Shown here: piece after piece, positions 1 to 64,000 of the stretch
How the letters are laid out: each line of letters begins with the position of its first letter
How positions within the stretch are numbered: the stretch's first letter is position 1
Source of the DNA: Planctomycetota bacterium
GTDB lineage: Bacteria; Planctomycetota; UBA8742; UBA2392
Reading direction: 5' to 3'
NCBI GenBank assembly: GCA_020425605.1
Contig: JAGQRH010000016.1
Span: forward strand, 1-64,000
DNA: 64,000 nucleotides
The notes under the pieces: model-generated
What the model was told of the DNA's origin: nothing
The model's input: only the letters and a program-made list of their open reading frames with translations
Database searches by the model: none
Position numbers and translations under genes: made by a program

Positions 1-478
1 CGAAAAAGCTCGGCTCGAAATGCTGGCTGTAACGCGACGTCACCAGTCGCTGGATGCGATGCGCAGGCAGGTCGGTCTTGTAGCCGTTCAGCGCAGCGAA
101 ATGCACGGCCTTGCGTGCGAGGCGCGCGGCGGCCTCGTGGTCCGGGTGGTGGCAGACGAGATTCGGTGCGAGCACGACCTTCGGCTTCAGCTTGCGGAGC
201 ATATCGACGACCGTGCGCACGCTTGCTTCATCGTCGTTGACGCTGCCGTCGCGCATGCCGGCGAACTCGATTGCCGCGCAACCCATGATTTTGGCGGCGT
301 CGCGGGCTTCTGCCTCGCGCTGCTCGGGGGTGCCGTGGGTGCCCATCTCGCCGCGCGTCAGGTGCAGCACGCCGGTGCGATAGCCCTGATTGGCCGCGAG
401 GCACAGGTAGCCGCCGGAAGTCATCTCGGCGTCGTCCGGGTGGGCGCCGACGGCAAGCAGGTCGAGTGGTTCAGTCAT
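1..478 (-). CDS. PIG-L family deacetylase (BshB-like), 3' end outside window
   Basis: Likely zinc-dependent de-N-acetylase of the PIG-L/LmbE family, which removes an acetyl group from an N-acetyl sugar conjugate. BshB1 of bacillithiol synthesis and MshB of mycothiol synthesis belong here. The N-terminus carries the family motif AHPDDAEM at about residues 12-19, and a second metal-site motif, HHPDHEAA, lies near residue 110. The ATG at 476-478 opens directly into the motif region, as in the family. The gene runs off the left edge after about 159 codons, so roughly the last third is missing. The family is clear; the thiol-cofactor role is only a possibility because no partner gene is visible. 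Confidence 0.85.
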   Translation of the reverse strand, partial: MTEPLDLLAVGAHPDDAEMTSGGYLCLAANQGYRTGVLHLTRGEMGTHGTPEQREAEARDAAKIMGCAAIEFAGMRDGSVNDDEASVRTVVDMLRKLKPKVVLAPNLVCHHPDHEAAARLARKAVHFAALNGYKTDLPAHRIQRLVTSRYSQHFEPSFF

Positions 479-535
479 GGAGGCCTCTGCGATTCGTTCC
501 ATATATAACGACCGAAAGCGGCGAAGTCATTCGCG

Positions 536-1384
536 CTACCACGCCAAAACCGGCGCGAGCCGCTTCAACGCCTCGGGGATGCGGCTGCCGAACCAGCAGA
601 GGTCCTGCCCGTCGCAGAGGCGCAGTCGGTTGTCCTTGACCGCGGGGGTGTCTTCAAAGTTGTCCCGCCAGAACTGCAGGTCTGACTGCTTGAAGTGATA
701 TGGCTCGTCAGGAAACAACAAGATGTCCGGACGCAAGGCGGCGATGTCGACCGGGTCCATCGCGAAGTAGCGCTCGGTGGATTGCTCGAGCACGTGGTCG
801 CCGCCGAGCGTGCGGATCATGTCGCCGATATACGTGTCCAGCCCCGCGACCATCCACGGGTCGTGCCAGATGAACGCGACCACGCGCGGGCGGATGTGAT
901 CGCGCGGCGTGACCCGCAGGTTGTTGTGTTCCTCAAGCTCGCGGGTGCGCTCGGCCGCGGCCACGATCTCACGCGCACCGGCGCGGACGATGGCATCGGC
1001 AATGTCTTCGGCATCAAAGAGCCGCCCGCAGGTGGAGACGTACGCGAGGCCCTCTTCAACGGTGGTGGGCTGGGCGACGTGAACGTTGATGCCGGCCGCG
1101 CGCAGGGCGTCGATGTCGGCGCGGCGGTTTTCTTCCTTGTTGGCGAGCACGAGCTGGGGTTTCAGTTGGATGATCTTCTCGACATCGATGTCCTTGGTGC
1201 CGCCAATTTTTTCGATGGCGCGGACCTCGGGATCGGGCAGGACGCAGTAGCGCGTCCGGCCGACCAACGTGGAGCCCCGGCCGAGCGCGAACAGGGTCTC
1301 GGTGACGCTGGGCACGAGGCTGACAACGCGTGTAAGCGGCTGCGGGACGTCGATCTCGGTAAAGGTGAGGTCGGTGATCTTCAT
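536..1384 (-). CDS. Helical-backbone metal receptor / BtuF-like substrate-binding protein
   Basis: Resembles the TroA/BtuF class of ABC substrate-binding proteins, which bind vitamin B12 or siderophores. The N-terminal region has the typical VVSLVPSVTETLFALG stretch near residues 20-35, followed by a DVEKIIQLKPQLVLA segment and a long central helix region. Length (282 residues) suits the family. No signal peptide is visible: the protein begins MKITDLTF, so either it is cytoplasmic, as in several annotated cobalamin-binding proteins of this type, or the secretion signal is not recognised. No permease or ATPase gene is adjacent. Substrate is unknown. Confidence 0.75.
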   Translation of the reverse strand: MKITDLTFTEIDVPQPLTRVVSLVPSVTETLFALGRGSTLVGRTRYCVLPDPEVRAIEKIGGTKDIDVEKIIQLKPQLVLANKEENRRADIDALRAAGINVHVAQPTTVEEGLAYVSTCGRLFDAEDIADAIVRAGAREIVAAAERTRELEEHNNLRVTPRDHIRPRVVAFIWHDPWMVAGLDTYIGDMIRTLGGDHVLEQSTERYFAMDPVDIAALRPDILLFPDEPYHFKQSDLQFWRDNFEDTPAVKDNRLRLCDGQDLCWFGSRIPEALKRLAPVLAW

Positions 1385-1414
1385 GGCGCCAGACTGCCCC
1401 GCGGAGTGGCGGCG

Positions 1415-1448
1415 TCAAAACAAAACCGGCCCGCCGAAGCGGGCCGGT
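1415..1448 (-). terminator. Intrinsic terminator after the P-domain protein gene
   Basis: A 10-bp perfect GC-rich stem (1425-1434 paired with 1439-1448) has a TTCG loop on the minus strand and is followed by TTTTGTTTT at 1424-1416. It lies 15 bases past the stop codon of the gene ending at 1463, and so terminates that minus-strand transcript. Confidence 0.85.
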
Positions 1449-1462
1449 CCGGAACACGAATG

Positions 1463-2566
1463 CTAGCTCACGCCTGTCAGCTGCAGCGAAACCACGCCGG
1501 TGTTGGGCACGGGCGCGCCGCCGGCAGTGTCCGCGCGGTCGGTGGTCAGCGTCGAGTACTGGTTGTCCTTCAGCGTGTCCACCATGTAGATCGTCCAGGT
1601 GCCCGCGGAAGGCTCGCCGTTCAGGTTCGACATCAGGCCGGTCGGTGTGCTGTCGATGACGAACTGGAAAGTCAGCAGGTCAAGTCCGGTTGCGACTTCT
1701 GGAACAGTCTCGATGATCTCTTCGTTGGTGAGCAGACCGATGTGCCAGTTGCCCGACGGTGCGACCAGCACGAACCAGCTTTCCGTCGCGCCGGACGCAT
1801 TCGTCGGCTCATAAACCGAAAGCTCAAGCACGGCCTGCCGCACAAAGAAGGAGCTGGTGAAGGTGAATTCGTTGCGAAGCATGCGCTTGGCGCCGAACCA
1901 TCCGATATCCATCTTGAAGCGCTCTCCCCTGGCCTCCGGCACAATGCCGTAGTTGCCCGCCGCCGCGGAGATCGTCTGGGTCTCGGTCGGCGAGCCGCCG
2001 AGGCCGGCCGCTTCGCCACGATTGATGTGCAGGCTGGCGTTGCGCATCACGCAGCGCCCGTCCTTGTCGTCGAGGTAGTCCTTGATCTGGATGCGCCAGT
2101 TGCCGTCGCTGTTCATGCCGTCAAACTCGAACAGGAACCCGACTTCGGCCTGCAGGTTTTCGGCATCGGATGCCAGCACAAGATTCACGCCCTTCCAGCT
2201 CGAGGCCGTGCCGTCCGGCGCCACGCAGCGGCAGATCAGATCCACATCGCCCATGTCCTTGCCCTTGGGAGGCATGATGTAGAGGTGCGTGCGAACTTCG
2301 TCGACCGTCGCGCTGCCGCCCATCTGGAACTGGATCGTCAGCTCGTCTTTGTCGTAGGTCGTGCCTTCGGGAATCTTGAGGTCCCGCATTTCTTCGGGAA
2401 TCGTGCGGGTGTCGTAATAGGCACGAAGCAGCGGCGAAGATGCAAATGCGCGGTCCGGCAACGGCCGGTCTTTCACGTCGTCGTCTTCCCACGGTGCGCG
2501 GCAGTCCGCGCCCATGAGCGCGAAGACAGTCAACACAAGCAGCAGGATCAATGAGTCCTTGCGCAT
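1463..2566 (-). CDS. Secreted protein with two proprotein-convertase P-domain-like modules
   Basis: Exported protein of unknown role. It starts with a hydrophobic signal segment (MRKDSLILLLVLTVFAL) followed by a cysteine at residue 25 (MGADC); the bases before it do not make a good lipobox. Two beta-rich modules each end in a P-domain-like signature: a GNWRIQIKDYLDD segment near residue 165 and a GTWTIYMVDTL segment near residue 335. P-domains are usually attached to secreted proteases or other enzymes, but no catalytic domain is present. The start was placed at 2566 because GGGGGA lies five bases upstream. An upstream in-frame ATG at 2581 lacks such a site. A strong terminator follows the gene. 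Confidence 0.7.
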   Translation of the reverse strand: MRKDSLILLLVLTVFALMGADCRAPWEDDDVKDRPLPDRAFASSPLLRAYYDTRTIPEEMRDLKIPEGTTYDKDELTIQFQMGGSATVDEVRTHLYIMPPKGKDMGDVDLICRCVAPDGTASSWKGVNLVLASDAENLQAEVGFLFEFDGMNSDGNWRIQIKDYLDDKDGRCVMRNASLHINRGEAAGLGGSPTETQTISAAAGNYGIVPEARGERFKMDIGWFGAKRMLRNEFTFTSSFFVRQAVLELSVYEPTNASGATESWFVLVAPSGNWHIGLLTNEEIIETVPEVATGLDLLTFQFVIDSTPTGLMSNLNGEPSAGTWTIYMVDTLKDNQYSTLTTDRADTAGGAPVPNTGVVSLQLTGVS

Positions 2567-2906
2567 GGCGTCCCCCAACATCCGGGTCCAGCTAACAGTA
2601 GAGTGCTATGAGATTTACAAACTTATCGCGAGAGCAGCCCACGGTCAACGGGCGTTATGGAACGGCGCCAAATGCGCGCGTGCCTCGCTCCAGCTGCCGG
2701 GTACCGGGGAAGACTGAACACACTGGTCGCTCACATACAGTGTGCCTTCGTCCAACCACGGTCCCGACAACTGGAGTGAGGCACGCTTGGGAGGTCGGGG
2801 GCAGGGGGGCCACCCCCGTTCCTCACCCATGCTGCTCGGAACATCAGAACAATACCACACGTAATGGAATAGGCAAACGGAATCGCCCGTTTTGGCAACA
2901 TTTTTC

Positions 2907-2954
2907 CCGTGTAAGAAAACAGACTATTTCAATCTGTTCGATTATCTTACACGG
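2907..2954. repeat. Nested inverted repeat in a 425-bp gap
   Basis: The gap 2567-2991 holds no convincing gene. Inside it a perfect 10-bp inverted repeat (CCGTGTAAGA at 2907-2916 with TCTTACACGG at 2945-2954) encloses a second pair, AACAGA and TCTGTT, around a 9-base loop. There is no T-run on either side, so it does not look like an ordinary terminator. It lies between the end of nadC and the start of the P-domain gene, both on the minus strand, and could be an RNA structure or a protein-binding site. Confidence 0.5.
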
Positions 2955-2991
2955 ATGTGAACAACATGTTAGATACACCCGCGCGCCAATT

Positions 2992-3864
2992 TCAGCGCCG
3001 GACCTTCAAAGACACGTCCAGGGCGGACGCGGAGTGCGTCAAAGCCCCCACGCTCACACGTTCCACACCGGTCTCGGCGTAATCTTTGATTGTGGCCAAC
3101 GTCACGCCGCCGGAGACCTCAAGCTGCGTTTTCCTTACAGATTCATCGTCGCTGCCGCGGAAAGCCACGGCGGCACGAATGTCTTCCAGCGAAAATTCGT
3201 CCAGAAGGACAATATCGGCGCCGGCGTGGATGGCCGCCTGGGCCTCTGCCAGGTTTTCGGCCTCGGCCGTCAGGCGCGTGTCCGGGTGTGCTTCGCGCAG
3301 CTTGCTGATCGCCTCCGGCAGCTTCAGCCCGCTGAGGTAGAGGTGATTCTCCTTGATCATCATCTCGTCGTAGAGGCCCATGCGGTGGTTCGCTCCCCCA
3401 CCACAGACGACGGCGTACTTCTCGAAGGCGCGCAGCCCTGGCGTGGTCTTGCGCGTGTCGAACACCATGCAGCGCGTGCCCTCGATGGCATCCATGAAGC
3501 GCGCGGTCAGGGTCGCAATACCGCTCAGGCGCTGGATCAGGTTCAGCGCCGTCCGCTCGCCCGCCACCAGCTGCGGTAGCCCGCAAGTGACGCTGGCGAC
3601 GACCGTGCCCGCCTTGATGCGGTCGCCATCCACGGCCTCCATCTGCACGCTTACGGAGTCATCCAGCTTGCCGAACACGACCTCGAGCCACTGCAGCCCG
3701 CAGATCACGCCGTCTTGTTTGACCCGCACATCGGCCGTGCCGGTCGCATCGGTATCAAGCAGCACGCCGCCGGTCAGGTCGCCGGGGCCGACATCTTCCT
3801 GCAAGGCCAGCACCGCCAACTGCTCGGCCAGCATCAGCAGGGTTTCGTCCATGTAGTTGCGCAT
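2992..3864 (-). CDS. nadC: Nicotinate-nucleotide pyrophosphorylase (carboxylating)
   Basis: Quinolinate phosphoribosyltransferase of NAD biosynthesis: converts quinolinate and PRPP to nicotinate mononucleotide, CO2 and pyrophosphate in the cytoplasm. Recognised from the EDVGPGDLT motif near the N-terminus, the GERTALNLIQRLSGIAT block, the DTRKTTPGLR substrate-binding segment, the KENHL motif and the C-terminal SGGVTLATIKDYAETGVERVS strand. The start at 3864 (MRNYMDETLL) is favoured because the sequence further upstream overlaps an intergenic repeat at 3925-3976; a GTG ten codons upstream is an alternative. No other NAD genes are adjacent. Confidence 0.93.
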   Translation of the reverse strand: MRNYMDETLLMLAEQLAVLALQEDVGPGDLTGGVLLDTDATGTADVRVKQDGVICGLQWLEVVFGKLDDSVSVQMEAVDGDRIKAGTVVASVTCGLPQLVAGERTALNLIQRLSGIATLTARFMDAIEGTRCMVFDTRKTTPGLRAFEKYAVVCGGGANHRMGLYDEMMIKENHLYLSGLKLPEAISKLREAHPDTRLTAEAENLAEAQAAIHAGADIVLLDEFSLEDIRAAVAFRGSDDESVRKTQLEVSGGVTLATIKDYAETGVERVSVGALTHSASALDVSLKVRR

Positions 3865-3924
3865 GTCGGGGTTATAGCGCAGGAGGGCGGCCACGCGCGA
3901 GTGCCACGCGCCGATGCACGTGAA

Positions 3925-3976
3925 GTTGTCGGTTGTCAGAACTGCTCGAAGGCAACTCACCCAGACAACCGGCAAC
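3925..3976. repeat. Heptamer-periodic inverted repeat
   Basis: GTTGTCGGTTGTC at 3925-3937 pairs with GACAACCGGCAAC at 3964-3976 (12 of 13 positions). Both arms are made of 7-base units of the GTTGTCG type. It lies between a lipoprotein gene and nadC. Similar 7-base-periodic palindromes occur at 4570-4651, 14451-14597, 15402-15449 and 30276-30324. Confidence 0.6.
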
Positions 3977-3987
3977 TGATAACGGGC

Positions 3988-4497
3988 TCAACTGCGGGAC
4001 GCCTTCGCGATCAGGTCGTCGTACTTGCCCTTCAGCTCTTTGGGCAGCGGCGTCGTGCCCATGCGGTTGGCGAGCAGGTTGATGCAGTCGTCATTGCGCC
4101 CGAGGGCATAGTATTCGTTCGCCATCTCGTAGCGCAGCCAGGGGCTGAGCGGATCGCCGGCCTCGATGAACATGAAGGCGCGTTCAAACCAGTCGAAGGC
4201 TTCCTCGTGCAGGCCCTTGCCGGAAAGCGCGGTTCCGTAGCGCCGCGCGCCCACGGCCGACTTTGTACGTGTGCCCCACAGGCTTGCCACATAGCGACGG
4301 TCGCGGTCGTCGCCTTCGGCCAGCTTCTTGCTTGCGGGCACGCCCACGGCGTCATTATCGCTGCCCATACGGTCATAGAGCCGGGTCAGCTCGCCCTGGC
4401 GTATGGGCGGCGGCGGGACCATTTCGTCCGGCGGCTCCTGCGTGCCGGCACAGGCGGCAAAGATCAGGACCAGCAGGCTCAATGTGGCGTACTTCAT
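3988..4497 (-). CDS. Small TPR-like lipoprotein
   Basis: Predicted lipoprotein of unknown function. The start at 4497 gives a compact lipoprotein signal peptide, MKYATLSLLVLIFAAC, whose cysteine at residue 16 fits a lipobox. In-frame ATGs up to 4527 would lengthen the N-terminus. The C-terminal half, with HEEAFDWFERAFMFIEAG and LRYEMANEYYALGRNDD, looks like one or two tetratricopeptide-type helical pairs, suggesting a protein-protein contact role in the envelope. It lies upstream of nadC on the same strand, but a repeat separates them, so a shared transcript is uncertain. Confidence 0.65.
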   Translation of the reverse strand: MKYATLSLLVLIFAACAGTQEPPDEMVPPPPIRQGELTRLYDRMGSDNDAVGVPASKKLAEGDDRDRRYVASLWGTRTKSAVGARRYGTALSGKGLHEEAFDWFERAFMFIEAGDPLSPWLRYEMANEYYALGRNDDCINLLANRMGTTPLPKELKGKYDDLIAKASRS

Positions 4498-4569
4498 TGG
4501 TTTTGCTTTCGATTGGCTCATCATCATTCGTCGGGAGACTGCCTGCACGAGCCCAGTGAGGCGTTAGTT

Positions 4570-4651
4570 GATAGTTGGTGGTTGGCAGGAACCGCCAAAC
4601 ACAACTGCCAACTGCCGCGCACTCCCTACCAGCTATCAACTACCAACTATC
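4570..4651. repeat. Heptamer-periodic inverted repeat
   Basis: GATAGTTGGTGGTTG at 4570-4584 pairs with CAACTACCAACTATC at 4637-4651 (14 of 15). Both arms consist of tandem 7-base units of the TAGTTGG type. It fills the gap between two minus-strand genes and belongs to the same class of intergenic repeat as 3925-3976. Confidence 0.6.
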
Positions 4652-4704
4652 ACCTACGGTCGGCTACTTCCTTGTACGACCGGCGACCGCGCACGGTTGG
4701 CAAA

Positions 4705-5610
4705 TCACACGCCCCTCTTCAGGCGCCAGTAGTAATTCCAGCGGCAGTAGGCGTCAAACTGCGAGAGGTCTTCAAACAGATACTCGCCGCTGTCGGCCCC
4801 GTGCGCAAGCGCGAGCGTCGCGCCCGGCTGCGTCGCATCGCCCGCGAACGGAACGATCGTCTTCACGGCCGCATGCAGATTGCGCGCCCGGCTGGCAGTG
4901 TGATCAAGCCCGGTCACGCGGCCCTTGCTGGTGACGCGCAGACGCTCAAACGGTTTCGTGAACAGCAGGTCGAGCACCGTGTCGATTTTGCCGAAGCCTT
5001 CAACTTCCGGCGCACCGGCCGTGGACTTGCCGCTCAGCGCGGCCTCGAGCGCCTCGCCCAGTTGCTTGTTCGCGTGCTCGACCTCGCGCGCCAGCGGGAA
5101 GACGCGGTCGCGCGCGCGCTCAAGTTGCTTGGCGGCCATGCTCTGCCGGTCGGTCGCGTCGCTGAAGCCGTCCTCTTCGATTTTGTCGAACAGCCCGGCC
5201 GAGAGGGCATCCGGGTCCATGATCACGCCGCCGGCCAGCAGCACCAGGTTGTCCCAGGGCCAAAGCTTCGGCATGCCCGCGCCGGTGATGGAAGGGGTGC
5301 CGAAGCCCTCGCGGTCAATGTGGCTGAGCGAGACATGCACCGGCTTGGGCAGGATCGGCAGCTCGGAGTCGGGCACGCACACGGCCTCAACGCCATAGTC
5401 GGCCAGCGCCTTCACGGCATCGCCGGCCGCGGCTTCTTCCGCACCCTCAAACAGGATGCCCCGCTGAAGGCGGCACGCGCGCACGGTGTCGGAGCGCGGA
5501 AGTTTCAAGACACGAGCCAGCTCCGGCGCCACCAACGCCGGGTCCAGCCAGCTCACAGCCGTCAGGAGCACCGAAAAGCGCCCCTCCGCACGACTCAACC
5601 GAACAGCCAT
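4705..5610 (-). CDS. Conserved-looking hypothetical protein, 301 residues
   Basis: I do not recognise the family. The protein has no signal peptide or membrane segment and is mixed alpha/beta. The first 80 residues look like a small regulatory fold (LDPALVAPELARVLKLP, then DAVKALADYGVEAVCVPD). A hydrophobic patch, WPWDNLVLLAGGVIM, lies near residue 118, a charged helical stretch at 155-185, and the tail ends in tryptophans and tyrosines (CRWNYYWRLKRGV). Good GC-rich codon use and the absence of stops support a real gene. The ATG at 5610 has no clear ribosome-binding site. Confidence 0.6.
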   Translation of the reverse strand: MAVRLSRAEGRFSVLLTAVSWLDPALVAPELARVLKLPRSDTVRACRLQRGILFEGAEEAAAGDAVKALADYGVEAVCVPDSELPILPKPVHVSLSHIDREGFGTPSITGAGMPKLWPWDNLVLLAGGVIMDPDALSAGLFDKIEEDGFSDATDRQSMAAKQLERARDRVFPLAREVEHANKQLGEALEAALSGKSTAGAPEVEGFGKIDTVLDLLFTKPFERLRVTSKGRVTGLDHTASRARNLHAAVKTIVPFAGDATQPGATLALAHGADSGEYLFEDLSQFDAYCRWNYYWRLKRGV

Positions 5611-5836
5611 GAACGCATTAGAAAGTGCGCACGCACCGGTGGCCAGAGGCCACTGCCTGACGATGTCGCAATGATGTGGTATGAAGTGCGTGGATTGTTT
5701 GGCGGATGAGCAAGCCGCTAGAGAGCGGAGGCGCGCCGGTCGGGCCTTGGGTGACAGGCAAGAAGGCTATCGGCCAAGAAGCAACCATTGTGTAGAGTCC
5801 AAGCAGATTCGCGGAGTTGTGAGATTGGAGAATATT

Positions 5837-6922
5837 ATGCGGTCCTGCATCGTAGTTGCGTTGTCGGCAATCGTCGCACTTTCTCTTCTGAACACTCGCT
5901 CTCTAGCGGACGACCACACCAAGTTGGCCGCGCCAAAGGACCTAGCAAAACGAGAACTCAAAAATCTGCCTGATGGAAGCGCTGTCCTGGAGGCCCTCGG
6001 TACAGGAACCGGTCCCAATTCAGAGTACAACTACGACAACAATGATTGGGGAACCCTGAACGTATTCGTCGGGTCGGATGGAAGTGTCACTGTCGAACTG
6101 TCGGCAAAGACAGCGATGATTGGAAAGATTGGCGATCGCAGCCTCACCAGGAACCTGGCGGCATACCGCGGCGAACAGGAGCCGAAGTCCGGCCGCTACA
6201 ACCGCATCGCCAACGTGATCTTCGATTCAACCCGCAGCGCACGCGATCTGATACTCGTCTGCGGCGCGATTTGTAACTGCGAGATGTGGCGGATTCGAAT
6301 CTTGGTGCAGGGCCCTGGCGGGAAGCGCTATCTGGTACCATTCAACGCGCCCGGCTGGGTTGAGACACCGTTCGGCGATTCCAAGAAAATCAAACAACCA
6401 GACGCCCCCAAGGACAAGCTGCCGACACCCCGCAGGAATGTAAGGTTCGAAGGCCCTCCCAGTCTTGACGACCCACCGCCGGAGAAGCCGGTTGAGTATC
6501 CGGGGGGCGAAGACACCGACCCCAAGAAGGACAAAGAAAAGGAGAAGGAAGGTCCAAAGATCGAAGCCGGGGCTCTTCCTATCTACATCCATGCCTACGC
6601 CGCCAAAGACAAGGCAGGCAAGCAGACCGTCGTTTACATCGCAGAATGCGACGAAAAGAAGACCGACCACCACGTTGATATCCCAGAGGAAGTAACGATC
6701 ACCGACCCGATCTTCCTGGCCGGTCACAGCGACATCGGATTTGGTGGTGTGGGAGACCCAGGACGGGTTGCCGCAATCGAGAAGGCAAAGACTTGGGCCA
6801 AGGAACTCAACTCGAACGAGATGCGTCTTGAGGTGATCGATGGCGTTACGCTCGACGGACTGCTTGAAGTTGTGACGGCCGCATACGGCTCCGACGCTGC
6901 GCTGGTGGTGCTCCTCAGATAA
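5837..6922 (+). CDS. Secreted protein with lysine/proline-rich linker
   Basis: Exported protein of unknown function, 361 residues. A signal peptide ([18 protein letters not shown]...SLA) is followed by a beta-rich N-terminal domain, a low-complexity Pro/Asp/Lys/Glu linker around residues 190-245, and a C-terminal alpha/beta domain. The C-terminal domain has an AHVDI-like strand pattern and a short helical KAKTWAKEL segment. The ATG at 5837 has GGAG six bases upstream. By eye its codon use is less GC-rich than that of its neighbours, which may mean more recent acquisition. It stands alone between opposite-strand genes. Confidence 0.7.
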
Positions 6923-6958
6923 TGACGGAAGGCCAAAACGCGAAAGCGGGAAACGGCT

Positions 6959-8143
6959 CTACCCCCTCACAATGCTCACCGCCGCGCCTAGACCACCGCT
7001 TACGCAGAGGGTTGCTAGGCCGCGGTTGGCTTTGCGTTGCTTCATGGCGTGGGCCAGAGTCGTGACGATGCGGGCGCCGGTGTTGCCGATTGGGTGGCCG
7101 AGTGCGATGGCTCCGCCGTTTACGTTGAGGCGGTCACGGGGGATCTTCAGCTCGCGGTCGCAGGCGAGCACCTGTGCGGCGAAGGCCTCGTTCAACTCCA
7201 CCAGGTCGTAGTCCTCGATCTTCAGCCCGAGCTGCTCGTTCAGCTTGCGCGTGGCGGGCACCGGGCCGAGGCCCATTACCTTCGGGTCCACGCCCGCGAA
7301 CGCGAAACCTTCCAGCCGCGCGAGCACTTCGAGACCGAGTTCCTTGGCACGCGCCGCGCTCATTAACAGTACGGCAGACGCGCCGTCGGTGATGCCGCTG
7401 GCGTTGCCCGGCGTCACGCTGCCGCCTTCCATGAACACTGCGTGCAGCTTGCCCAGCGCCTGCATGCTCTGGCCTTCGCGCACCGGCTCGTCGTGCTCGA
7501 TCAGCGTTTCACCCTTGCGGGTCTTGATCGTGACCGGGCTGATCTCGGCTTTGAACGCGCCGGCTTTAATAGCCTTCTCGGCCTTGTGGTGGCTGTGCAC
7601 TGCGAACTCGTCCTGCTCTTCGCGGCTCAGGTCGTACTGCTCGCGCAAAGTCTCGGCCGTGCGGCCCATGAGCTGGTCGGCCAACGGACAGTGAAAGCCG
7701 TCGCGGTACATCAGGTCGATGACTTCGCCGTGCGTGAGGCGGTAGCCGTCGCGCATGCCAGTCAGCATGTGCGGCACGTTGGTCATGCTTTCCATGCCGC
7801 CGGCGACGACGACGTCAGAGATACCGAGCTGGATCTGCTGCGCGCCGAGCACGATCGCTTTCAAGCCGCTCGCGCAGGCCATGTTGATGGTGGTGGCGAC
7901 GGAGGTCTCGGGAATGCCCGTGCGGATGCTGACCTGCCGCGCCGGGTTCGGGCCGCAGCCCGCCTGGCGCGCGTGGCCCATGTAGACTTCGTCGACCAGC
8001 TTCGGGTCAATGCCCGACTCGGCCAGCACGGCGTGTACCGCGTGCACGCCCATTTCGACGGCCGACAGCGAGCTGAGCCCGCCCGAGAATTTGCCAATCG
8101 GCGTGCGCTTGGCGCTGCAGATGACGATGTCTTTGAATTCCAT
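6959..8143 (-). CDS. Acetyl-CoA C-acyltransferase (thiolase)
   Basis: Condenses two acetyl-CoA, or cleaves 3-ketoacyl-CoA, in the cytoplasm. All three catalytic residues are in place in a 394-residue protein: Cys90 in NMACASG, His350 in GHPIGNTGA and Cys380 in CVSGGLGA. The NEAFA motif near residue 318 is also present. The start at 8143 is set by GGAGG five bases upstream; an upstream in-frame extension adds unrelated residues. The gene is monocistronic here. Biosynthetic and degradative thiolases cannot be told apart from the sequence alone. The acyl-CoA carboxylase and CoA-ester oxygenase-like genes elsewhere in the window fit acyl-CoA metabolism. Confidence 0.95.
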
Positions 8144-8308
8144 GACAGCCTCCGTGAACATGATAACGGCCGGCAAGGCCGCCGTGTTCCTACCGACTCG
8201 GCCCGTGCGTTGCAACCGTCAGCTTGCCGCTCCGCCCCGCCGGAAAGGGCGGGGCGGGTCGACAGGTACGCGCAGAGCCATGGGCGCAACCACCAAGCGT
8301 TCTCTTGC

Positions 8309-8336
8309 TTGACGGTGCATGGGCCAGTGATACGCT
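8309..8336 (+). promoter_or_regulatory. Promoter of tRNA-Phe
   Basis: A -35 element TTGACG (8309-8314), a 16-bp spacer and a -10 element TACGCT (8331-8336) lie 24 bases before the tRNA. The spacing and distance are right for a sigma-70-type promoter. Confidence 0.6.
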
Positions 8337-8360
8337 CGCGCCCCCGCCCAGCGCGGGAAA

Positions 8361-8436
8361 GGTCAGGTAGCTCAGTTGGTAGAGCAGCGCATTGAAAATG
8401 CGCGGGTCGCCGGTTCAAGTCCGGCCCTGACCACCA
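8361..8436 (+). tRNA. tRNA-Phe (GAA)
   Basis: Full cloverleaf of 76 bases with an encoded CCA end. The acceptor stem GGTCAGG pairs with CCTGACC, the D-arm is GCTC/GAGC, the anticodon stem is GCGCA/TGCGC with loop TTGAAAA (anticodon GAA at 8394-8396), and the T-arm contains GGTTCAAGTCC. It is followed directly by a GC-rich hairpin at 8445-8468. Minus-strand open frames across it are artefacts. Confidence 0.97.
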
Positions 8437-8444
8437 GAACATAA

Positions 8445-8468
8445 AGCCCCCGGTTCCCGCCGGGGGCT
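8445..8468 (+). terminator. Hairpin after tRNA-Phe
   Basis: A strong GC stem (AGCCCCCGG with CCGGGGGCT) follows the tRNA by nine bases. The T-run is weak (TGTTCGTTT), but the position fits transcript termination. Confidence 0.6.
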
Positions 8469-8584
8469 GTTCGTTTGAACGGTCCTTCCGATGAACCGTT
8501 CCGTTGCCTTCGGCAGCCGGCCGCTTCGCCCACGCTCGGGCTGTAGCCCGAGCTACTCCGCTTTCAGACCCCTTTGGCGTTTGA

Positions 8585-8612
8585 GGTTCAAGTCCGGCCC
8601 TGACCACCAGAA
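8585..8612 (+). repeat. Second copy of the tRNA-Phe 3' end
   Basis: These 28 bases are identical to 8412-8439, the T-arm, acceptor 3' strand, CCA and three following bases of tRNA-Phe. The two copies are 173 bp apart. The DNA between them holds the tRNA terminator and a perfect palindrome (GCTCGGGCT/AGCCCGAGC, 8534-8553). The second copy is again followed by a terminator-like hairpin at 8617-8642. It is either an att-type duplication left by a small element or the remnant of a tandem tRNA gene. Confidence 0.85.
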
Positions 8613-8616
8613 TTCA

Positions 8617-8642
8617 CGAGCCCGGCCGACTGGCCGGGCTCG
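8617..8642. terminator. GC hairpin between tRNA remnant and TPR gene
   Basis: CGAGCCCGGCC (8617-8627) pairs perfectly with GGCCGGGCTCG (8632-8642) around a GACT loop. It lies 32 bases beyond the end of the minus-strand TPR gene and could serve both directions; there is no long T-run. Confidence 0.5.
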
Positions 8643-8673
8643 TTCCGTATCACCTGCTTCGCGGGTTCGGTGG

Positions 8674-9783
8674 CTACTTCTCGGCCTCCTGCACGACCTT
8701 GACGAAGGCCATCAGCTCCTTCCAGCGATCGTCCTTGCGCAGCGCGTCGAGGTCGTTGTCGTGGCCCATCAGGTCGAACGCCCGGAACCCCTTGTTGATG
8801 CCCTTGTTCAGGAGCTCGAACGCGCGGTCGATGTCGGCTGCGGCTTTGGCCTTGCCTGCATCGTCGGCCTCCCAGGTCGTTGACCGCACGGCGTAGATAG
8901 CCGCCAGCCTGTAGGCCGACCAGCGGTGCCACAACTTGTCTGCCAGCGCATTCAGCTCGGTCTCCAGGGCAATCTGGATATCTTCGCGCGCGCCCACGAG
9001 GTCACCGGTACGGGCGCGACAGTCCGCCCGCGCCGTGTACGCGCCGATGACTTTCGGGAAAATCTTGATCTCGGTCGTGAATTCGTCGATCGCCTTTTCG
9101 TACTCGCCCTTGTGGCGCAGGTACAGCCCGGCGAACTCGTAGCCCGAGTTGCCGCCGGAAAACTTGAACTTCAGCTGCTCGGCGACGTCCTTCAGCTTTT
9201 CATACTCGCCCAGCTGGTAGTAGGCGCATGCGACGAACACCTGCGGCTCTTCGCCGGTCGGGTTCATTTTCTGCGCCTGCTGGTAGAACTTGAGGGCCTC
9301 TTTCGAATTGCCCTGCCAGCGCCTGCACTCGCCTTTGCGGGCGACACTGAGGATGTCTTTGCTGTTCAGCTCGACGGCTTTGCTGAAGTCTTCAAACGCG
9401 CGCTCGAAGTCCCCGAGGTTCAGGTAAATGTAGCCGCGCATCTGGTACCAGCCGTAGAACTTCGGCTGCAACTCGATCGCGCGGTCATCGTCGGCGATGG
9501 CTTTCTGGTATTCGCCCATCATCGCGAAGACCCGGGCGCGCTGGTTGAGCACGTTGGCGTCGTCGGGGTACTTGTCGACCAGCTTGTTTGCGAGGCCCAA
9601 CGCCGAGAAGTAGTTCCCGGCCATCATCTCGTTGTAGCAGGGCTCCAGCTCGGCGCGGGTGACGCCTGCGAGCATCTCTCCCGGCGCAGCCTGTGAAGGC
9701 GCCGGCGCATCGGCGATTGTGGTCCCGCCCGGCACGCACAGGGCGGCCGCAGTCAGCAACAGGCAGATGAAGGTCTTTGGCAT
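8674..9783 (-). CDS. Secreted tetratricopeptide-repeat protein
   Basis: Exported TPR protein, 369 residues, probably a periplasmic scaffold. After a signal peptide (MPKTFICLLLTAAALCVPGG) come about five to six TPR units, including NVLNQRARVFAMMGEYQKAI, the next unit with RGYIYLNLGDFERAFEDF, and a third with ARKGECRRWQGNSKEALKF, covering residues 75-300. GGGAG sits seven bases before the ATG at 9783. It lies downstream of the cyclophilin gene on the same strand with a 52-bp gap, so the two may be cotranscribed. Confidence 0.8.
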   Translation of the reverse strand: MPKTFICLLLTAAALCVPGGTTIADAPAPSQAAPGEMLAGVTRAELEPCYNEMMAGNYFSALGLANKLVDKYPDDANVLNQRARVFAMMGEYQKAIADDDRAIELQPKFYGWYQMRGYIYLNLGDFERAFEDFSKAVELNSKDILSVARKGECRRWQGNSKEALKFYQQAQKMNPTGEEPQVFVACAYYQLGEYEKLKDVAEQLKFKFSGGNSGYEFAGLYLRHKGEYEKAIDEFTTEIKIFPKVIGAYTARADCRARTGDLVGAREDIQIALETELNALADKLWHRWSAYRLAAIYAVRSTTWEADDAGKAKAAADIDRAFELLNKGINKGFRAFDLMGHDNDLDALRKDDRWKELMAFVKVVQEAEK

Positions 9784-9835
9784 TTCGCGCTCCCTTATGA
9801 CTACTGACCTGCAAGGGCGGCGCGTCTGCGACCGC

Positions 9836-11131
9836 CTACTCTTTCTCGGGCAGCTTTTCGACTTTGTATTCGTGGCCGCGCTTCGTGAGCACTTTGGCGC
9901 TGATGATTTTTGAGCCCAGGCGCAGCTTGTCCATTACGTCGAGGCCTTCCGACACCCGGCCGAAGACGGCGTAGCCTTCATCCAGGTGGTGCGTGGTCGC
10001 GCTGGCGAGGCAGAAATAGAACTGGCTGCCCGCGCTGTCGGGCTCAGCGCTGCGGGCCATGCCGAGTGCGCCGCGGAAGTGTTTGCGTTTTGCCTCGCGC
10101 TTGATGCTGTAGCCCGGACCGCCGGAGCCGGTGCCGTCCGGGTCGCCGCCCTGCACCACGAAGTGCGGCACCACGCGGTGGAAAACCAGCCCGTTGTAGA
10201 ACCCCTTCTCAACCAGCTCGATGAAACTGGCGACGGTGTTCGGCGCGTCGTCCTCGAACAGCGTAATCACCATGCGGCCCTGGTCGGTGATCATCTCGAC
10301 ACCCGGCAGGTCCTTCTCGGCGTCGTACAGCGCTTTCTCGGCGGGCCATGTCTCATCGAGTGTCTTGAAGGTTTCGGCGTATCGCTCCAGCCGCGCCTTC
10401 ACGGCCGGGCTGGGATTGGCGGCCAGCTGCGCCATGAGGTTTGCATTCGCGGCCTTGTAGTCGCCCCCTCTTGAGAGCAGCAGCGCGGGCAACAGGCAGT
10501 AGCTGCCGTATTCGGCGAGGTCCTCAACCTTGGCAAGCGGCAGCGCCTTCAGCTCGGACTCCGCTTCCTGGTATGCGACGCGCCCGGCGAGGTCGCCAAG
10601 CCCGATCAGCGCGCTCGCCTTCAGCACGTGCAACCGGAAGCGCTTGACAGGCTCGTCATCGAGCAGCTTCAGCATGCGCCGAAAGCCACGCTCGGCGATC
10701 TCAGTCTCGCCGCTGATCACGAACAACCGATAGCAGGCCGGGCTGTCGAGCGTGCTGCCGTCGCCGGCGAAGCGCTCGAACATGCGGTCCTTGTCAGCGC
10801 CGTAAAGCCCCTGCAGTTTTTCGGCGTCGTCGGCCTCGCCGAAAATCGTTGCGATGAAACGGATTTCGCCCGCGCGCTCTGCCTGCCAGCCCAGCGCCAC
10901 GCTCTCGGCGGGCGTGAGGTCTTTCCATTCCTCGGTGGCCTTGTCCACTTCGTCTAGAATCTTCAGCGCCTCAGCGAGCCGGTAGTGGGTCAGCGCAACT
11001 TCCGCGTCGGCGACGCGCACCTGGACGGATTCACGCATCTCATCACGCTCGGGTGGAGTTTCCTTCTGCTTTTGCACTGGAGTGCAGGCGCAGACAATCA
11101 GGGTGCAGATTCCGAGGGCAATCCATCGCAT
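9836..11131 (-). CDS. Peptidyl-prolyl isomerase lipoprotein (cyclophilin with N-terminal helical domain)
   Basis: Accelerates proline cis-trans isomerisation during folding of envelope proteins. The 431-residue protein starts with a lipoprotein signal (MRWIALGICTLIVCAC). About 250 residues of helical, TPR-like sequence follow. A C-terminal cyclophilin domain begins near residue 270 with DQGRMVITLFEDDAPNTVAS and includes FHRVVPHFVVQGGDP and GSQFYFCLA, the usual active-site segments. Starting at 11131 places the lipobox correctly. Fusion of a helical domain with cyclophilin is less common than a stand-alone PpiA. The gene is divergent from merR. Confidence 0.88.
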   Translation of the reverse strand: MRWIALGICTLIVCACTPVQKQKETPPERDEMRESVQVRVADAEVALTHYRLAEALKILDEVDKATEEWKDLTPAESVALGWQAERAGEIRFIATIFGEADDAEKLQGLYGADKDRMFERFAGDGSTLDSPACYRLFVISGETEIAERGFRRMLKLLDDEPVKRFRLHVLKASALIGLGDLAGRVAYQEAESELKALPLAKVEDLAEYGSYCLLPALLLSRGGDYKAANANLMAQLAANPSPAVKARLERYAETFKTLDETWPAEKALYDAEKDLPGVEMITDQGRMVITLFEDDAPNTVASFIELVEKGFYNGLVFHRVVPHFVVQGGDPDGTGSGGPGYSIKREAKRKHFRGALGMARSAEPDSAGSQFYFCLASATTHHLDEGYAVFGRVSEGLDVMDKLRLGSKIISAKVLTKRGHEYKVEKLPEKE

Positions 11132-11209
11132 GGTGCTATCCAAAGTTACGTCCCTGCCGCTGGCAAGGTCATCATTCGACGGAATTTGGGAATGGCGTGA
11201 CAATCCAAT

Positions 11210-11225
11210 CCGTATGAAACTACGG
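11210..11225 (+). promoter_or_regulatory. Probable MerR operator
   Basis: CCGTATGAAACTACGG is a dyad with 5-bp arms (CCGTA/TACGG), closely resembling the core of the classical mer operator. It lies just upstream of the merR ribosome-binding site (AAGGAG, 11228-11233), so it could mediate autoregulation of the merR operon. The -35 and -10 boxes are not clear: GTGACA at 11197 and TAAGGA at 11227 are further apart than the usual 19 bp. Confidence 0.5.
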
Positions 11226-11239
11226 GTAAGGAGTCTGCC

Positions 11240-11653
11240 ATGAACATGACTGTGGGTGAGCTTTCAAAACAGGCCGGGGTAAACCTGGAAACCGTGCGCT
11301 TCTACGAGAAGCAGAAGCTGATGCCGCGGCCTGAGCGTACATCAGGCGGGCACCGAGTTTACGGCGATGCAGACGTTGAGCGCCTCAAGTTCATCCAGCG
11401 CGCCAAGTGGGTGGGGTTCACGCTGAAGGAAATCCGCACACTGATGCGCGTGCGCGAGGCCGACCCGACCGAAAGCTGTGAAGACGTCATGGACCTCGCG
11501 CGCCGCAAAGTCGTTGAAATCGAAGAAAAGCTGGCCGAGCTCGGTGAGATGCGCAAAGCCCTCCACCGCTTCATCGACTGTTGCCCCAATATCGACGCCG
11601 GGCATTGTCAGGTGCTGCACGGAATTGAACAGGTTTCTGAGCCAAAGGCTTGA
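11240..11653 (+). CDS. MerR-family metal-responsive regulator (mercury-type cysteines)
   Basis: DNA-binding metal sensor, 137 residues. The N-terminal winged helix (MTVGELSKQAGVNLETVRFY) is followed by a long dimerisation helix and a C-terminal metal loop. Cysteines at 80, 114, 115 and 123 reproduce the spacing of the three Hg(II) ligands of mercury MerR (82, 117 and 126): 34-35 residues, then 9. Hg or a related soft metal is therefore the likely signal. GGAG precedes the ATG. It is the first gene of a plus-strand run with a barrel protein and two HMA-domain lipoproteins, and it probably controls them and itself. Confidence 0.85.
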   Translation: MNMTVGELSKQAGVNLETVRFYEKQKLMPRPERTSGGHRVYGDADVERLKFIQRAKWVGFTLKEIRTLMRVREADPTESCEDVMDLARRKVVEIEEKLAELGEMRKALHRFIDCCPNIDAGHCQVLHGIEQVSEPKA

Positions 11654-11716
11654 ACCCGTAGTGAGGTACCAGTGTAGTGTCAGCCTCCCGGTGGTGCGGG
11701 TAACGAGAAAGTCTTG

Positions 11717-12616
11717 ATGCGCTTCATCTTACGCTGACTCATCCTGCTGCTGCCGGCCGTGCTGCCGGCTAGCCTGTTTGCCCACAACACTCTGTTTGGC
11801 CACGCGCCCCGGACCATCTGGAAAGGCGGCATGGAGATTGAGGCCGAGTACGAGTGGCAGATCTTCAAACGCTTCTATGAGGAAGACCACCCGGCCGCGA
11901 ATCCTCGCGACGACCAGGTGACCATTCACGGCTTCACGGCGGCCTGGACGTACGGGCTGCACCGCGACTGGGCGGTCCGCGTTTCCGTGCCGGTGATGTT
12001 CGCAACCCACACCAGCAAGGACGACACGGAGTCGCGTTTCGGGCTGGGCAACATCCCGTTCTCGTTGAAGTGGCGCTTCTACAATGACCCGTTTCCCGGC
12101 GGCTCGATCCAGTCGGGCGCCTGGGTGCGGGTGACTGTCCCGACGGCCGACCGCTCGGAAGACGGCAAGCTGCTGGGCGAAGACATCGAGTTCGGCAACG
12201 AAACCTGGAACTTCCAGCTGGGCTGGACCGCCAGCTACAGCACGCGACAGTTCTACTTCTGGTTCGACGTCGCCGCCGACGCGAGCACCCGGCGCTCCGG
12301 TACGGGCGCGGGGCCGGGCATCGCATTCCACCCGGCGTTTGCGTGGCGCGTGTTTGAATTGACCAGCTACAAGGACTTCGACCTGATCCTGCTGATCGAG
12401 TCGGACTTCGCGATGCAGGCCAAGGGCTCGGTCAACAGCCACCAGAACCCGAATTCAGGCTGGATCAAGACGCACCTTGAGGGCGGGATCCAGATGAACA
12501 TTACCAACCGGATTGAGATCAAGTTCGGGTACCACCTGCCGCTGTACAGGCGTTTCTTTGGGCGGCAGTTCGTCCACGAGGGCGAGTTCAAGTTTTCCTT
12601 CAACTACCTCATCTAG
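11717..12616 (+). CDS. Outer-membrane beta-barrel protein with in-frame TGA in its signal peptide
   Basis: Likely outer-membrane channel of the transporter/MetA-pathway type: alternating amphipathic strands with many aromatic residues (DWAVRVSVPVMFAT, QFYFWFDVAADAS, RIEIKFGYHLPLYRRF) and a C-terminal strand ending in phenylalanine (GEFKFSFNYLI). The only start giving a proper signal peptide is ATG 11717 (MRFILR, then LILLLPAVLPASLFA), but codon 7 (11735-11737) is TGA. A GTG at 11759 restores an open frame but leaves a truncated signal. Possible causes are a nonsense mutation or sequence error, or recoding. A 9-bp hairpin (11749-11773) follows the TGA at SECIS-like spacing. The gene is in the MerR operon. 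Confidence 0.65.
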
Positions 12617-12623
12617 GTGAGCC

Positions 12624-13079
12624 ATGAAAATGAAACTGATGCTTGGGTTGCTGCTCGGTGTGCTGTTGGCCGGCTGCCAGACGGCGCCCGTGGACAACAC
12701 CAGCAAGGTCAACAAAGAGCCGACGCCCAAAGAAAACACCGCGCCGGCGAACAACTCGACGACTGAGCCTGAGCCGACACCCGAGCCGGAAGTCGACCCG
12801 GATGTGGTCAAGGGCCAGGACGGCAAGGAAGTGATCTTCGTCCTCGGCGTAGACGGCATGGACTGAGGACAGTGAGCGACGGGCATCATTGATGCCCTCG
12901 AATCCCGGTCCGGGATTACCGCAGCAAAGACTGACATCATCGAAGCCATCGTGTACCTGAAAGGCAAGGCGGGCACCCAGTTGAAGAAGAGCGAGGTACG
13001 CGCAATAGTGGAAGACGACTACGGCTTCGGATTCCGCTCGCTCGAAACGACCGACAAAAAGTGGGATGACCTGCCGTAG
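12624..13079 (+). CDS. HMA-domain lipoprotein, selenoprotein candidate with U-x-x-U metal site
   Basis: Predicted outer or inner membrane-anchored soft-metal-binding protein, 151 residues if TGA is read as selenocysteine. It has a lipoprotein signal (MKMKLMLGLLLGVLLAGC) and a Thr/Pro/Glu-rich linker (20-62), then a heavy-metal-associated domain: VIFVLGVDGMD, TGA at codon 81, GQ, TGA at codon 84, then ATGIIDALESRSGI. The end, EDDYGFGFRS, is typical of HMA domains. The two TGAs (12864-12866 and 12873-12875) stand exactly where the family has the C-x-x-C metal ligands, and the frame then stays open to TAG at 13079. Ordinary gene calling would stop at residue 80. Two hairpins follow the TGAs. It is in the MerR operon, directly before a C-x-x-C paralogue. 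Confidence 0.8.
12881..12917 (+). promoter_or_regulatory. Candidate SECIS hairpins of the HMA selenoprotein
   Basis: Two adjacent hairpins follow the two TGA codons. The first is GGGCATC-ATT-GATGCCC (12881-12897), with its loop about 22 bases after the first TGA. The second is AATCCCG-GTC-CGGGATT (12901-12917), with its loop about 33 bases after the second TGA. A GGTC loop motif also occurs in the E. coli fdhF SECIS. Bacterial SECIS elements lie inside the coding region just after UGA, so the positions are suitable. No folding was computed. Confidence 0.55.
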
Positions 13080-13114
13080 CAGACTGTTAAGACAGCGGAC
13101 TACGGAGCAGACAG

Positions 13115-13495
13115 ATGAAGAAGATCATGATGGTTGCCGTCGCGGCGCTGGCGCTGGCCGGTTGCACGCAGTCGGATTCGCAGGAACCGACGCAGGCGCC
13201 CTCCACGGAACAGGCGAAGCCGGCCGAGCAGACCAAGAAGGACGATACGGTGAGCAACGCGCAGCTCGTAACATACGAGGTCAAGGTAGACGGCATGATG
13301 TGTGACGGCTGCAAGAAGCACGTCACCGACATCCTTTCCGCGCAGGAAGGCGTCAACGACGTGACGGTCGACCTCAAGACCGGCACCGCCATCGTGCACG
13401 TGAAGCCGGGCGCAAACTTCGACGAGGCCAAGGCCAAAGACGCTCTCGACGTCGACGACTACAAACTCACCGCCTGCACACGCATCGCCAACTAG
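13115..13495 (+). CDS. HMA-domain lipoprotein with C-x-x-C metal site
   Basis: Membrane-anchored heavy-metal-associated protein, 126 residues. The lipoprotein signal (MKKIMMVAVAALALAGC) and a Gln/Glu/Pro/Lys linker (18-45) lead to an HMA domain with VDGMMCDGCKKHV (Cys63 and Cys66), EGVNDVTVDLKTGTAIVHV and a C-terminal YKLTAC. It likely binds Cu, Hg or another soft metal outside the cytoplasm and may pass it to a partner. GGAG lies seven bases before the ATG. It directly follows the U-x-x-U paralogue and has the same architecture, making a natural cysteine/selenocysteine pair in one MerR-led operon. Confidence 0.88.
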   Translation: MKKIMMVAVAALALAGCTQSDSQEPTQAPSTEQAKPAEQTKKDDTVSNAQLVTYEVKVDGMMCDGCKKHVTDILSAQEGVNDVTVDLKTGTAIVHVKPGANFDEAKAKDALDVDDYKLTACTRIAN

Positions 13496-13568
13496 CACGC
13501 GGAATAGCCCACGGCCGCTTTCTGTTTGTTTGATGGGTTGTTAGACATCGAACCATCAGGAGGCGGCC

Positions 13569-14435
13569 ATGCTGCGCACACCGAAGAAGATCATCACAGC
13601 GCATCGCCAGTCAGAAGGCGGCGGGTTCATCGTGCGGCGGCCCTTTCCCACCAACGGCCTCGACATGGTCGACCCGTTTCTGCTGCTCGATGAAATGGGG
13701 CCCGCAGACTACGCGCCCGGCAAGGCCGTCGGTGCACCGGATCACCCCCACCGCGGTTTCGAGACCGTGACCTACATGCTCGCGGGCGAATTCACCCACG
13801 AAGACAGCGCGGGCCACAAGGGCACGCTGCGCCCCGGCGACGTGCAGTGGATGACGGCCGGCGCGGGCGTCGTGCACAGCGAGTTGCCGTCTGAGCGGAT
13901 CATGAAGGAAGGCGGGCGCGTCCACGGCTTCCAGTTGTGGGTCAACCTGCCCGCGCGCGACAAGATGATCGCCCCGCGCTACCAGGAAGTCAGCGCGGCA
14001 AGCATCCCCAAGGCACACAGCGAAGACGGCAAGGCGCACGCGGCCGTGATTGCCGGTGAGGCGCTGGGTGTCAGCGCCGTGATCGACACCCACACGCCGA
14101 TCATCTACCACGACTGGACCCTCCAGCCCGGCGCCGACGTGACCACGAAGGTTGCAGGCGAGATCAACGTGTTCGCCTACGTGTTCGAGGGTGAAGCGCT
14201 GGTCGGCGGCGAGAAACTGACCGAAGGCCAGGTTGCGTTTCTTGGCGACGGCGACGAAGTGCAACTCGGCGCGCCCGAAGGCGCCGCACAGCCCGCCCGG
14301 CTGCTGTTGATCGGCGGCAAGCCGCTGGGAGAGCCGGTTGCGCGCTACGGACCATTCGTGATGAACACAGCCGATGAAATCGTGCAGGCCGTCCGCGACT
14401 TCCAGGACGGCAAGCTGGGCGAAATCGTCCGCTGA
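13569..14435 (+). CDS. Pirin family protein
   Basis: Bicupin of the pirin/YhhW family; some members act as quercetin 2,3-dioxygenases, others have unknown roles. Metal ligands are visible in DHPHRGFETVTYM (two histidines) and in GVVHSE (His and Glu). The C-terminal cupin (TKVAGEINVFAYVFEGEALVGGE) is complete, and 288 residues is the standard length. AGGAGG precedes the ATG by six bases. It follows the metal operon after a 73-bp gap with its own ribosome-binding site; a functional link with metal resistance is not evident. A large palindromic repeat lies immediately downstream. Confidence 0.92.
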   Translation: MLRTPKKIITAHRQSEGGGFIVRRPFPTNGLDMVDPFLLLDEMGPADYAPGKAVGAPDHPHRGFETVTYMLAGEFTHEDSAGHKGTLRPGDVQWMTAGAGVVHSELPSERIMKEGGRVHGFQLWVNLPARDKMIAPRYQEVSAASIPKAHSEDGKAHAAVIAGEALGVSAVIDTHTPIIYHDWTLQPGADVTTKVAGEINVFAYVFEGEALVGGEKLTEGQVAFLGDGDEVQLGAPEGAAQPARLLLIGGKPLGEPVARYGPFVMNTADEIVQAVRDFQDGKLGEIVR

Positions 14436-14450
14436 TTGAGCTGCATCTGG

Positions 14451-14597
14451 AACCGCTAAGGACCGTAAAGCACCGCGAAGAACTGCGATGACAACCAAAG
14501 GTACACATCAGTGAACATTCGGGCTTTGCACCGATGTTCAGGTATGTGCACCGATGGTTGCTTTGGCGGTTGCCCTTCTTCGCGGTCCTTAGCGGTT
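14451..14597. repeat. 147-bp imperfect palindrome between convergent genes
   Basis: The ends AACCGCTAAGGACCG (14451-14465) and CGGTCCTTAGCGGTT (14583-14597) are perfect inverted copies. Further in, CGCGAAGAA pairs with TTCTTCGCG, and a 27-bp inner pair (14483-14509 region with the 14535-14570 region) matches at about 21 positions. The whole gap between the pirin and surE genes can thus fold into one long hairpin. It may work as a two-way terminator or be a small mobile palindrome; the 7-base periodicity resembles the other intergenic repeats here. Confidence 0.65.
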
Positions 14598-14605
14598 AAA
14601 TGCCG

Positions 14606-15391
14606 CTACAGCTTGAAGTCCTTGAAGGCGTCGACGATGCCGGGCTCGTTGATGCGGCTGACTTCGTACTTCATGGGCGTGATGCTGATGAAGCCTTCGC
14701 GGATGGCCACGGTGTCCAGCTCCGGGTCGGTCTGTTTGTCGCGCGCGGCCTTCACGTCGTCCCAGACCGGCCAGTAGTAGCTGCGCCCGTCGGGTGCCTC
14801 GCGCTCGAGGAAATTGTCGCCCTTGATGGTCGGGTTTTGGCGCGTCACGCGAATGCCCTTGATCTGCTCGCGCGGGATCGGCGGCAAATTGATGTTATAG
14901 AGCCAGGCATTGCGCGAATGCTTGGCTGCCATGACTTTCCGAATCAGGTCGGCGCACAGCTGGTCCAGCCCGCCCCATTCCACCTTGTTCGTCCAGTTGG
15001 CCAGGCTGAACGCGATGCTGGGCACGCCGAAGCCGTGCGCCTCGGCCGCGGCCGAGACCGTGCCGCTGTGAAACACATTCCAGCCGAGGTTGCCGCCGTG
15101 GTTGATTCCGGACAGGCACAGGTCCGGTGGCCGATCCAGCAGCTTGATCATCGCCAGCCGAACACAGTCGCATGGCGTGCCCCCCACCGCGACGCGCATG
15201 ACCTCGCTGTGGGTGTGCGGCAGTCGATAGGCAAAGACCGGGTGACGAATCGTGATGGCGTGGCTTTGTGCACTGTGCTCACGCTCAGGCGCGACGACAT
15301 AGACTTCGCCGCCGAGGCGCTGCGCCGCCTGTTCCAGCGCGACCAGTCCGGGCGCGTTCATGCCGTCGTCGTTTGTGATCAGGATTCGCAT
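14606..15391 (-). CDS. surE: 5'-nucleotidase SurE
   Basis: Metal-dependent survival protein SurE, which dephosphorylates nucleoside monophosphates and may also hydrolyse short polyphosphates. The N-terminus MRILITNDDGMNAPGL carries the paired metal-binding aspartates; SGINHGGNLG near residue 97 and SAAAEAHGFGVPSIAFS are the other conserved blocks. At 261 residues it has the usual length. The ATG at 15391 is followed immediately by the motif, so the start is secure. It is separated from the upstream peptidase gene by a 59-bp gap filled by an inverted repeat. Confidence 0.96.
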   Translation of the reverse strand: MRILITNDDGMNAPGLVALEQAAQRLGGEVYVVAPEREHSAQSHAITIRHPVFAYRLPHTHSEVMRVAVGGTPCDCVRLAMIKLLDRPPDLCLSGINHGGNLGWNVFHSGTVSAAAEAHGFGVPSIAFSLANWTNKVEWGGLDQLCADLIRKVMAAKHSRNAWLYNINLPPIPREQIKGIRVTRQNPTIKGDNFLEREAPDGRSYYWPVWDDVKAARDKQTDPELDTVAIREGFISITPMKYEVSRINEPGIVDAFKDFKL

Positions 15392-15401
15392 GGTCTGTTT
15401 C

Positions 15402-15449
15402 CGGTTGTCAGAAGCTACAACTCCGCGCGCGCGCGTACACTGACAACCG
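15402..15449. repeat. Inverted repeat between metallopeptidase and surE
   Basis: CGGTTGTCAG (15402-15411) and CTGACAACCG (15440-15449) are perfect inverted copies around a CG-alternating centre. The motif GGTTGTC is the same as in the repeat at 3925-3976. It begins two bases beyond the peptidase stop codon and could act as an intercistronic hairpin. Confidence 0.6.
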
Positions 15450-15450
15450 T

Positions 15451-17466
15451 CTACTCGATGCCGGCCTTTCGCAACGCGGCCGTGGCGGCGTCGAACAGGG
15501 CTTTCTCATTGGCGGTGGCCTGTTTCAAGGCGTTGGCATCGCCTTTCAGTATGGCGCGCACGATCGCCAGATTCTCGACGCTGGATGCGTAGAACCAGAC
15601 GATTGTCCATGACGCCAGGTAGTTCCCGCGCACGACCCCCGGCACGTAGAATTCCGCCGGGCGTGCGTCGACTGCCTGCCGGATGTGCGCAGGCGTCAGG
15701 ACGCCCAGCGGCGCATCGCCAAACGTGAAGAACTCGCTCGGCAGCTCGTCGTAGACCATACGTCCTTCGCTGTCCTGCCTGCCCGCAGACAGGAACACCG
15801 CCATGCCCTCATTCAGCCAGCGCGGCATGGTCTCGGTGCGACCGGTGCTTGCGACGCACATGTGCCAGAGCTCATGGACCAGCGTTCGCTGCAGCTCGTC
15901 TTCGCCAAACGCCCGACATGCCAGCACCGAGCGCGCGCCGCCAATGCCGTGCGGAAGATACATGCCCGCCACGTTGTCGAGGTTGTCACCCGCGACAAGC
16001 AATGCGGCGTGAAGGTACTCGATCGGGCTGGAAAAGATCGCAAGCACGCCCTCATCCAGCTTTTCCGACATGTCCGGCAGCCACAGGCGAATCTTCTCGG
16101 TATACGGCTGAAGACGCGCCAGGATTACCCTCAGGCTGTCGTCATCGAGATCACTCACGAGGCGCAAACCGAATGGGCCGTCAAGCTCGGTGGCCTGCAG
16201 TGTCGGGGGCTGCAGCAACGCGCTCGCCGAGTCTGCAAACTCCGCGATCTGGACGTGGTTGGGGTAGTCGCGATGCGCCGCCGCCAGTACCTGCTGCGCG
16301 CCGCGAATGTCGCCGTGGTCCGCGGCCAGCCGCGCTTTCACGAGCGCGAAGTCAGGCTTCAGGGCTTCGGGCATGTCAACCCGGGCGAGCTTCAGCTGCG
16401 CTTCCGCCGCGTCGATTTCCCCGACACGACGATCCGCCTCGGCCAGCGCCAGGCTGGTCACAGGCGTCCTGGTCAGCTTGTCGGCCGCCTGCAGGAAGGC
16501 GCGACCGGCATCCAGCCGCCCGGCGACGAGCGCCGCGATGCCCGCCTCATGCTGCGCGGCCGCAAGCTGCGGATGCATCGCAGCGATGCGTTGAGTAACT
16601 TCCGCGCGCCGGGCGATGTCATCGCCCATGCCCGCCCGTTGGCGGACCTCTTCGTCGCTGTAGGCCTTCAGGGCTTCTTCGATTCCAGGGTGGCGGTAGG
16701 CGCTGATGCCGGACAGCAACCCGACGGTTGCGTAATCGCGCAAGCGCTCAAGCGTTCGCCGCGCAAGCAGTCGCTGGCCTGCATCCTGCATCCAGGTGGC
16801 GTCCAGCTTGACTGACATCGACAGGTCGCGCACACGCGCACGCTTGTCGGTGAACGACAGGCCCATTGTCAGGCCGTTCTTGAGCGCGACGTTCGCAGCA
16901 CTTTCAACACCGCCAATGCTTATGCTCAGCAGCCCGTCCTTGATCGTAAACGCTAGCTCGGCGGGCAGGGCCAGCTTGTCGAGTTGCTGCTTGCTGCCGG
17001 GCATGGCAACGAATCGACGCGGCGTCCGCGTGCGGATGCACAGCTGCCAGCCGTCTGCCGTGTGGCTGACTTCAAGCAACCAGGCCGCGGCCGGGTCAAG
17101 CATGTCACGCAGATGAAGGGCAAACTTGCCACCTTGCTCAAGGTCCGCCAGTTTCAGGGTGCCGCTGGCGCTGGTGAAGCCGACGTCGAGCAGTGCCTCA
17201 CAGCTGGGCTGGGCCTCACTCGGGCCGACAGCCATGCCCGCCTCGTCAAAGTCGAAATGGCCGCGTACACGACCGGTGCCGGAGCCTGTGAAGTCCATCC
17301 AGTCCGGCGTGTCTATAAGTTTCGCACTGAGTGTGCCTGCGTCGGTTCGGTCCGGCTCAGCATGGAAGCTGTCGCCGAAAAAACCGTCGGCGTCAAAGCC
17401 CTGCGCCGCGACGGGCGTTGTCAGGGCCAGTGCCAGTGCGATCGCGAATGCTCGTGCGGTCGTCAA
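15451..17466 (-). CDS. Secreted HELWH metallopeptidase-like protein with TPR region
   Basis: Exported 671-residue protein. A signal peptide (TTARAFAIALALALTTPVAA) leads into a beta-rich domain (about 30-230), then an alpha-helical TPR-like region (about 240-410), and a C-terminal gluzincin-type peptidase domain. HELWH near residues 531-535 supplies two zinc histidines and the catalytic glutamate; NEGMAVF about 20 residues on supplies the third ligand. This layout resembles peptidase-MA/DUF1570-type proteins. The start is TTG at 17466 preceded by GGGACGAAGA. The substrate is unknown; it may act on envelope or extracellular protein. Confidence 0.8.
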   Translation of the reverse strand: MTTARAFAIALALALTTPVAAQGFDADGFFGDSFHAEPDRTDAGTLSAKLIDTPDWMDFTGSGTGRVRGHFDFDEAGMAVGPSEAQPSCEALLDVGFTSASGTLKLADLEQGGKFALHLRDMLDPAAAWLLEVSHTADGWQLCIRTRTPRRFVAMPGSKQQLDKLALPAELAFTIKDGLLSISIGGVESAANVALKNGLTMGLSFTDKRARVRDLSMSVKLDATWMQDAGQRLLARRTLERLRDYATVGLLSGISAYRHPGIEEALKAYSDEEVRQRAGMGDDIARRAEVTQRIAAMHPQLAAAQHEAGIAALVAGRLDAGRAFLQAADKLTRTPVTSLALAEADRRVGEIDAAEAQLKLARVDMPEALKPDFALVKARLAADHGDIRGAQQVLAAAHRDYPNHVQIAEFADSASALLQPPTLQATELDGPFGLRLVSDLDDDSLRVILARLQPYTEKIRLWLPDMSEKLDEGVLAIFSSPIEYLHAALLVAGDNLDNVAGMYLPHGIGGARSVLACRAFGEDELQRTLVHELWHMCVASTGRTETMPRWLNEGMAVFLSAGRQDSEGRMVYDELPSEFFTFGDAPLGVLTPAHIRQAVDARPAEFYVPGVVRGNYLASWTIVWFYASSVENLAIVRAILKGDANALKQATANEKALFDAATAALRKAGIE

Positions 17467-17522
17467 TCTTCGTCCCTTGGCCCCGGGGCCCTATTCTATC
17501 AAACGCCGCAGCAAAACACGAA

Positions 17523-17550
17523 GCGGCCGCCGGGATCACCCGACGGCCGC
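17523..17550 (-). terminator. Hairpin terminator after the DksA-like gene
   Basis: On the minus strand GCGGCCGTCGGG pairs with CCCGGCGGCCGC around a TGAT loop, with one G-T pair. It starts 19 bases beyond the stop of the gene ending at 17569 and is followed by TTCGTGTTTTG. Confidence 0.6.
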
Positions 17551-17568
17551 CCAGTTGGTTGTTTGCGC

Positions 17569-18510
17569 CTATACCCGACGCTCGGGGTGCACCCCGTACT
17601 GCTCACCCCCGCCTTCTTCTTCATACTTGCTGCGGCAGTGGATGCAGATGCGGGTGTACGGCATGACCCGCAGGCGCTCGATACTGATGTCGATGCCGCA
17701 GGCTTCGCATTCGCCGAACTTGCCGCCGTCGATCTTTTCGAGGGCACGGGAGATTTCCTTCAACTCCTCGGTCTCGTTTTCAATCATCGACAGGTTGAAT
17801 TCCTGCTCGTACTGCTCGAACGAGCTGTCGGCGAGGTGATTCGACGACACATGCTGGGTTTCGTCGCTGAAAGCCTCATTCTCGAGGTCGTTGACGTCGC
17901 CCTGCAGCTGCGCACGACGGACCGTCAGGAGCTGGCGGAATTCGTCGGCTTCCTTCTTGGTCGGCTTGCGGTGATGCAGCGTGATTGGGTTCTCGCCGAG
18001 GCTCTTTTCTGTTGCATTGACGTGGCGCAACTTGACGCGCTCTTCCGGCGACGCGGCCGGTGCGGGCCCGCTGCGCTTAAGGCGAATCAGAACACCCTTG
18101 CCTGAGACCTTGGATGCGGTGCGAGTGACCGCCGGTTTCTTGGAACTCGCGCTGGCAGCCTTCTTGCCGCTCTTCTTGCTAGAGCCGGACTTGCCTGCCC
18201 CTGACTTGCCTGCCATGGATGCCTTCTTCCCGGATGATTTCTTAGCAGCGCTGGACTTCTTGGCCGCGGGCGCCTTGGCCGCCTTCTTGACTGACGACTT
18301 ACTGGCCACCTTCTTGGCAGACTTCGCCGGTTTCTTCGCGGACTTACTCGTCGACTTTTTCGCTGACGACTTCGCGGACTTCTTTGCGGAATTCTTTGCG
18401 GACTTTTTCGCAGGCGCCTTCGACGCCTTTTTCGCAGAACTCTTTGTGGCCTTCTTGCCGGACTTCTTTGCCGACTTTCCAGCCTTCTTCGCTGCGGCTT
18501 TCTTGGCCAT
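17569..18510 (-). CDS. DksA/TraR-type zinc-finger protein with lysine/alanine-rich histone-H1-like N-terminus
   Basis: Two-part protein of 313 residues. Residues 1-135 are almost only Lys, Ala and Ser in SAKKSAKK-like units, resembling histone H1 tails and expected to bind nucleic acid. Residues 185-300 match the DksA/TraR family, whose members act on RNA polymerase: a helical coiled-coil region and a four-cysteine zinc finger (CEACG, 18 residues later CIHC). The start ATG at 18510 is chosen; a GTG at 18522 is possible. A joined H1-like and DksA-like protein could compact DNA and tune transcription; that is inference. The low-complexity region may mislead alignments. Confidence 0.85.
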   Translation of the reverse strand: MAKKAAAKKAGKSAKKSGKKATKSSAKKASKAPAKKSAKNSAKKSAKSSAKKSTSKSAKKPAKSAKKVASKSSVKKAAKAPAAKKSSAAKKSSGKKASMAGKSGAGKSGSSKKSGKKAASASSKKPAVTRTASKVSGKGVLIRLKRSGPAPAASPEERVKLRHVNATEKSLGENPITLHHRKPTKKEADEFRQLLTVRRAQLQGDVNDLENEAFSDETQHVSSNHLADSSFEQYEQEFNLSMIENETEELKEISRALEKIDGGKFGECEACGIDISIERLRVMPYTRICIHCRSKYEEEGGGEQYGVHPERRV

Positions 18511-18609
18511 TGGACTGCTCACTTTCTGGCGCCGCCGTGCAGGCCGGCTGATTTGAAAAAACGCCGCGAAAGCATAGGCGGGAGCCGTGGGGTGTCAAGC
18601 AAAACGCCC

Positions 18610-19026
18610 TCAAATGCGAGCAAACGGCGGATGTGCGATGATTTGTTCCAGCACGGGCAGGTTTGGCTCGAGAAACTGCAGGCTGCGGACGTCTTCGGGC
18701 GGCATCCAGCGGTGCTCCAGCGCGCCGGGCGAGGCCGCCGCGCCATCGGGCTTTCGACCCACGAAGAATGTCAGGCGCACGCGACGGCCCGGGTAGTCAA
18801 CCTCCCGCACCGCGTATTCACGCAGCCCCGGCGCATCGTAGCCGATTTCTTCCCGCAGCTCGCGGCGCGCACACTGCAGAGCACTCTCATCACCCTCGCG
18901 CTTTCCGCCCGGCCATTCCCACCAGCCGCCGAAGTAGCTGCCCTCCGGCCGGCGGTTTACCAGCATCCGCGGACCGTCAAACAGGATTACAACCGAGACG
19001 TCAATCGTTGGGCTGCTGGGACTCAT
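18610..19026 (-). CDS. NUDIX hydrolase (MutT-like)
   Basis: Hydrolyses a nucleoside diphosphate linked to another group; the closest look is 8-oxo-dGTPase MutT. The complete Nudix box, GGKREGDESALQCARRELREE followed by IG, starts near residue 40. Length is 138 residues. VVILFDGPRMLVNRRP near the start and FLEPNLPVL near the end suit the MutT subgroup. It is upstream of the DksA-like gene on the same strand, 99 bp away. Substrate specificity cannot be read from sequence. Confidence 0.92.
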   Translation of the reverse strand: MSPSSPTIDVSVVILFDGPRMLVNRRPEGSYFGGWWEWPGGKREGDESALQCARRELREEIGYDAPGLREYAVREVDYPGRRVRLTFFVGRKPDGAAASPGALEHRWMPPEDVRSLQFLEPNLPVLEQIIAHPPFARI

Positions 19027-19077
19027 GGGCCCAGTTTCCCACCGACGATGCGGGTTGCAAGTCGTACAATGAGTGGA

Positions 19078-21195
19078 ATGGACTGGATCAAGGACAACTG
19101 GAAGCGTGTTCTGAAATTCGGCGGCCTGGGCGCCGGGTGCTTCACGTTGGCGCTCGGCGGTTTCGTGCTGGCGCGCTACGTAGCGTCCGGCAGCGAGTAC
19201 GAAGGAAAACTGCTCGACCTCGTGCCGACTGACGTGTCGGTAGTCATGACCGTCGACAACGTGCCGGCCCGAAAAGGTGAGTTTGAGCGGTTCCTCAGTG
19301 ATCTCGTGCAGCAGCCGGCCCTGCCGCAGCTTGAGCGCTCAAGCCTCTGGCGTGACTCGCTGGGCAAGGCCTTCGGCGAGTCACTGCAGCAGTTCAAGGA
19401 TGAAGAATACGAAGGCGGCCTGAAACAGGCCCGCAGCGACGCCGACCAGCTCGGCATCGAGCTGTTCAAGGACGTGCTCGACGGCGAAGTCGTGATCGCC
19501 ACGGACCCGGGCGGCGATTCCAGCGACCTGCTCGTGCTCACGAGGCTCGCCCGCAACGCGCGCTTCAAGTGGCAGTTCCTTGATGTCGCGTCGGGCTTCT
19601 TTCCGGACGCCCCGAACCAGCCGAAGCTGGAATACGCCAACGGCATCCTCAAGGTCACGCCGGTCGCGCAGCCTGACCAGCCTCCGCCGCGCACCATGAT
19701 GATCGCCGTGCTGGATGACGTGCTCGTCATCAGCAACAGCTCACGACTGATGAACGGCGCCATCGCCCACCACTCAGGCAAGAGCAAGGGCATCTCGGCC
19801 GACGCAAGCTATGAAGCAACCCTCGCGCTCGTTGAGCCTGCCAGCCGCGACGCCCACTTCAGCGGCATCTGGATGAACCTTGACCGCCTGCGGACAAGGC
19901 TGCCTGCTGAGCCGGACGAAACCGGCCGTGAAGTCAGCCCCGTGGACGCATACAACTCGATGCCCGAAAGCGTTGTGGCGATCTACCCGGACATTTTCGG
20001 GCCCGTAAACCGCATCGTGAGTGCCGACCTCGACTCGCGCCCGTTCAGCGCGGCGTACTACGGCATCGACATCAGCCAGCCCAGCCAGGTGACCTTCGAC
20101 CAGTACCTGCTCGTTTCCGAAGACCGCATCGGCGCTGAGGAATTCAGGCACCTGCGCGAAACCTGGGCCCAGCCGGCGGCGATCGAGTCGCAGCTTGAGC
20201 TGTTGCCGCAGGACACCATGATGCAGGTCAGCTACCGGCAGCCGCTCAGCATTCTGTACAACGACGTATTCGACCAGCCGACACGCGAGAGCCTGGTGGG
20301 CGACTTTGTGGTTGCCATGAAGTCCTCGGCCGTCGCCAACTGCATGCCGAACGAAGCCGAAGAACTCGTCTTCGCGGCCGTGCCTCGCAAGTACGCTCCC
20401 GAGGCGGCCGTGCCGCTGTCAGGCACCGACATGCCGCTACCCGGCTTCGCGATCGCGTTCCGCACGCCGCAGGCCGACCCGCTGATCGCGCGTGCGCTGC
20501 TGAGTGAATACCTGCAGGTCCAGCGCGGGCGAAGCACCAGCAAACCCGGTGACAACCCGGAAGAAAAGAAAGGCCCCGTACAGGTCGTTGACCTGTTCGT
20601 TGCGGGCCAGCAGGTTTACGGCTTTGACGACCCGCGCGAAGACGACAATTTCATCCGGCGGCTGAACCGCAGCATCCGCGCGGCGCTGGTCGGCGAATGG
20701 CTGATCCTGACGAACTCTGAGCAATTGCTCGCCCATGCAATCAATGCGTCCAACGGCAAAGTGGTCGGGCTTCTGAAATCCCCGGGCTCGGCGTGGCGCT
20801 CGCTGTCCAGCAGCGGCAGCGCCACGGTCTACCTGAACTTCGAGCAGTTCGTGAACTACGCCGCCAGCCCCGAACTGTTCAAGGTGCTGCGCGACAACAA
20901 GTTCAATCCCACGCTGCCGGAGGGTCGCGACCCCCGTGAGCTGCGCGAGGAGATTGCCAGGACGCTGGGCTACAACCCGAACGACACCAGCAGCCTCACC
21001 AAGCCCGACGTCTCAGCCGAGTACAACCGGCGCAAGGCGGCCTGGGAACAGAAGTGCGCCATCGAGGGCGACCGCTATATCTCGGAGCTGCAAGCGGACA
21101 TGAACGGCCTGCGCTATTTCCGGGATCTCGCCCTGACGACCGACTTTGCCGCGGACCACCTGCACGTCCGTGGCATCCTGCGCATCGGCTCATAG
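19078..21195 (+). CDS. Membrane-anchored periplasmic protein of unknown function
   Basis: 705-residue protein with one N-terminal membrane segment (VLKFGGLGAGCFTLALGGFV, residues 12-31) and a large extracytoplasmic part. I cannot place it with confidence; PTDVSVVMTVDNVPARKGEF and repeated beta-rich blocks recall DUF3352-type proteins. No enzymatic motif was seen. The start is read as ATG 19078 because a -10-like TACAAT (19065-19070) ends seven bases before it and no ribosome-binding site is present, so the mRNA may be leaderless. An in-frame ATG at 19069 overlaps that -10. The next gene follows after 33 bp. Confidence 0.7.
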   Translation: MDWIKDNWKRVLKFGGLGAGCFTLALGGFVLARYVASGSEYEGKLLDLVPTDVSVVMTVDNVPARKGEFERFLSDLVQQPALPQLERSSLWRDSLGKAFGESLQQFKDEEYEGGLKQARSDADQLGIELFKDVLDGEVVIATDPGGDSSDLLVLTRLARNARFKWQFLDVASGFFPDAPNQPKLEYANGILKVTPVAQPDQPPPRTMMIAVLDDVLVISNSSRLMNGAIAHHSGKSKGISADASYEATLALVEPASRDAHFSGIWMNLDRLRTRLPAEPDETGREVSPVDAYNSMPESVVAIYPDIFGPVNRIVSADLDSRPFSAAYYGIDISQPSQVTFDQYLLVSEDRIGAEEFRHLRETWAQPAAIESQLELLPQDTMMQVSYRQPLSILYNDVFDQPTRESLVGDFVVAMKSSAVANCMPNEAEELVFAAVPRKYAPEAAVPLSGTDMPLPGFAIAFRTPQADPLIARALLSEYLQVQRGRSTSKPGDNPEEKKGPVQVVDLFVAGQQVYGFDDPREDDNFIRRLNRSIRAALVGEWLILTNSEQLLAHAINASNGKVVGLLKSPGSAWRSLSSSGSATVYLNFEQFVNYAASPELFKVLRDNKFNPTLPEGRDPRELREEIARTLGYNPNDTSSLTKPDVSAEYNRRKAAWEQKCAIEGDRYISELQADMNGLRYFRDLALTTDFAADHLHVRGILRIGS

Positions 21196-21228
21196 CCTCT
21201 TCGCACGCAAATTCCCTATACTGGCGGC

Positions 21229-22815
21229 ATGAAAACACTGCGCGTACTGCCGGCCGTTCTGCTGTTGCTTGCCTTTTCACTGCACGCCCCGCGTGCGCAG
21301 GACAGCACATCCAAGGCCGAGGCCAGGAACTACAACTTCCTGATCTATTACATGGGCTCGCGGATCGGCTGGTCCAAGACCACAGTGACGTCTGAAGTAC
21401 TCAACGGCGCCACGGTAACGCATGAACACGAGGACTCATGGCTGCAGATCAAGCGCAGCTTTGACGGCATGACGTTTGAGTCCGCGGCCGTGGTTGACTA
21501 CTGGTACCACCTGGATGGGCGGTTGATCAAAGTCGTGGACGTCACGAAGAACGGAAAGCAAAGCGTCACGGTCGAAACGGCCTATGGCGAGAAAGACGTC
21601 ACCATCAAGGAGACCGTCGACCAGGGCAAGCCCAGCAGCACGACACTCACCCTCGGCGAGCGCACAGTCTACGGCGACACCCGCGCATGGCGCGTACTCA
21701 AGGACTCCAAGCGCCTGAAGTCCGGCGAGAAGCTGGATTTCTGGACGGTCGATGACGGCGACCACGCGTTCGTTGAGCAGCACTGGACGGTCAGCGGCCC
21801 CAGCAAACGCAAGCTCAACGACAAGAGCATCGTTGAGGGGACCGAGATCAGCATTGTGAAGGGCGGCCGTGCATCCACGTTGATCATGGGCGACGACGAC
21901 ATGCCGCTGATGTTTGAGGATGTCGGCGGTTTCAGCCTGGAGCGCACCGACAAGATCCCCGATCCGTTCAAGACCGAAGAAGTCGAGTTGCGCAACACAA
22001 TGAACGCGAACATCGCGATCCTTGAGTACGCCCAGCTGACGCAGCTCGACATCCATTTCGAGTTTGAGCACGACGACGGTGGCGGCGTCCCGCCGATCGC
22101 CGACACGAACGAGTACCACGACGTGATCAAGTACGACAAGGGCTACGCGATCCGCATGAAGTCACGGCGCCTGAAGTCAGACTTCGAGTCGCCGAAGTAC
22201 CCGCTGACGGACATCCCTGATGACATCAAGAAGTACCTTGAGCCGACGGCCATGTGCCAGTCCGACGACGAGACGCTGCTCGCGGTCGCGCTCAAGGAAG
22301 TGAAGCGCAAGACCAGCGCGCTTTCGGCCGCGAAGGCACTGATGCGCTTTGCCAACAAGAAGCTGCGGGACGGCTCCGGCGACACCGGCTCAGCCAGCGC
22401 CAGGCAGGCATATGACGAAGGCCAGGGAGACTGCACGGAGCACGCGGCCCTGTTCGTCGCGCTGGCGCGGGCAGCGGGGCTTCCGGCGCGCAACGTCGGT
22501 GGTTTCGTGTATGCATGCTCGGCCTCTGGCACGACGTCAATCTTCGGCTATCACGCCTGGGCGGAGGTGTGGCTGGGCGAATGGGTCGCCGTTGACGCGA
22601 CGGTTGACGCCATGGGTACCTCGGCGCGCTACGTGCAGTTCGACATTGATGAGCCGGGTGAGACCTACGGCAAGTCGCGATCATCCCGCTGCATTCGCCA
22701 GAAGATCCGCCCGATCATTGACGGCTACGAGCTGGCCGACGGCACGAAGTGGCGGCGCAAGGGCGCGCCAGATTTCGACTGGGACAAGGCCGGCAAGCCG
22801 GAAGACAACAAGTAG
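21229..22815 (+). CDS. Secreted transglutaminase-like protein
   Basis: Exported 528-residue protein with a signal peptide (MKTLRVLPAVLLLLAFSLHA). The N-terminal 300 residues are beta-rich (strands such as VTVETAYGEKDVTIKETV). The C-terminal domain is of the transglutaminase-like superfamily with the full triad: Cys402 in GDCTEHA, His442 in YHAWAEV and Asp456 in VAVDATVD. Bacterial members are usually cysteine proteases or cross-linking enzymes. A TATACT -10-like element ends six bases before the ATG, with no ribosome-binding site, so this start may also be leaderless. It follows the membrane-anchored gene and may share its regulation. Confidence 0.88.
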   Translation: MKTLRVLPAVLLLLAFSLHAPRAQDSTSKAEARNYNFLIYYMGSRIGWSKTTVTSEVLNGATVTHEHEDSWLQIKRSFDGMTFESAAVVDYWYHLDGRLIKVVDVTKNGKQSVTVETAYGEKDVTIKETVDQGKPSSTTLTLGERTVYGDTRAWRVLKDSKRLKSGEKLDFWTVDDGDHAFVEQHWTVSGPSKRKLNDKSIVEGTEISIVKGGRASTLIMGDDDMPLMFEDVGGFSLERTDKIPDPFKTEEVELRNTMNANIAILEYAQLTQLDIHFEFEHDDGGGVPPIADTNEYHDVIKYDKGYAIRMKSRRLKSDFESPKYPLTDIPDDIKKYLEPTAMCQSDDETLLAVALKEVKRKTSALSAAKALMRFANKKLRDGSGDTGSASARQAYDEGQGDCTEHAALFVALARAAGLPARNVGGFVYACSASGTTSIFGYHAWAEVWLGEWVAVDATVDAMGTSARYVQFDIDEPGETYGKSRSSRCIRQKIRPIIDGYELADGTKWRRKGAPDFDWDKAGKPEDNK

Positions 22816-22819
22816 AAGC

Positions 22820-24598
22820 TCAGCTTCTCTGGGCCGAGGGCTGCGGTGCCGGCAGGCTGATGCGGAACGTGCTGCCCTTGCCGACTTCACTTTCGGCGTC
22901 AACGCGGCCGCCATGCTTGATCGAGACGTGCTTGACGATCGCAAGGCCCAACCCGGTTCCGCCCAGCGCGCGCGAACGGGCCTTGTCGACGCGGTAGAAG
23001 CGCTCGAAGATTCGCGACAGGGCATCGGCCGGGATTCCGCAGCCGGTGTCTTTCACTTCCAGTTGCAGGCCGCTGTCTGGGCGACGGACACTCACGTCAA
23101 CGCGCCCGCCGGATGGCGTATAGCTGATTGCGTTCACGATCAGGTTGTCCACGGCCTCGGTCATGTCTTCTTCGTTGATGAGCGCAATCACGGGCTGCGC
23201 TGCGCGGTGCATCTCCAGCGTCACGCCCTTGGCATCTGCGGCTTCGCGGTGCTTCTTGACGCAGCTGTCCGCGAGGTCGTTCAGGTCCAGGTGCTGGCGC
23301 ATTTCGTCGCCGGTGCCGCTCTCCAGCCGTGACAGGTTCAGGATGTCCGAGACCAGTTTGCTGAGGCGCGTGGTGTTCGCCTGAATCTTCTGCAGGAACG
23401 GCACGCGCACGCTTTCGTCGTCGGCGGCGCCGTCGAGCAGCGTCTCGACGTAGGCGCTGATGCTGGTGAGCGGCGTCTTCAATTCATGGCTGACGTTCGC
23501 CACGAAGTCCTGGCGCATTTCCAGCAGCTTCTGGTCTTCCGTGGCATCGCCGACCAGCAGCACCGCGTGGCGATTGCCGTTGGCGGTATCAAACAGCGGC
23601 GTCGCAACGAACTCCAGCACCCGGCGCTGCGCGCCCTGCGTGCGATCTTCGACCCACACGCGGCGTGGCTCAACCAGGTTCGGAAGGTTGCTCAGCAATT
23701 CATCGACCTCGGGCAGGCGAATGCTCTCCCACAGAGCCTGGCCGGCCAGCGGCTTGTCACCCGTTCCCAGCAGTGTGGCTGCCACACGGTTCGCGAGCAC
23801 GACATTGCCGCCCTGGTCCACGAGTAGAAGGCCCTCGGACATGTTGTCCATGATCGTGGACATCTCTCGCCGATTCGCCTCGAGCTGGCTGACACGATTC
23901 AGCAGCTCGCGCCCCATGCCGTTGAACGTCTCGACCAATTGGCCGAACTCGTCACGACGATCCAGCTCGACCTTTGTATCCAGATTGCCCTTCGCGATTT
24001 CCTGGGCCGCCGAGCGGGTAGCCTCGATCGGCCTCACGATGTAGCGCGCCATGCCAAAGCTGAGAATCATGCCCGCCAGGGCCAGCAACCCGACCGTGAT
24101 GTACAGGCTGTTTCGAACGACATCCAGCCGCGTACTCACCTGCCGCATGGGCAGGGCAACCCGGATGATGTCCGCGCTGGTGTTGTTGGGGTCGGTAACG
24201 GCGACGTACAGGAAGTCCATGTGCCGGGTTGCGCTGTGCCGCACGGACGTGCCGACGCCTGTGGAAATGGCAGAACGGACTTCAGGCCGGGTGCCATGGT
24301 CATCCATTTCCTCGGCCATGGCCTCCGAGTCCGCGCGGACGCTGCCGGTGCGGTCGATGACGGTAACGCGCGCGCCGGATGCCTCGGCGTTGCCGGCTAC
24401 AATCGCCTGAAGATCGACTCCGGAAGCCTCGTGCAGATTCTGTTGTACGAGACGAGCTCGGGCCTCGAGGTCGCGTCCCGCGTTCTCGAGCAGCACATCC
24501 TTGAGGTGAAGCTCAAGGTATGCGGTCGACAGCACCAGAAACAGTGAGACGGCGGCAGCGTTCATGGCGGTGAGTCGCCAGAACAAACGGCTGCGCAA
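22820..24598 (-). CDS. phoR: Phosphate regulon sensor histidine kinase PhoR-type
   Basis: Membrane sensor kinase of 592 residues. The first membrane helix (about 8-28) and second (about 170-190) enclose a periplasmic sensor domain. They are followed by a HAMP segment (ARYIVRPIEATRSAAQEI), a PAS domain (NVVLANRVAATLLG), the phospho-acceptor box FVANVSHELKTPLTSI, and an ATPase domain with N, G1 (KDTGCGIP) and G2 (GTGLGLAIV) boxes. It lies four bases behind phoB, and phoU and a Na/Pi cotransporter are upstream, so phosphate is the likely signal. The start is TTG at 24598. Confidence 0.9.
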   Translation of the reverse strand: MRSRLFWRLTAMNAAAVSLFLVLSTAYLELHLKDVLLENAGRDLEARARLVQQNLHEASGVDLQAIVAGNAEASGARVTVIDRTGSVRADSEAMAEEMDDHGTRPEVRSAISTGVGTSVRHSATRHMDFLYVAVTDPNNTSADIIRVALPMRQVSTRLDVVRNSLYITVGLLALAGMILSFGMARYIVRPIEATRSAAQEIAKGNLDTKVELDRRDEFGQLVETFNGMGRELLNRVSQLEANRREMSTIMDNMSEGLLLVDQGGNVVLANRVAATLLGTGDKPLAGQALWESIRLPEVDELLSNLPNLVEPRRVWVEDRTQGAQRRVLEFVATPLFDTANGNRHAVLLVGDATEDQKLLEMRQDFVANVSHELKTPLTSISAYVETLLDGAADDESVRVPFLQKIQANTTRLSKLVSDILNLSRLESGTGDEMRQHLDLNDLADSCVKKHREAADAKGVTLEMHRAAQPVIALINEEDMTEAVDNLIVNAISYTPSGGRVDVSVRRPDSGLQLEVKDTGCGIPADALSRIFERFYRVDKARSRALGGTGLGLAIVKHVSIKHGGRVDAESEVGKGSTFRISLPAPQPSAQRS

Positions 24599-24602
24599 GA
24601 CG

Positions 24603-25322
24603 CTAGACTTCTTCGAAACGATAGCCGACCCCTCGCACGGTCACGATGTAGCTGCCGTACTTGCCCAGCTTCTTGCGCAGGGCCGCCACGTGCACGTCGA
24701 TATTCCTCGCCGTGACAAATACATCCGGGCCTACCACCGCGTCCAGTAACTGGTCCCGGGTGAACACCCGGCCCTTCTTCCGCATCAGGAAGCTGAGCAG
24801 CTTGAACTCGCTAAGAGTAAGCTCCAGCGCCTTTCCGTCTATGGTTACCTCGTGCTTGCGAAGATCGACAGCGAGCGATCCGGCATGGAGGGTCTCATGG
24901 TCAGAATCGCCTTCACGAGGCTCGATCCGCCTCAACACGGCTTTGATTCTGGCCATCAGCTCAGTGGTGCTGAACGGCTTGACGATGTAGTCGTCGGCGC
25001 CCAGCGTCAGGCCAACAACGACGTCCGCCTCGGTTCCCTTGGCCGTCAGCATGATGACCGGCAGGTCGCGCGTACGGTCGTCGTCGCGCAGCTTGCGGCA
25101 GACTTCCAGGCCGTCGATGCCCGGCAGCATCAGGTCAAGAAGGACGAGGTCCGGAAGGGTCTCGCGTGCTGCGGCGAGCCCGTCTTCCCCGCTGCCCGCA
25201 GTCGATACGCGATAGCGGTTCTTCTCGAGGTTGTACTTGAGGACTTCCGTGATATCCGGCTCGTCCTCGATGATCAGAATGGTCTGTGCTTTGGTGCCGG
25301 GGTTCATGGTGTTCGCCGTCAC
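24603..25322 (-). CDS. phoB: Phosphate response regulator PhoB-type
   Basis: OmpR-family response regulator with a receiver domain (IIEDEPDITEV acidic pocket; phospho-acceptor Asp in LVLLDLMLPG; Lys in VKPFSTTE) and a C-terminal winged helix (ELTLSEFKLLSFLMRKKGRVFTR...VRGVGYRF). The GTG start at 25322 overlaps the phoU stop (GTGA), indicating translational coupling; an ATG at 25307 is an alternative. It partners the PhoR-type kinase encoded immediately downstream. Target genes are unknown, but the cotransporter and phoU are prime candidates. Confidence 0.92.
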   Translation of the reverse strand: MTANTMNPGTKAQTILIIEDEPDITEVLKYNLEKNRYRVSTAGSGEDGLAAARETLPDLVLLDLMLPGIDGLEVCRKLRDDDRTRDLPVIMLTAKGTEADVVVGLTLGADDYIVKPFSTTELMARIKAVLRRIEPREGDSDHETLHAGSLAVDLRKHEVTIDGKALELTLSEFKLLSFLMRKKGRVFTRDQLLDAVVGPDVFVTARNIDVHVAALRKKLGKYGSYIVTVRGVGYRFEEV

Positions 25323-25981
25323 TCTGAGTGCCTCGCGATATCGCCGGAAAGGATGTACAGCACCTGCGAGGCGATATCGGATGCGCGATCAGCCGCGCGC
25401 TCGAGGTGCCGCACGAGGTGCATAGTGTTCAGCGCCACTTCAACCTGGTCCGAATGCTGCTCCATCACTTCGATCATCTTGCTTGTGATGTTGCGGTAGG
25501 CGGCGTCGACTTCGTTGTCCATCTCGATCACTTCGTGCGCGCCAAGCTCGTCCAGCTGAACAAACGCCTGCAGCGCGCGGTCGAACATGTCCACCACGCG
25601 GACTCCGACCCCGGCGATATCCACCTCGATCGGCAGCGGCGGGCGCGTGGCCAGAAACTTGGAACGCTTGGCGATGTTCACGGCCGTGTCGCCGGTGTTC
25701 TCAATCAGCTGGTTGATCTTGAGGGCGCTTGCGACATAGCGCAGGTCCTGCGCCACGGGCTGGTGGAGCGCGATGATGCGCAGGCACTCTTCTTCGACAC
25801 GAACCTCCTTCGCGTCCAGGACCTTGTCGGCGGCTGAGACTTCACTGGCCAACTCGACGCTGCGGCTGCGATAGGACTCCAGCGCCTTGCTCAACTCTTC
25901 AAGCGCGAGCTTGCCGACGTGCAGCAGGTTGCGTTTCAGGGTCTCGAGTTCGCGGACCATGTGATGTGCGTGACCGGGCAT
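25319..25981 (-). CDS. phoU: Phosphate signalling protein PhoU
   Basis: PhoU modulates phosphate uptake and PhoR signalling. The 220-residue protein has the two symmetric three-helix bundles of the family, with conserved metal-binding segments DKVLDAKEVRVEEECLRIIA and EVIEMDNEVDAAYRNI in their expected halves, plus HLERAADRASDIA. AAGGAG five bases before ATG 25981 sets the start; a GTG six bases upstream is unlikely. It overlaps phoB by four bases and follows the cotransporter after an AT-richer gap that probably carries a promoter. Confidence 0.95.
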   Translation of the reverse strand: MPGHAHHMVRELETLKRNLLHVGKLALEELSKALESYRSRSVELASEVSAADKVLDAKEVRVEEECLRIIALHQPVAQDLRYVASALKINQLIENTGDTAVNIAKRSKFLATRPPLPIEVDIAGVGVRVVDMFDRALQAFVQLDELGAHEVIEMDNEVDAAYRNITSKMIEVMEQHSDQVEVALNTMHLVRHLERAADRASDIASQVLYILSGDIARHSE

Positions 25982-26063
25982 TCGCACTCCTTGGCGAATT
26001 GATTAACAGTACCAGATGAAGGAAATATTAAGGCGTCGATAAGGGGGGAATAACTTGCCACGC

Positions 26064-27857
26064 CTAGCTGACCGGCTGGATCTCGGAGGATTCGTCGGCC
26101 AGTCGCTCCAGGTTTCGCAGTGCGTCCCGGCGTTCTTCCCAGCGGCCGATTCGCGCATCGATCAGGTTGACTGTGTGGTTCTTGATGCGGCGCAGTGCGA
26201 CGACCATGTCGCTGAAGACCATGCCGGCCAGCGGCTCGCAGCTGCCGCTGCGAACACGCATCAGGTGACCATCGCGGACCTCGTCGGCACGCTCACCCAT
26301 TGCGTCGGACAGCTTGATCAGGTTCCGGACGGACTCGTCTTCCATGTCCGCTTCCTGGCGCTCGACCACGAACTCGGCCGAGGCACGCAGGAATTCGCCG
26401 GTCATCTTGGTCAGCTCGTCAAAGTCCCGCTGGGCGTCCTCCGAGAACTTCAGGTTGTCCCGGAACAGGCGGGCCCGGTACTTGGCCAGGTTTTCGCAGT
26501 AGTCGACGATGCTTTCCAACTCGTCGCTCAGGCGGATCAGGCTGTAGCCGCGCTTGGAGCTCTCGGCCGAAAGTGGCAGCTGCATTACCTCGGTGATGAA
26601 CAGGGTCATTTCCATCTGGATGTTGTCGGTGACGTTTTCCAGGTGGTTGATGTGTGCGAACAGGTCCGGCTTGTCGGCCTGAAGGCGCACGTATGTGCAC
26701 GTCTCGTCCCAGGCGTCGAGCACAACGTCGCGCATCAGGCGCAGCTCGCCTTCTGCCTCCTCGAGTGCCAGCTCAGGTGAAACTTTGCCGAGGTCGCCTG
26801 CCAGCTTGAGGCGTTTCTTGCTCTTGCGCCCCTTGTCCGGCTTCATCCAGGTCACAAGCCTCACCAACAGCGGCAGCAGCGGCAGGAAGAACAAGTTGTT
26901 CGTGATGTTGAACATCGAGTGACCGGCGGCGATCTTCATCATCACCAGCTGGTCCAGGCCATCGCCACCACCGCCCTCTGAGCCGACCGAAAACAGGCTG
27001 GAAACCGCCCCGGGTACGGACTCAACCACGTACTCGACGACGTTCACGTACCACGGGAACAGAATCACCATCACCGACACGCCGATCACGTTGAACATGA
27101 TGTGCGCATAGCTGGCGCGCTTGGCGTCGATCGTGCCGCCAATAGCCGCCAGGTGCATCGTGATGGTCGTGCCGATGTTCTCGCCCAGCACCAGCGCCGC
27201 GGCCGTGTGGTAGTCAATCTGTCCGGCCGCAGCCAGCGACATCGTAATCGCCAGCATGGCACTGCTGCTCTGGACAATGAACGTCAGCAGGCATCCGATG
27301 CCGACGCATGCCAGCACCGAGAATATGTTGTTCGCGTCAAAGAAGTGCAGCATCGAGTGGAAGTCGTCGGTCTTCGACAGCGGCTTGAAGCCACCCGACA
27401 TGAACGACAGGCCCAGGAAGATCATGCCCAGGGCAATCAGCACCTTGCCCAGGTTCTTCCAACGCACCGACTTCAGAAAGAAGAACGGCACAAAACCGGC
27501 GCCCACCAGCAGCAGCCCGTACTTGCCGATCTTGATGGCGATAATCCAGCCGGTAATGGTCGTGCCGATATTGGCGCCGAGTACCACGCCGACGGCCTGC
27601 GTCAGAGTCATCAAGCCTGCGTTGATGAACCCGACCAGCATCACCGTGGTTACGCTGCTGCTCTGCACAATGACGGTCAGCAGAACGCCGACGCCCATGG
27701 CAACGACACGGTTGTTGGTAAGCCAGCCGATCAGCTTGCGGATGAAATCGCTGGCCAGCGTCTGCAGACTCTCGCTGAGCAGCTTCATGCCGAACAGGAA
27801 TATGCCCAGCCCACCCAGCACGGTGTATGCAAGTGTGAACCAGTCGCTTCCGGACAT
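26064..27857 (-). CDS. Na/Pi cotransporter family protein with PhoU-like C-terminal domain
   Basis: Sodium-coupled phosphate carrier of the NptA/YjbB type, 597 residues. The first half is a multi-pass membrane domain with the inverted QSSS repeats (LLTVIVQSSSVTT near residue 63 and LLTFIVQSSSAML near residue 190). The second half, after residue 370, is a helical PhoU-like domain. In some bacteria such proteins export or import phosphate alongside PhoU. No Pst transporter genes are in the window, so this may be the main Pho-linked transporter locally. It is first in a gene run with phoU, phoB and phoR. Confidence 0.93.
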   Translation of the reverse strand: MSGSDWFTLAYTVLGGLGIFLFGMKLLSESLQTLASDFIRKLIGWLTNNRVVAMGVGVLLTVIVQSSSVTTVMLVGFINAGLMTLTQAVGVVLGANIGTTITGWIIAIKIGKYGLLLVGAGFVPFFFLKSVRWKNLGKVLIALGMIFLGLSFMSGGFKPLSKTDDFHSMLHFFDANNIFSVLACVGIGCLLTFIVQSSSAMLAITMSLAAAGQIDYHTAAALVLGENIGTTITMHLAAIGGTIDAKRASYAHIMFNVIGVSVMVILFPWYVNVVEYVVESVPGAVSSLFSVGSEGGGGDGLDQLVMMKIAAGHSMFNITNNLFFLPLLPLLVRLVTWMKPDKGRKSKKRLKLAGDLGKVSPELALEEAEGELRLMRDVVLDAWDETCTYVRLQADKPDLFAHINHLENVTDNIQMEMTLFITEVMQLPLSAESSKRGYSLIRLSDELESIVDYCENLAKYRARLFRDNLKFSEDAQRDFDELTKMTGEFLRASAEFVVERQEADMEDESVRNLIKLSDAMGERADEVRDGHLMRVRSGSCEPLAGMVFSDMVVALRRIKNHTVNLIDARIGRWEERRDALRNLERLADESSEIQPVS

Positions 27858-28099
27858 CCGCCTGCTCCTGAGGTCGGGGGTGACAATAGCGGCGCCCGCG
27901 TGGCGTATTAAGAGAAAGTAAAGGAATTGTTTGGGGCAGGCTCATGCTGCCCCGCCCGGCTTTGTGACGCCCGGCATAGCCACGCCGATCGCCGCCGGTT
28001 TTGGGCCCTGGAGCCCATTCGCCCGTTCAAATTCGCTTCATGAGGTGCACTTTTGACGGCACGGGGGCTATGATCCCGCGGACTACGCCGGAGGACAGG

Positions 28100-29101
28100 A
28101 TGGACATCGAGCAGCAGGCCAAGGAGTTCGCGGATACAGTTGTCAAGCTGAAGGCCGAGATCGGTAAAGTGATCGTCGGGCACTCCGAGATCGTCGACAA
28201 GACCCTGATCGGCTTCGTGACCGGCGGGCACATTCTGCTTGAGGGCGTGCCGGGTCTGGGCAAGACCATGCTCGTTCGCACCCTTGCCGATGCCGTGGAA
28301 GTGGACTTCAGCCGCATCCAGTTCACACCTGACCTGATGCCCGCCGACATCACCGGCACGAACATCGTGGTCGAGGAAGAAGGCCGCCGCCGCTTTGAGT
28401 TCCAGAAGGGCCCGATTTTCGGCAACATCATCCTGGCCGACGAAATCAACCGGGCAACACCCAAGACGCAGTCGGCGCTGCTTGAAGCCATGCAGGAAGG
28501 CAGCGTGACGTTCGCCGGCAACACGATGCGCTTTGAGCAGCCGTTCTTTGTGCTCGCAACCCAGAACCCGATCGAGATGGAAGGCACCTACCCGCTGCCC
28601 GAGGCACAGCTTGACCGTTTCATGTTCAAGCTGGACGTGAAGAGCCCCAGTGTGGCGGAGCTGGCCAGCATTTTCGAAGGCACCACAGGCTCCGAGAAGA
28701 AGCAGGCCGGCAAGGTAGTCGAGGGCAAGCGCATCATGGAAATGCGCGCGCTGGCCGAGCAGGTACCGATCGCCCAGCACCTGAACGAATACGTCGCGCG
28801 CATCGTGCTGGCCACGCACCCGGAAAGCCCGGAAGCCGCGCCGATCGTGAAGCAGTTCGTGCGCGTCGGAAGCAGCCCACGTGGCGGCCAGGCAATCATC
28901 AAGGGCGCCAAAATGGTGGCCCTCGCGCGTGGGCGCTACAACGTGAGCGCCGACGACATTCGTGAATGCGCCTTCCCGGCGCTGCGCCACCGGCTGATCC
29001 TGAACTTCGAAGGCGAAGCGGAGGGCATCAAGCCCGATGACGTGATCGGCAAGGTGCTTGCCCACGTGCCCGACATCCCTGAGCGCGTGCGCAAGCTATA
29101 G
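28100..29101 (+). CDS. MoxR-family AAA+ ATPase
   Basis: Chaperone-like ATPase of 333 residues, MoxR/RavA branch. Walker A GVPGLGKT (about 54-61), Walker B IILADEINRA (about 114-123), sensor 1 ATQNP (about 155) and the arginine-finger segment near PEAQLDRF are intact. The ATG at 28100 has GGAGG five bases upstream. In most genomes moxR precedes a DUF58 gene and von Willebrand domain genes; here the next gene is on the opposite strand, so this is an orphan copy. Client protein unknown. Confidence 0.95.
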   Translation: MDIEQQAKEFADTVVKLKAEIGKVIVGHSEIVDKTLIGFVTGGHILLEGVPGLGKTMLVRTLADAVEVDFSRIQFTPDLMPADITGTNIVVEEEGRRRFEFQKGPIFGNIILADEINRATPKTQSALLEAMQEGSVTFAGNTMRFEQPFFVLATQNPIEMEGTYPLPEAQLDRFMFKLDVKSPSVAELASIFEGTTGSEKKQAGKVVEGKRIMEMRALAEQVPIAQHLNEYVARIVLATHPESPEAAPIVKQFVRVGSSPRGGQAIIKGAKMVALARGRYNVSADDIRECAFPALRHRLILNFEGEAEGIKPDDVIGKVLAHVPDIPERVRKL

Positions 29102-29104
29102 CCC

Positions 29105-30256
29105 CTACTGCTCCGGCTTGCCGACGATCTTCAGAATCTGCTCGCCATACCGCTCGGCACGGGCTTTGCCGACGCGCACGATTTCGCCCAGCACGGTCGC
29201 ATCCGCAGGTGGCTCGAGGATCAGGTCTTTCATCACTGCCGACGGCAGGATGGCCTGCAATCCGACTCCCCGCGCTTTGGCCTCGTCTTCGCGCCAGCGC
29301 TTCAGGCGGCCAAGGCGGTCGCGCTGGCCGGGATCCATGCGTAACGGGAGCGGCCCGGTCGGGCGACGCTTTGGCGGCCGGACGGAGACCGGCTCACTCT
29401 CGCCCCGGGCAATCGCGGCCAGCAGCTCCGCCCCATTCTCGCGGACGAGCCATTCGCCGAGGCCCTTGATCTGCGACAATGCTTCCAGGTCACGCGGCAA
29501 CTTGCGGGCCATCTCAAGCAGCGAAGAGTCGCCGACGATTCGAAACGGCGCACGGTCGAGTTTCTCGGCCACGCCGTTGCGCCAGGCGTAGACTGCCTTC
29601 AGCACGCCGCGCTGGGGCTCGCTCAGATCGCCGTGGCCTTTGATCTTGCGGAAGCGCTCCGGGTCAAACTCGCGTTTGCGGGGCTCCGCCATGGCGACGG
29701 CCTCGCACTCGATGGCGTACTCATCCTGCAGCCCGTGCTTGTTCACTTCGTCGATGATCAGGTCGTGCAGCTTGAAGAGGTGCCGCGTGTCGTTGATCAG
29801 GTAGTGCAGGTGCGCGGCCTCAATCGGCCGACGGCTCCAGTCATGGCGCTGCAACTCTTTCTCGAGCGTCAGTCCCAGGTAGGCCTCGGCCAGAGCCGCC
29901 AGACCGGTGTGCTGCAGACCGAGCAGCATGGCGGCAACGGCCGTGTCATGCACCAGTCCGAAGCGGAAGCCGTAGTCGCGCTTGAGCGCAAGCACGTCGT
30001 TCTGGCCCGAGTGCATCAGCAGCGGCACGTCAGGCCGATCAACCAGGCGCTGCATGTGTGCACCGGCATCTCCGAGTGCGATGGTGTCGATCACGTAGTC
30101 GACGTCCTCGCTGCTGAGCGTGACGATGCAGACGCGGTCCTGATAGTTGTAGAAGCCGTCGGACTCGATATCGAGCGCGACGCGCGGAGCCTTCAAAAGC
30201 TCATCAATGACGCGGTTCAAATGATCCGCGTCGGTTACGATCTCGGTTTCCGGCAT
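29105..30256 (-). CDS. rnd: Ribonuclease D
   Basis: 3'-5' exoribonuclease of RNA turnover and tRNA 3'-end maturation, 383 residues. The DEDD active-site residues lie in VALDIESDGFY, HSGQNDVLALKRDYG and YLINDTRHLFKL (YxxxD motif). A helical HRDC domain (LSEPQRGVLKAVYAWRN and on) follows, and a charged C-terminal extension with KRRPTGPLPLRMD. The start at 30256 (MPETEIV) is chosen because the upstream in-frame sequence is an arginine-rich readthrough of the moaC gap. It overlaps no neighbour and is separated from moaC by a repeat. Confidence 0.95.
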   Translation of the reverse strand: MPETEIVTDADHLNRVIDELLKAPRVALDIESDGFYNYQDRVCIVTLSSEDVDYVIDTIALGDAGAHMQRLVDRPDVPLLMHSGQNDVLALKRDYGFRFGLVHDTAVAAMLLGLQHTGLAALAEAYLGLTLEKELQRHDWSRRPIEAAHLHYLINDTRHLFKLHDLIIDEVNKHGLQDEYAIECEAVAMAEPRKREFDPERFRKIKGHGDLSEPQRGVLKAVYAWRNGVAEKLDRAPFRIVGDSSLLEMARKLPRDLEALSQIKGLGEWLVRENGAELLAAIARGESEPVSVRPPKRRPTGPLPLRMDPGQRDRLGRLKRWREDEAKARGVGLQAILPSAVMKDLILEPPADATVLGEIVRVGKARAERYGEQILKIVGKPEQ

Positions 30257-30275
30257 GTATTCGCCGGCGAGGCCT

Positions 30276-30324
30276 GAGGCTCGAGGTTGGGGACTCGCTG
30301 AGCAAGCCACCAACCTCAAGCCTC
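30276..30324. repeat. Heptamer-periodic inverted repeat
   Basis: GAGGCTCGAGGTTGG (30276-30290) and CCAACCTCAAGCCTC (30310-30324) match as inverted copies at 14 of 15 positions; the arms are built of 7-base units ending in CTC. It lies between moaC and rnd. Confidence 0.55.
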
Positions 30325-30351
30325 GATACTCGCCTGTTCCTTCCTGTTCTC

Positions 30352-30903
30352 CTACGCCTTCCAGTTGCCGGACTTGCCGCCGGTCTTTTCGATCAACCGC
30401 AGCCCGGTGATTTCCATGCCCTTTTCGACGGCCTTGGCCATGTCGTAGATGGTCAGCGCAGCCACCGCAGCGGCGTGAAGCGCTTCCATCTCGACGCCGG
30501 TGCGCCCCGTACACTTGACGTTTGAGATTACCCTGATTCCCGCGCGGCCCTGCGCGTCAGTCGCGACGTCGGTGTGGAACTCGATCTTCACGCTGTCGAT
30601 CGCCAGCGGGTGGCACATGGGAATGGCTTCGTGCGTGCGCTTGGCCGCCATGATGCCGGCAATGCGCGCGGTGCTGAACACGTCGCCCTTCGGCAGGTTG
30701 CCGCCGATCACGGCCGAGTGAGTCGCGGCGCTCATGCGCACGATGGCTTCGGCCGAGGCGCTGCGGGCGGTTACGGCCTTGCCGCCGACGTCAACCATGC
30801 GCGCCTCGCCCTGCTCATTCAGGTGCGTAAGCCCGCCGGGCCCTGGCTTGTCTGTTGATGATTGAGCTTTCGGGTCGGGCAATGGATGTCCCGCTGCAGC
30901 CAT
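30352..30903 (-). CDS. moaC: Cyclic pyranopterin monophosphate synthase
   Basis: MoaC acts in the first stage of molybdenum cofactor synthesis, converting the MoaA product to cyclic pyranopterin monophosphate. Family blocks present are [57 protein letters not shown] and [12 protein letters not shown]. At 183 residues it is slightly longer than usual because of a 25-residue leader. The ATG at 30903 has no strong ribosome-binding site. No other moa genes are in the window apart from a MobB-like ATPase at 35.1 kb. Confidence 0.96.
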
Positions 30904-31051
30904 AGAGCGCCTACACCTTAGCGTTTCGCACGCTGCAGGTGTAGGGGCGATGCGCCCGCCGGCCGCGACGCCAGTTTACGGATTGGGAATCGCCGCTAGA
31001 GCAATTTAGGATGCTCATGCTGCATTTTGAAACCGCCTGGCGAGGAACGGA

Positions 31052-31882
31052 ATGCTTCCAATCCTAATGGTTCTGCTGAAGCAGGGCGATACATCGAAGA
31101 TGCCGTTTTTCCTGTTCCTCGGGGCGCTGATGCTGCTCCTCGTCATCGTGACGGTGATCGTCGGCCTGGCGCAATCCAAGAAGCAGAAGAAGTGGGCCGC
31201 CGGCGTAGGCCTGCAGTACAACAATAAGGGCCTTTCCGGCGTGGACGACATGTCGGGTGCATACAACGGATTCCAGGTTGAAGTGGCCCAGACTGGCATG
31301 GGCTCGAACACGCGCACGACATTCACCGTGTTCTTTCCAAGGCCGATCCTTCCAGCCTTCGAACTATTGAAGTCCAACGATCCGGTCAAGTTCAGCGAAC
31401 GCGAGATCGGACCGCCGGTCGGCACCGGCAACCCCAGTCTCGATCGAACTTGGGGGCTGTTCACCAGACACCCCAACGAAGTCTGCAGCGTGATCACCGA
31501 CCAGCGCATCGTCGGCATCCTGGCGTCGGCTGCCACGCGCTACGACCGCGTTTGGATTTCAGAGGAAATGATCGTCTACTACGCAAAGCCGAGGGGCACA
31601 TCGACGGCGGCGTACACCGGTCACCTCAAGGCCCTTACGGCCGCCGCGGCAACGATGTACGAAATCGCAACGGGCCAGCCCGCTCCGCGAGGCAGGAGCC
31701 CCGGGCGACGCCCCGGCGGGCCGCCCCGCGCGATGCGCAATTTCGCCCCAGCTCCTCCTGCACAGGTACCGGCACCGCCGCCCTCGCAGGTACCGGCGCC
31801 ACCGCCTGCTGCGCCTCCCGGCGCGAGCCCATCCGGACGGCGACCTGCAGCCATGCCACGGCCGCGCCGCCGCAGGATGTGA
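31052..31882 (+). CDS. Membrane protein with proline-rich C-terminus
   Basis: Unknown 276-residue protein. One membrane helix (PFFLFLGALMLLLVIVTVIV, about 18-37) is followed by a soluble mixed domain to about residue 215. The tail is Pro/Arg/Ala-rich with PAPPPSQVPAPPPAAPPG, suggesting a flexible region that contacts partners. AGGAACGGA lies just before the ATG. The stop is two bases from the convergent elbB gene end. Confidence 0.65.
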   Translation: MLPILMVLLKQGDTSKMPFFLFLGALMLLLVIVTVIVGLAQSKKQKKWAAGVGLQYNNKGLSGVDDMSGAYNGFQVEVAQTGMGSNTRTTFTVFFPRPILPAFELLKSNDPVKFSEREIGPPVGTGNPSLDRTWGLFTRHPNEVCSVITDQRIVGILASAATRYDRVWISEEMIVYYAKPRGTSTAAYTGHLKALTAAAATMYEIATGQPAPRGRSPGRRPGGPPRAMRNFAPAPPAQVPAPPPSQVPAPPPAAPPGASPSGRRPAAMPRPRRRRM

Positions 31883-31883
31883 T

Positions 31884-32543
31884 TCAGCCAATCATCGCCA
31901 CGGTTTCGCGAACGGCCCTTTCGATCCCCTCGGCCACGTGGGCCACGCTTGGGCCAAGCATGTAGGCCGGTGTGGTGACAATCTTGCGCTCTTTGTCGAC
32001 GACAAAGTCGCGGACGGCGCAGGTCTCGTGTTTGGCGCCGCACTTTTCCAGCGCTTCGGCCGTGCCCTCGTCGTTGCCGATGGTCAGCACCGGATGCTCC
32101 TTGCCCAGCACCAGCGCGAGCGTGCCCGGCGCGATGCAGATGGCGCAGATCGGCTTGCCGGCCTTGTGGACGTCTCGGATCAGGCGCGCGACGTCATCAT
32201 TCACCTTGCCAGCCGCGCCCTTGCTCGCGAAGTCGCTTAGGTTCAGCGCCGCGCCGAATCCGCCGGGCATGACCAGCGCATCGAGGTCGGCAGCCTTCAC
32301 ATCCTTGATGTCTTTAATGTTGCCGCGCGCGATGCGGGCGGATTCCACGAGCACATTGCGTTTCTCGTTCGTGTTCTCGCCGGTCAAGTGATTCGTGACC
32401 TGGGCCTGCTCAATGTTCGGCGCCGTGCAGATGGTCGTCACGCCCAGCTTGTCGAGCGCCAGCAGCGTGCAAACGCTTTCATGCACCTCGGCTCCATCTT
32501 TGAATCCGCAACCTGAAAGGATCACTCCGACTCGATGTGGCAT
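31884..32543 (-). CDS. elbB: Isoprenoid biosynthesis glyoxalase ElbB
   Basis: DJ-1/PfpI-superfamily protein; E. coli ElbB has glyoxalase activity and influences isoprenoid yield. The 219-residue sequence has GVILSGCGFKDGAEVHES at the N-terminus, the LVMPGGFGAALNLSDFA block and the nucleophile elbow AICIAPG (Cys near residue 138). EGIERAVRETVAMI closes the domain. The cytoplasmic protein has standard length. GGAG precedes the ATG. It is flanked downstream by a convergent gene and upstream by the pilB terminator. Confidence 0.92.
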   Translation of the reverse strand: MPHRVGVILSGCGFKDGAEVHESVCTLLALDKLGVTTICTAPNIEQAQVTNHLTGENTNEKRNVLVESARIARGNIKDIKDVKAADLDALVMPGGFGAALNLSDFASKGAAGKVNDDVARLIRDVHKAGKPICAICIAPGTLALVLGKEHPVLTIGNDEGTAEALEKCGAKHETCAVRDFVVDKERKIVTTPAYMLGPSVAHVAEGIERAVRETVAMIG

Positions 32544-32566
32544 GGCGTCGCTCCGCTATGCAAAAC

Positions 32567-32600
32567 AAAAGACCGAGCCCAGATGGTAGCTCGGTCTTTT
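32567..32600. terminator. Intrinsic terminator between pilB and elbB
   Basis: AAAAGACCGAGC (32567-32578) pairs perfectly with GCTCGGTCTTTT (32589-32600). T-rich sequence on both sides makes it a strong terminator for pilB, ending at 32632 on the minus strand. Confidence 0.85.
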
Positions 32601-32631
32601 GACTTTTTCCTTTTGCCTTTTGCCTTGGCAG

Positions 32632-34329
32632 CTAGATGTCGTCGCGGTGCGTAATCGTGAGCACTTCGTCAATCGTGGTCGTGCCCAGCAGCACCTTGCG
32701 TACGCCGTCTTCCTGCAGCGTGGTCATGCCGTTCTGGCGCGCCTCGTTGCGGATCTTCAGCCCGCTTGCGCGCTGGAACGTGTGCTCGCGAATCACTGCG
32801 TTCATTTCCAGCAACTCGTACACGCCCATTCGCCCGCGATAGCCCTGGTTCTTGCACTCCTTGCAGCCGACGGCCTGGTACAGCGTCTTGCCGGCAATCT
32901 GCTGCGGCTTGAGGCCGACCGTCTTGAGCTCGGTCGCGTCCGGCACGTACGGCTTCTTGCAATGCTTGCAGAGCACGCGCACAAGGCGCTGGGCAAGGAT
33001 CGCCTGCACGGCACTGGCAACCAGGAACGGCTTCACACCCATATCCATCAGGCGCGTCAATGCGCCCGGCGCGTCGTTCGTGTGCAGCGTACTGAACACC
33101 AAGTGACCCGTGAGTGCCGCCTGGATGGCGATTTCGGCCGTCTCATGGTCTCGAATTTCACCCACCAGGATGATGTTCGGCGCCTGGCGCAGCATGGCGC
33201 GCAGGATGCGTGAGAACGACAGGTCGATCTGGTGGTTCACCTGGCTCTGGTTGATTCCGCTGAGGTTGTACTCGACGGGGTCCTCGGCCGTGATGATCTT
33301 GACGTCCGGCTGATTCAGCGCCGTAAGCGCCGCATACAGCGTGGTCGTCTTGCCTGAGCCGGTCGGACCGGTGACCAGGAAAATGCCGTTGGGCTTCTTC
33401 AGGATCTTCTGGAAGCGGTCGAAGTCCACCGGCGCCATGCCGAGAACTTCTAGGCCTACCAGGTTCTTCTGCTTGTCAAGAATACGCATCACGACCGACT
33501 CACCCCAGCTGCAGGGCAGGGCGCTTACGCGCAAGTCAATGTCGCGACCTTCGACACGGGTCTTGATGCGACCGTCCTGGGGCACGCGCTTTTCCTCGAT
33601 CTTCATCTTGCTGAGGATCTTCACGCGCTGGATGAGCGGCCCCTGCAGGCGCTTGGGCGGAGACTCCATCTCCGTGCAATCGCCGTCGATTCGGTAGCGG
33701 ATGCGCAGGCGTTCTTCCATCGGCTCGATGTGAATGTCCGATGCGCGCTGCTTGATGGCGTCGGTGATCAGGAGCTGAACCAGCTGGGCGACGTAGCCTT
33801 CTTCGTCGTCCGTGGTGACTTCCATGGCGTCGAAGTCTTTGTACTTCACGTCTTCGCCATTCTCGCCATGGATCATGTCATCCATGCCGCCAATGCCGTA
33901 GTACTTCTTCATGGCGGTCTTGACGCTGGACTCGGGTGCGATCACCCAGTCGACCTCGTTGCCCACGATGAAGCGCAGGTTGTCCAGTGCGTAGAATTCC
34001 AGCACGCGGTGAGTGGCCACCGTGACCATGCGGCCCTTCTTCATCACCGGGACAATCTCGTGCTCTTCGACCACGTCCTTGGTCACGAGCTGGATGATCT
34101 CCGGCGGAAGGTCGTACTTGTTCAGGTTTACGAACTTGACGCCCTGCTGCTTGGCAAGCGCGCGGGCAAGCTTCTCGTCGTCGAGGTAGCTGAGCTCGAT
34201 CAACGACTCGCCCAGCATCATCATGTTTTCTTTGCTGTGCTTGAGGCCCTCTTTGACCTGATCGACCGAGCAGAATTTCAGGCCGACCAGGATCTTGCCA
34301 AGGGGCATCTTCTTGGACTCTGTCAGCAT
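32632..34329 (-). CDS. pilB: Type IV pilus/type II secretion assembly ATPase PilB/GspE
   Basis: Traffic ATPase that drives pilus polymerisation or type II secretion, 565 residues. The N-terminal MSHN-type domain (VEEHEIVPVMKKGRMVTVA) is followed by the ATPase domain with Walker A GPTGSGKTTTLY, an Asp box and Walker B region (ILVGEIRDHETAEIA) and His box (HLVFSTLHTNDAPGAL). A tetracysteine zinc site (CKHC and CKEC) lies near residues 450-500. Other pilus genes (pilC, pilT) are not adjacent, so pilus versus secretion is unresolved. GAGGA precedes the ATG. Confidence 0.95.
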   Translation of the reverse strand: MLTESKKMPLGKILVGLKFCSVDQVKEGLKHSKENMMMLGESLIELSYLDDEKLARALAKQQGVKFVNLNKYDLPPEIIQLVTKDVVEEHEIVPVMKKGRMVTVATHRVLEFYALDNLRFIVGNEVDWVIAPESSVKTAMKKYYGIGGMDDMIHGENGEDVKYKDFDAMEVTTDDEEGYVAQLVQLLITDAIKQRASDIHIEPMEERLRIRYRIDGDCTEMESPPKRLQGPLIQRVKILSKMKIEEKRVPQDGRIKTRVEGRDIDLRVSALPCSWGESVVMRILDKQKNLVGLEVLGMAPVDFDRFQKILKKPNGIFLVTGPTGSGKTTTLYAALTALNQPDVKIITAEDPVEYNLSGINQSQVNHQIDLSFSRILRAMLRQAPNIILVGEIRDHETAEIAIQAALTGHLVFSTLHTNDAPGALTRLMDMGVKPFLVASAVQAILAQRLVRVLCKHCKKPYVPDATELKTVGLKPQQIAGKTLYQAVGCKECKNQGYRGRMGVYELLEMNAVIREHTFQRASGLKIRNEARQNGMTTLQEDGVRKVLLGTTTIDEVLTITHRDDI

Positions 34330-34443
34330 TCGGTGTTCCTCAAGCGACGTAGCGAAGCATCGGGCGCGCCCGCCCGATGATCATGCGACGGAAAGGGGGT
34401 TCCGATAAATCCGGGACGCAATACTTACTGTACCCGCAAAGCC

Positions 34444-35013
34444 CTATGTGTCAACGTTTTGGGCAACGGGCGCTGGGCCGATTTTGACTGATATCAACAT
34501 ATCGGTCAGCGCACGCATGCCGGCCAGCAACCCGACTGCCGCAGACACAACGCAAAGTGCCCTCGGCGTACTCCCCAGCCAGGCACTGAGATCAAAGCCG
34601 CCCATCGTGGCAAACGGCAGTGTGAGTAACGCCAGGCTTGCTGCGGAAGTCAGCACGCGGCGAAGCGTCTCACCTGAATACAGCTTCAACGGCACCCCCC
34701 GGGCCATGCTGACTGTCTGCATACCGCTGGCAAACAGGGCGTACAGGACAATCGCGACAGTCAGCATCAGGGCATACGGCTGGTAAGCTGCAACGCCAAG
34801 CGCCGGCAGCCATTCGGCTGCACCGCGCCATGCGCGATCCATTGGAAGGTTGAAGCGTGAGCGGGCCTGCAGCAATCCGACTGCATCCGAAACACCGGCC
34901 GCCACTGCACCCGGGCCGGCAAGCCAGACCGTTTCGAAGTATGCGCCGGCAAGCAGCGCGGCCACGCCGATCACTGCAAAGGTAAACCGGAAATGAAGCA
35001 GGCGCCTTGACAT
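34444..35013 (-). CDS. Multi-pass membrane protein, hypothetical
   Basis: Unknown 189-residue protein with about four hydrophobic helices (FAVIGVAALLAGAYFETVWL, ALMLTVAIVLYALFASGM, VLTSAASLALLTLPFA, LCVVSAAVGLLAGMRAL). The start at 35013 (MSRRLLHF) places a positively charged N-terminus before the first helix. A longer upstream frame would cross the divergent MobB-like gene and is not credible. No conserved motif was recognised. Confidence 0.6.
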   Translation of the reverse strand: MSRRLLHFRFTFAVIGVAALLAGAYFETVWLAGPGAVAAGVSDAVGLLQARSRFNLPMDRAWRGAAEWLPALGVAAYQPYALMLTVAIVLYALFASGMQTVSMARGVPLKLYSGETLRRVLTSAASLALLTLPFATMGGFDLSAWLGSTPRALCVVSAAVGLLAGMRALTDMLISVKIGPAPVAQNVDT

Positions 35014-35076
35014 CGTGGGCAGATTGGACGAACGCCGGGCCCCGGTCAACTGTGCGCAATATGCTAGACTCAGGCG

Positions 35077-35763
35077 ATGGACGGAATGAAGCCGATCATC
35101 ATCGCAGCGCCCAGCGCGAATTGCGGCAAGACCGAACTGGCTTGCCGCCTGATTGCCGGGCTGAAGGGCGCCCAGGCGCTGAAGATCACACGCTTTCACC
35201 GCGAGTCGCATTGCCCAGTTCATGGCGTCGATGACCATGGAGACGACAACTGTGACGGTTGCGCCCCCGCCCCTTCGGGCTTCGAGCTTGTAGAGGACCC
35301 GGCCGTACTCAATACCCCGGGCAAAGACTCCGACCGGATGCTCAAAGCCGGGGCAAATCCCGTGCTGTGGCTGAGGGCTGCCCCGCATGTATTTGAATAC
35401 GCCCTAAAGGCGGCAATGAAGCGGTTTGACGCCGCCCGACCACTGGTACTGGAAGGCAACTCGGCCGCAACCGTCGGCAGCCTCCCCGGTACCGTGGTGC
35501 TGATCTGGCCCCAAAAGACCCGCGGCGTAAAAACCAGCGTGATGCCGGCTTTGAAACGCGCAGACGTTCTGGTGCTCGTGGAGGCGGTGGATAGCCCGAA
35601 GCGGCGCTGGCCGAACACGCTCAAACAGGCATTGGCCAGGAATGGACTGGAACAAACTGACCTGCCGGAGCCGTTCTGGCTGAAGGCGGACTGGTGGCGC
35701 GACTCCGGCGGATCGGGCGAAAGTGCCCTGCTGGAGCGGCTGGAAGTGGCCCTCCACGCCTGA
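35077..35763 (+). CDS. MobB-like P-loop NTPase
   Basis: Small P-loop protein, 228 residues, close in layout to MobB, a GTP-binding accessory protein of molybdopterin guanine dinucleotide synthesis. The Walker A region is AAPSANCGKTELACRL (residues 9-24), followed by a histidine/cysteine-rich loop (FHRESHCPVHG, DNCDGC) and NTPGKDSDRMLKAGA, a MobB signature. A metal site in the loop is possible. A -10-like TAGACT (35065-35070) ends six bases before the ATG and no ribosome-binding site is visible, suggesting a leaderless start. MoaC is encoded 4 kb away; a molybdenum role is plausible. Confidence 0.65.
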   Translation: MDGMKPIIIAAPSANCGKTELACRLIAGLKGAQALKITRFHRESHCPVHGVDDHGDDNCDGCAPAPSGFELVEDPAVLNTPGKDSDRMLKAGANPVLWLRAAPHVFEYALKAAMKRFDAARPLVLEGNSAATVGSLPGTVVLIWPQKTRGVKTSVMPALKRADVLVLVEAVDSPKRRWPNTLKQALARNGLEQTDLPEPFWLKADWWRDSGGSGESALLERLEVALHA

Positions 35764-35917
35764 AATCGCCAACGCCTATATTGCACAGATTGTTTAGGGG
35801 TGGTAAATTTGCGGATTGGGCTTGCTTGCCGCAGGAAGATTAGCACCCTCATACCCATTCGTTGGACGGAGTGTGAGTCCTGTCAAAGACTCAGACACCG
35901 ATTGAAAGTCAGGAATC

Positions 35918-36367
35918 ATGATTCAGACAACCCGCAGGGAGCTTGATGTACCCATCGACACCCGGTCGTTGGCGCCCCTGCGCGAATTCGTACGCGAAGT
36001 GCTATCCGAGGGCAAGCTTGCCGCCAAGGCCAGCCGCCAGGTCGTAATTGCCATCGACGAGGCCTGCAGCAGCATCATCCTGAATGCCAAAGAGCACGGC
36101 GCCAACGGCAACCTTCGCCTGCTGATCGACATCGACCCCACCCGCGTAAAGATCAACATCGCAGACACCGCCAACGACTACGACGTCGGCGAAGTGACCC
36201 GCGAAGAGCTGCTGAAGGAATTTACCCGCAGCAAAAAGAACGAGCTCGGCACGTTCCTGATTCGCCGGGTGATGGACGAGTTCACCTACATCTTCCGCAA
36301 GGGCTTCCAGAGCGAGATCGAGATGATCAAGTTCCTGTACGAGAACCAGGAAGAGCAGTCCAACTGA
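35918..36367 (+). CDS. RsbW-like anti-sigma factor / ATP-binding protein
   Basis: GHKL-fold ATPase of the RsbW/SpoIIAB family, 149 residues, that sequesters a sigma factor or phosphorylates an antagonist. The N-box region VVIAIDEACSSIILNAKEHGA matches the family. The G1-type segment has weaker glycines (INIADTANDYDVG), so nucleotide binding may be altered. LGTFLIRRVMDEFTYIF is the usual C-terminal block. AGGA precedes the ATG. No sigma factor or STAS partner is adjacent. Confidence 0.85.
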   Translation: MIQTTRRELDVPIDTRSLAPLREFVREVLSEGKLAAKASRQVVIAIDEACSSIILNAKEHGANGNLRLLIDIDPTRVKINIADTANDYDVGEVTREELLKEFTRSKKNELGTFLIRRVMDEFTYIFRKGFQSEIEMIKFLYENQEEQSN

Positions 36368-36390
36368 GTCGATCGTTGATTGTTCATAGT

Positions 36391-36423
36391 CGATGGCTGC
36401 GGAAACGCGGCCATCGTTCATTT
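36391..36423 (+). terminator. Hairpin after RsbW-like gene
   Basis: CGATGGC and GCCATCG pair with an inner GCG-GAAA-CGC stem and tetraloop (36391-36416), followed by TTCATTT. It is 24 bases past the stop codon. Confidence 0.6.
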
Positions 36424-36427
36424 GCGG

Positions 36428-36462
36428 ACCATTGACCATCTACCATCGACCATCGACCATTG
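36428..36462 (+). repeat. Five tandem heptamers before a deacetylase start
   Basis: Five copies of the 7-base unit ACCATYG (one as ACCATCT) run without gaps and end four bases before the ATG of the polysaccharide deacetylase gene. They occupy the position of the ribosome-binding site, and no other such site is visible. Confidence 0.75.
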
Positions 36463-36466
36463 CCCC

Positions 36467-37279
36467 ATGATCAAGGCCATCTTCATCAAGGTCGTCGCCA
36501 TTGCCGGCATCGCGGCGTCGCTGCGCTTTGGCCAGGGCGCGGATGGCTGGATTGCGGCCGGGGTGATCTTCACCCTGACGCTTGCCTGGATCAGCTGGGG
36601 CGTCTTCAACGTGAACTCCAGCCTGTGGGCCGACACGGTCTGGCGCGCACCCGAGCCGGTGAAGGCCGTCGCGCTGACTTTCGACGACGGCCCGGACGCG
36701 CGCTTCACACAGCAGATCCTGGAAGTCCTCGCGGACAAGGGTGTAAAGGCATGCTTCTTCAGCGTCGGCAGCCGGGTGATCGACAACCCGGACATCACCC
36801 ATGCGATCCACCAGCAGGGTCACATGCTCGGAAACCACAGCGAGTCCCACGCAATGTGGATCAACTTCAGCCTGCACAAACGCCTGCGCCGGGAAGTACG
36901 CGACACCAACGCCGCGATTAAGCAGGCTGCCGGGGTCGTGCCGCGCTTTTACCGCGCGCCGCACGGCTTCAAGAACCCGGCACTCGGCGACATCCTCGCG
37001 CAGGAGGGCATGCTTGCCGTCGGCTGGCAGGTACGCGGATTTGACGCCGTCAGCGGCAACGCGGCAAAGATCGCCGAGCGCGTCGTGGACGGGGCCAAAG
37101 GCGGCGGAGTCATCTTGCTGCACGATGGCGCGGGATTGCAGGGCAGTGACGACCGCAGCGCAACGGTTGACGCCCTGCCGGTCATCATCGACGGCCTGCG
37201 CGCCAAGGGCCTTGAAATTGTGCGCCTGGACGAGTTGCTCAAGATCGACGCATACCTCAAGTCGGAAGAGGCCGCGTAA
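36467..37279 (+). CDS. Polysaccharide deacetylase family protein
   Basis: NodB-homology carbohydrate esterase, removing acetyl groups from an amino-sugar polymer at the membrane. The 270-residue protein has two N-terminal hydrophobic segments (residues 1-50). The NodB domain follows: TFDDGP (motif 1, about 68-73), HSESH (motif 2), RAPHG (motif 3), a GWQVRGFDA segment, and ILLHDG (motif 5). All metal and catalytic residues are present. The start at 36467 is set by the membrane segment; there is a run of heptamers instead of a ribosome-binding site. Confidence 0.9.
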   Translation: MIKAIFIKVVAIAGIAASLRFGQGADGWIAAGVIFTLTLAWISWGVFNVNSSLWADTVWRAPEPVKAVALTFDDGPDARFTQQILEVLADKGVKACFFSVGSRVIDNPDITHAIHQQGHMLGNHSESHAMWINFSLHKRLRREVRDTNAAIKQAAGVVPRFYRAPHGFKNPALGDILAQEGMLAVGWQVRGFDAVSGNAAKIAERVVDGAKGGGVILLHDGAGLQGSDDRSATVDALPVIIDGLRAKGLEIVRLDELLKIDAYLKSEEAA

Positions 37280-37347
37280 CCTGCCAGAAATTCGGCATTC
37301 AAGCGCTGGGCTCAGCGGCGTACCATCGCCGACGGAAGGAGACTGCC

Positions 37348-38064
37348 ATGCGACACTGGATACTTGCCCTGTTGATGATCGCGACATTCACGCCGCTCGC
37401 CCTCGCGCAGGATGCGCCAAAGAAGGAAGACGCGCCCGCCAAGTCCGACGACAAGAAAGAAGAGAAGACAGAACCGAAGAAAGAGACGCTGGAAGACCTG
37501 CTCAAGCGCATCGAGGACGCTCACAAGGAACACAAGGACTTCAAAGGCAACTTCACACAGACGAAGTACCTGCCGCTGTTTGACGACACCGTGGTCAGCA
37601 GCGGCCGATTTGTGTTCAAGAAGTCGGATCACGTGCGCTGGGAATACGAGAAGCCGCACAAGTCGATCCTGGTCGTAACCGGTGACACGGGCAAGAAATG
37701 GTCCGAAAGCACCGGCCGTGTTGAGGACTTCAAACTGGGTGATGACCGCGGACTCGACGCGGTAGTGAAGCAGCTGTTTACCTGGTTCAAAGGCGAGTTC
37801 ACCAAGCTGAAGGACGACTACGACGTCGAGATCGCCGAGCGCGACCCGGTGAAGCTGAGGATGACTCCGAAGAAGGACATCGTGAAGAAATTCATCGCGA
37901 CCATTGAGGTGAAGTTCACCAAGGGCGAAGACCAGATCGAGTCGGTCAAGATCGTTGAGCCGAAAGACGAAGAAGACCTCGACGCGGCCTACACGTTGTA
38001 CGAGTTCAAGGACACCAAGCTCGACAGCAACGTGAACGACAGCGAGTTTGAAATCAAGAAATGA
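37348..38064 (+). CDS. lolA: Outer-membrane lipoprotein carrier protein LolA-like
   Basis: Periplasmic shuttle that takes lipoproteins to the outer membrane. The 238-residue protein has a signal peptide (MRHWILALLMIATFTPLALA), an acidic/lysine-rich insert (22-50), and a LolA-type beta domain with FKGNFTQTKYLPLFDD, SSGRFVFKKSDHVRWEY and PHKSILVVTGD. These match the LolA pattern of an F-x-Q-x strand followed by G-x-x-W-x-Y. AAGGAG precedes the ATG. The many lipoproteins in this window would be its clients. Confidence 0.85.
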   Translation: MRHWILALLMIATFTPLALAQDAPKKEDAPAKSDDKKEEKTEPKKETLEDLLKRIEDAHKEHKDFKGNFTQTKYLPLFDDTVVSSGRFVFKKSDHVRWEYEKPHKSILVVTGDTGKKWSESTGRVEDFKLGDDRGLDAVVKQLFTWFKGEFTKLKDDYDVEIAERDPVKLRMTPKKDIVKKFIATIEVKFTKGEDQIESVKIVEPKDEEDLDAAYTLYEFKDTKLDSNVNDSEFEIKK

Positions 38065-38158
38065 AATCGGATTGGGAAGTTGGCGGAGGGAGCTGCCAGG
38101 AAACTTGAAGCCCAAAGCAGTTTCCCCAACTCCATGCCCGAAGCTCCCGCTTCCGTCC

Positions 38159-38186
38159 TTGACCTGTCAATGCAACTCGCTATCGT
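38159..38186 (+). promoter_or_regulatory. Promoter of the pheA leader
   Basis: TTGACC (38159-38164), a 16-bp spacer and TATCGT (38181-38186) lie about 20 bases before the leader peptide start. The position suits a transcript that begins near 38193 and runs through the leader, the terminator and pheA. Confidence 0.5.
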
Positions 38187-38204
38187 TCTTCGCCTGAGAC
38201 AACC

Positions 38205-38276
38205 ATGAACCGTACGCCGAACATCTTCGCACTCTACGCCTACTACTTTGGTGGGCGCGGGCGTGCGTATGGCTAA
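38205..38276 (+). CDS. Aromatic-amino-acid leader peptide (23 residues)
   Basis: A short open frame reads MNRTPNIFALYAYYFGGRGR and then AYG, stop TAA. Six of its 23 residues are Phe or Tyr, four of them clustered at 38235-38249 (Tyr, Ala, Tyr, Tyr, Phe). It is followed 22 bases later by an intrinsic terminator and then by pheA. This is the layout of amino-acid attenuation leaders such as that of enteric pheA. Expected behaviour: when charged tRNA-Phe or tRNA-Tyr is short, ribosomes stall at these codons and GCGGGC (38257-38262) can pair with GCCCGC of the terminator, letting transcription continue. Confidence 0.75.
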   Translation: MNRTPNIFALYAYYFGGRGRAYG

Positions 38277-38298
38277 CGGTGGCTGACCGAACCAACGC

Positions 38299-38331
38299 AA
38301 GGCCCGCTCCGACGAGCGGGCCTTTTCTTTT
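38299..38331 (+). terminator. Attenuator terminator before pheA
   Basis: A perfect 9-bp stem (GGCCCGCTC at 38301-38309, GAGCGGGCC at 38314-38322, extended by two A-T pairs) with a CGAC loop is followed by TTTTCTTTT. It lies between the leader peptide and the pheA ribosome-binding site, so it must be overcome to express the operon. Confidence 0.9.
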
Positions 38332-38348
38332 GTCCACAGGAGATTGAG

Positions 38349-38960
38349 ATGAAAACCGGAGACTCACGACGATACGTCCGCGTCGCCTATCAGGGCGGTC
38401 CGGGCAGCCATTCCGAACGCGCCGGGCTGACACTGCTGAAAGAACGATTTACCGGCTGGCCCTTCGCAAGCTTCGCCGATGCAGCGGCGGCGCTCGCGAA
38501 CGCCCAGGCGGACCTGCTGCTTCTCCCGATTCACAACAGCACAACGGGCGACATCGGCGATGCACTCGAGGCAGCAAAAGTATTCATCAGCCTCGGCGAG
38601 ATCGAGCTTCCTGTTGAACACTACCTGCTGGGCGTGCCCGGCGTGCGCCGCAACGAGCTGCGTGTCGCGTGGGCGCACCCGCAGGTGGGAATGCAGTGCC
38701 GTGGCTGGATCGAGCGATCGGGTCTCGAAGTGCGCATTGTCGATGACGGCGCGCGCCGCGCACCCGATTTTCTGGCCAGCAATCTGCGGCACGTTGGCGT
38801 GCTGGGGCCGATCGGGATCGGGACCGCGACGGGTCTATACCCACTCGAAGGACCGATCCAGGACCGTGCGGACAACCGCACCACATTCAGGCTGCTCGCA
38901 CGGGCGGGCGGCAATACGAAGACCATCAGCGCGCATATGCGCGAGGAAGTGCTGACATGA
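38349..38960 (+). CDS. pheA: Prephenate dehydratase, no regulatory ACT domain
   Basis: Converts prephenate to phenylpyruvate in phenylalanine synthesis. The 203-residue protein covers only the catalytic domain: VAYQGGPGSHSERAG (phosphate-binding start), LPIHNSTTGDIGDAL, WAHPQVGMQCRGW, and DRADNRTTFRLL, which contains the catalytic threonine position of the N-x-T-x-F motif. The usual C-terminal ACT domain for Phe feedback is absent. It overlaps the next gene by four bases (ATGA). Transcription appears to be controlled by the Phe/Tyr leader upstream, which could replace allosteric control. Confidence 0.88.
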   Translation: MKTGDSRRYVRVAYQGGPGSHSERAGLTLLKERFTGWPFASFADAAAALANAQADLLLLPIHNSTTGDIGDALEAAKVFISLGEIELPVEHYLLGVPGVRRNELRVAWAHPQVGMQCRGWIERSGLEVRIVDDGARRAPDFLASNLRHVGVLGPIGIGTATGLYPLEGPIQDRADNRTTFRLLARAGGNTKTISAHMREEVLT

Positions 38961-40123
38961 CAACCGGAACCATTACCCCCGAGGCAAGACGCGCCGGAGA
39001 CGATTTTCTCGTCTTCGGCGCGCTCCGCGCCTCGATCAATCGAATCGATGAACGACTACTTCAACTGCTGGCAGAACGCGCGAAAGTCGCAACCGACATC
39101 GGGCTAGCCAAGCGCATGACCAACCGCCCGATCCACGACGCCCCGCGCGAGGAAGACCACGCGAACAAACTCTGCAGTATCGGTGAATCGCTTGGACTGC
39201 CGTCGCATGTTGTTCGCGACCTCTACCGGGTGCTCGCGAGGCAAGGGTTTGGCGCACAACTGGAATCGCAATCGGAGGCAACACCACGAGCCACGCCCGC
39301 GAACTCTGAGTCGTTCCGCCTCGCGCGCATCGAACCCGGCCGCTCCCCCACCATCGTGCAGGTCGGCGAGGCACAGATTGGTGGCGGCCTGTTTGAAGTA
39401 ATCGGTGGCCCATGCGCCGTGGAAAGCGAGCAGCAGATCCACCTTGCCGCTGACCATGCACGCGCGGCAGGCGTGCGCATCCTGCGCGGCGGCGCATTCA
39501 AGCCACGCACCAGCCCGTACGACTTTCAGGGTCACGGGCTGAAGGGCCTGCGCTGGCTGGCCGACGCTGCCCACTCGCGCGGCATGGCTGTCGTCACCGA
39601 AGTGCTCGACCCGGCCGACGCTGGTGCAGTCGCAGAACATGCGGAGCTTCTGCAGATCGGCGCGCGCAACATGCAGAACGCTCCGCTGCTGCGTGCCGCG
39701 GCCCGCACCGGCCGGCCGATCCTGCTGAAGCGCGGCCCGTCGGCCGGCATCCGCGAGTGGCTTTGCGCCGCCGAGTACATTCTGCTGGAGGGCAACTCGC
39801 AGGTCATCCTGTGTGAGCGCGGCCTGCGCACGTTCGAGAGCGAAACGCGCAATACACTTGACCTGTCAAGTGTTGCCGCCCTGCGCGAGTTGACTCATCT
39901 GCCGGTGATTGTGGATCCCAGCCATGCGGCCGGGCGGGATGAGTTGATTCGCCCGCTGTGCCGTGCGGCACACGCGGTGGGCGCCGACGGCGTGATCGTC
40001 GAGATGCACCCCTGCCGTGGTGAGGCAATGTGTGACAAGCGCCAGGCGCTCAGTCCGAGCCAGCTAAGATCGATCACGAAGGACGTGCATCTTGTGCAAA
40101 CGATGCGTGATGCCAGATCGTGA
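38957..40123 (+). CDS. Chorismate mutase-DAHP synthase fusion
   Basis: Bifunctional enzyme of aromatic amino-acid synthesis, 388 residues. Residues 20-100 are an AroQ-type chorismate mutase helix bundle (INRIDERLLQLLAERAKVA). Residues 125-380 are a class I (AroA/KdsA-like) 3-deoxy-7-phosphoheptulonate synthase with GGPCAVESE, GGAFKPRTSPYDFQG, LKRGPSAG, CERGLRTFE, VDPSHAAG and VEMHP. The mutase domain can serve as a regulatory module in such fusions. It overlaps pheA by ATGA and is thus coupled to it, under the same attenuator. A perfect 14-bp hairpin follows. Confidence 0.93.
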   Translation: MTTGTITPEARRAGDDFLVFGALRASINRIDERLLQLLAERAKVATDIGLAKRMTNRPIHDAPREEDHANKLCSIGESLGLPSHVVRDLYRVLARQGFGAQLESQSEATPRATPANSESFRLARIEPGRSPTIVQVGEAQIGGGLFEVIGGPCAVESEQQIHLAADHARAAGVRILRGGAFKPRTSPYDFQGHGLKGLRWLADAAHSRGMAVVTEVLDPADAGAVAEHAELLQIGARNMQNAPLLRAAARTGRPILLKRGPSAGIREWLCAAEYILLEGNSQVILCERGLRTFESETRNTLDLSSVAALRELTHLPVIVDPSHAAGRDELIRPLCRAAHAVGADGVIVEMHPCRGEAMCDKRQALSPSQLRSITKDVHLVQTMRDARS

Positions 40124-40135
40124 GTCGCATAACGT

Positions 40136-40168
40136 CTTGGGAGATCACGTCGAGCGTGATCTCCCAAG
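40136..40168 (+). terminator. Perfect 14-bp hairpin after the aromatic operon
   Basis: CTTGGGAGATCACG (40136-40149) and CGTGATCTCCCAAG (40155-40168) pair perfectly around TCGAG. There is no T-run, but it starts 13 bases beyond the stop codon. The 220 bases that follow to the next gene contain two further short hairpins, TTGACAA words and no gene. Confidence 0.55.
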
Positions 40169-40389
40169 CGCGATTCCTGGTAGCTCAGTTATCTGTCTTT
40201 TTGATGGATTTGTTGACAATTGCCGGATATGGTTGGGAGGGCAGGAACGCTCGTTGTAAGGGGGTTAAAGGCCTCAGGTTGGGCCTTTCACCCAAGTTGC
40301 CACACTATTGTCACAACCAGCTTTTGGCTGGAAATCACCGGACAAATTGACAACATCATTCACTTTCCTGGGTCGTCGGGAGTCACTGC

Positions 40390-40800
40390 ATGAACGCACG
40401 CCAGAGCATCATCCTCCTCATCGAAGAAGACTCCGAGTCCGCCTCCCAGTCCCGCCAGTTGATTGAAGGCCTCGGCGCAACCTGTCATCCCGTTTCCAGT
40501 CTCGAAGCGGCCGAACAGATCCTCAAGCACAACGCGCCGGATGTAGTGGTCGTGGACTACAGCCTTCCCGACGGCAGCGGCATTGACCTGATCGGCATCC
40601 TGCGCCAGAGCATGGAACATCGCAGCACCCCGATCATCCTGCTGACCGGCGAAATCGACGCCCATGAGCTTGAGCGCGCCGTGATGATGGGCATCTACGC
40701 ATTCCTGGCCAAGCCGTTTTCACCACAGGAATTCACCAAACTTGTGCAATCCGCGATCGCCGAAGAGGCCGGGCGCGTGCGCAACGACAACGGCAAGTAG
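40390..40800 (+). CDS. Single-domain response regulator
   Basis: Receiver-only protein (136 residues) that relays phosphate from an unknown kinase. The acidic pocket is Glu12, Glu13 and Asp14, the phospho-acceptor is Asp56 in VVVVDYSLPDG, with Thr86 in LLTGE and Lys108 in AKPFSP. No output domain is present. GGGAG lies before the ATG. A clear terminator follows, so it is monocistronic; no histidine kinase gene adjoins it. Confidence 0.9.
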   Translation: MNARQSIILLIEEDSESASQSRQLIEGLGATCHPVSSLEAAEQILKHNAPDVVVVDYSLPDGSGIDLIGILRQSMEHRSTPIILLTGEIDAHELERAVMMGIYAFLAKPFSPQEFTKLVQSAIAEEAGRVRNDNGK

Positions 40801-40815
40801 CCTCGATCGATCTTT

Positions 40816-40850
40816 AAGCCTCGTGCCCCTGCATGGCACGAGGCTTTCTT
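40816..40850 (+). terminator. Intrinsic terminator after response regulator
   Basis: AAGCCTCGTGCC (40816-40827) and GGCACGAGGCTT (40835-40846) form a 12-bp perfect stem around a 7-base loop, followed by TTCTTCT. Confidence 0.88.
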
Positions 40851-40880
40851 CTATTATCCCTGCCGGAAAAGGAGCCGTTC

Positions 40881-42380
40881 ATGCTTCCCTGGTGGGCTTG
40901 GGTCTTAATCGTGATCGGGGTGCTGCTGGTCGGCACGACCCTGATTGACGTGTTCCAGCGCAAACACTCCATCATGCGGAACTACCCATTCTTCGGGCGC
41001 TTCCGCTACCTGTTCGAGGCGCTGGGCCCACCGCTGCGCCAGTACATCGTCACCAGCGACCTCGTTGAGCGCCCCTTCAACCGCCTGCAGCGCACCTGGG
41101 CATATCGTGCCTCCAAGGGCGAGTTGAACGCCATGCCGTTCGGTACGCAGCTTGACCTCGAGCAGCCGGGCGTAATCAAGTTCAACCCGTCGGCCTTTCC
41201 GACCTACGACGTTGGCGCCAAAGACGACTGCGAGCCGATCGTGCTTGGCAAGAATCGCGCGCAGCCGTACGGGGTAAAGCACGTCGCCAACGTCTCCGGC
41301 ATGAGCTACGGCTCGCTCAGCAAGAATGCCGTGATGGCGCTCAGCGAAGGCGTCGCGCTGGCCGGCGGCTACATGAATACCGGCGAAGGCGGCTGCAGCC
41401 CGTACCACCTGCAGGGCGGCGGCGACATCATGTTCCAGCTCGGAACCGGAAAGTTCGGCTGCCGCACGGCTGACGGCAAGTTCGATCCGGACAAGTTCAA
41501 GAAGCTTTGCGAAAACCCGCAGATCAAGGCGATTGAGCTGAAGCTCAGCCAGGGCGCCAAACCGGGCAAGGGCGGCGTGCTGCCGAAAGAAAAGATCAGC
41601 AGGGAAATCAGCGACATCCGCGGCGTGCCCATGGGCGAGGATTGCCACTCGCCCAACCGGCACATTGAAGTCAACGACGTCGACTCGCTGATGGAATTCG
41701 TCGACAGGCTGCGCACACTTTCCGGCGGCAAGCCGGTCGGCTTCAAGACAGTCCTCGGCGGCGAAGAGTTCATCCGCGATGTCGCCCGCTACATCGCTGA
41801 GCACGATGACGGGCCGGATTTCATCACGATCGACGGCGCTGAAGGCGGCACCGGTGCGGCGCCGATGTCGCTGTCGGACCACATGGGCCTCGGGCTGCAG
41901 GAAGCGCTGGTCATCGCCGACAACCACCTGCGCGAGGCTGGCGCCCGCAAGAAGGTCATGGTCATCGGCTCAGGCCGTTGCATCACCGGCGCGGAAGTCG
42001 CGATCGCGCTCGGCCTCGGCGCGGACCTGGTTCACATCGCGCGCGGATTCATGTTCGCGCTCGGCTGCATCCAGGCGTTGCTGTGCGACACCAACCACTG
42101 CCCCACCGGCGTGGCTACCAACAGTCCGTGGCTGCAGCGCGGGCTCGTGCCGAGCGAGAAGAAAGTCCGCGTGGCCAATTACCTGCACGCGATCCACCAC
42201 GACGTGATGATGATCGTCCGCGCGCTCGGCGTGACCCACCCGCAGGACATCGGGCGTCACCACATGAGCATGATCGTGGAGCCCGGCCGGCGCGTGGCAC
42301 TGACCGAGATCTACCCGACTACCATGAAGGCCTTCCACGAAACCCGCGTCATCCGCCGCGACAAGATGCCCGCAGCGTAG
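40881..42380 (+). CDS. FMN-binding glutamate synthase family protein
   Basis: 499-residue flavoprotein related to the central and FMN domains of glutamate synthase large subunit, but stand-alone. An N-terminal membrane helix (PWWAWVLIVIGVLLVG) anchors it. The catalytic domain shows SGMSYGSLSKNAVMALS, NTGEGGCSPYH, ELKLSQGAKPGKGG, ITIDGAEGGTGAAP, and the cysteines in HCPTGVATNSPWLQRGL, typical of an iron-sulfur site. The physiological reaction is uncertain; such proteins occur widely without a glutaminase domain. AAAAGGAG precedes the ATG at 40881. Confidence 0.9.
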   Translation: MLPWWAWVLIVIGVLLVGTTLIDVFQRKHSIMRNYPFFGRFRYLFEALGPPLRQYIVTSDLVERPFNRLQRTWAYRASKGELNAMPFGTQLDLEQPGVIKFNPSAFPTYDVGAKDDCEPIVLGKNRAQPYGVKHVANVSGMSYGSLSKNAVMALSEGVALAGGYMNTGEGGCSPYHLQGGGDIMFQLGTGKFGCRTADGKFDPDKFKKLCENPQIKAIELKLSQGAKPGKGGVLPKEKISREISDIRGVPMGEDCHSPNRHIEVNDVDSLMEFVDRLRTLSGGKPVGFKTVLGGEEFIRDVARYIAEHDDGPDFITIDGAEGGTGAAPMSLSDHMGLGLQEALVIADNHLREAGARKKVMVIGSGRCITGAEVAIALGLGADLVHIARGFMFALGCIQALLCDTNHCPTGVATNSPWLQRGLVPSEKKVRVANYLHAIHHDVMMIVRALGVTHPQDIGRHHMSMIVEPGRRVALTEIYPTTMKAFHETRVIRRDKMPAA

Positions 42381-42386
42381 ACGGTT

Positions 42387-42668
42387 CTACGCCGCCGGGC
42401 GGCGGCGCCTAAGGACGCCCGTGAGGCTCCAGCGTTTCGACGGGCGACGATTCGGGCCGGTGAAGTTTCGGTCGCGCAGTCCGTTGGCAAAGTCGGAATG
42501 CTCGACTCGCGTCAGCACACACCAGGCGCGTCCGTCTACGATTTCGTCCGGGTTACGAAGGCGCTCAACCCGGGCGGGGTATCCGTTGGCGTGAATCAGG
42601 TCGCGAAGATATTCGGCGTCTTGCTCAATCAGGGGCGCGCCGATGCGCACCCAAACTTGCGGGGCCAC
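42387..42668 (-). CDS. Small DUF2007-like protein
   Basis: 93-residue protein whose core, VRIGAPLIEQDAEYLRDLIHANGYPARV, is clearly paralogous to the N-terminus of the protein at 42988-43512. The pattern resembles the DUF2007 (putative signal-transducing) family, which has an alpha/beta fold. The start is GTG at 42668 with GGAGAA upstream. A basic C-terminal tail (NRRPSKRW) follows. Function is unknown; its neighbours are tatA and its paralogue. Confidence 0.7.
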   Translation of the reverse strand: MAPQVWVRIGAPLIEQDAEYLRDLIHANGYPARVERLRNPDEIVDGRAWCVLTRVEHSDFANGLRDRNFTGPNRRPSKRWSLTGVLRRRRPAA

Positions 42669-42778
42669 TGCAGTTCTCCAATGCCCATTAGGGGCACGCG
42701 CACATTATATCCACACCCGGAATCCTGTCATCGCCACGAGCGGCGGGGGCGAGTCGATGCCGCATACCGCGGCTGGGG

Positions 42779-42991
42779 CTATTCCGGCCGGGATTCGTCG
42801 TTTTCGTCGGTCGGCTCGGGACTTTCGGCAAGCTGTTCCGGCTCGGTGTTCTCTTCGCGGGTGTCGTTCATGCCCTGCTTGAATTCGTGCATGGTCTTGC
42901 CGATGTTCCGCGCGACCTCAGGCAGCTTGCCTCCGAACAGCACGAGGCCGATCGCGATGATGGCCATGATCTCGGTTACCGACAGGTTCAT
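42779..42991 (-). CDS. tatA: Twin-arginine translocase subunit TatA/E
   Basis: 70-residue TatA-type subunit forming the protein-conducting part of the Tat system. One N-terminal membrane helix (IMAIIAIGLVLFGGKLPE), the FGGKLPE hinge and an amphipathic helix (VARNIGKTMHEFKQGM) are followed by an acidic tail. It overlaps the upstream DUF2007-like gene by four bases (ATGA). No tatC is in the window. Confidence 0.93.
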   Translation of the reverse strand: MNLSVTEIMAIIAIGLVLFGGKLPEVARNIGKTMHEFKQGMNDTREENTEPEQLAESPEPTDENDESRPE

Positions 42992-43512
42992 GCTTCGTCC
43001 TCCGGGCTTTTCTTGCGATTGTCTGATTCGTCTTCAGTGGCTTCCTGGGCCGTATCTTCGTTCGATGGCTTCGTCTGGTTCCCACTGAACAGAAGGCTCG
43101 CCGCGACCGCCAGCAGGGCCACCGCACCCCCCACCGCCAGTGTTGCCAATCCGCCGCCGCGCAGCTTGACGCCTACCCGCATGCCCATCAGGGCCCCTGC
43201 CACGCCCATCACGGCCGTGCGTCCCCACGGGCGACCGCGCGACTTCTTTGGCTTTTCGGGCAGCAGGGTTTTCTCGCCGGGCGCGGGCTCGGCAAAGTCA
43301 TTGGAGCGGATCTCCAGCGCCCACAATCGATGCCGCGGCTGGACCATCACAAACCACGAGCGGCCTTCTTCCGCCAGTGGCGATTCGGGGCTGTCCACCA
43401 GCTTCAGGGGGATGTTCTGTTTGCGAATCAGCTCGGCCAGGTATTCCGCATCCTGCTCGATCAGCGGCGTGCCAACTGCCACATAGCCGGAAGTGTCGTC
43501 AGTGCCATTCAT
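42988..43512 (-). CDS. DUF2007-like membrane protein
   Basis: 174 residues. The N-terminal DUF2007-like domain (YVAVGTPLIEQDAEYLAELI) is paralogous to the 93-residue protein downstream. The remainder has two hydrophobic segments (TAVMGVAGALMGMRVGV and LATLAVGGAVALLAVAASLL), glycine-rich, then an acidic tail. It is the first gene of the run ending with tatA and the small paralogue. Start ATG 43512, with GAGG upstream. Function unknown; membrane-associated regulation is a guess. Confidence 0.72.
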   Translation of the reverse strand: MNGTDDTSGYVAVGTPLIEQDAEYLAELIRKQNIPLKLVDSPESPLAEEGRSWFVMVQPRHRLWALEIRSNDFAEPAPGEKTLLPEKPKKSRGRPWGRTAVMGVAGALMGMRVGVKLRGGGLATLAVGGAVALLAVAASLLFSGNQTKPSNEDTAQEATEDESDNRKKSPEDEA

Positions 43513-43580
43513 CGCCAGTGTCCTCACGCTTCTCCAATACAATACGCGCGTAAGCCCGCAAATGCGAAGGGGAGGCCGCG

Positions 43581-43608
43581 TTGCCTGTCAGGGCTGTGCC
43601 GGTATAGT
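43581..43608 (+). promoter_or_regulatory. Promoter of acyl-CoA carboxylase gene
   Basis: TTGCCT (43581-43586), a 16-bp spacer and TATAGT (43603-43608) lie 25 bases before the ATG. Confidence 0.5.
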
Positions 43609-43633
43609 CTGCGCGACCTGAAGAAAGGCTGTC

Positions 43634-45352
43634 ATGGCGAAGGGCGAGACACAGGCTGACAAGAAGAAGAAGTTTGAGCTTCCGGCTGACCGCATCCCCA
43701 ACAAGGTCAGCAGGGCGCGCATGGACGGCGACGAATGGAAGAAGAACGTCGAGGCAATGAACGCGCTCATCGCCAAGCACCGCGAGACGGCCGAAAAATT
43801 GCGCCTCGGCGGCGGCGCCAAGGCGATCGCCAAGAAGCAGGACAAGGGCCAGCTCGCCCCGCGCGACCGCGTGACTGCTCTGCTTGACACGGACTCGAAG
43901 TTCCTTGAGTTCGGCCTGTACGGCGGGCTCGGCATGTACGACGACTGGGGCATTCCCAGCGCAAACGTAATCACCGGCGTCGGCAAGGTGCAGGGCCGCG
44001 ACGTGATGGTGGTCGCCAATGACGGCACTATCAAGGCCGGCGCCTTCTGCCCGATGACCAGCAAGAAGGTGCTGCGTGCCCAGCGCGTGGCAATGGAAAA
44101 CCACCTGCCGCTGATCTACCTGGTGGACAGCGCGGGCGTGTTCCTGCCGTTGCAGGATGAAGTGTTCCCCGACAAAGACGACTTCGGCAAGGTCTTCGAC
44201 TACGCCGCGCGCATCAGCGCCATGGGCATACCGCAGGTCAGCGCGGTGATGGGACTGTGCGTTGCGGGCGGCGCATACCTGCCGGTATTGTGCGACCACG
44301 TCCTCATGACGGAAGGCAGCGGCATGTACCTCGCCGCGGCGGCGCTTGCCAAGGCGGCCAAGACGACCTCCGGCGACGTCACCAACGAGGAAATCGGCGG
44401 CGCGCGGGTGCATGCCGAGAAGTCCGGCACGGCCGACTACGTCTGCAAGGACGACGCGACCTGCATCGAGAAGATCCGCAGCATCGTGGGCATGTTCAAG
44501 GATACGCCGAGGGCGCCCTTTAACCACGAAACCGCAAAGCCCCCCGCCTACGACGCAGCCGACTTGGCCGGCATCATCCCGGCCAATCCGTACGCGGGCT
44601 ATGAGATGCGGGACATCATCGCGCGCCTGACCGACGACTCGATCTTCAACGAATACAAGCCGGACTACGGCAAGACGCTGCTGTGCGGCTACGCGCGGAT
44701 GGGCGGTTGGGCAGTCGGTATCGTGGCGAACCAGAAGGACACAATCCGCCACAAGGACAAGCCGTGGGAGACCGGCGGTGTGATCTACCATGACGCAGCC
44801 GACAAGGCCGCGCGTTTCATCATGGACTGCAACCAGCTCGGCGTGCCGCTGGTGTTTCTGCATGACGTCAACGGCTTCATGGTCGGCCCGGAGTCCGAGC
44901 ACAACGGCATCATCCGCAAGGGCGCCAAGATGGTGAATGCCATGGCGAACAGCGTCGTGCCCAAGTTCAGCATCATCGTCGGTGGCAGCTTCGGCGCAGG
45001 CCACTACGCCATGTGCGGGCGTGCGTACCGCCCGCGCTACATCGCCGCGTGGCCCAATGCGCGCTACGCCGTAATGGGTGGCGATGCGGCCAGCAACACG
45101 CTGCTCACGCTGCAGATCAGCAAGATGAAGGCGCAAGGCAAGGAAGTCAGCGACGCGGAGGCAAAGGAGCTTCTGGACGACATCAAGAAGCGCTACACCG
45201 ACGCCATGCACCCGGCCTACGGAGCGGCAAGGTTGTGGCTGGACGCCATCATCGAGCCCGAAGAGACCCGCGACGCACTGATCCAGGCCATCGAAATGTC
45301 CGCCAACAACCCCGACCTGCCCGAATACAAAACGGGCGTGCTGCAAACCTGA
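43634..45352 (+). CDS. Acyl-CoA carboxylase carboxyltransferase subunit
   Basis: Transfers carboxyl from biotin to an acyl-CoA, 572 residues. It is closest in layout to the beta subunits of methylcrotonyl-, propionyl- or geranyl-CoA carboxylases. The N-half has LIYLVDSAGVFLPLQDEVFPD, typical of methylcrotonyl-CoA carboxylase beta, and GLCVAGGAYLPVLCDH; the C-half has NGFMVGPESEHNGIIRKGAKMV and GGSFGAGHYAMCGRAY. No alpha (biotin) subunit gene is in the window. Substrate is inferred only. Confidence 0.92.
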   Translation: MAKGETQADKKKKFELPADRIPNKVSRARMDGDEWKKNVEAMNALIAKHRETAEKLRLGGGAKAIAKKQDKGQLAPRDRVTALLDTDSKFLEFGLYGGLGMYDDWGIPSANVITGVGKVQGRDVMVVANDGTIKAGAFCPMTSKKVLRAQRVAMENHLPLIYLVDSAGVFLPLQDEVFPDKDDFGKVFDYAARISAMGIPQVSAVMGLCVAGGAYLPVLCDHVLMTEGSGMYLAAAALAKAAKTTSGDVTNEEIGGARVHAEKSGTADYVCKDDATCIEKIRSIVGMFKDTPRAPFNHETAKPPAYDAADLAGIIPANPYAGYEMRDIIARLTDDSIFNEYKPDYGKTLLCGYARMGGWAVGIVANQKDTIRHKDKPWETGGVIYHDAADKAARFIMDCNQLGVPLVFLHDVNGFMVGPESEHNGIIRKGAKMVNAMANSVVPKFSIIVGGSFGAGHYAMCGRAYRPRYIAAWPNARYAVMGGDAASNTLLTLQISKMKAQGKEVSDAEAKELLDDIKKRYTDAMHPAYGAARLWLDAIIEPEETRDALIQAIEMSANNPDLPEYKTGVLQT

Positions 45353-45426
45353 CGGGCCGCGCGTTTTGTTTCTCGAACCTGAGTCGTTGGCGATAGAATG
45401 ATGTGACTCTTGATCCGGGAGACACA

Positions 45427-46176
45427 ATGCGGGCGATTCTCATTCTGATGCTGCTTGGTTTGGCCCCTTTCGCGGCGGCAGAGGAGTTTACACACCCGGA
45501 CTTTCGCTTCACGGTTCCGGCCGGCTTCAGCGCGTCGCCGGTCCCCAAAGATACACGCATGATTTGCGCGTACCGCCGACCGGCCAAGGGGGCGACATCC
45601 GAGACCTGGCTGTTCATTGAGCCTGTCTCCGGGACCGTGCCGGACCGCATGGAAGATCCGTCCAAGATCTTCGTCGTCGAACTCGGGTTCAAGGTCAACA
45701 ATCGCTGGATCACTGACTGGAACGGCACGCGCATCGGGGTCGCCGAAGGGGAAATGAAAAGTACGAGTGGCGTGAATCGTCACGGGCAGCAGACGGCAAC
45801 CTACGACTATCTGGCGCTTGCCTTTTTGCCGGTCCGGCCGCAGGCATTGAGGGTGTCCGTGCTGGGCAACCCGACCGACGCGCCACAGCTCAAGGAACTG
45901 CTGCTCACCACACTCGCAACTCTGCACCCGACGGCCCCCACGCCCGGCAGCGCGGCGACGCCAGCCGAAGCTGCCGACGAAGGCGCAGGCAACGGAATGA
46001 TCGTCGTGCTGATTCTGGTTGCTGCCGGCCTGCTGTTTGCGGGCGGTGCGGCTTTCTTCATTCTTCGCCGACGGACGACTCCCGCTGCTCCGTTCGCATA
46101 CAACCCGATGGCCAGCTCAGCACCCACCACCCAAGCGGCGGATCGCGCACCCACTGACCGCGCGCCCTGGGAATAG
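45427..46176 (+). CDS. Secreted protein with C-terminal membrane anchor
   Basis: Unknown 249-residue protein. Signal peptide MRAILILMLLGLAPFAAA, a beta-rich extracytoplasmic domain (DFRFTVPAGFSASP and on), an Ala/Pro/Thr linker, and a C-terminal helix (GMIVVLILVAAGLLFAGGAAFF) followed by arginines. GGGAGA precedes the ATG. The neighbouring TlpA-like gene has the same architecture: periplasmic domain, linker, membrane anchor and Pro-rich tail. The two may form a membrane pair. Confidence 0.7.
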   Translation: MRAILILMLLGLAPFAAAEEFTHPDFRFTVPAGFSASPVPKDTRMICAYRRPAKGATSETWLFIEPVSGTVPDRMEDPSKIFVVELGFKVNNRWITDWNGTRIGVAEGEMKSTSGVNRHGQQTATYDYLALAFLPVRPQALRVSVLGNPTDAPQLKELLLTTLATLHPTAPTPGSAATPAEAADEGAGNGMIVVLILVAAGLLFAGGAAFFILRRRTTPAAPFAYNPMASSAPTTQAADRAPTDRAPWE

Positions 46177-46249
46177 CCGGCGCATCCGCGGGCGCGACGT
46201 GTCGCATCAGGTGTGCTATCATGCATTTCAGTCACTTGGAGCCTGCACG

Positions 46250-47230
46250 ATGAGAATTGCTTCGCGCTCACTCCTTTGCCTGGTGCTGGCAGCAGCATGC
46301 AGCAGCACTGTCTGGGCGATCGATGTCGGCCAACCTGCGCCTGACTTCAGCTTTCGCGAAACCTGGAACATGCCCGCTGGAAAGACGCGCCTAAGCAGCT
46401 TCCGCGGCACGGTCGTGCTGCTCGAGTGCTGGGCAAGCTGGTGCGGCCCATGCCGCCAGATTGTTCCGCACATGAATGAGATTGCTGCCGTGTACATACC
46501 TCAGGGCCTCAGCATCGTCTCGGTCAGCGATGAAGATTCTTCAACCATCAAGAGGTTCATGCGCGATCAGGGCATCGAATACCCGGTCGCCGAGGCAAAG
46601 CACGTCCTGGACATGTTCGGGCGCGACACGATCCCCAGTGCATGGCTGATCGACGTCAACGGCATTGTGATGTGGGAAGGCCACCCCGGCGAATTGAACT
46701 CCGCCGACATTGCTTCTGCCCTTGAGCGGGGCAGAGGCGCGGCCGTTCCCGGCACCCCGACCCCCGCCGGTATTGAAGAATCAAACTGGTGGATCTGGCT
46801 GATTGTCGTGCCCGCCCTGCTGTTTGCGGGTGCCATGGGCTGGTTTGTCTGGAGTACGCGAGACAGGTCGGTCCAACCGGCCATGACGAGCCTGTACCAG
46901 GCCCCGCCCGGTGGACCGCAGTATCCGCCGCAATCACCGGCCGCTCCGCCGGGTTATCCACCCCCGCAACCACAGAATCCGGCGCCCCCGCCGCCGGCCC
47001 AGTACGGTGGATATGCCGGTGCACCTCCGTTGCCGAGCCAGGTTCCTACAAGGCAGGGCACAAGCCGATACGGCCCGGACGGGCTCAGTGAAAGCCCCGG
47101 TGCCTACGCGAAACCCGCGCCACCGCCTCTGGAAGAGCGTCCATTTATCGGCCAGGATCCAGGTCAAGATGGCGGTCAGATTCCTCCGTATGACACAAAC
47201 CAGAACCGACCGGGTAATCCATACCGGTAA
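46250..47230 (+). CDS. TlpA-like thioredoxin-domain membrane protein with Pro-rich tail
   Basis: Redox protein, 326 residues. Signal peptide (MRIASRSLLCLVLAAACSSTVWA) and a TlpA/ResA-type thioredoxin domain (residues 24-165) with active site WASWCGPC near residue 65 and the conserved TIPSAWLID cis-proline segment. After a membrane helix (WIWLIVVPALLFAGAMGWFV) comes a Pro/Gly/Gln-rich cytoplasmic or surface tail of about 120 residues. It probably reduces or exchanges disulfides in exported proteins. TTGGAG precedes the ATG. The thioredoxin-like selenoprotein candidate is 450 bp downstream. Confidence 0.9.
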   Translation: MRIASRSLLCLVLAAACSSTVWAIDVGQPAPDFSFRETWNMPAGKTRLSSFRGTVVLLECWASWCGPCRQIVPHMNEIAAVYIPQGLSIVSVSDEDSSTIKRFMRDQGIEYPVAEAKHVLDMFGRDTIPSAWLIDVNGIVMWEGHPGELNSADIASALERGRGAAVPGTPTPAGIEESNWWIWLIVVPALLFAGAMGWFVWSTRDRSVQPAMTSLYQAPPGGPQYPPQSPAAPPGYPPPQPQNPAPPPPAQYGGYAGAPPLPSQVPTRQGTSRYGPDGLSESPGAYAKPAPPPLEERPFIGQDPGQDGGQIPPYDTNQNRPGNPYR

Positions 47231-47279
47231 GTGCCCTTGTGTCCGCGCCGTCGGCGCTGATAATGCGGCCGGAGAAACG

Positions 47280-47636
47280 ATGCCCTACGACGAGAGACTG
47301 TTTGAGCGAATGCTGGACGCGCTCGAGCGCAAAGAAGGCTGGTCTGAGAAAAACATGTACGGCGGACGCGTCTGCGTCGTGAACGGCCACGCCTTCGTCG
47401 GCGCCGTCGACGGCGGGCTGATCGCGCTGTGCCCTGAGGAAGCACTCAAGAAACATCTTGAGCTCAAGCACTGCACCCCGTTCGCACAGAACGGCAAAGA
47501 GCAGCCCGGGTGGGTCAAGGTCAGCATGGATGCGCTAAAGACGGCGAAGCAGCTGTCGCGCTGGGTCGACGCCAGCTTTGTGCACGCATCCGCCTTGCCG
47601 CCCGCGAAGGCAAAACCGAAGGCGCGCAAGAAGTAG
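47280..47636 (+). CDS. TfoX N-terminal-domain protein
   Basis: 118-residue protein of the TfoX_N family, with MYGGRVCVVNGHAFVGAVDG and KHCTPFAQNGKEQPGW. In Haemophilus and Vibrio, TfoX regulates competence; stand-alone N-terminal domains in other phyla are of unknown role. A basic Ala/Lys tail ends the protein. GGAG precedes the ATG. Confidence 0.82.
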   Translation: MPYDERLFERMLDALERKEGWSEKNMYGGRVCVVNGHAFVGAVDGGLIALCPEEALKKHLELKHCTPFAQNGKEQPGWVKVSMDALKTAKQLSRWVDASFVHASALPPAKAKPKARKK

Positions 47637-47673
47637 CTTGGAATAGCCTCCGCTTCCCGACTGTTTGCCCGAT

Positions 47674-48177
47674 ATGCAACGGATTCTTAACAACCTTGCG
47701 TTTGTGCTGCCGCTGCTCGTGCTGGTGAGTGTTGCAGTGTACGCCATCTGGATCCGCGAGCTTCCGAAGGCCGAGGGACACATCACCGGCGACTACGCTG
47801 CCGCCGCTGAGCTGGCAGCAGCTGGCGGAATTCCGCTTTTCGTTGCCGTCGACACCGCCCCCAGCTGATGGTCATGCCCTTCGCTGGTTCAGCGAATGGA
47901 GAAGACAGGCGCGGTCAAGGCAGCCGTAGCGGACGACCGCATTGTCGTGGCATGCGCATACCAGGGCTACCTGGCTGACGAGTTGCTGGCGGCGTTGCCA
48001 ACGGGCTTTTCGCACGTGCGCTACGTCGCCAAGTTCGTGGACGGTGTGCTGGTCGCAATTCAGCCGGGAACGCCTGAAACCGCCATCCAGCAACTGCTGG
48101 GCGTGAATGCCGCGGACGATCACAAGTCCAGCGAACAACGAACTTGCAACACGCCCACAAGCCCCGCGCGCCCCTGA
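47674..48177 (+). CDS. Membrane-anchored thioredoxin-like selenoprotein candidate (U-x-x-C)
   Basis: Predicted thiol-disulfide oxidoreductase, 167 residues if TGA is selenocysteine. ATG 47674 gives an N-terminal membrane helix (FVLPLLVLVSVAVYAIW), a short Ala-rich region, then PLFVAVDTAPS, TGA at codon 65 (47866-47868), WSCPSLVQRMEKTG and a beta strand DDRIVVACAYQ. The result, S-U-W-S-C-P, is a redox motif of the C-x-x-C kind with the first Cys replaced. The frame is open on both sides to TGA at 48175. A hairpin with 11-base spacing follows the TGA. Gene callers would split it into two hypothetical fragments. The TlpA-like neighbour uses normal C-x-x-C. Confidence 0.75.
47880..47896 (+). promoter_or_regulatory. 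Candidate SECIS hairpin of the U-x-x-C gene
   Basis: TTCGCTG (47880-47886) pairs with CAGCGAA (47890-47896) around GTT; with one pair open the loop is GGTTC. The stem begins after an 11-base spacer from TGA, and the loop starts about 18 bases after it. In E. coli fdhF the spacer is also 11 bases and the loop is at about 19. The G-T-rich loop fits bacterial SECIS requirements. Confidence 0.55.
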
Positions 48178-48284
48178 CAAAGCTGGATGGAAGGCCCGTC
48201 GACAAGCGTTTAGATTGCGGACGCGGGATTGTTATATTGTCCGCGGATCGCTCACTGGCTTGAAACGTATTCATGGAGTCCCCC

Positions 48285-48863
48285 ATGGCACGTTGGATCC
48301 TTCTATTCGTTGCTGGCGCCGTACTGTATGGCGCCCCACTCGCTGCCGAGACAATTACCCAATATCAGGACGACGTCTTCCTGCGCGATCACGAGACCGT
48401 TCGCTATCGAGTCGACATCGACTACGGCACAGGAACAACCGCGCAGCTGAACGTTGCCGTGCGCGGCTTCGACTGCGCCCCACGAGTGCGTATTCTCAGC
48501 AGCAGTTTCCGTGAGCTGCGCGAAGTCCGAGACACGGACGGTGACTGGACCGTTGAGCCGAGCATCACTGCCAACGACAGCCACGACCACTACTTCGTTG
48601 AGGTGGACGCCGCCAGCGCCTGGCACGAAGGCCTGTTCGAGGTCACGGTCACGGTGAGTGCGGATCCTGCCAACAACCCGGATGCTGACGTCAGTTTCGT
48701 GAAGTACTTCTACGACTACGAATCGGGCGATCCCTCCGACCACCACGACTGCGCGGCCGTGGCCGGCGCGAACGCGTGGCCGCTGGCGTTGCTGGCATTC
48801 CTCGGCGCGGGCGCGATCGTTGTTCGCCGTCGCCGCCTGCGCCCAGCAAGGCAGCGCGCGTGA
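48285..48863 (+). CDS. Secreted protein with C-terminal sorting tail
   Basis: Unknown 192-residue protein: signal peptide MARWILLFVAGAVLYGAPLA, a beta-rich extracytoplasmic domain, and a C-terminal tripartite tail (DCAAVAGANAWPLALLAF, hydrophobic core, then VVRRRRLR) like MYXO-CTERM or PEP-CTERM type sorting signals. GGAG precedes the ATG at 48285. The stop overlaps the start of the DinB-like gene (GTGA). Confidence 0.75.
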   Translation: MARWILLFVAGAVLYGAPLAAETITQYQDDVFLRDHETVRYRVDIDYGTGTTAQLNVAVRGFDCAPRVRILSSSFRELREVRDTDGDWTVEPSITANDSHDHYFVEVDAASAWHEGLFEVTVTVSADPANNPDADVSFVKYFYDYESGDPSDHHDCAAVAGANAWPLALLAFLGAGAIVVRRRRLRPARQRA

Positions 48864-49408
48864 GCAGCACGGACACCGGGGCCGCATTCCTGTCAGGCAC
48901 GATCGCCCGACTTCGCGCAACCAAGGCGCTGGGGGACGGCGTGCTCGGGCAGGTGAGTGACGCGGAGTTGTTCCTGCTATCGGACGCCGAAGCCAACAGC
49001 ATCGCGATCATCGTGCGCCACTTGCATGGCAATATGCTGTCGCGCTGGACTGACTTCCTGACCACAGACGGCGACAAGCCGACACGCCAGCGCGACCGCG
49101 AGTTTGAGCAGCCTGCCACTGATCGCAATGAGGTTCTCCGACTCTGGGAAGAAGGCTGGGCGTGCACGTTCCAAGCACTTGAGCCATTGACGCCGTCCGA
49201 CGTGCTTCGCGAGGTAAGGATTCGTGGTGAGCCACTCACGGTTCTGGACGCAATCCTCAGGCAGCTAGCACACTACAGCTATCACGTCGGGCAGATGGTG
49301 ACGCTGGCACGGCAGCAGTTGGGCTCGCGCTGGCAGACGCTCAGCATCGCCCGGGGCAAGTCACAGGACTACAGGCCGGTTGAACGGGCGAGCGGCACCA
49401 AGGAATGA
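48860..49408 (+). CDS. DinB-like protein (DUF1572)
   Basis: Putative metal-dependent four-helix-bundle protein, 182 residues, of the DinB/YfiT superfamily. It has HLHGNMLSRW (His pair, about 54-56) and QLAHYSYHVGQ (about 137-147), the usual three-histidine metal site. Members include thiol transferases and damage-induced proteins. The GTG start overlaps the preceding stop codon, giving translational coupling. Function unknown. Confidence 0.82.
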   Translation: MSSTDTGAAFLSGTIARLRATKALGDGVLGQVSDAELFLLSDAEANSIAIIVRHLHGNMLSRWTDFLTTDGDKPTRQRDREFEQPATDRNEVLRLWEEGWACTFQALEPLTPSDVLREVRIRGEPLTVLDAILRQLAHYSYHVGQMVTLARQQLGSRWQTLSIARGKSQDYRPVERASGTKE

Positions 49409-49455
49409 AAACCGGCGCACCCATGTGCGCCGGTTTGGTGTCTCTCACTCTTGCG

Positions 49456-50856
49456 CTATTTCGCGCGGCGCAATGCGCCGAGTGCATAGCAGGTGCAAAG
49501 CACCGGGCTGTCTTCCTGCCAGTCTTCGTTATCGTTGACCCAGCTGCCGTTGCCATTCTGAAGCCCCTTCAGACGCTTGACCATGTCCTGCTTCCAGTCG
49601 TGCTTCAGGCCGCGCTCAGGCTCCTCGAGCATATCGACGCCCATCGCATCGAGCGTCTTGGACATGCTGAGGATGTAGTAGTAGAGCCCGCGATTGTGAT
49701 CGGCGGCGTCCGGGTAGCCGGGCACGCGCTCAAGCGTGTAGTTGCGCTGGATCCATCCCCAAGCAAGCTTCACGGGAACGCTGTCTTTCTTGAGGCCCGC
49801 GAACAGGTAGGCACGCAGCAGGTTGTAAGTCATGCTGCCATAGCTGGCGAGCGTGACGGTGCCGTCTTCATTTTCCGTCGCACCGGCCTTGCTGGTCTCT
49901 TCGCTGTAGATCGAGCCGCCGTAGTTGGGGTCGCCCTTTTCGGCCATCTTGACGGGCTTGCCCTTGTACATCGCCTCGAAGCCTTCGTCCTGAACTTCGC
50001 CGGCGTTCTGGTTGCGCTTGAGGAAGGTCAGTGCGTCAGCCCAGAGCGGATCGTCTTCGGAAACACCACATGCGTGCAGCGCATCGATGGCAAAGCTGCT
50101 GGTGCTCATGTTCGACGCAGGCTTGCCCTTGCCGTGCACTGCATCGTCGATCTCTTCCTTGCTGTATGCCCAGCCGCCGAAGCCGACCTTGCTCTTTTCG
50201 TAGTCCGGCGCGGGGCCGTCGGCGTTGCCAACCTGCGACTGCTTGATGTAGTCGCGGGCCTTGGCGATCGGGTCGTTCAGCTTGCCCTTCCAGGGGCCGT
50301 CCATCTTGTTGAGCTGCGCGAACAGCGTCGCAACGATACTCGTGATGTACACCGCACGGACGCCCTTTGCCTGTGGCATCACGTCCGCGGGCGCATAGCT
50401 GTAGCCGCCACCCGGCTCCTGCACCGAGACCAGCCAGTCAATGCTCTCCGCGATCTTGGGGTTCTTCGAGTCCCACACCTTGGTGCCGATGATCGCGTCC
50501 AGCACCATGGCAGTGTACGGGATGTTGCTCGAGTTCCTGCCCCAGCCGCCGGGAATGCCGACCTTGTTTTCGTCCATCGTCTTGTCATCGCCGTCGTACA
50601 TCCCCTCGAGGTACTTCCAGGCTTTGGCGACTACGGCGTCCCGCTCCGCGGCCGTGTCGAAACCACCGTCGTTCCCGCCGTTGTCTGTGCCACCATCCGT
50701 ACCTGCGCAGGCCGTGGAGTTGTCAGCCGTAGCATTCCCGGCCGGCGTGTTGCCCCCCGCCGGTGCGGCCGCATTGTTGCCGCCTCCACACGCAGCAAAA
50801 ACCAGCGACGCTGCCAGCAAGGCAAGCATGGTCGTCATCTTGATTCGGTTCATCAT
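49456..50856 (-). CDS. Lipoprotein with squalene-cyclase-fold (prenyltransferase) repeats
   Basis: Exported lipoprotein of 466 residues. Signal MNRIKMTTMLALLAASLVFAAC with a lipobox, a Gly/Asn/Ala-rich linker, then an alpha/alpha-barrel of the prenyltransferase/squalene-oxidase repeat type: YTAMVLDAIIGT, WLVSVQEPGGGYSYAP, GFGGWAYSKEEID, DALHACGVSEDD and SYGSMTYNLLRAYLFAG, each with QxxxGxW-like spacing. No DXDD or DxDDTA catalytic motif is seen, so cyclase activity is doubtful; it may be a carbohydrate- or lipid-binding protein. AAGGGAG precedes the ATG. The next gene is a close paralogue. Confidence 0.8.
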   Translation of the reverse strand: MMNRIKMTTMLALLAASLVFAACGGGNNAAAPAGGNTPAGNATADNSTACAGTDGGTDNGGNDGGFDTAAERDAVVAKAWKYLEGMYDGDDKTMDENKVGIPGGWGRNSSNIPYTAMVLDAIIGTKVWDSKNPKIAESIDWLVSVQEPGGGYSYAPADVMPQAKGVRAVYITSIVATLFAQLNKMDGPWKGKLNDPIAKARDYIKQSQVGNADGPAPDYEKSKVGFGGWAYSKEEIDDAVHGKGKPASNMSTSSFAIDALHACGVSEDDPLWADALTFLKRNQNAGEVQDEGFEAMYKGKPVKMAEKGDPNYGGSIYSEETSKAGATENEDGTVTLASYGSMTYNLLRAYLFAGLKKDSVPVKLAWGWIQRNYTLERVPGYPDAADHNRGLYYYILSMSKTLDAMGVDMLEEPERGLKHDWKQDMVKRLKGLQNGNGSWVNDNEDWQEDSPVLCTCYALGALRRAK

Positions 50857-50915
50857 GGCTCCCTTACACAAGTGTCCGGCCGGGATATATCCCTCGGCCA
50901 CCGTCTTCAAGTTCG

Positions 50916-52238
50916 CTACTTCGTGTTGCGCAAAGCCTCAAGTGCGTAGGCGGTGCAGAGTACAGGGCTGTTTTCCTGATAGTCTGAGTTGCTGTTGACC
51001 CAGCTTCCGTCTTCGGCCTGGCGTGACTTGAGCGCGTTGACGAGGTCCTTGCGCCAGTCGTGCTTGAGCCCGCGTTCGGGCTCCTCGACTGAGTCTTCAC
51101 CGAGTGCATTCAGCGTCTTGCCCATGCTCATGTAGTAGTAGTAAAGGCCCTTTTCATAGTCCTTCTCATCACGAAGGCCGGGTACGCGCTCGACAGTGTA
51201 GTTGCGCTGGATCCATCCCATGGCGAGCTTGACGGGCACGCTGTCTTTCTCGAGGCCCGCGAACAGGTATGCGCGAAGGAGGTTATAGGTCATCGTCCCG
51301 TAGCTGAAGAAGGTAACGGTTCCGTCCTCGTTTTCCTCTTCGCCGCTGCTGCTGCCCTCGGCGTAGCTGGCGCCGCCGTAGTCGGGACTGTCCTTGGCCG
51401 CCGGCTTGACCTTGCGGCCTTTGCTGTCTGTGGCCTGCCAGCCCTCATCCTGAACTTCGCCGGCGTTCTGGTTGCGCTTGAGGAACTTCAGTGCGCGCTG
51501 CCACATTTCGTCGTCTTCTTTGACTCCGCAGGCGTGCAGGGCGTCGATCGCGAAGCTGCTGGTGCTCATGTTCGAAGCGGGCTTCTTGCCCTGGCCGATC
51601 TCTTCTTTGCTGTATGCCCAGCCGCCGTAGCCGGGCTTGCCTTCTTCATAGTCTTTGGCGGCGCCCTCCGGATTGCCGACTTGCGCCTGCTTGAGGTAAT
51701 CGCGCGCCTTGGCGATGTTGTCGTTCAGCTTGCCCTTCCATGCGCCGTCGGTGTTCAGCTCGGCCATCAGGCCCGCGACAATGCCCGTCACGTAGACTGC
51801 GTACATGCCCTTGGCCTGCGGCACACCCGGCATGAAGCTCCAGTCGCCGCCTGCTTCCTGCGACTCGACCAGCCAATTCACGCTGTCCTTGAACATGGCC
51901 TCGTCGTCAGACCAGACTTCCGTGCCGTGCAGTGCCTGCAGCACCAGCGCGGTGTATGGCGTGTTCATCGACTTGGGGCCCCAGCCGGCCTTGATCTGCG
52001 CGCGGTCTTCACGCGGGGCGGGCTTGTTGTACATGGTCTTGAGGTAGCCCCAAGCCCCTTCAAGCGCCTGCTTGCGCAGCGCACCGGGGTTCGGCTCGGA
52101 TTCCTTTTCGCCACCCTTGTCCTGCAACAGAATGGACTTGGAGACCGTGTTGGCGTCGGCATGAACTGGCGACACGGCCAAACCAAGCGCAAAAGCACCC
52201 GCGCCCAGCGCGAGTACCACTCCCGGAAGTTTCGTCAT
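50916..52238 (-). CDS. Secreted squalene-cyclase-fold repeat protein, paralogue of 49456-50856
   Basis: 440-residue exported protein with signal peptide (MTKLPGVVLALGAGAFALGLAVSPVHA) but no lipobox. It shares most of its body with the downstream lipoprotein (NTPYTALVLQALHGTEVW, GYGGWAYSKEEIGQG, ASNMSTSSFAIDALHACGV, FLKRNQNAGEVQDEGW and GTMTYNLLRAYLFAGLEKDS are near-identical), so the pair is a tandem duplication. One copy is lipid-anchored and the other free, which suggests different locations. AAGGAG precedes the ATG at 52238. Confidence 0.8.
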   Translation of the reverse strand: MTKLPGVVLALGAGAFALGLAVSPVHADANTVSKSILLQDKGGEKESEPNPGALRKQALEGAWGYLKTMYNKPAPREDRAQIKAGWGPKSMNTPYTALVLQALHGTEVWSDDEAMFKDSVNWLVESQEAGGDWSFMPGVPQAKGMYAVYVTGIVAGLMAELNTDGAWKGKLNDNIAKARDYLKQAQVGNPEGAAKDYEEGKPGYGGWAYSKEEIGQGKKPASNMSTSSFAIDALHACGVKEDDEMWQRALKFLKRNQNAGEVQDEGWQATDSKGRKVKPAAKDSPDYGGASYAEGSSSGEEENEDGTVTFFSYGTMTYNLLRAYLFAGLEKDSVPVKLAMGWIQRNYTVERVPGLRDEKDYEKGLYYYYMSMGKTLNALGEDSVEEPERGLKHDWRKDLVNALKSRQAEDGSWVNSNSDYQENSPVLCTAYALEALRNTK

Positions 52239-52293
52239 CTTCGCTCCTTGGGCCCTTGTTATGTCTGTTCCGTCCCTGTTTGCCTTCTGACTG

Positions 52294-52863
52294 TCAAAAT
52301 CCTGCATCATCTACCGCATCGCGGGCCAGACTCTCGGTGAAAATCTGCAGCCTCGCCTCGATGAACCGCTGCTCACCCAGCGCCCCGGCTTCGTCGGGTG
52401 CCATGTCGAGCAGTTGGAACTCACGATCTGAAGTTCCTCGGCCAACCTCGACCTGCGTCTTGGCGTCCACCAAGACGACCGCCATGGCCATGCGAATGTT
52501 TCCGGTCTGGCGCAACTCGGTCATGTCGAACAGCGTGATGGCCGAGTGAACCTCGTACCTGGGCCCCGAATTGAATCGGCTCTCTTCGCCATCCAGCTCA
52601 ACTCGGTAGCCCAATTCATCGAGGCGCGCATACACGGCCGCCTCGGCCAGCAACGCAATGTCTACTTCATCGACGTCCAGCCCGGCCACTTCTCCGCCTG
52701 CGTCGCCGAGATAGATCTCCGGCACCTTCAGCGTGACGCCCGACAGGTTCTTGACCGGCTTCACGACCATCGTGTCCGCCGAGAATATGCCGGCTTCCAC
52801 GTCGAGTTGCTTCGAGGCGCAGGCGGTGAACAGCATCGCAATCATGATCAGGCTAAAGCGCAT
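52294..52863 (-). CDS. Small lipoprotein, hypothetical
   Basis: 189-residue predicted lipoprotein. MRFSLIMIAMLFTAC is a signal with lipobox (TAC). The mature part is alpha/beta with IYLGDAGGEVAGLDVDEVDIALLAEA and IRMAMAVVLVDAKTQVEVGRG, resembling an envelope-assembly or LPP20-type fold, but no family is recognised. It overlaps the preceding gene's stop by 11 bases, so translation is coupled. Confidence 0.65.
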   Translation of the reverse strand: MRFSLIMIAMLFTACASKQLDVEAGIFSADTMVVKPVKNLSGVTLKVPEIYLGDAGGEVAGLDVDEVDIALLAEAAVYARLDELGYRVELDGEESRFNSGPRYEVHSAITLFDMTELRQTGNIRMAMAVVLVDAKTQVEVGRGTSDREFQLLDMAPDEAGALGEQRFIEARLQIFTESLARDAVDDAGF

Positions 52864-53431
52864 CGGTCAGTTCCTCGCCGGTCAGGACGCGCTGCAGGAT
52901 ACCGGCGATTTCCAGGATGCCCACGCAGGTTTTCGCCAGATTGAAGCCGCGCGCGAGCAACACCGGGCGGTCCATCGGGTGCGCGTTCTGCGGCGCAGCA
53001 CGCCCGTCAGCCAGTGCCCAAACGGAGAGTACCACAAGCGGGCCATCGATTCGGGCTGCTTCCGAGTCCAGCGCCTTGAGCCCGGCCGGAATGTCCTCGG
53101 TCAGCGCCAGAGTTCGCCAGACAAGGCGAGGTTGTTTCGCAAATGTCCGCCACTCAGGGCGCATTGCGTATGCGGGCTCGACCTGTGCCGGTATGTCGGC
53201 CGACAGCCAGAACGGCTGCCCCCGCCCGCCGGAAATGAACTCGGGTAGCATGCCCGTAAAGAGAGAGGCTTCAAGCTGTTGTGCCGACGCGCCGTCAACC
53301 ACGACCACAGTGGCGGCCGAATGAATGCGCGCAATCTTAGACAGGTTGGGCAGCACGCCATCATGCTCAGTCAGCATGCGCGCGCTGAGCCCGGGAACAC
53401 TGAGCACGGTTATGGAAAGCGGCTCCGGCAT
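52853..53431 (-). CDS. Alkaline-phosphatase-superfamily-like protein, degenerate
   Basis: 192 residues, no signal peptide. The start, ITVLSVPGLSARMLTEHDG, followed by LPNLSKIARIHSAATVVVV and EASLFTGMLPEFISGG, recalls the opening of type I phosphodiesterase/nucleotide pyrophosphatase proteins. The catalytic Asp and Thr positions are not conserved and the rest of the domain is missing, so an enzymatic role is doubtful. It could be a shortened paralogue. Coupled to the downstream lipoprotein gene by overlap. Confidence 0.5.
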   Translation of the reverse strand: MPEPLSITVLSVPGLSARMLTEHDGVLPNLSKIARIHSAATVVVVDGASAQQLEASLFTGMLPEFISGGRGQPFWLSADIPAQVEPAYAMRPEWRTFAKQPRLVWRTLALTEDIPAGLKALDSEAARIDGPLVVLSVWALADGRAAPQNAHPMDRPVLLARGFNLAKTCVGILEIAGILQRVLTGEELTDAL

Positions 53432-53467
53432 GAATGCGTTATGCCAGCACGGCCGCGCCAGGGAAGA

Positions 53468-55672
53468 CTACGATTTCCATTCTTCCAGCAGCTTTGCGGC
53501 GGCTTCGTTGCCCGCATCGGCCGCCTTCTTGGCCCACTCTTTGGCCTTGGCGGCGTCAGCGTCGATGCCGGTGCCGTCGTGATACGCCTTGGCCAGTTCG
53601 ACCATGGACGGCACGCAGCCACCCTCGGCCGCCTTCTTGAACCACTTGGCCGCTTTCGTGTCGTCCTTGTCTTCGCGTTTCAACTCACCAAGCCGATGCA
53701 TGGCATAAACCCCACCGGCCTCGGCAACCGCCTCATAAACCCAGATCGCCCCACGCCGATCCGGCTCTGCCCCAAGCCCCTGTTCCATCATCTGAGCCAG
53801 CAGGAAACTCGCAGCCGGGTCATCCGCCCGGTCCTTGAGAAGCTTGCGGGCAAGCTGGTAGTCGCGACTCACACCGTTGCCGTACAACAGGCAGAGTCCG
53901 TATAGGCCGCCGTCGGCCCGGTCCATGCTTGCCGTCTGGGCAACGCCGGCGATCCATGGGTGTGCGGCGACAAATGCGTCAGCCGACGCATCCCGTGTGA
54001 GGATCACTGCCAGTTCATTCACCAGCTCATCGCAGCGCTGTTGTGCCGGGATACGCGACAGCCAGCCTTGCTCTCTCTGCGCCGCCTCGTAGCTGCAGGA
54101 GTGCATACCCGCGATCTTCAGCGCGAGCGCCGCCTTTTCGCGGTCAGCGTGTTCGGGGTTGCGGTAATAGAGATACAGCTCAAGGGCTGCCTCGCCGTCG
54201 CCGAGATTCGCGGCCTTTGCATTCCAGTGCAATGCGTCTCTGGAACTAGCGAAGCCCCTGGCTCGCAAGATCTGAATGGCGACGAGGTCGCCAGCCTCGC
54301 CAAGTTCCCCAAGCTTGGAAACGGCTTCGACTTCAGTGCCCAGGTTCCCGGGCACGTTCCCATATCCCAGCGCAAGATAGTCACCCCAGCGGGCGCCGAG
54401 CGTAATCTGGCAGGCCAGCCGCACAGCCGGTTGGAATTGGGATCGAACGGAATTCGCCAAGTACTCCATGGGGTCAGTGCCGTTCGCGTGCATCGCACGC
54501 GCTTCGCCGTAGAGCATCTCCGCGCCCGTGTTGGCTTTGGCGTCGGACGCCACGACCTGGTACAGCCAATGGATGGCAAGTTCCGGGTCCTGGGTCTCGC
54601 CGCCGATTCCATGCAGCAGGCAGTCCGCATACATGGTGCGCGCCTCGGCGACTTCGGTTTCGGATAGCCCGATGCTGTCATCCGGCTCGATCATCGTTTT
54701 CAGCCATTCCCCCACGCGCGGATATGCTTTGAGAACAGGGTTGGGGGCGCTGGCAAGGATCGTGCAACCATTGTGCGGCCCCGATTCAACCGGCGCGGGC
54801 CAGCGCGCAACATAGCTCGCGAACAGCTCGGACAGCTTCAGCCCTTCCAGCTCTTCCTCCGCAAGCGATTCCAGTTGTTTGATCGATGTAATGTCTCCCG
54901 CCTCCGCGGCCTTGGTCAAGTACGCGCGACAGAGCCGCAGGTCAGGCTGCTGGCCGTCTGGATATCGGTAGAAGTCCCCAAGCTCCCGGATTGCGGGGAC
55001 GTAGCCCGCTTCGGCCGCCTTGGTCAACCAGCGCAGCCCACTGTCCACGTCGCGCTGCGCACTGATTCCGCGCGTGAGTTGATGGCCCAGCACGAGCATC
55101 GCCGGCAGGCAGCCGTCTGTTGCCCCGGCCTCTAGGTAGACTTGTTGCGTCTTGCGGTTTTCCTCATCGGTCAAACCGTCGTCGCGTCGCTGCGACATCA
55201 GCAGGTAGGCGCAAGGAAACCCATCCTGACCGAGCTGCAGTATCTCCTCCCACTGCGCCTTGGCCCGGTGCACCTTGCCGGGATTGAAGAACTCGTCGAC
55301 GGGAAGGAAGTCGAGTTCTTCGCGCCAGCGGATGTAAGGATCATTGAGACGTAGTTGCCGCGCCTCATGGGCATAGCTGCGTCCGCGCCATCGATCTTCC
55401 GGTGCACCGGCCAGGCCACGACGATACGCAATGCCAAGCAGGTAGTTCGCCTTGGGGTTCCCGCCGCTCAGTTCGCCCGTGTCGAGGTCATAGTTCGCCC
55501 CGAGCGCGCCGAGATTTTCGATCAGTGTGACGTCGTCCAGCACGCGCCAGCCTTCCAGCGTTCGTGAATCTTCTTCTTTCCACTTCTGGTAGAGGGCGTC
55601 GACGTCGAAGTCGGCGGCGAGGCACGGGATGGCTGCGATCAGCAGCACGGCCGTCGCGATTGCGCGCAGCAT
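53468..55672 (-). CDS. Secreted Sel1-like repeat protein
   Basis: 734-residue exported protein with signal peptide MLRAIATAVLLIAAIPCLA and many Sel1-like (TPR-type) repeats, such as GSGLRWLTKAAEAGYVPAIR-like and DTKAAKWFKKAAEGGCVPSM-like units; AEAG and AAEGG repeat through the protein, ending with WAKKAADAGNEAAAKLL. Such proteins mediate protein-protein contacts in the envelope. A structured RNA and terminator lie 55-360 bases upstream. Confidence 0.85.
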   Translation of the reverse strand: MLRAIATAVLLIAAIPCLAADFDVDALYQKWKEEDSRTLEGWRVLDDVTLIENLGALGANYDLDTGELSGGNPKANYLLGIAYRRGLAGAPEDRWRGRSYAHEARQLRLNDPYIRWREELDFLPVDEFFNPGKVHRAKAQWEEILQLGQDGFPCAYLLMSQRRDDGLTDEENRKTQQVYLEAGATDGCLPAMLVLGHQLTRGISAQRDVDSGLRWLTKAAEAGYVPAIRELGDFYRYPDGQQPDLRLCRAYLTKAAEAGDITSIKQLESLAEEELEGLKLSELFASYVARWPAPVESGPHNGCTILASAPNPVLKAYPRVGEWLKTMIEPDDSIGLSETEVAEARTMYADCLLHGIGGETQDPELAIHWLYQVVASDAKANTGAEMLYGEARAMHANGTDPMEYLANSVRSQFQPAVRLACQITLGARWGDYLALGYGNVPGNLGTEVEAVSKLGELGEAGDLVAIQILRARGFASSRDALHWNAKAANLGDGEAALELYLYYRNPEHADREKAALALKIAGMHSCSYEAAQREQGWLSRIPAQQRCDELVNELAVILTRDASADAFVAAHPWIAGVAQTASMDRADGGLYGLCLLYGNGVSRDYQLARKLLKDRADDPAASFLLAQMMEQGLGAEPDRRGAIWVYEAVAEAGGVYAMHRLGELKREDKDDTKAAKWFKKAAEGGCVPSMVELAKAYHDGTGIDADAAKAKEWAKKAADAGNEAAAKLLEEWKS

Positions 55673-55725
55673 GGTTTTCTCCGTGGCCCCTGTGCCTGCA
55701 GTGTAGGGCGCGGTGCTGCCCCGGG

Positions 55726-56028
55726 TTAAGCAAAAAGCCCCCGCGAGCGGGGGCTTCGTGCCTTCGGGCTCTCACCCGAAAGATGTCCAGAGGCCTGGGT
55801 CGTGGAGACAGCCCTCCACTCAACGCAATCGGGTTGGCTATTCCCTTCTCACGTCCCGGTCTTTCGACCGGCTGGCGGTTGCGCGGCGTCGACGCCGCAT
55901 AGGCTTGACCAGTGCCCGGCTGACTCTCGTCTTCCGGCCACCTGACGCTCAAGGCATCAGGCTAAACCCCGGGCGAATCCCTTGCAGAGGATTCTCCCGC
56001 AACCCGGTCCTGCATGACCGCGCTGCAC
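55726..56028 (-). ncRNA. Structured RNA of unresolved class, about 300 nt
   Basis: A minus-strand transcription unit with its own promoter (56036-56064) and terminator (55732-55756) but no convincing coding sequence. It contains several strong hairpins: CCGGTCGAAAGACCGG with a GAAA tetraloop, the palindrome GCGGCGTCGACGCCGC, a CCTGA...TCAGG stem, and TTCGGG-CCCGAA. Diagnostic motifs of tmRNA, RNase P RNA, SRP RNA and the common riboswitches were looked for and not found. Since the terminator is 60 bases before the Sel1-repeat gene, it could also be a long leader RNA of that gene. The 5' end is estimated from the promoter. Confidence 0.55.
55732..55756 (-). terminator. Intrinsic terminator of the structured RNA
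   Basis: AAGCCCCCGC and GCGGGGGCTT pair perfectly around a two-base loop, with a T5 run on the minus strand. It closes the RNA described at 55726-56028. Confidence 0.9.
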
Positions 56029-56035
56029 AGGAAGA

Positions 56036-56064
56036 ACAGTATCCCGCCAAAACCCCTTGTCCAA
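56036..56064 (-). promoter_or_regulatory. Promoter of the structured RNA
   Basis: On the minus strand TTGGAC (56059-56064) and TACTGT (56036-56041) are separated by exactly 17 bp. The predicted start is near 56028. Confidence 0.65.
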
Positions 56065-56135
56065 CGGTGTCAGCGGATAGTTGATATGGGGATAAGACTG
56101 CGTTTGCCGACACACCCGAAGCTACAATCACGCCT

Positions 56136-56318
56136 ATGATCTCGGCCGAATCCGCCTACCTTGGCGGTGACGCGGTGCGTCACCTAGCCAGCATCGACTA
56201 CCGTCGATTCCGCCAAGCACTATTGCGCGACGATGCATGTCAGCGGCAACTGCCGAGCGACCGGGCGAAGCTTCACGAGCTGGCCTTCCATGTTCTTGAA
56301 CAGACCTTCGGTGGATGA
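56136..56318 (+). CDS. Small hypothetical ORF (60 residues)
   Basis: Low-confidence gene in the gap 55757-56462. It reads MISAESAYLGGDAVRHLASI and continues with a helical, charged sequence (ALLRDDACQRQLPSDRAKLH). A TACAAT -10-like element lies seven bases before the ATG with no ribosome-binding site, as at 19078, so a leaderless start is possible. The frame stays open for 47 codons after its TGA, without a Cys/Sec-type motif. The rest of the gap shows no gene. Confidence 0.35.
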   Translation: MISAESAYLGGDAVRHLASIDYRRFRQALLRDDACQRQLPSDRAKLHELAFHVLEQTFGG

Positions 56319-56462
56319 GCTCCGGAGTCGCCGCCGCTCGTCAAGTCCGACCCTGCAGACACTACACCGCACTTGGCGGACGTTGCGGCCCGAGAGCCTG
56401 TACCGACCAAACCATCTCTGTTAAATTTGGCGCGAAACCCCTCACTGAACCGCCGATAGCGT

Positions 56463-59400
56463 TCAATGCGCTGTCGCGTTTTTCCGTCGACGGGACGACA
56501 CGAGTCGCAGGGCCGCCAGAGCCGAAAGCAGCAGCAGCGCATTCCAGTGCGGGTCGGTCAGTTCGGATGTAGTGCAACCACCCGAGTCGCCCCCTCCTCC
56601 GCCGCCATTCCCGCCGGAAGGCGGTGCCACCACAAGGTTCAATTGGCGCGTTGCCACCGCACTAGTACCACCGTCACCGTCCTCCACAACAAAGTCCGCC
56701 ATACGTGACCCGGCCGCCGCAGCAGGGTCGATATTGTAGTAGGCCACGGCTCGTACCAGCGCTTGGACGGCGGCCGGTGTTGCCTGCGCGTTCATCGCGA
56801 TCACTAACGGCGTCCCACCTGTGCCACCGGAAAACGTTCCGATCTGCACCCCTCCGAACGAAATTGCCGTCGCGGCGACGCCAATCTGCCCGCTGGCCGT
56901 CCCCTGATTCTGAATCTCAAGCCGGTCGTCAGCGGTAACGCCGATGAGGCTCACGGTCAGGTTGCCAGTGTCAAGATCCGCCGAGTCGACATCGACAACC
57001 GTGGCGGTGCCGTCAATGACCAACGCCCCCGTGCCGATTGTGTAGCTAACCTGCGTCCCTTGAACCGTCAGAGTCGGCGGGTCGTTCACCGCTACAACGT
57101 CGACATTGATACTGACGGGGCTGCTGGCGCTACCGTCACCATCGTCCACCACAATCTCGAGCGCTCGCGTCGCAGTCGGCGGATTGTCGGATGTGTTTTC
57201 GAACGTGACCGCGCGCAGCACCGCTTCCGCATCAGCGGGCGTGCAGGACGCGTTGAATGACACAACCAGCGTGGTCCCGGCCGTACCGCCCGAGGAAGTC
57301 CCCACCATTGTGCCGCCAACGCTCACGTTGGCGCCGGACACCGCCACCTGGCCGGCACCGCTTCCCTGGTTTTCAATGGCAAGCAGATCTTGCGCTGTTG
57401 CCCCACTCGTCCAGGAAACCACCAGCGAGCCAGTATCAAAGTCTGCTGAATCAGCATCCGTCACCGTAGCAGCGGATGCCACGACGACCGGAGACGAGCC
57501 TTCCGCAAAGTTGATCGTGGTTGTGTTGGCAACCACAAGCGGGGACAGACCAGTAGCCCACAGCTCTTGGCCGTGGTGTCCGTCGTTGGCGGCGAAGTAC
57601 ATCGTTCCGTTCAGTACGGCGAGGCCCCCAAAGACGGTAAATGGCGCCTGACCAGAACCCGGATAGATATCCTTAACAAGCTGCGTGCCCGACGTGGTGC
57701 CATCCGTCGTCCACACTTCGCGGCCGCTGGTCGGATGCGTCGCGTAAAAGTAGAGGCGCCCGCCGAGTACGGCACACGTGGCGAGAAGGCTGTCTGTCGG
57801 CCCGGGGTAGATATCCTTGACCAGGTAGGTGCCTGCTGTCGTCCCGTCCGATCGCCACAGCTCGTACCCTTCGGCGGTTGTCAGCGCATAGAAGTAGTAG
57901 ATGCCGTTCATGACCGCCAGCGGCGTCGGGTGTGAGGCACCCGTGGGGTTGATGTCCTTGACCATGGAGGTCCCGCCGATAGTTCCGTCGCTCTTCCACA
58001 ATTCGTAGTAGTTGGTTGGATCGGACGCCGAGAAAAACAGCAAGTTCTGATAGACGATGAACCTTGAAGGGAATGACGCATAAGACGATCCGCCGAGATC
58101 GACTGCGATGACCGTTCCGGACGACGTGCCATCCGTCTTCCACACCTCAGAGCCCTGTGCATTGCCTGCCGCGGCAAAGTACAGTTCCCCGGCGTACTCC
58201 GTGAAAGCGCTGGGATTTGAGCCGCTTGATCCCGAATAGATGTCCTTCAACATGTACGTGCCGGCGGTCGTGCCATCGGTACGCCAGAGTTCGGCACCGT
58301 TCGAGCCATTGTTGGCATTGAAGTAGACCACACCGTTGTAGCCGGTCATCCCGGAGGGGGCTGACCCAGTCGTACCCGTCCTGATGTCGGCCAGCATGAA
58401 CGTGCCGGCGGACGTCCCGTCAGAGACGTACAGCTCCCGCCCGCTGATGGAGTCCTCGAGACTAAAAAACATCAACCCGTTGTAGACCATCATGTCTATG
58501 GGCGAGTACGAGAATGACCCGGTCGTGAGTGTCTTCACGAAAGACGTGCCCGCTGAGGTTCCGTCACTCTTCCATAGGTCTGCGCCGTCGATCATCAGTA
58601 GCGTTCCGTTGACGTTCGTGACGCTGTCGAACTTCTGGGCATAGACGAGCGATGTACCCGACTGAGTTCCGTCGCTCTTCCACAGTTTCCTTGCACTACT
58701 CCCCGGTCCGACACCAGTGAAGTAGAGAGAGCCGTTTAGCTCGGCGATCGTACCCACGTTGCCACTGCCGTTGTCCTGGTTGATGTCCGCCAGAAGAGAG
58801 ATGGTCTGCGTAACGGAATCGGCAGCAAAGAGCTCCGAGTTGGGGGCAGGCAGAACCGCCTCAAACACCAGCTTAGTGCCGAGCGCAATCAAGTCTTCTC
58901 CGCCGGACGGGGCCGCCCCTGTGTAGACACTCGACAGCCTTACGGTGCCGCCGGTGGTGCCGTCGCTGACCCATACATCGTAAGCCGACGCGCCCGACTG
59001 TGCCTGAAACGCCAGCATGCCGTTCCAGACCGTCAGAGCCGACGGATTGGACGACGAAGCGCCAGCGTAGATGTCCTTTACGAGCGACGTTCCGGCGGTA
59101 GTGCCATCTGTTCGATAGAGCTCGCCACCGGCGCCGTCAGAGCCGACAAAGTAGAGGTAGCTGCCGACAACAGTGTTGTAGATCCCTGCCGCCACGCTGA
59201 ACTGCGTTACGTACGTCGTTCCGGCGGACGTGCCATCGCTCTTCCATAGTTGATGGCCGCTCGCACCATCGGTCGCGAAGAAGAACAACACACCCCCAAA
59301 TGGAACCAAATAACTCAGGTCCGCGTTTCCCGTGCCCGTATTGATGTCTTCCACCAGTGTCGTTCCGGCCGTCGTCCCGTCGGTCTTCCACAGCTCTTGC

Positions 59401-60155
59401 CCCGCCGCGGATGTGTAGGCCTCGAAGAACACTTCGCCTGCGACTTCCGTGAACTTGGCCGGACTGCTGCTGAAATTTCCGGCCTCAATGTCCTTCAGCA
59501 ATTGAGTACCACCGCCCGTTCCGTCACTGATCCAGGGTTCGGAACCGTTTGTCGCATCCTGCGCCGAGTAAGCGAGCCCGAGCGAAGTTACTGTAATCGA
59601 CGACGGAGCCGACGAGCCGGAACCCGTTACGGCGTCCAGCACCATGACCGTGCCTGCAGCGGTCCCGTCCGACTTCCACAATTCAAAGCCATGAGTGCCG
59701 TCATCCGCACTGAAGTACACACCGCCATTGTACGTGACCAACGGACCGGTGATCCCGTGCCCTGCGCCCGGGTTGATGTCTTTGAGCAACACGGTGCCGC
59801 CGGCTGTCCCATCCGTCTTCCAAAGTTCGTTGCCGTTGGTCGCGTCGCCAGCTGTAAAGAGAATGACACCGTTGACTTCCACGAACGAGAAGGGGCTCGA
59901 AGACGCGCTACCCGTGTTGATGTCCTTCACCAGCGTCGTACCCGCTGCCGTTCCATCTGTCTTGTACAGTTCCCGCCCGATGTTCCCGTCGTTGGCGGCG
60001 AAGTAGATGACACCATTGATTGCAGCAAGGGCGTTCGGCGAAGATGAGAACGTATCGGTGTTCAGGTCGACGGCCATATTGACCACCTGAGCTGACACTG
60101 CTGATGACAGCAGGACCAGCGCCATCATCGCAAAACAGGCTACGCGCAGACGCAT
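56463..60155 (-). CDS. Large secreted ELW/DGT-repeat protein with cadherin-like region
   Basis: 1230-residue surface or secreted protein. Signal peptide MRLRVACFAMMALVLLSSAVSA; then about two dozen repeats with the core ELWKTDGTAAGT and a VKDINTG-type strand, likely a large beta-propeller; then two cadherin/Ig-like modules (ADSADFDTGSLVVSW, VDSADLDTGNLTVSL); and a Gly-rich linker with a C-terminal sorting tail (GGCTTSE, helix LLLLSALAALRLV, then SSRRRK). Such repeats are seen in predicted adhesive or enzyme-scaffold proteins; function is not known. GGAGGG precedes the ATG. Confidence 0.85.
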   Translation of the reverse strand: MRLRVACFAMMALVLLSSAVSAQVVNMAVDLNTDTFSSSPNALAAINGVIYFAANDGNIGRELYKTDGTAAGTTLVKDINTGSASSSPFSFVEVNGVILFTAGDATNGNELWKTDGTAGGTVLLKDINPGAGHGITGPLVTYNGGVYFSADDGTHGFELWKSDGTAAGTVMVLDAVTGSGSSAPSSITVTSLGLAYSAQDATNGSEPWISDGTGGGTQLLKDIEAGNFSSSPAKFTEVAGEVFFEAYTSAAGQELWKTDGTTAGTTLVEDINTGTGNADLSYLVPFGGVLFFFATDGASGHQLWKSDGTSAGTTYVTQFSVAAGIYNTVVGSYLYFVGSDGAGGELYRTDGTTAGTSLVKDIYAGASSSNPSALTVWNGMLAFQAQSGASAYDVWVSDGTTGGTVRLSSVYTGAAPSGGEDLIALGTKLVFEAVLPAPNSELFAADSVTQTISLLADINQDNGSGNVGTIAELNGSLYFTGVGPGSSARKLWKSDGTQSGTSLVYAQKFDSVTNVNGTLLMIDGADLWKSDGTSAGTSFVKTLTTGSFSYSPIDMMVYNGLMFFSLEDSISGRELYVSDGTSAGTFMLADIRTGTTGSAPSGMTGYNGVVYFNANNGSNGAELWRTDGTTAGTYMLKDIYSGSSGSNPSAFTEYAGELYFAAAGNAQGSEVWKTDGTSSGTVIAVDLGGSSYASFPSRFIVYQNLLFFSASDPTNYYELWKSDGTIGGTSMVKDINPTGASHPTPLAVMNGIYYFYALTTAEGYELWRSDGTTAGTYLVKDIYPGPTDSLLATCAVLGGRLYFYATHPTSGREVWTTDGTTSGTQLVKDIYPGSGQAPFTVFGGLAVLNGTMYFAANDGHHGQELWATGLSPLVVANTTTINFAEGSSPVVVASAATVTDADSADFDTGSLVVSWTSGATAQDLLAIENQGSGAGQVAVSGANVSVGGTMVGTSSGGTAGTTLVVSFNASCTPADAEAVLRAVTFENTSDNPPTATRALEIVVDDGDGSASSPVSINVDVVAVNDPPTLTVQGTQVSYTIGTGALVIDGTATVVDVDSADLDTGNLTVSLIGVTADDRLEIQNQGTASGQIGVAATAISFGGVQIGTFSGGTGGTPLVIAMNAQATPAAVQALVRAVAYYNIDPAAAAGSRMADFVVEDGDGGTSAVATRQLNLVVAPPSGGNGGGGGGDSGGCTTSELTDPHWNALLLLSALAALRLVSSRRRKNATAH

Positions 60156-60252
60156 GGAGACCCTCCGGCATGGACCGCAACGATCCTACCCTGAATCTCG
60201 ACAGACTCAATTCTGATATGGCAGGTTTGCGATTGCACAATGCGATATGTTG

Positions 60253-60282
60253 AAACGGGGACGGATTTATCCGTCCCCGTTT
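60253..60282. terminator. Perfect 14-bp hairpin between convergent/tandem genes
   Basis: AAACGGGGACGGAT (60253-60266) and ATCCGTCCCCGTTT (60269-60282) pair perfectly around two bases. It lies 18 bases past the stop of the oxygenase gene ending at 60300 on the minus strand and may terminate it. Confidence 0.65.
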
Positions 60283-60299
60283 GTGTTCGATTGCTTTGC

Positions 60300-61499
60300 T
60301 TACGCGCTGTTCTTGGTGCCGGCGTGGGTGGCCTTCTGGTAAGCCCAGGGGTCGTTGGGGATCTTCTTTTCCTCGATCCAGCTTGGATCCTTGAAGATAT
60401 CCGCAACGGTCGCGAGGTCCTTCTCGTTTGGCAGCATCTCGTCCAGGTGCTTCTTGTATTCCTCTTCGTTCAGCAGCTCGCCCGTCACGCTGTAGGGCTG
60501 GTTGGCCCAGCGGCCGATGGCGCGGTGGAACTTGATGTCCGGCACGTAGAGCTGCGGCTGGCCCTCATGCACGAACTTGTTGAGGCGGCTCACAAGGTCC
60601 GTCACTTCCGCGTGGTACAGGTCGCGGTTGTGGTGGTTCAGCTCCTTGCGGTTGAAATCCATGTTGCCGGCCTTGCGCTGCTCGTCTTCGTCGAAGCGGC
60701 TCTTGAGCCCCCACACGTAGGCCCACTCGGCGGTGCTGGATTCATCCTTGCCGAACAGGTCGGTGGCGACGCTGATCCATTTGTTGAACCACTTCTGCAG
60801 CAGCGCGGTCGGAACCTTGCCCGCCTTGATAATGCGCCCGAGGCCGTCGTTGCCGGAGCCGAGATGGAACGCCTCCTCTTTAAGCATCGGGCCTGCGCTG
60901 CGGGCCAGCGGCGCGAAGCCGCAGGGCGACAGCATCTTGAGCTGGTACTTGCCGTCGCGGTCGACGAAGCAGGTGTAGGTGTAGAAATCGATCCAGTTGT
61001 CGACGGCCTCGTTGAATGCACCAAGCAGTCGCGGGTTCTTTTCCTCGGGGAAGGCTCCGCTTGCGCGCCGTTCCAGCAGCTTGCGGGCTTCCAGCTTGCC
61101 GCTTGAGCCGAAGTGCGTGACCAGCACGTTCGCCATCTGCATGCCGTGACGCATTTCCTCGAGCATGATGCGCACGGCCGCGTAGCGGTCGTAGTCGTGC
61201 GGGACATGGTCGAGCAATCGGCGCTGCTGCTCGGTGCTGGCGAACTCGGTGTCGCCCTGCACGAACACGAGCTGCAGCAGTGAGTCGCGCATGGTCTGGT
61301 TCGGAACCTGGCCGATGCGCTCCCACTTGTGCTGACCGGCGAAGTCGCCGAATTCGACTTCGCTGCTCGGCTTGTCGTCGTACAGCGGCGTCATCATGAA
61401 GTTCTCGGCTTCCGGAATTTCCACGCCGACGTCATCGCGCCACATCTTTAAGTAGTCGGTCCAGTCGTCCCAGGTGTTGATCGTCTTTCGTACCTGCAT
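60300..61499 (-). CDS. Diiron oxygenase-like protein (BoxB/PaaA-type)
   Basis: Ferritin-like protein of 399 residues resembling benzoyl-CoA 2,3-epoxidase BoxB and phenylacetyl-CoA epoxidase PaaA. Diiron ligands appear in MLEEMRHGMQMANVL (E-x-x-H) and KEEAFHLGSGN, and the N-terminal GDTEFASTEQQ supplies another Glu. It is shorter than BoxB and longer than PaaA, so it may be a related subgroup acting on another CoA ester. The start at 61499 follows GGAGAGAG. It is adjacent to a TetR gene, the usual pattern for catabolic control. No other paa or box genes are present. Confidence 0.85.
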   Translation of the reverse strand: MQVRKTINTWDDWTDYLKMWRDDVGVEIPEAENFMMTPLYDDKPSSEVEFGDFAGQHKWERIGQVPNQTMRDSLLQLVFVQGDTEFASTEQQRRLLDHVPHDYDRYAAVRIMLEEMRHGMQMANVLVTHFGSSGKLEARKLLERRASGAFPEEKNPRLLGAFNEAVDNWIDFYTYTCFVDRDGKYQLKMLSPCGFAPLARSAGPMLKEEAFHLGSGNDGLGRIIKAGKVPTALLQKWFNKWISVATDLFGKDESSTAEWAYVWGLKSRFDEDEQRKAGNMDFNRKELNHHNRDLYHAEVTDLVSRLNKFVHEGQPQLYVPDIKFHRAIGRWANQPYSVTGELLNEEEYKKHLDEMLPNEKDLATVADIFKDPSWIEEKKIPNDPWAYQKATHAGTKNSA

Positions 61500-61540
61500 G
61501 GCTCTCTCCGTCATGGGGCCTGTGCCCCGTTGGTTGTCTG

Positions 61541-62182
61541 CTATTTGGTCTTCGGAAGTTTGCCCTGAGCGCGGTCAAGGCCGCTCTGGCTCAGGCCCTT
61601 CACGAACAGGTCTGAATACATGCGCCCGATGTCGGAGGCCTGGAAGGCGCCGTCCGGGCGATACCATTTGCTGATCCAGTTGATCGCGCCGAGGATTGCA
61701 AATGTCGCTAGCTTGCTGTCCACGTTGCGGAACTCGCCGGCCTTGACGCCTTCGTTAATCACCACACGCATGCTGCGCTCAAACTGGTCGCGCTTGGTGA
61801 TGATCTGCGCCAGCAACTCGTCGCGCAGTGCGGCGAAGTCAAGCGCAAGCGCTGATCCTTGAAGCTCATCGATCATCACGTGCACCAGCGCGTCGATCAG
61901 CGCGGACAGTTTCTCGGATGCGGTTGAGTCCTTCTGCTCTTCCAGCACTTCGCGGGTGCGCTCCAGCACGCGGTCGAGGCTGAAGTCGTGGCAGGCGAAG
62001 AGAATCTCTTCCTTGTCCTTGAAGTAGTAGTAAAGGCTGCCCTTGGTCATCAACAGGGCGTCGCTGATGTCCTCCATGCTGGTGCCGTGGTAGCCCTTGC
62101 GCCGGAACGCGGCGGCCGCGCTGCGCAGGATCGCTTCGCGCTTGAGCTCGGTCTTCTTCTGTCTGCGTTCGGCCGCCTGCAT
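61541..62182 (-). CDS. TetR/AcrR-family transcriptional regulator
   Basis: Dimeric repressor, 213 residues from ATG 62182. The N-terminal helix-turn-helix (RREAILRSAAAAF-like, then GYHGTSMEDISDALLMTKGSLYYYF) and a ligand-binding C-terminal domain are complete. In catabolic loci such proteins sense acyl-CoA (PaaR/FadR-like TetR). GGGGAAGC precedes the chosen start; an upstream ATG at 62197 is less suited. It is followed after 41 bp by the oxygenase gene, likely cotranscribed or regulated. Confidence 0.92.
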   Translation of the reverse strand: MQAAERRQKKTELKREAILRSAAAAFRRKGYHGTSMEDISDALLMTKGSLYYYFKDKEEILFACHDFSLDRVLERTREVLEEQKDSTASEKLSALIDALVHVMIDELQGSALALDFAALRDELLAQIITKRDQFERSMRVVINEGVKAGEFRNVDSKLATFAILGAINWISKWYRPDGAFQASDIGRMYSDLFVKGLSQSGLDRAQGKLPKTK

Positions 62183-62196
62183 AGCTTCCCCGATCA

Positions 62197-62242
62197 TTGA
62201 ACCAACGTTCAAAAGTATACGTTTGATCCAATAAGCATACAA
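62197..62242 (-). promoter_or_regulatory. TetR promoter with operator
   Basis: TTGTAT (62237-62242), a 17-bp spacer and TATACT (62214-62219) are read on the minus strand. Just downstream is the imperfect palindrome TTGAACCAACGTTCAA (62197-62212; TTGAAC and GTTCAA arms), overlapping the expected transcript start. It is a likely autoregulatory TetR site. Confidence 0.6.
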
Positions 62243-62304
62243 GCGGTCAGATACACCTGCCGAGCGATTCAGCACAACTGACGTAATTACAATAGGTTAC
62301 GGCG

Positions 62305-64000
62305 CTACTTGCCGCCTTGCACGACGACGCTGGTGCTCTCGCCGGGCTTGACCTCGAAGGTGACGCACCACTTCTCAGCGGCGTCGCGCCACGGGATGAC
62401 CTTGTAACGGCCGGGCGGAAGCAGGCGGTTCTCGTAGACGAATGCGAGTTCGCCGTTGGGCATGAGACGATCCGGCTGGGCGAGGTGAACGTATCGCGGG
62501 GAGCCGCCGACCTGCTGTTCCAGTGCCAGCACTACCGGTGGCTTCAGGCCATCCTCGTCGTACCACCAGGCATCGAAGGGACCGTCTGGCGAGCCTCGCC
62601 CCTTGAAGGTGAGACTCACTTGGCCGTAGGCGCGATAGGTCAGCTGGTCCAGTCGCAGCTTCTGCTGTTCGCGCGTGATGGTTGCGGGCACACTCGCGAA
62701 GGAGTAGCGGCGATCTGCCGGCTTCTCGAATTCGTCGCGCGTAATCATCAGCGTGATCTTGCCCAGCGGCATCTCGACCGTGTCGTTGCCCCCGTACATG
62801 CCGTAGTCGCCGGACTCATGGTAGACAATGACGTGGTAGTCGATCCCGGGATCATCGTCGGCGTCGGGGTCTTTCGACGCCAGCGTGATCTCACCTTCTG
62901 CCTTCTCCTCAAGGTCGTACGGCCGAATCGTCATGCGGCCGGGAAAGTTCACGCGGAACCAGGCGTCAGCGTTTCCCGCATAGACCCGAAGCTGGCGCGA
63001 GCCGCGACTGCTGAACGCGTACACCCGCTTGTCATCGGCTGAGCGCAGTACATCCGTGTAGTAGCCGTCTTCGAGGTATCCCGAGTAGTCGTTCGTGACT
63101 TCGTCCCAGGCATTCGGCCGCATGGCTGCGACGGCCGTGTCTGCCAGCGTGTCACTCTCGAACTCGAGCACTACCTCGGTGTCTTCGGCGAAGCCTGCTA
63201 GGTCGATCTCCAGCAGCGCGCGGCCCGGCAGGCTGTTGAGCCCAAAGGTAATGGACGTCGGACCGGTGGCGGTGATTTCGAGATGCCCTTGCAGGGTCTC
63301 GCTGCCGCCTTGCAGCTCCCACCGGTACTGCGCCGGCGGCACGGCCCAGCTGCGCGTGATGCCGGGTGTCAGGACGTCGTATTGCTCGTCAAGTTTGCGC
63401 AACCGCGCATCAAGCGCGTGCAGGTGGTCCTCGGCCTCTTCCCAGCCGTCCTCGGGGTACAGGTTGAGCATCACCTCGCGGTTCTCGGGGCTGAGCAGCT
63501 CCGCCAGGTCGGAGTCGATGGTGAAGCGGATGCTGGTGCTCAGCAACTCATAGACGTCACTGCGGGTTTCGCCGGGCTTGAGCGTCAAGGCAAACGGCTG
63601 CAGCGTCGGGATCCAGACTGTGTAGGTTCCCGCCGCAAGGTCGAGTGAGTCGGTCTCGCCGCTTTCGGTGTCGTGGTAAATGGTGAATTCGCAGGGCTGG
63701 TTCTCGCTGCCACCGAGGATGCGCAAGGAAGAGCACTCCAGCTGCAATCCGCCGCTCTGGATGATCGGCTTCCAGTGCGCAGCCGCACCCTCGCCGGCGT
63801 ATAGCGTGACGCTGCGCGACTCAAACGGCGCCAGCTGAAACAGCGCCGTGCCGTCATAGCCACTGCCGAACTCGACGCTCAGCCACCAGAAGCCCGGGGG
63901 CAGGTTGTGAATCTCGCCGACCCAGACGCCGGTCTCGGATTTCTTGAGGTCCCAGCCGGTCCCGTAGTCCTCGTCGTGATCTTCAAGGCTGCTGTTTCTT
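62305..64000 (-). CDS. Secreted beta-domain protein, 5' end outside window
   Basis: Partial gene open through the right edge, at least 564 codons. The visible part is a series of beta-sandwich modules (GTYTVWIPTLQPFALTLKPG, DAWFRVNFPGRMTIRPYD, SGDYGMYGGNDTVEMPLGK, EKWCVTFEVKPGESTSVVV). These resemble carboxypeptidase-regulatory-like or fibronectin-type folds of envelope-associated proteins. No enzyme motif was seen. Function is unknown and the N-terminus cannot be assessed. Confidence 0.6.
   Translation of the reverse strand, partial: RNSSLEDHDEDYGTGWDLKKSETGVWVGEIHNLPPGFWWLSVEFGSGYDGTALFQLAPFESRSVTLYAGEGAAAHWKPIIQSGGLQLECSSLRILGGSENQPCEFTIYHDTESGETDSLDLAAGTYTVWIPTLQPFALTLKPGETRSDVYELLSTSIRFTIDSDLAELLSPENREVMLNLYPEDGWEEAEDHLHALDARLRKLDEQYDVLTPGITRSWAVPPAQYRWELQGGSETLQGHLEITATGPTSITFGLNSLPGRALLEIDLAGFAEDTEVVLEFESDTLADTAVAAMRPNAWDEVTNDYSGYLEDGYYTDVLRSADDKRVYAFSSRGSRQLRVYAGNADAWFRVNFPGRMTIRPYDLEEKAEGEITLASKDPDADDDPGIDYHVIVYHESGDYGMYGGNDTVEMPLGKITLMITRDEFEKPADRRYSFASVPATITREQQKLRLDQLTYRAYGQVSLTFKGRGSPDGPFDAWWYDEDGLKPPVVLALEQQVGGSPRYVHLAQPDRLMPNGELAFVYENRLLPPGRYKVIPWRDAAEKWCVTFEVKPGESTSVVVQGGK

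Follow-up and report, generated by a model that had tools for sequence, protein, structure and literature searches.

A lipoprotein gene at positions 12,624–13,079 (forward strand) of the 64,000-nucleotide stretch of Planctomycetota DNA analysed here (the window) raises the question of what a gene encodes when its frame is interrupted by TGA at both ligand positions of a heavy-metal-associated (HMA) domain. An earlier note, made from the letters of the window, proposed that both ligands are selenocysteine (Sec, U). The analysis strongly supports this proposal: all orthologues keep both UGAs, Sec genes are present, and a neighbouring protein swaps Sec and Cys. We consider it probable that the protein is an exported, dual-Sec HMA lipoprotein of a MerR-regulated envelope system for soft-metal capture, with Hg(II) as the likeliest metal.

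Two UGA codons in an HMA lipoprotein

The earlier note described a lipoprotein frame cut by TGA at codons 81 (12,864–12,866) and 84 (12,873–12,875) and then open to a TAG ending at 13,079, and translation of 12,624–13,079 reproduces this exactly: with TGA read as U, the product is 151 residues long, residues 81 and 84 are U, and the stop lies at 13,077–13,079. The product has a lipobox (LAGC, with Cys18 invariant), a Pro/Glu-rich linker and an HMA domain at about residues 74–143, and the sequence around both TGAs reads VLGVDGMD-U-GQ-U-ATGIIDAL. The note had also recognized a G-M-x-C-x-x-C-type site and an HMA fold, and its suggested comparison of the readthrough product with HMA domains gives a match. 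With U read as C, the Pfam HMA model (PF00403) aligns to residues 76–134 at 24.8 bits, exactly the gathering score. The AlphaFold model follows the beta-alpha-beta-beta-alpha-beta order of HMA domains and places the metal site at the start of helix 1, as in HMA-type folds (mean pLDDT 84–96 per ten-residue block over residues 71–151). A fold search of the PDB with this model is led by HMA domains (CCS, CopZ, Menkes, ATP7B and Atx1), with MerP lower down.

A survey for orthologues covered 20 genomes of this class; 15 of them carry the UxxU gene, and the proteins are 31–70% identical to the window protein. All 15 have exactly two in-frame TGAs, at the same two alignment columns, within the motif G-(M/I/V)-D-U-G-(Q/G/E)-U-(A/T)-T-G, and the lipobox Cys is invariant in the same alignment. 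The interruption is therefore not a matter of chance. Cysteine codons (TGC or TGT) in other strains, which the earlier note had named as counter-evidence, occur at codon 81 or 84 in none of the 15 aligned orthologues. Downstream of both UGAs, close relatives differ mostly at third codon positions, and dN/dS is 0.10–0.24 in the three pairwise comparisons among the window, G009 and G008, the latter two being its nearest relatives. Were the gene a pseudogene or the product of sequencing errors, with real or artefactual stops and a dead 3′ part, the presence of the stops would be explained and nothing more; two TGAs in the same columns of 15 independent assemblies, and purifying selection 3′ of them, make this reading barely conceivable, and we rule it out.

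Scanning contigs with an alignment of the barrel protein encoded upstream returned 14 named Planctomycetota metagenome-assembled genome (MAG) loci; the same scan with the UxxU HMA protein returned no loci, probably an effect of back-translating U into Cys codons. Outside the class, a wider search of the phylum gave three weak HMA matches alone, of which two are in long frames (755 and 847 aa); the single match inspected proved to be a P-type ATPase that has the usual CxxC.

Decoding UGA as Sec requires dedicated genes, and the earlier note had suggested searching the genome for selA, selB, selC and selD. Three of the four were recovered: selC (tRNA-Sec, anticodon TCA; found with ARAGORN and Rfam), the adjoining selA (545.7 bits) and selD (398 bits), which has its own in-frame TGA. 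The selD gene (G000:C82:20349-21272, reverse strand) is of the Sec form (GAGUGCK), with a SECIS-like hairpin 3′ of its UGA whose GGU loop lies 27 nt downstream. The fourth, selB, was not found in this assembly, which is 86% complete and in 164 contigs; its GTPase matches resemble IF-2, EF-G and similar proteins, and among them there is no 400-residue EF-Tu (tuf) either. EF-Tu is universal yet absent here, so the selB gap is likely to be an assembly gap. Among the 20 class genomes, selB scores above the cut-off in 16, including all 14 others with the UxxU gene. The note had raised a lack of Sec machinery as grounds for doubt; selA, selC and a Sec-type selD are present here, and selB is seen in the 14 sister genomes.

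An alternative is that UGA has been reassigned in this lineage, to Trp, Gly or Cys. The occurrence of several UGAs within one operon would fit such a change, but UGA acts as a stop elsewhere in the window, where merR and a pirin gene end in TGA; the presence of tRNA-Sec, selA and Sec-type selD also speaks against it, and in a second HMA protein UGA exchanges with Cys at the metal site. We regard reassignment as very improbable and have rejected it. The reading that is strongly supported by these comparisons is that the product of 12,624–13,079 is a predicted exported lipoprotein with one HMA domain and Sec at both ligand positions (G-M-D-U-G-Q-U).

Two tandem RNA hairpins follow the UGAs on the forward strand. 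Hairpin 1 (12,881–12,897; GGGCAUC-AUU-GAUGCCC) has 7 bp and a triloop 21 nt after the first UGA, and is a candidate SECIS for the first Sec. Hairpin 2 (12,901–12,917; AUCCC-GGUCC-GGGAU), with its loop 31 nt after the second UGA, is the candidate for the second; its loop is GGUCC in the window and of an xG type in relatives. Over 15 genomes, 97% of the pair cells of both hairpins are standard. In hairpin 1, 99% of cells are paired, and one pair varies between G-C, A-U and C-G. Three hairpin pairs have changed on both sides, and pairing clearly drops when the register is slid. RNAalifold, unprompted, recovers the same two hairpins, and in 15 of 15 genomes the native stretch folds more stably than its synonymous recodings do on average (z < -2 in 11). 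A search with the Rfam SECIS model gave no match. Since the loops lie at 21 and 31 nt, and that of selD at 27 nt, one SECIS per UGA is the natural reading, and each hairpin would then serve the UGA to which it is assigned above.

Regulator, promoter and neighbouring genes

The lipoprotein gene is part of an operon in the order MerR-type regulator, promoter with a 19-bp spacer, outer-membrane barrel, UxxU lipoprotein and second HMA protein. The order is conserved: the barrel gene precedes the lipoprotein gene in 15/15 genomes, the second HMA gene follows it in 14/15, and the regulator lies upstream in 14/15, once about 6 kb away.

The regulator (11,240–11,653, forward strand; Pfam MerR_1 and MerR-DNA-bind) has three cysteines that align with the Hg(II)-binding cysteines of MerR (79/114/123 in Bacillus MerR) and are kept in 14 of 14 regulators. 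In the PDB it comes closest to two MerR proteins (5crl and 4ua1). Against the ZntR, MerR and CadR models it scores about equally and below every cut-off (120.5 against 150.85 for the MerR equivalog). Between the regulator and barrel genes lies a MerR-type promoter/operator (11,650–11,680, forward strand; TTGAAC-N19-TAGTGT) with a mer-like dyad, CCGTA..GTAC. This pattern has one match in the window, against 0.02 expected by chance. TTGAA(C/T) with a 19-bp spacer and a TA-type -10 element precedes the barrel gene of ten genomes and merR of four more; a sister genome shows the same layout (CCGTAGTAAGCTACGG). The operator dyad in sister genomes is CCGTAG-TAAG-CTACGG, and the known mer dyad is CCGTAC-ATGA-GTACGG. 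We take the 19-bp spacing and the dyad seen here to be those of MerR-regulated promoters. None of the genomes surveyed has a merA above the TIGR02053 cut-off, which rules out a classical reductive mer operon.

Immediately downstream, the second HMA gene (13,115–13,495, forward strand; Pfam HMA, 47 bits) encodes another lipoprotein, with CxxC at its metal site in the window. The earlier note had asked for a related protein with Cys at both positions, and this neighbour is one. Counting the window, nine genomes have CxxC at this site; at loci L046, L047, L048, L049 and L053 it contains Sec instead, as UxxC in four cases and as UxxU in one. This is direct evidence that Sec and Cys interchange at the HMA site in this lineage. 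This switching is a natural experiment on what Sec gains at such a site. Hairpin stability after the UGAs of the second HMA genes was not significant relative to synonymous recoding.

Other HMA proteins with several UGAs were also noted. Six sister genomes encode lipoproteins in which an HMA-UxxU domain (GITUxGUPN) is fused to a thioredoxin-like UxxC domain (HGPGUxPC), with three in-frame TGAs per gene (L113 (4818-5570, forward strand), L114, L115, L116, L117, L118 and L121). Further HMA proteins have two TGAs spaced U-x3-U (GMTUGTGU) rather than U-x2-U (L119, L120, L122, L123 and L124).

The barrel gene (11,717–12,616, forward strand) contains a UGA of its own. The open reading frame encodes a predicted outer-membrane beta-barrel (AlphaFold pLDDT 85; Foldseek match to 4rl8, E 1e-9), and the in-frame TGA is codon 7 (11,735–11,737), inside the signal peptide: the N terminus reads MRFILR-UGA-LILLLPAVLPASLFA-HNTLFG, with the mature part starting at HNTLFG (11,783). 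Of the 15 genomes (loci L044-L057 and the window), 12 have a signal-peptide TGA; in nine of them it is codon 7, and in three it occupies another position of the signal peptide. Among the other three barrel genes, one encodes Gly at the aligned position, and the signal peptides of two are uninterrupted. Starting at the next start codon, as would happen if the UGA were not read through, would yield a protein with no workable signal peptide. Within the genus this UGA is followed by a hairpin, with z of about -1.9 against synonymous recoding in two genomes and no significance otherwise. Decoding of this codon as Sec is likely. The signal peptide is cut off, and selenium would be of no use to the mature barrel; the UGA might instead act as a selenium gate, tying barrel export, and by coupling the whole operon, to Sec supply, such that the metal-capture machinery is built just when selenium is at hand. 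We offer this gate as a speculation. If the codon is read as Sec, it would represent a new way to couple expression to selenium status. In the open-licence literature, outside which most subscription papers lie, we found no description of a bacterial signal peptide that contains a Sec codon, or of this operon.

Proposed mechanism and choice of metal

We propose that tRNA-Sec and SelB decode the two UGAs, which lie nine bases apart, and that the tandem downstream hairpins probably help. The cytoplasmic regulator would sense a soft metal and open the 19-bp-spacer promoter, whereupon the barrel and the two HMA proteins would be made. The UxxU protein may then capture the metal outside the cytoplasm by its selenolate pair and pass it to, or share it with, the second HMA protein.

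Hg(II) is our tentative first choice of metal, because the regulator matches MerR proteins, the operator is mer-like and selenolates have a known affinity for mercury. The profile matches of the UxxU lipoprotein count against it: its HMA domain is closest to copper chaperones, with copper ATPase domains and CopZ in the lead and the HMA domain of MerA weak, and CopZ models also lead the family-model matches of the UxxU lipoproteins. Cd, Zn, Pb or Cu are possible ligands; Zn, Cd or Pb would suit a regulator that lies about equally near the ZntR, CadR and MerR models and passes none of their cut-offs. The same dual-Sec protein might accordingly be a copper, zinc or cadmium chaperone and not a mercury-capture protein, in keeping with its copper-type profile matches and with a regulator as near to ZntR as to MerR. 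The best solved matches of that regulator are MerR proteins, however, and the sister operator dyad resembles that of mer, and we think such a chaperone unlikely, if still a serious contender.

A different possibility is that UxxU is not a metal site at all, and that the pair cycles between diselenide and diselenol or carries selenium in the periplasm. Redox functions predominate among known selenoproteins, and the same genomes fuse HMA-UxxU to a thioredoxin-like domain. The HMA fold with its GMxCxxC-type site, and the MerR metal regulator with its conserved cysteines, argue for metal binding instead, and we judge a redox or carrier role improbable. On the favoured reading, capture of a soft metal, a pair of Sec residues would hold the metal in a protein that is both exported and anchored, and that is kept near a metal-sensing regulator across a Planctomycetota family and beyond, and selenolate-based soft-metal capture becomes directly testable.

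Relation to known metal-binding proteins

Among known proteins, the HMA domain comes close to the metallochaperones MerP, CopZ and Atx1, which share the fold and the position of the GMxCxxC site; like MerP, the window protein is predicted to be exported. It differs in having Sec for both Cys, a lipid anchor and no adjoining merT or merA. The MerP model matches the UxxU lipoproteins weakly, in 6 of 15 members. The upstream barrel resembles in fold the COG4313/MetA-type outer-membrane channels (PDB 4rl8), from which it differs by an invariant His at the mature N terminus and the likely Sec codon in its signal peptide; a sequence search of the PDB with the barrel gave no match.

Sec has been linked to heavy-metal transport before. 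Sec-containing MerP reads were listed in the GOS survey (PMC2398784); they too are selenoproteins connected with heavy-metal transport, in a different architecture. The same holds for NF045683 (NCBIfam), a MerT/CopZ fusion-like heavy metal transport selenoprotein, whose model does not match the window protein. Closest in kind is NF041115 (NCBIfam), a UxxU metal-binding (seleno)protein with an HMA domain and, according to a 2026 review, two Sec (PMC13188914), listed as a putative mercuric reductase, UxxU (PMC13188914, PMC9312934). The feature in common with the window protein is an HMA domain whose two ligands are both Sec. Against the NF041115 cut-off of 95 bits the window protein reaches 19, over 30 positions only, which rules out membership, and unlike NF041115 it is a lipoprotein with a linker, a different HMA sequence and a MerR–barrel operon. 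A dual-Sec HMA domain is thus not the first of its kind; judged by sequence, the window protein represents a new family of the same kind as NF041115, adding an exported family to the small known group of selenium-based metal-binding proteins.
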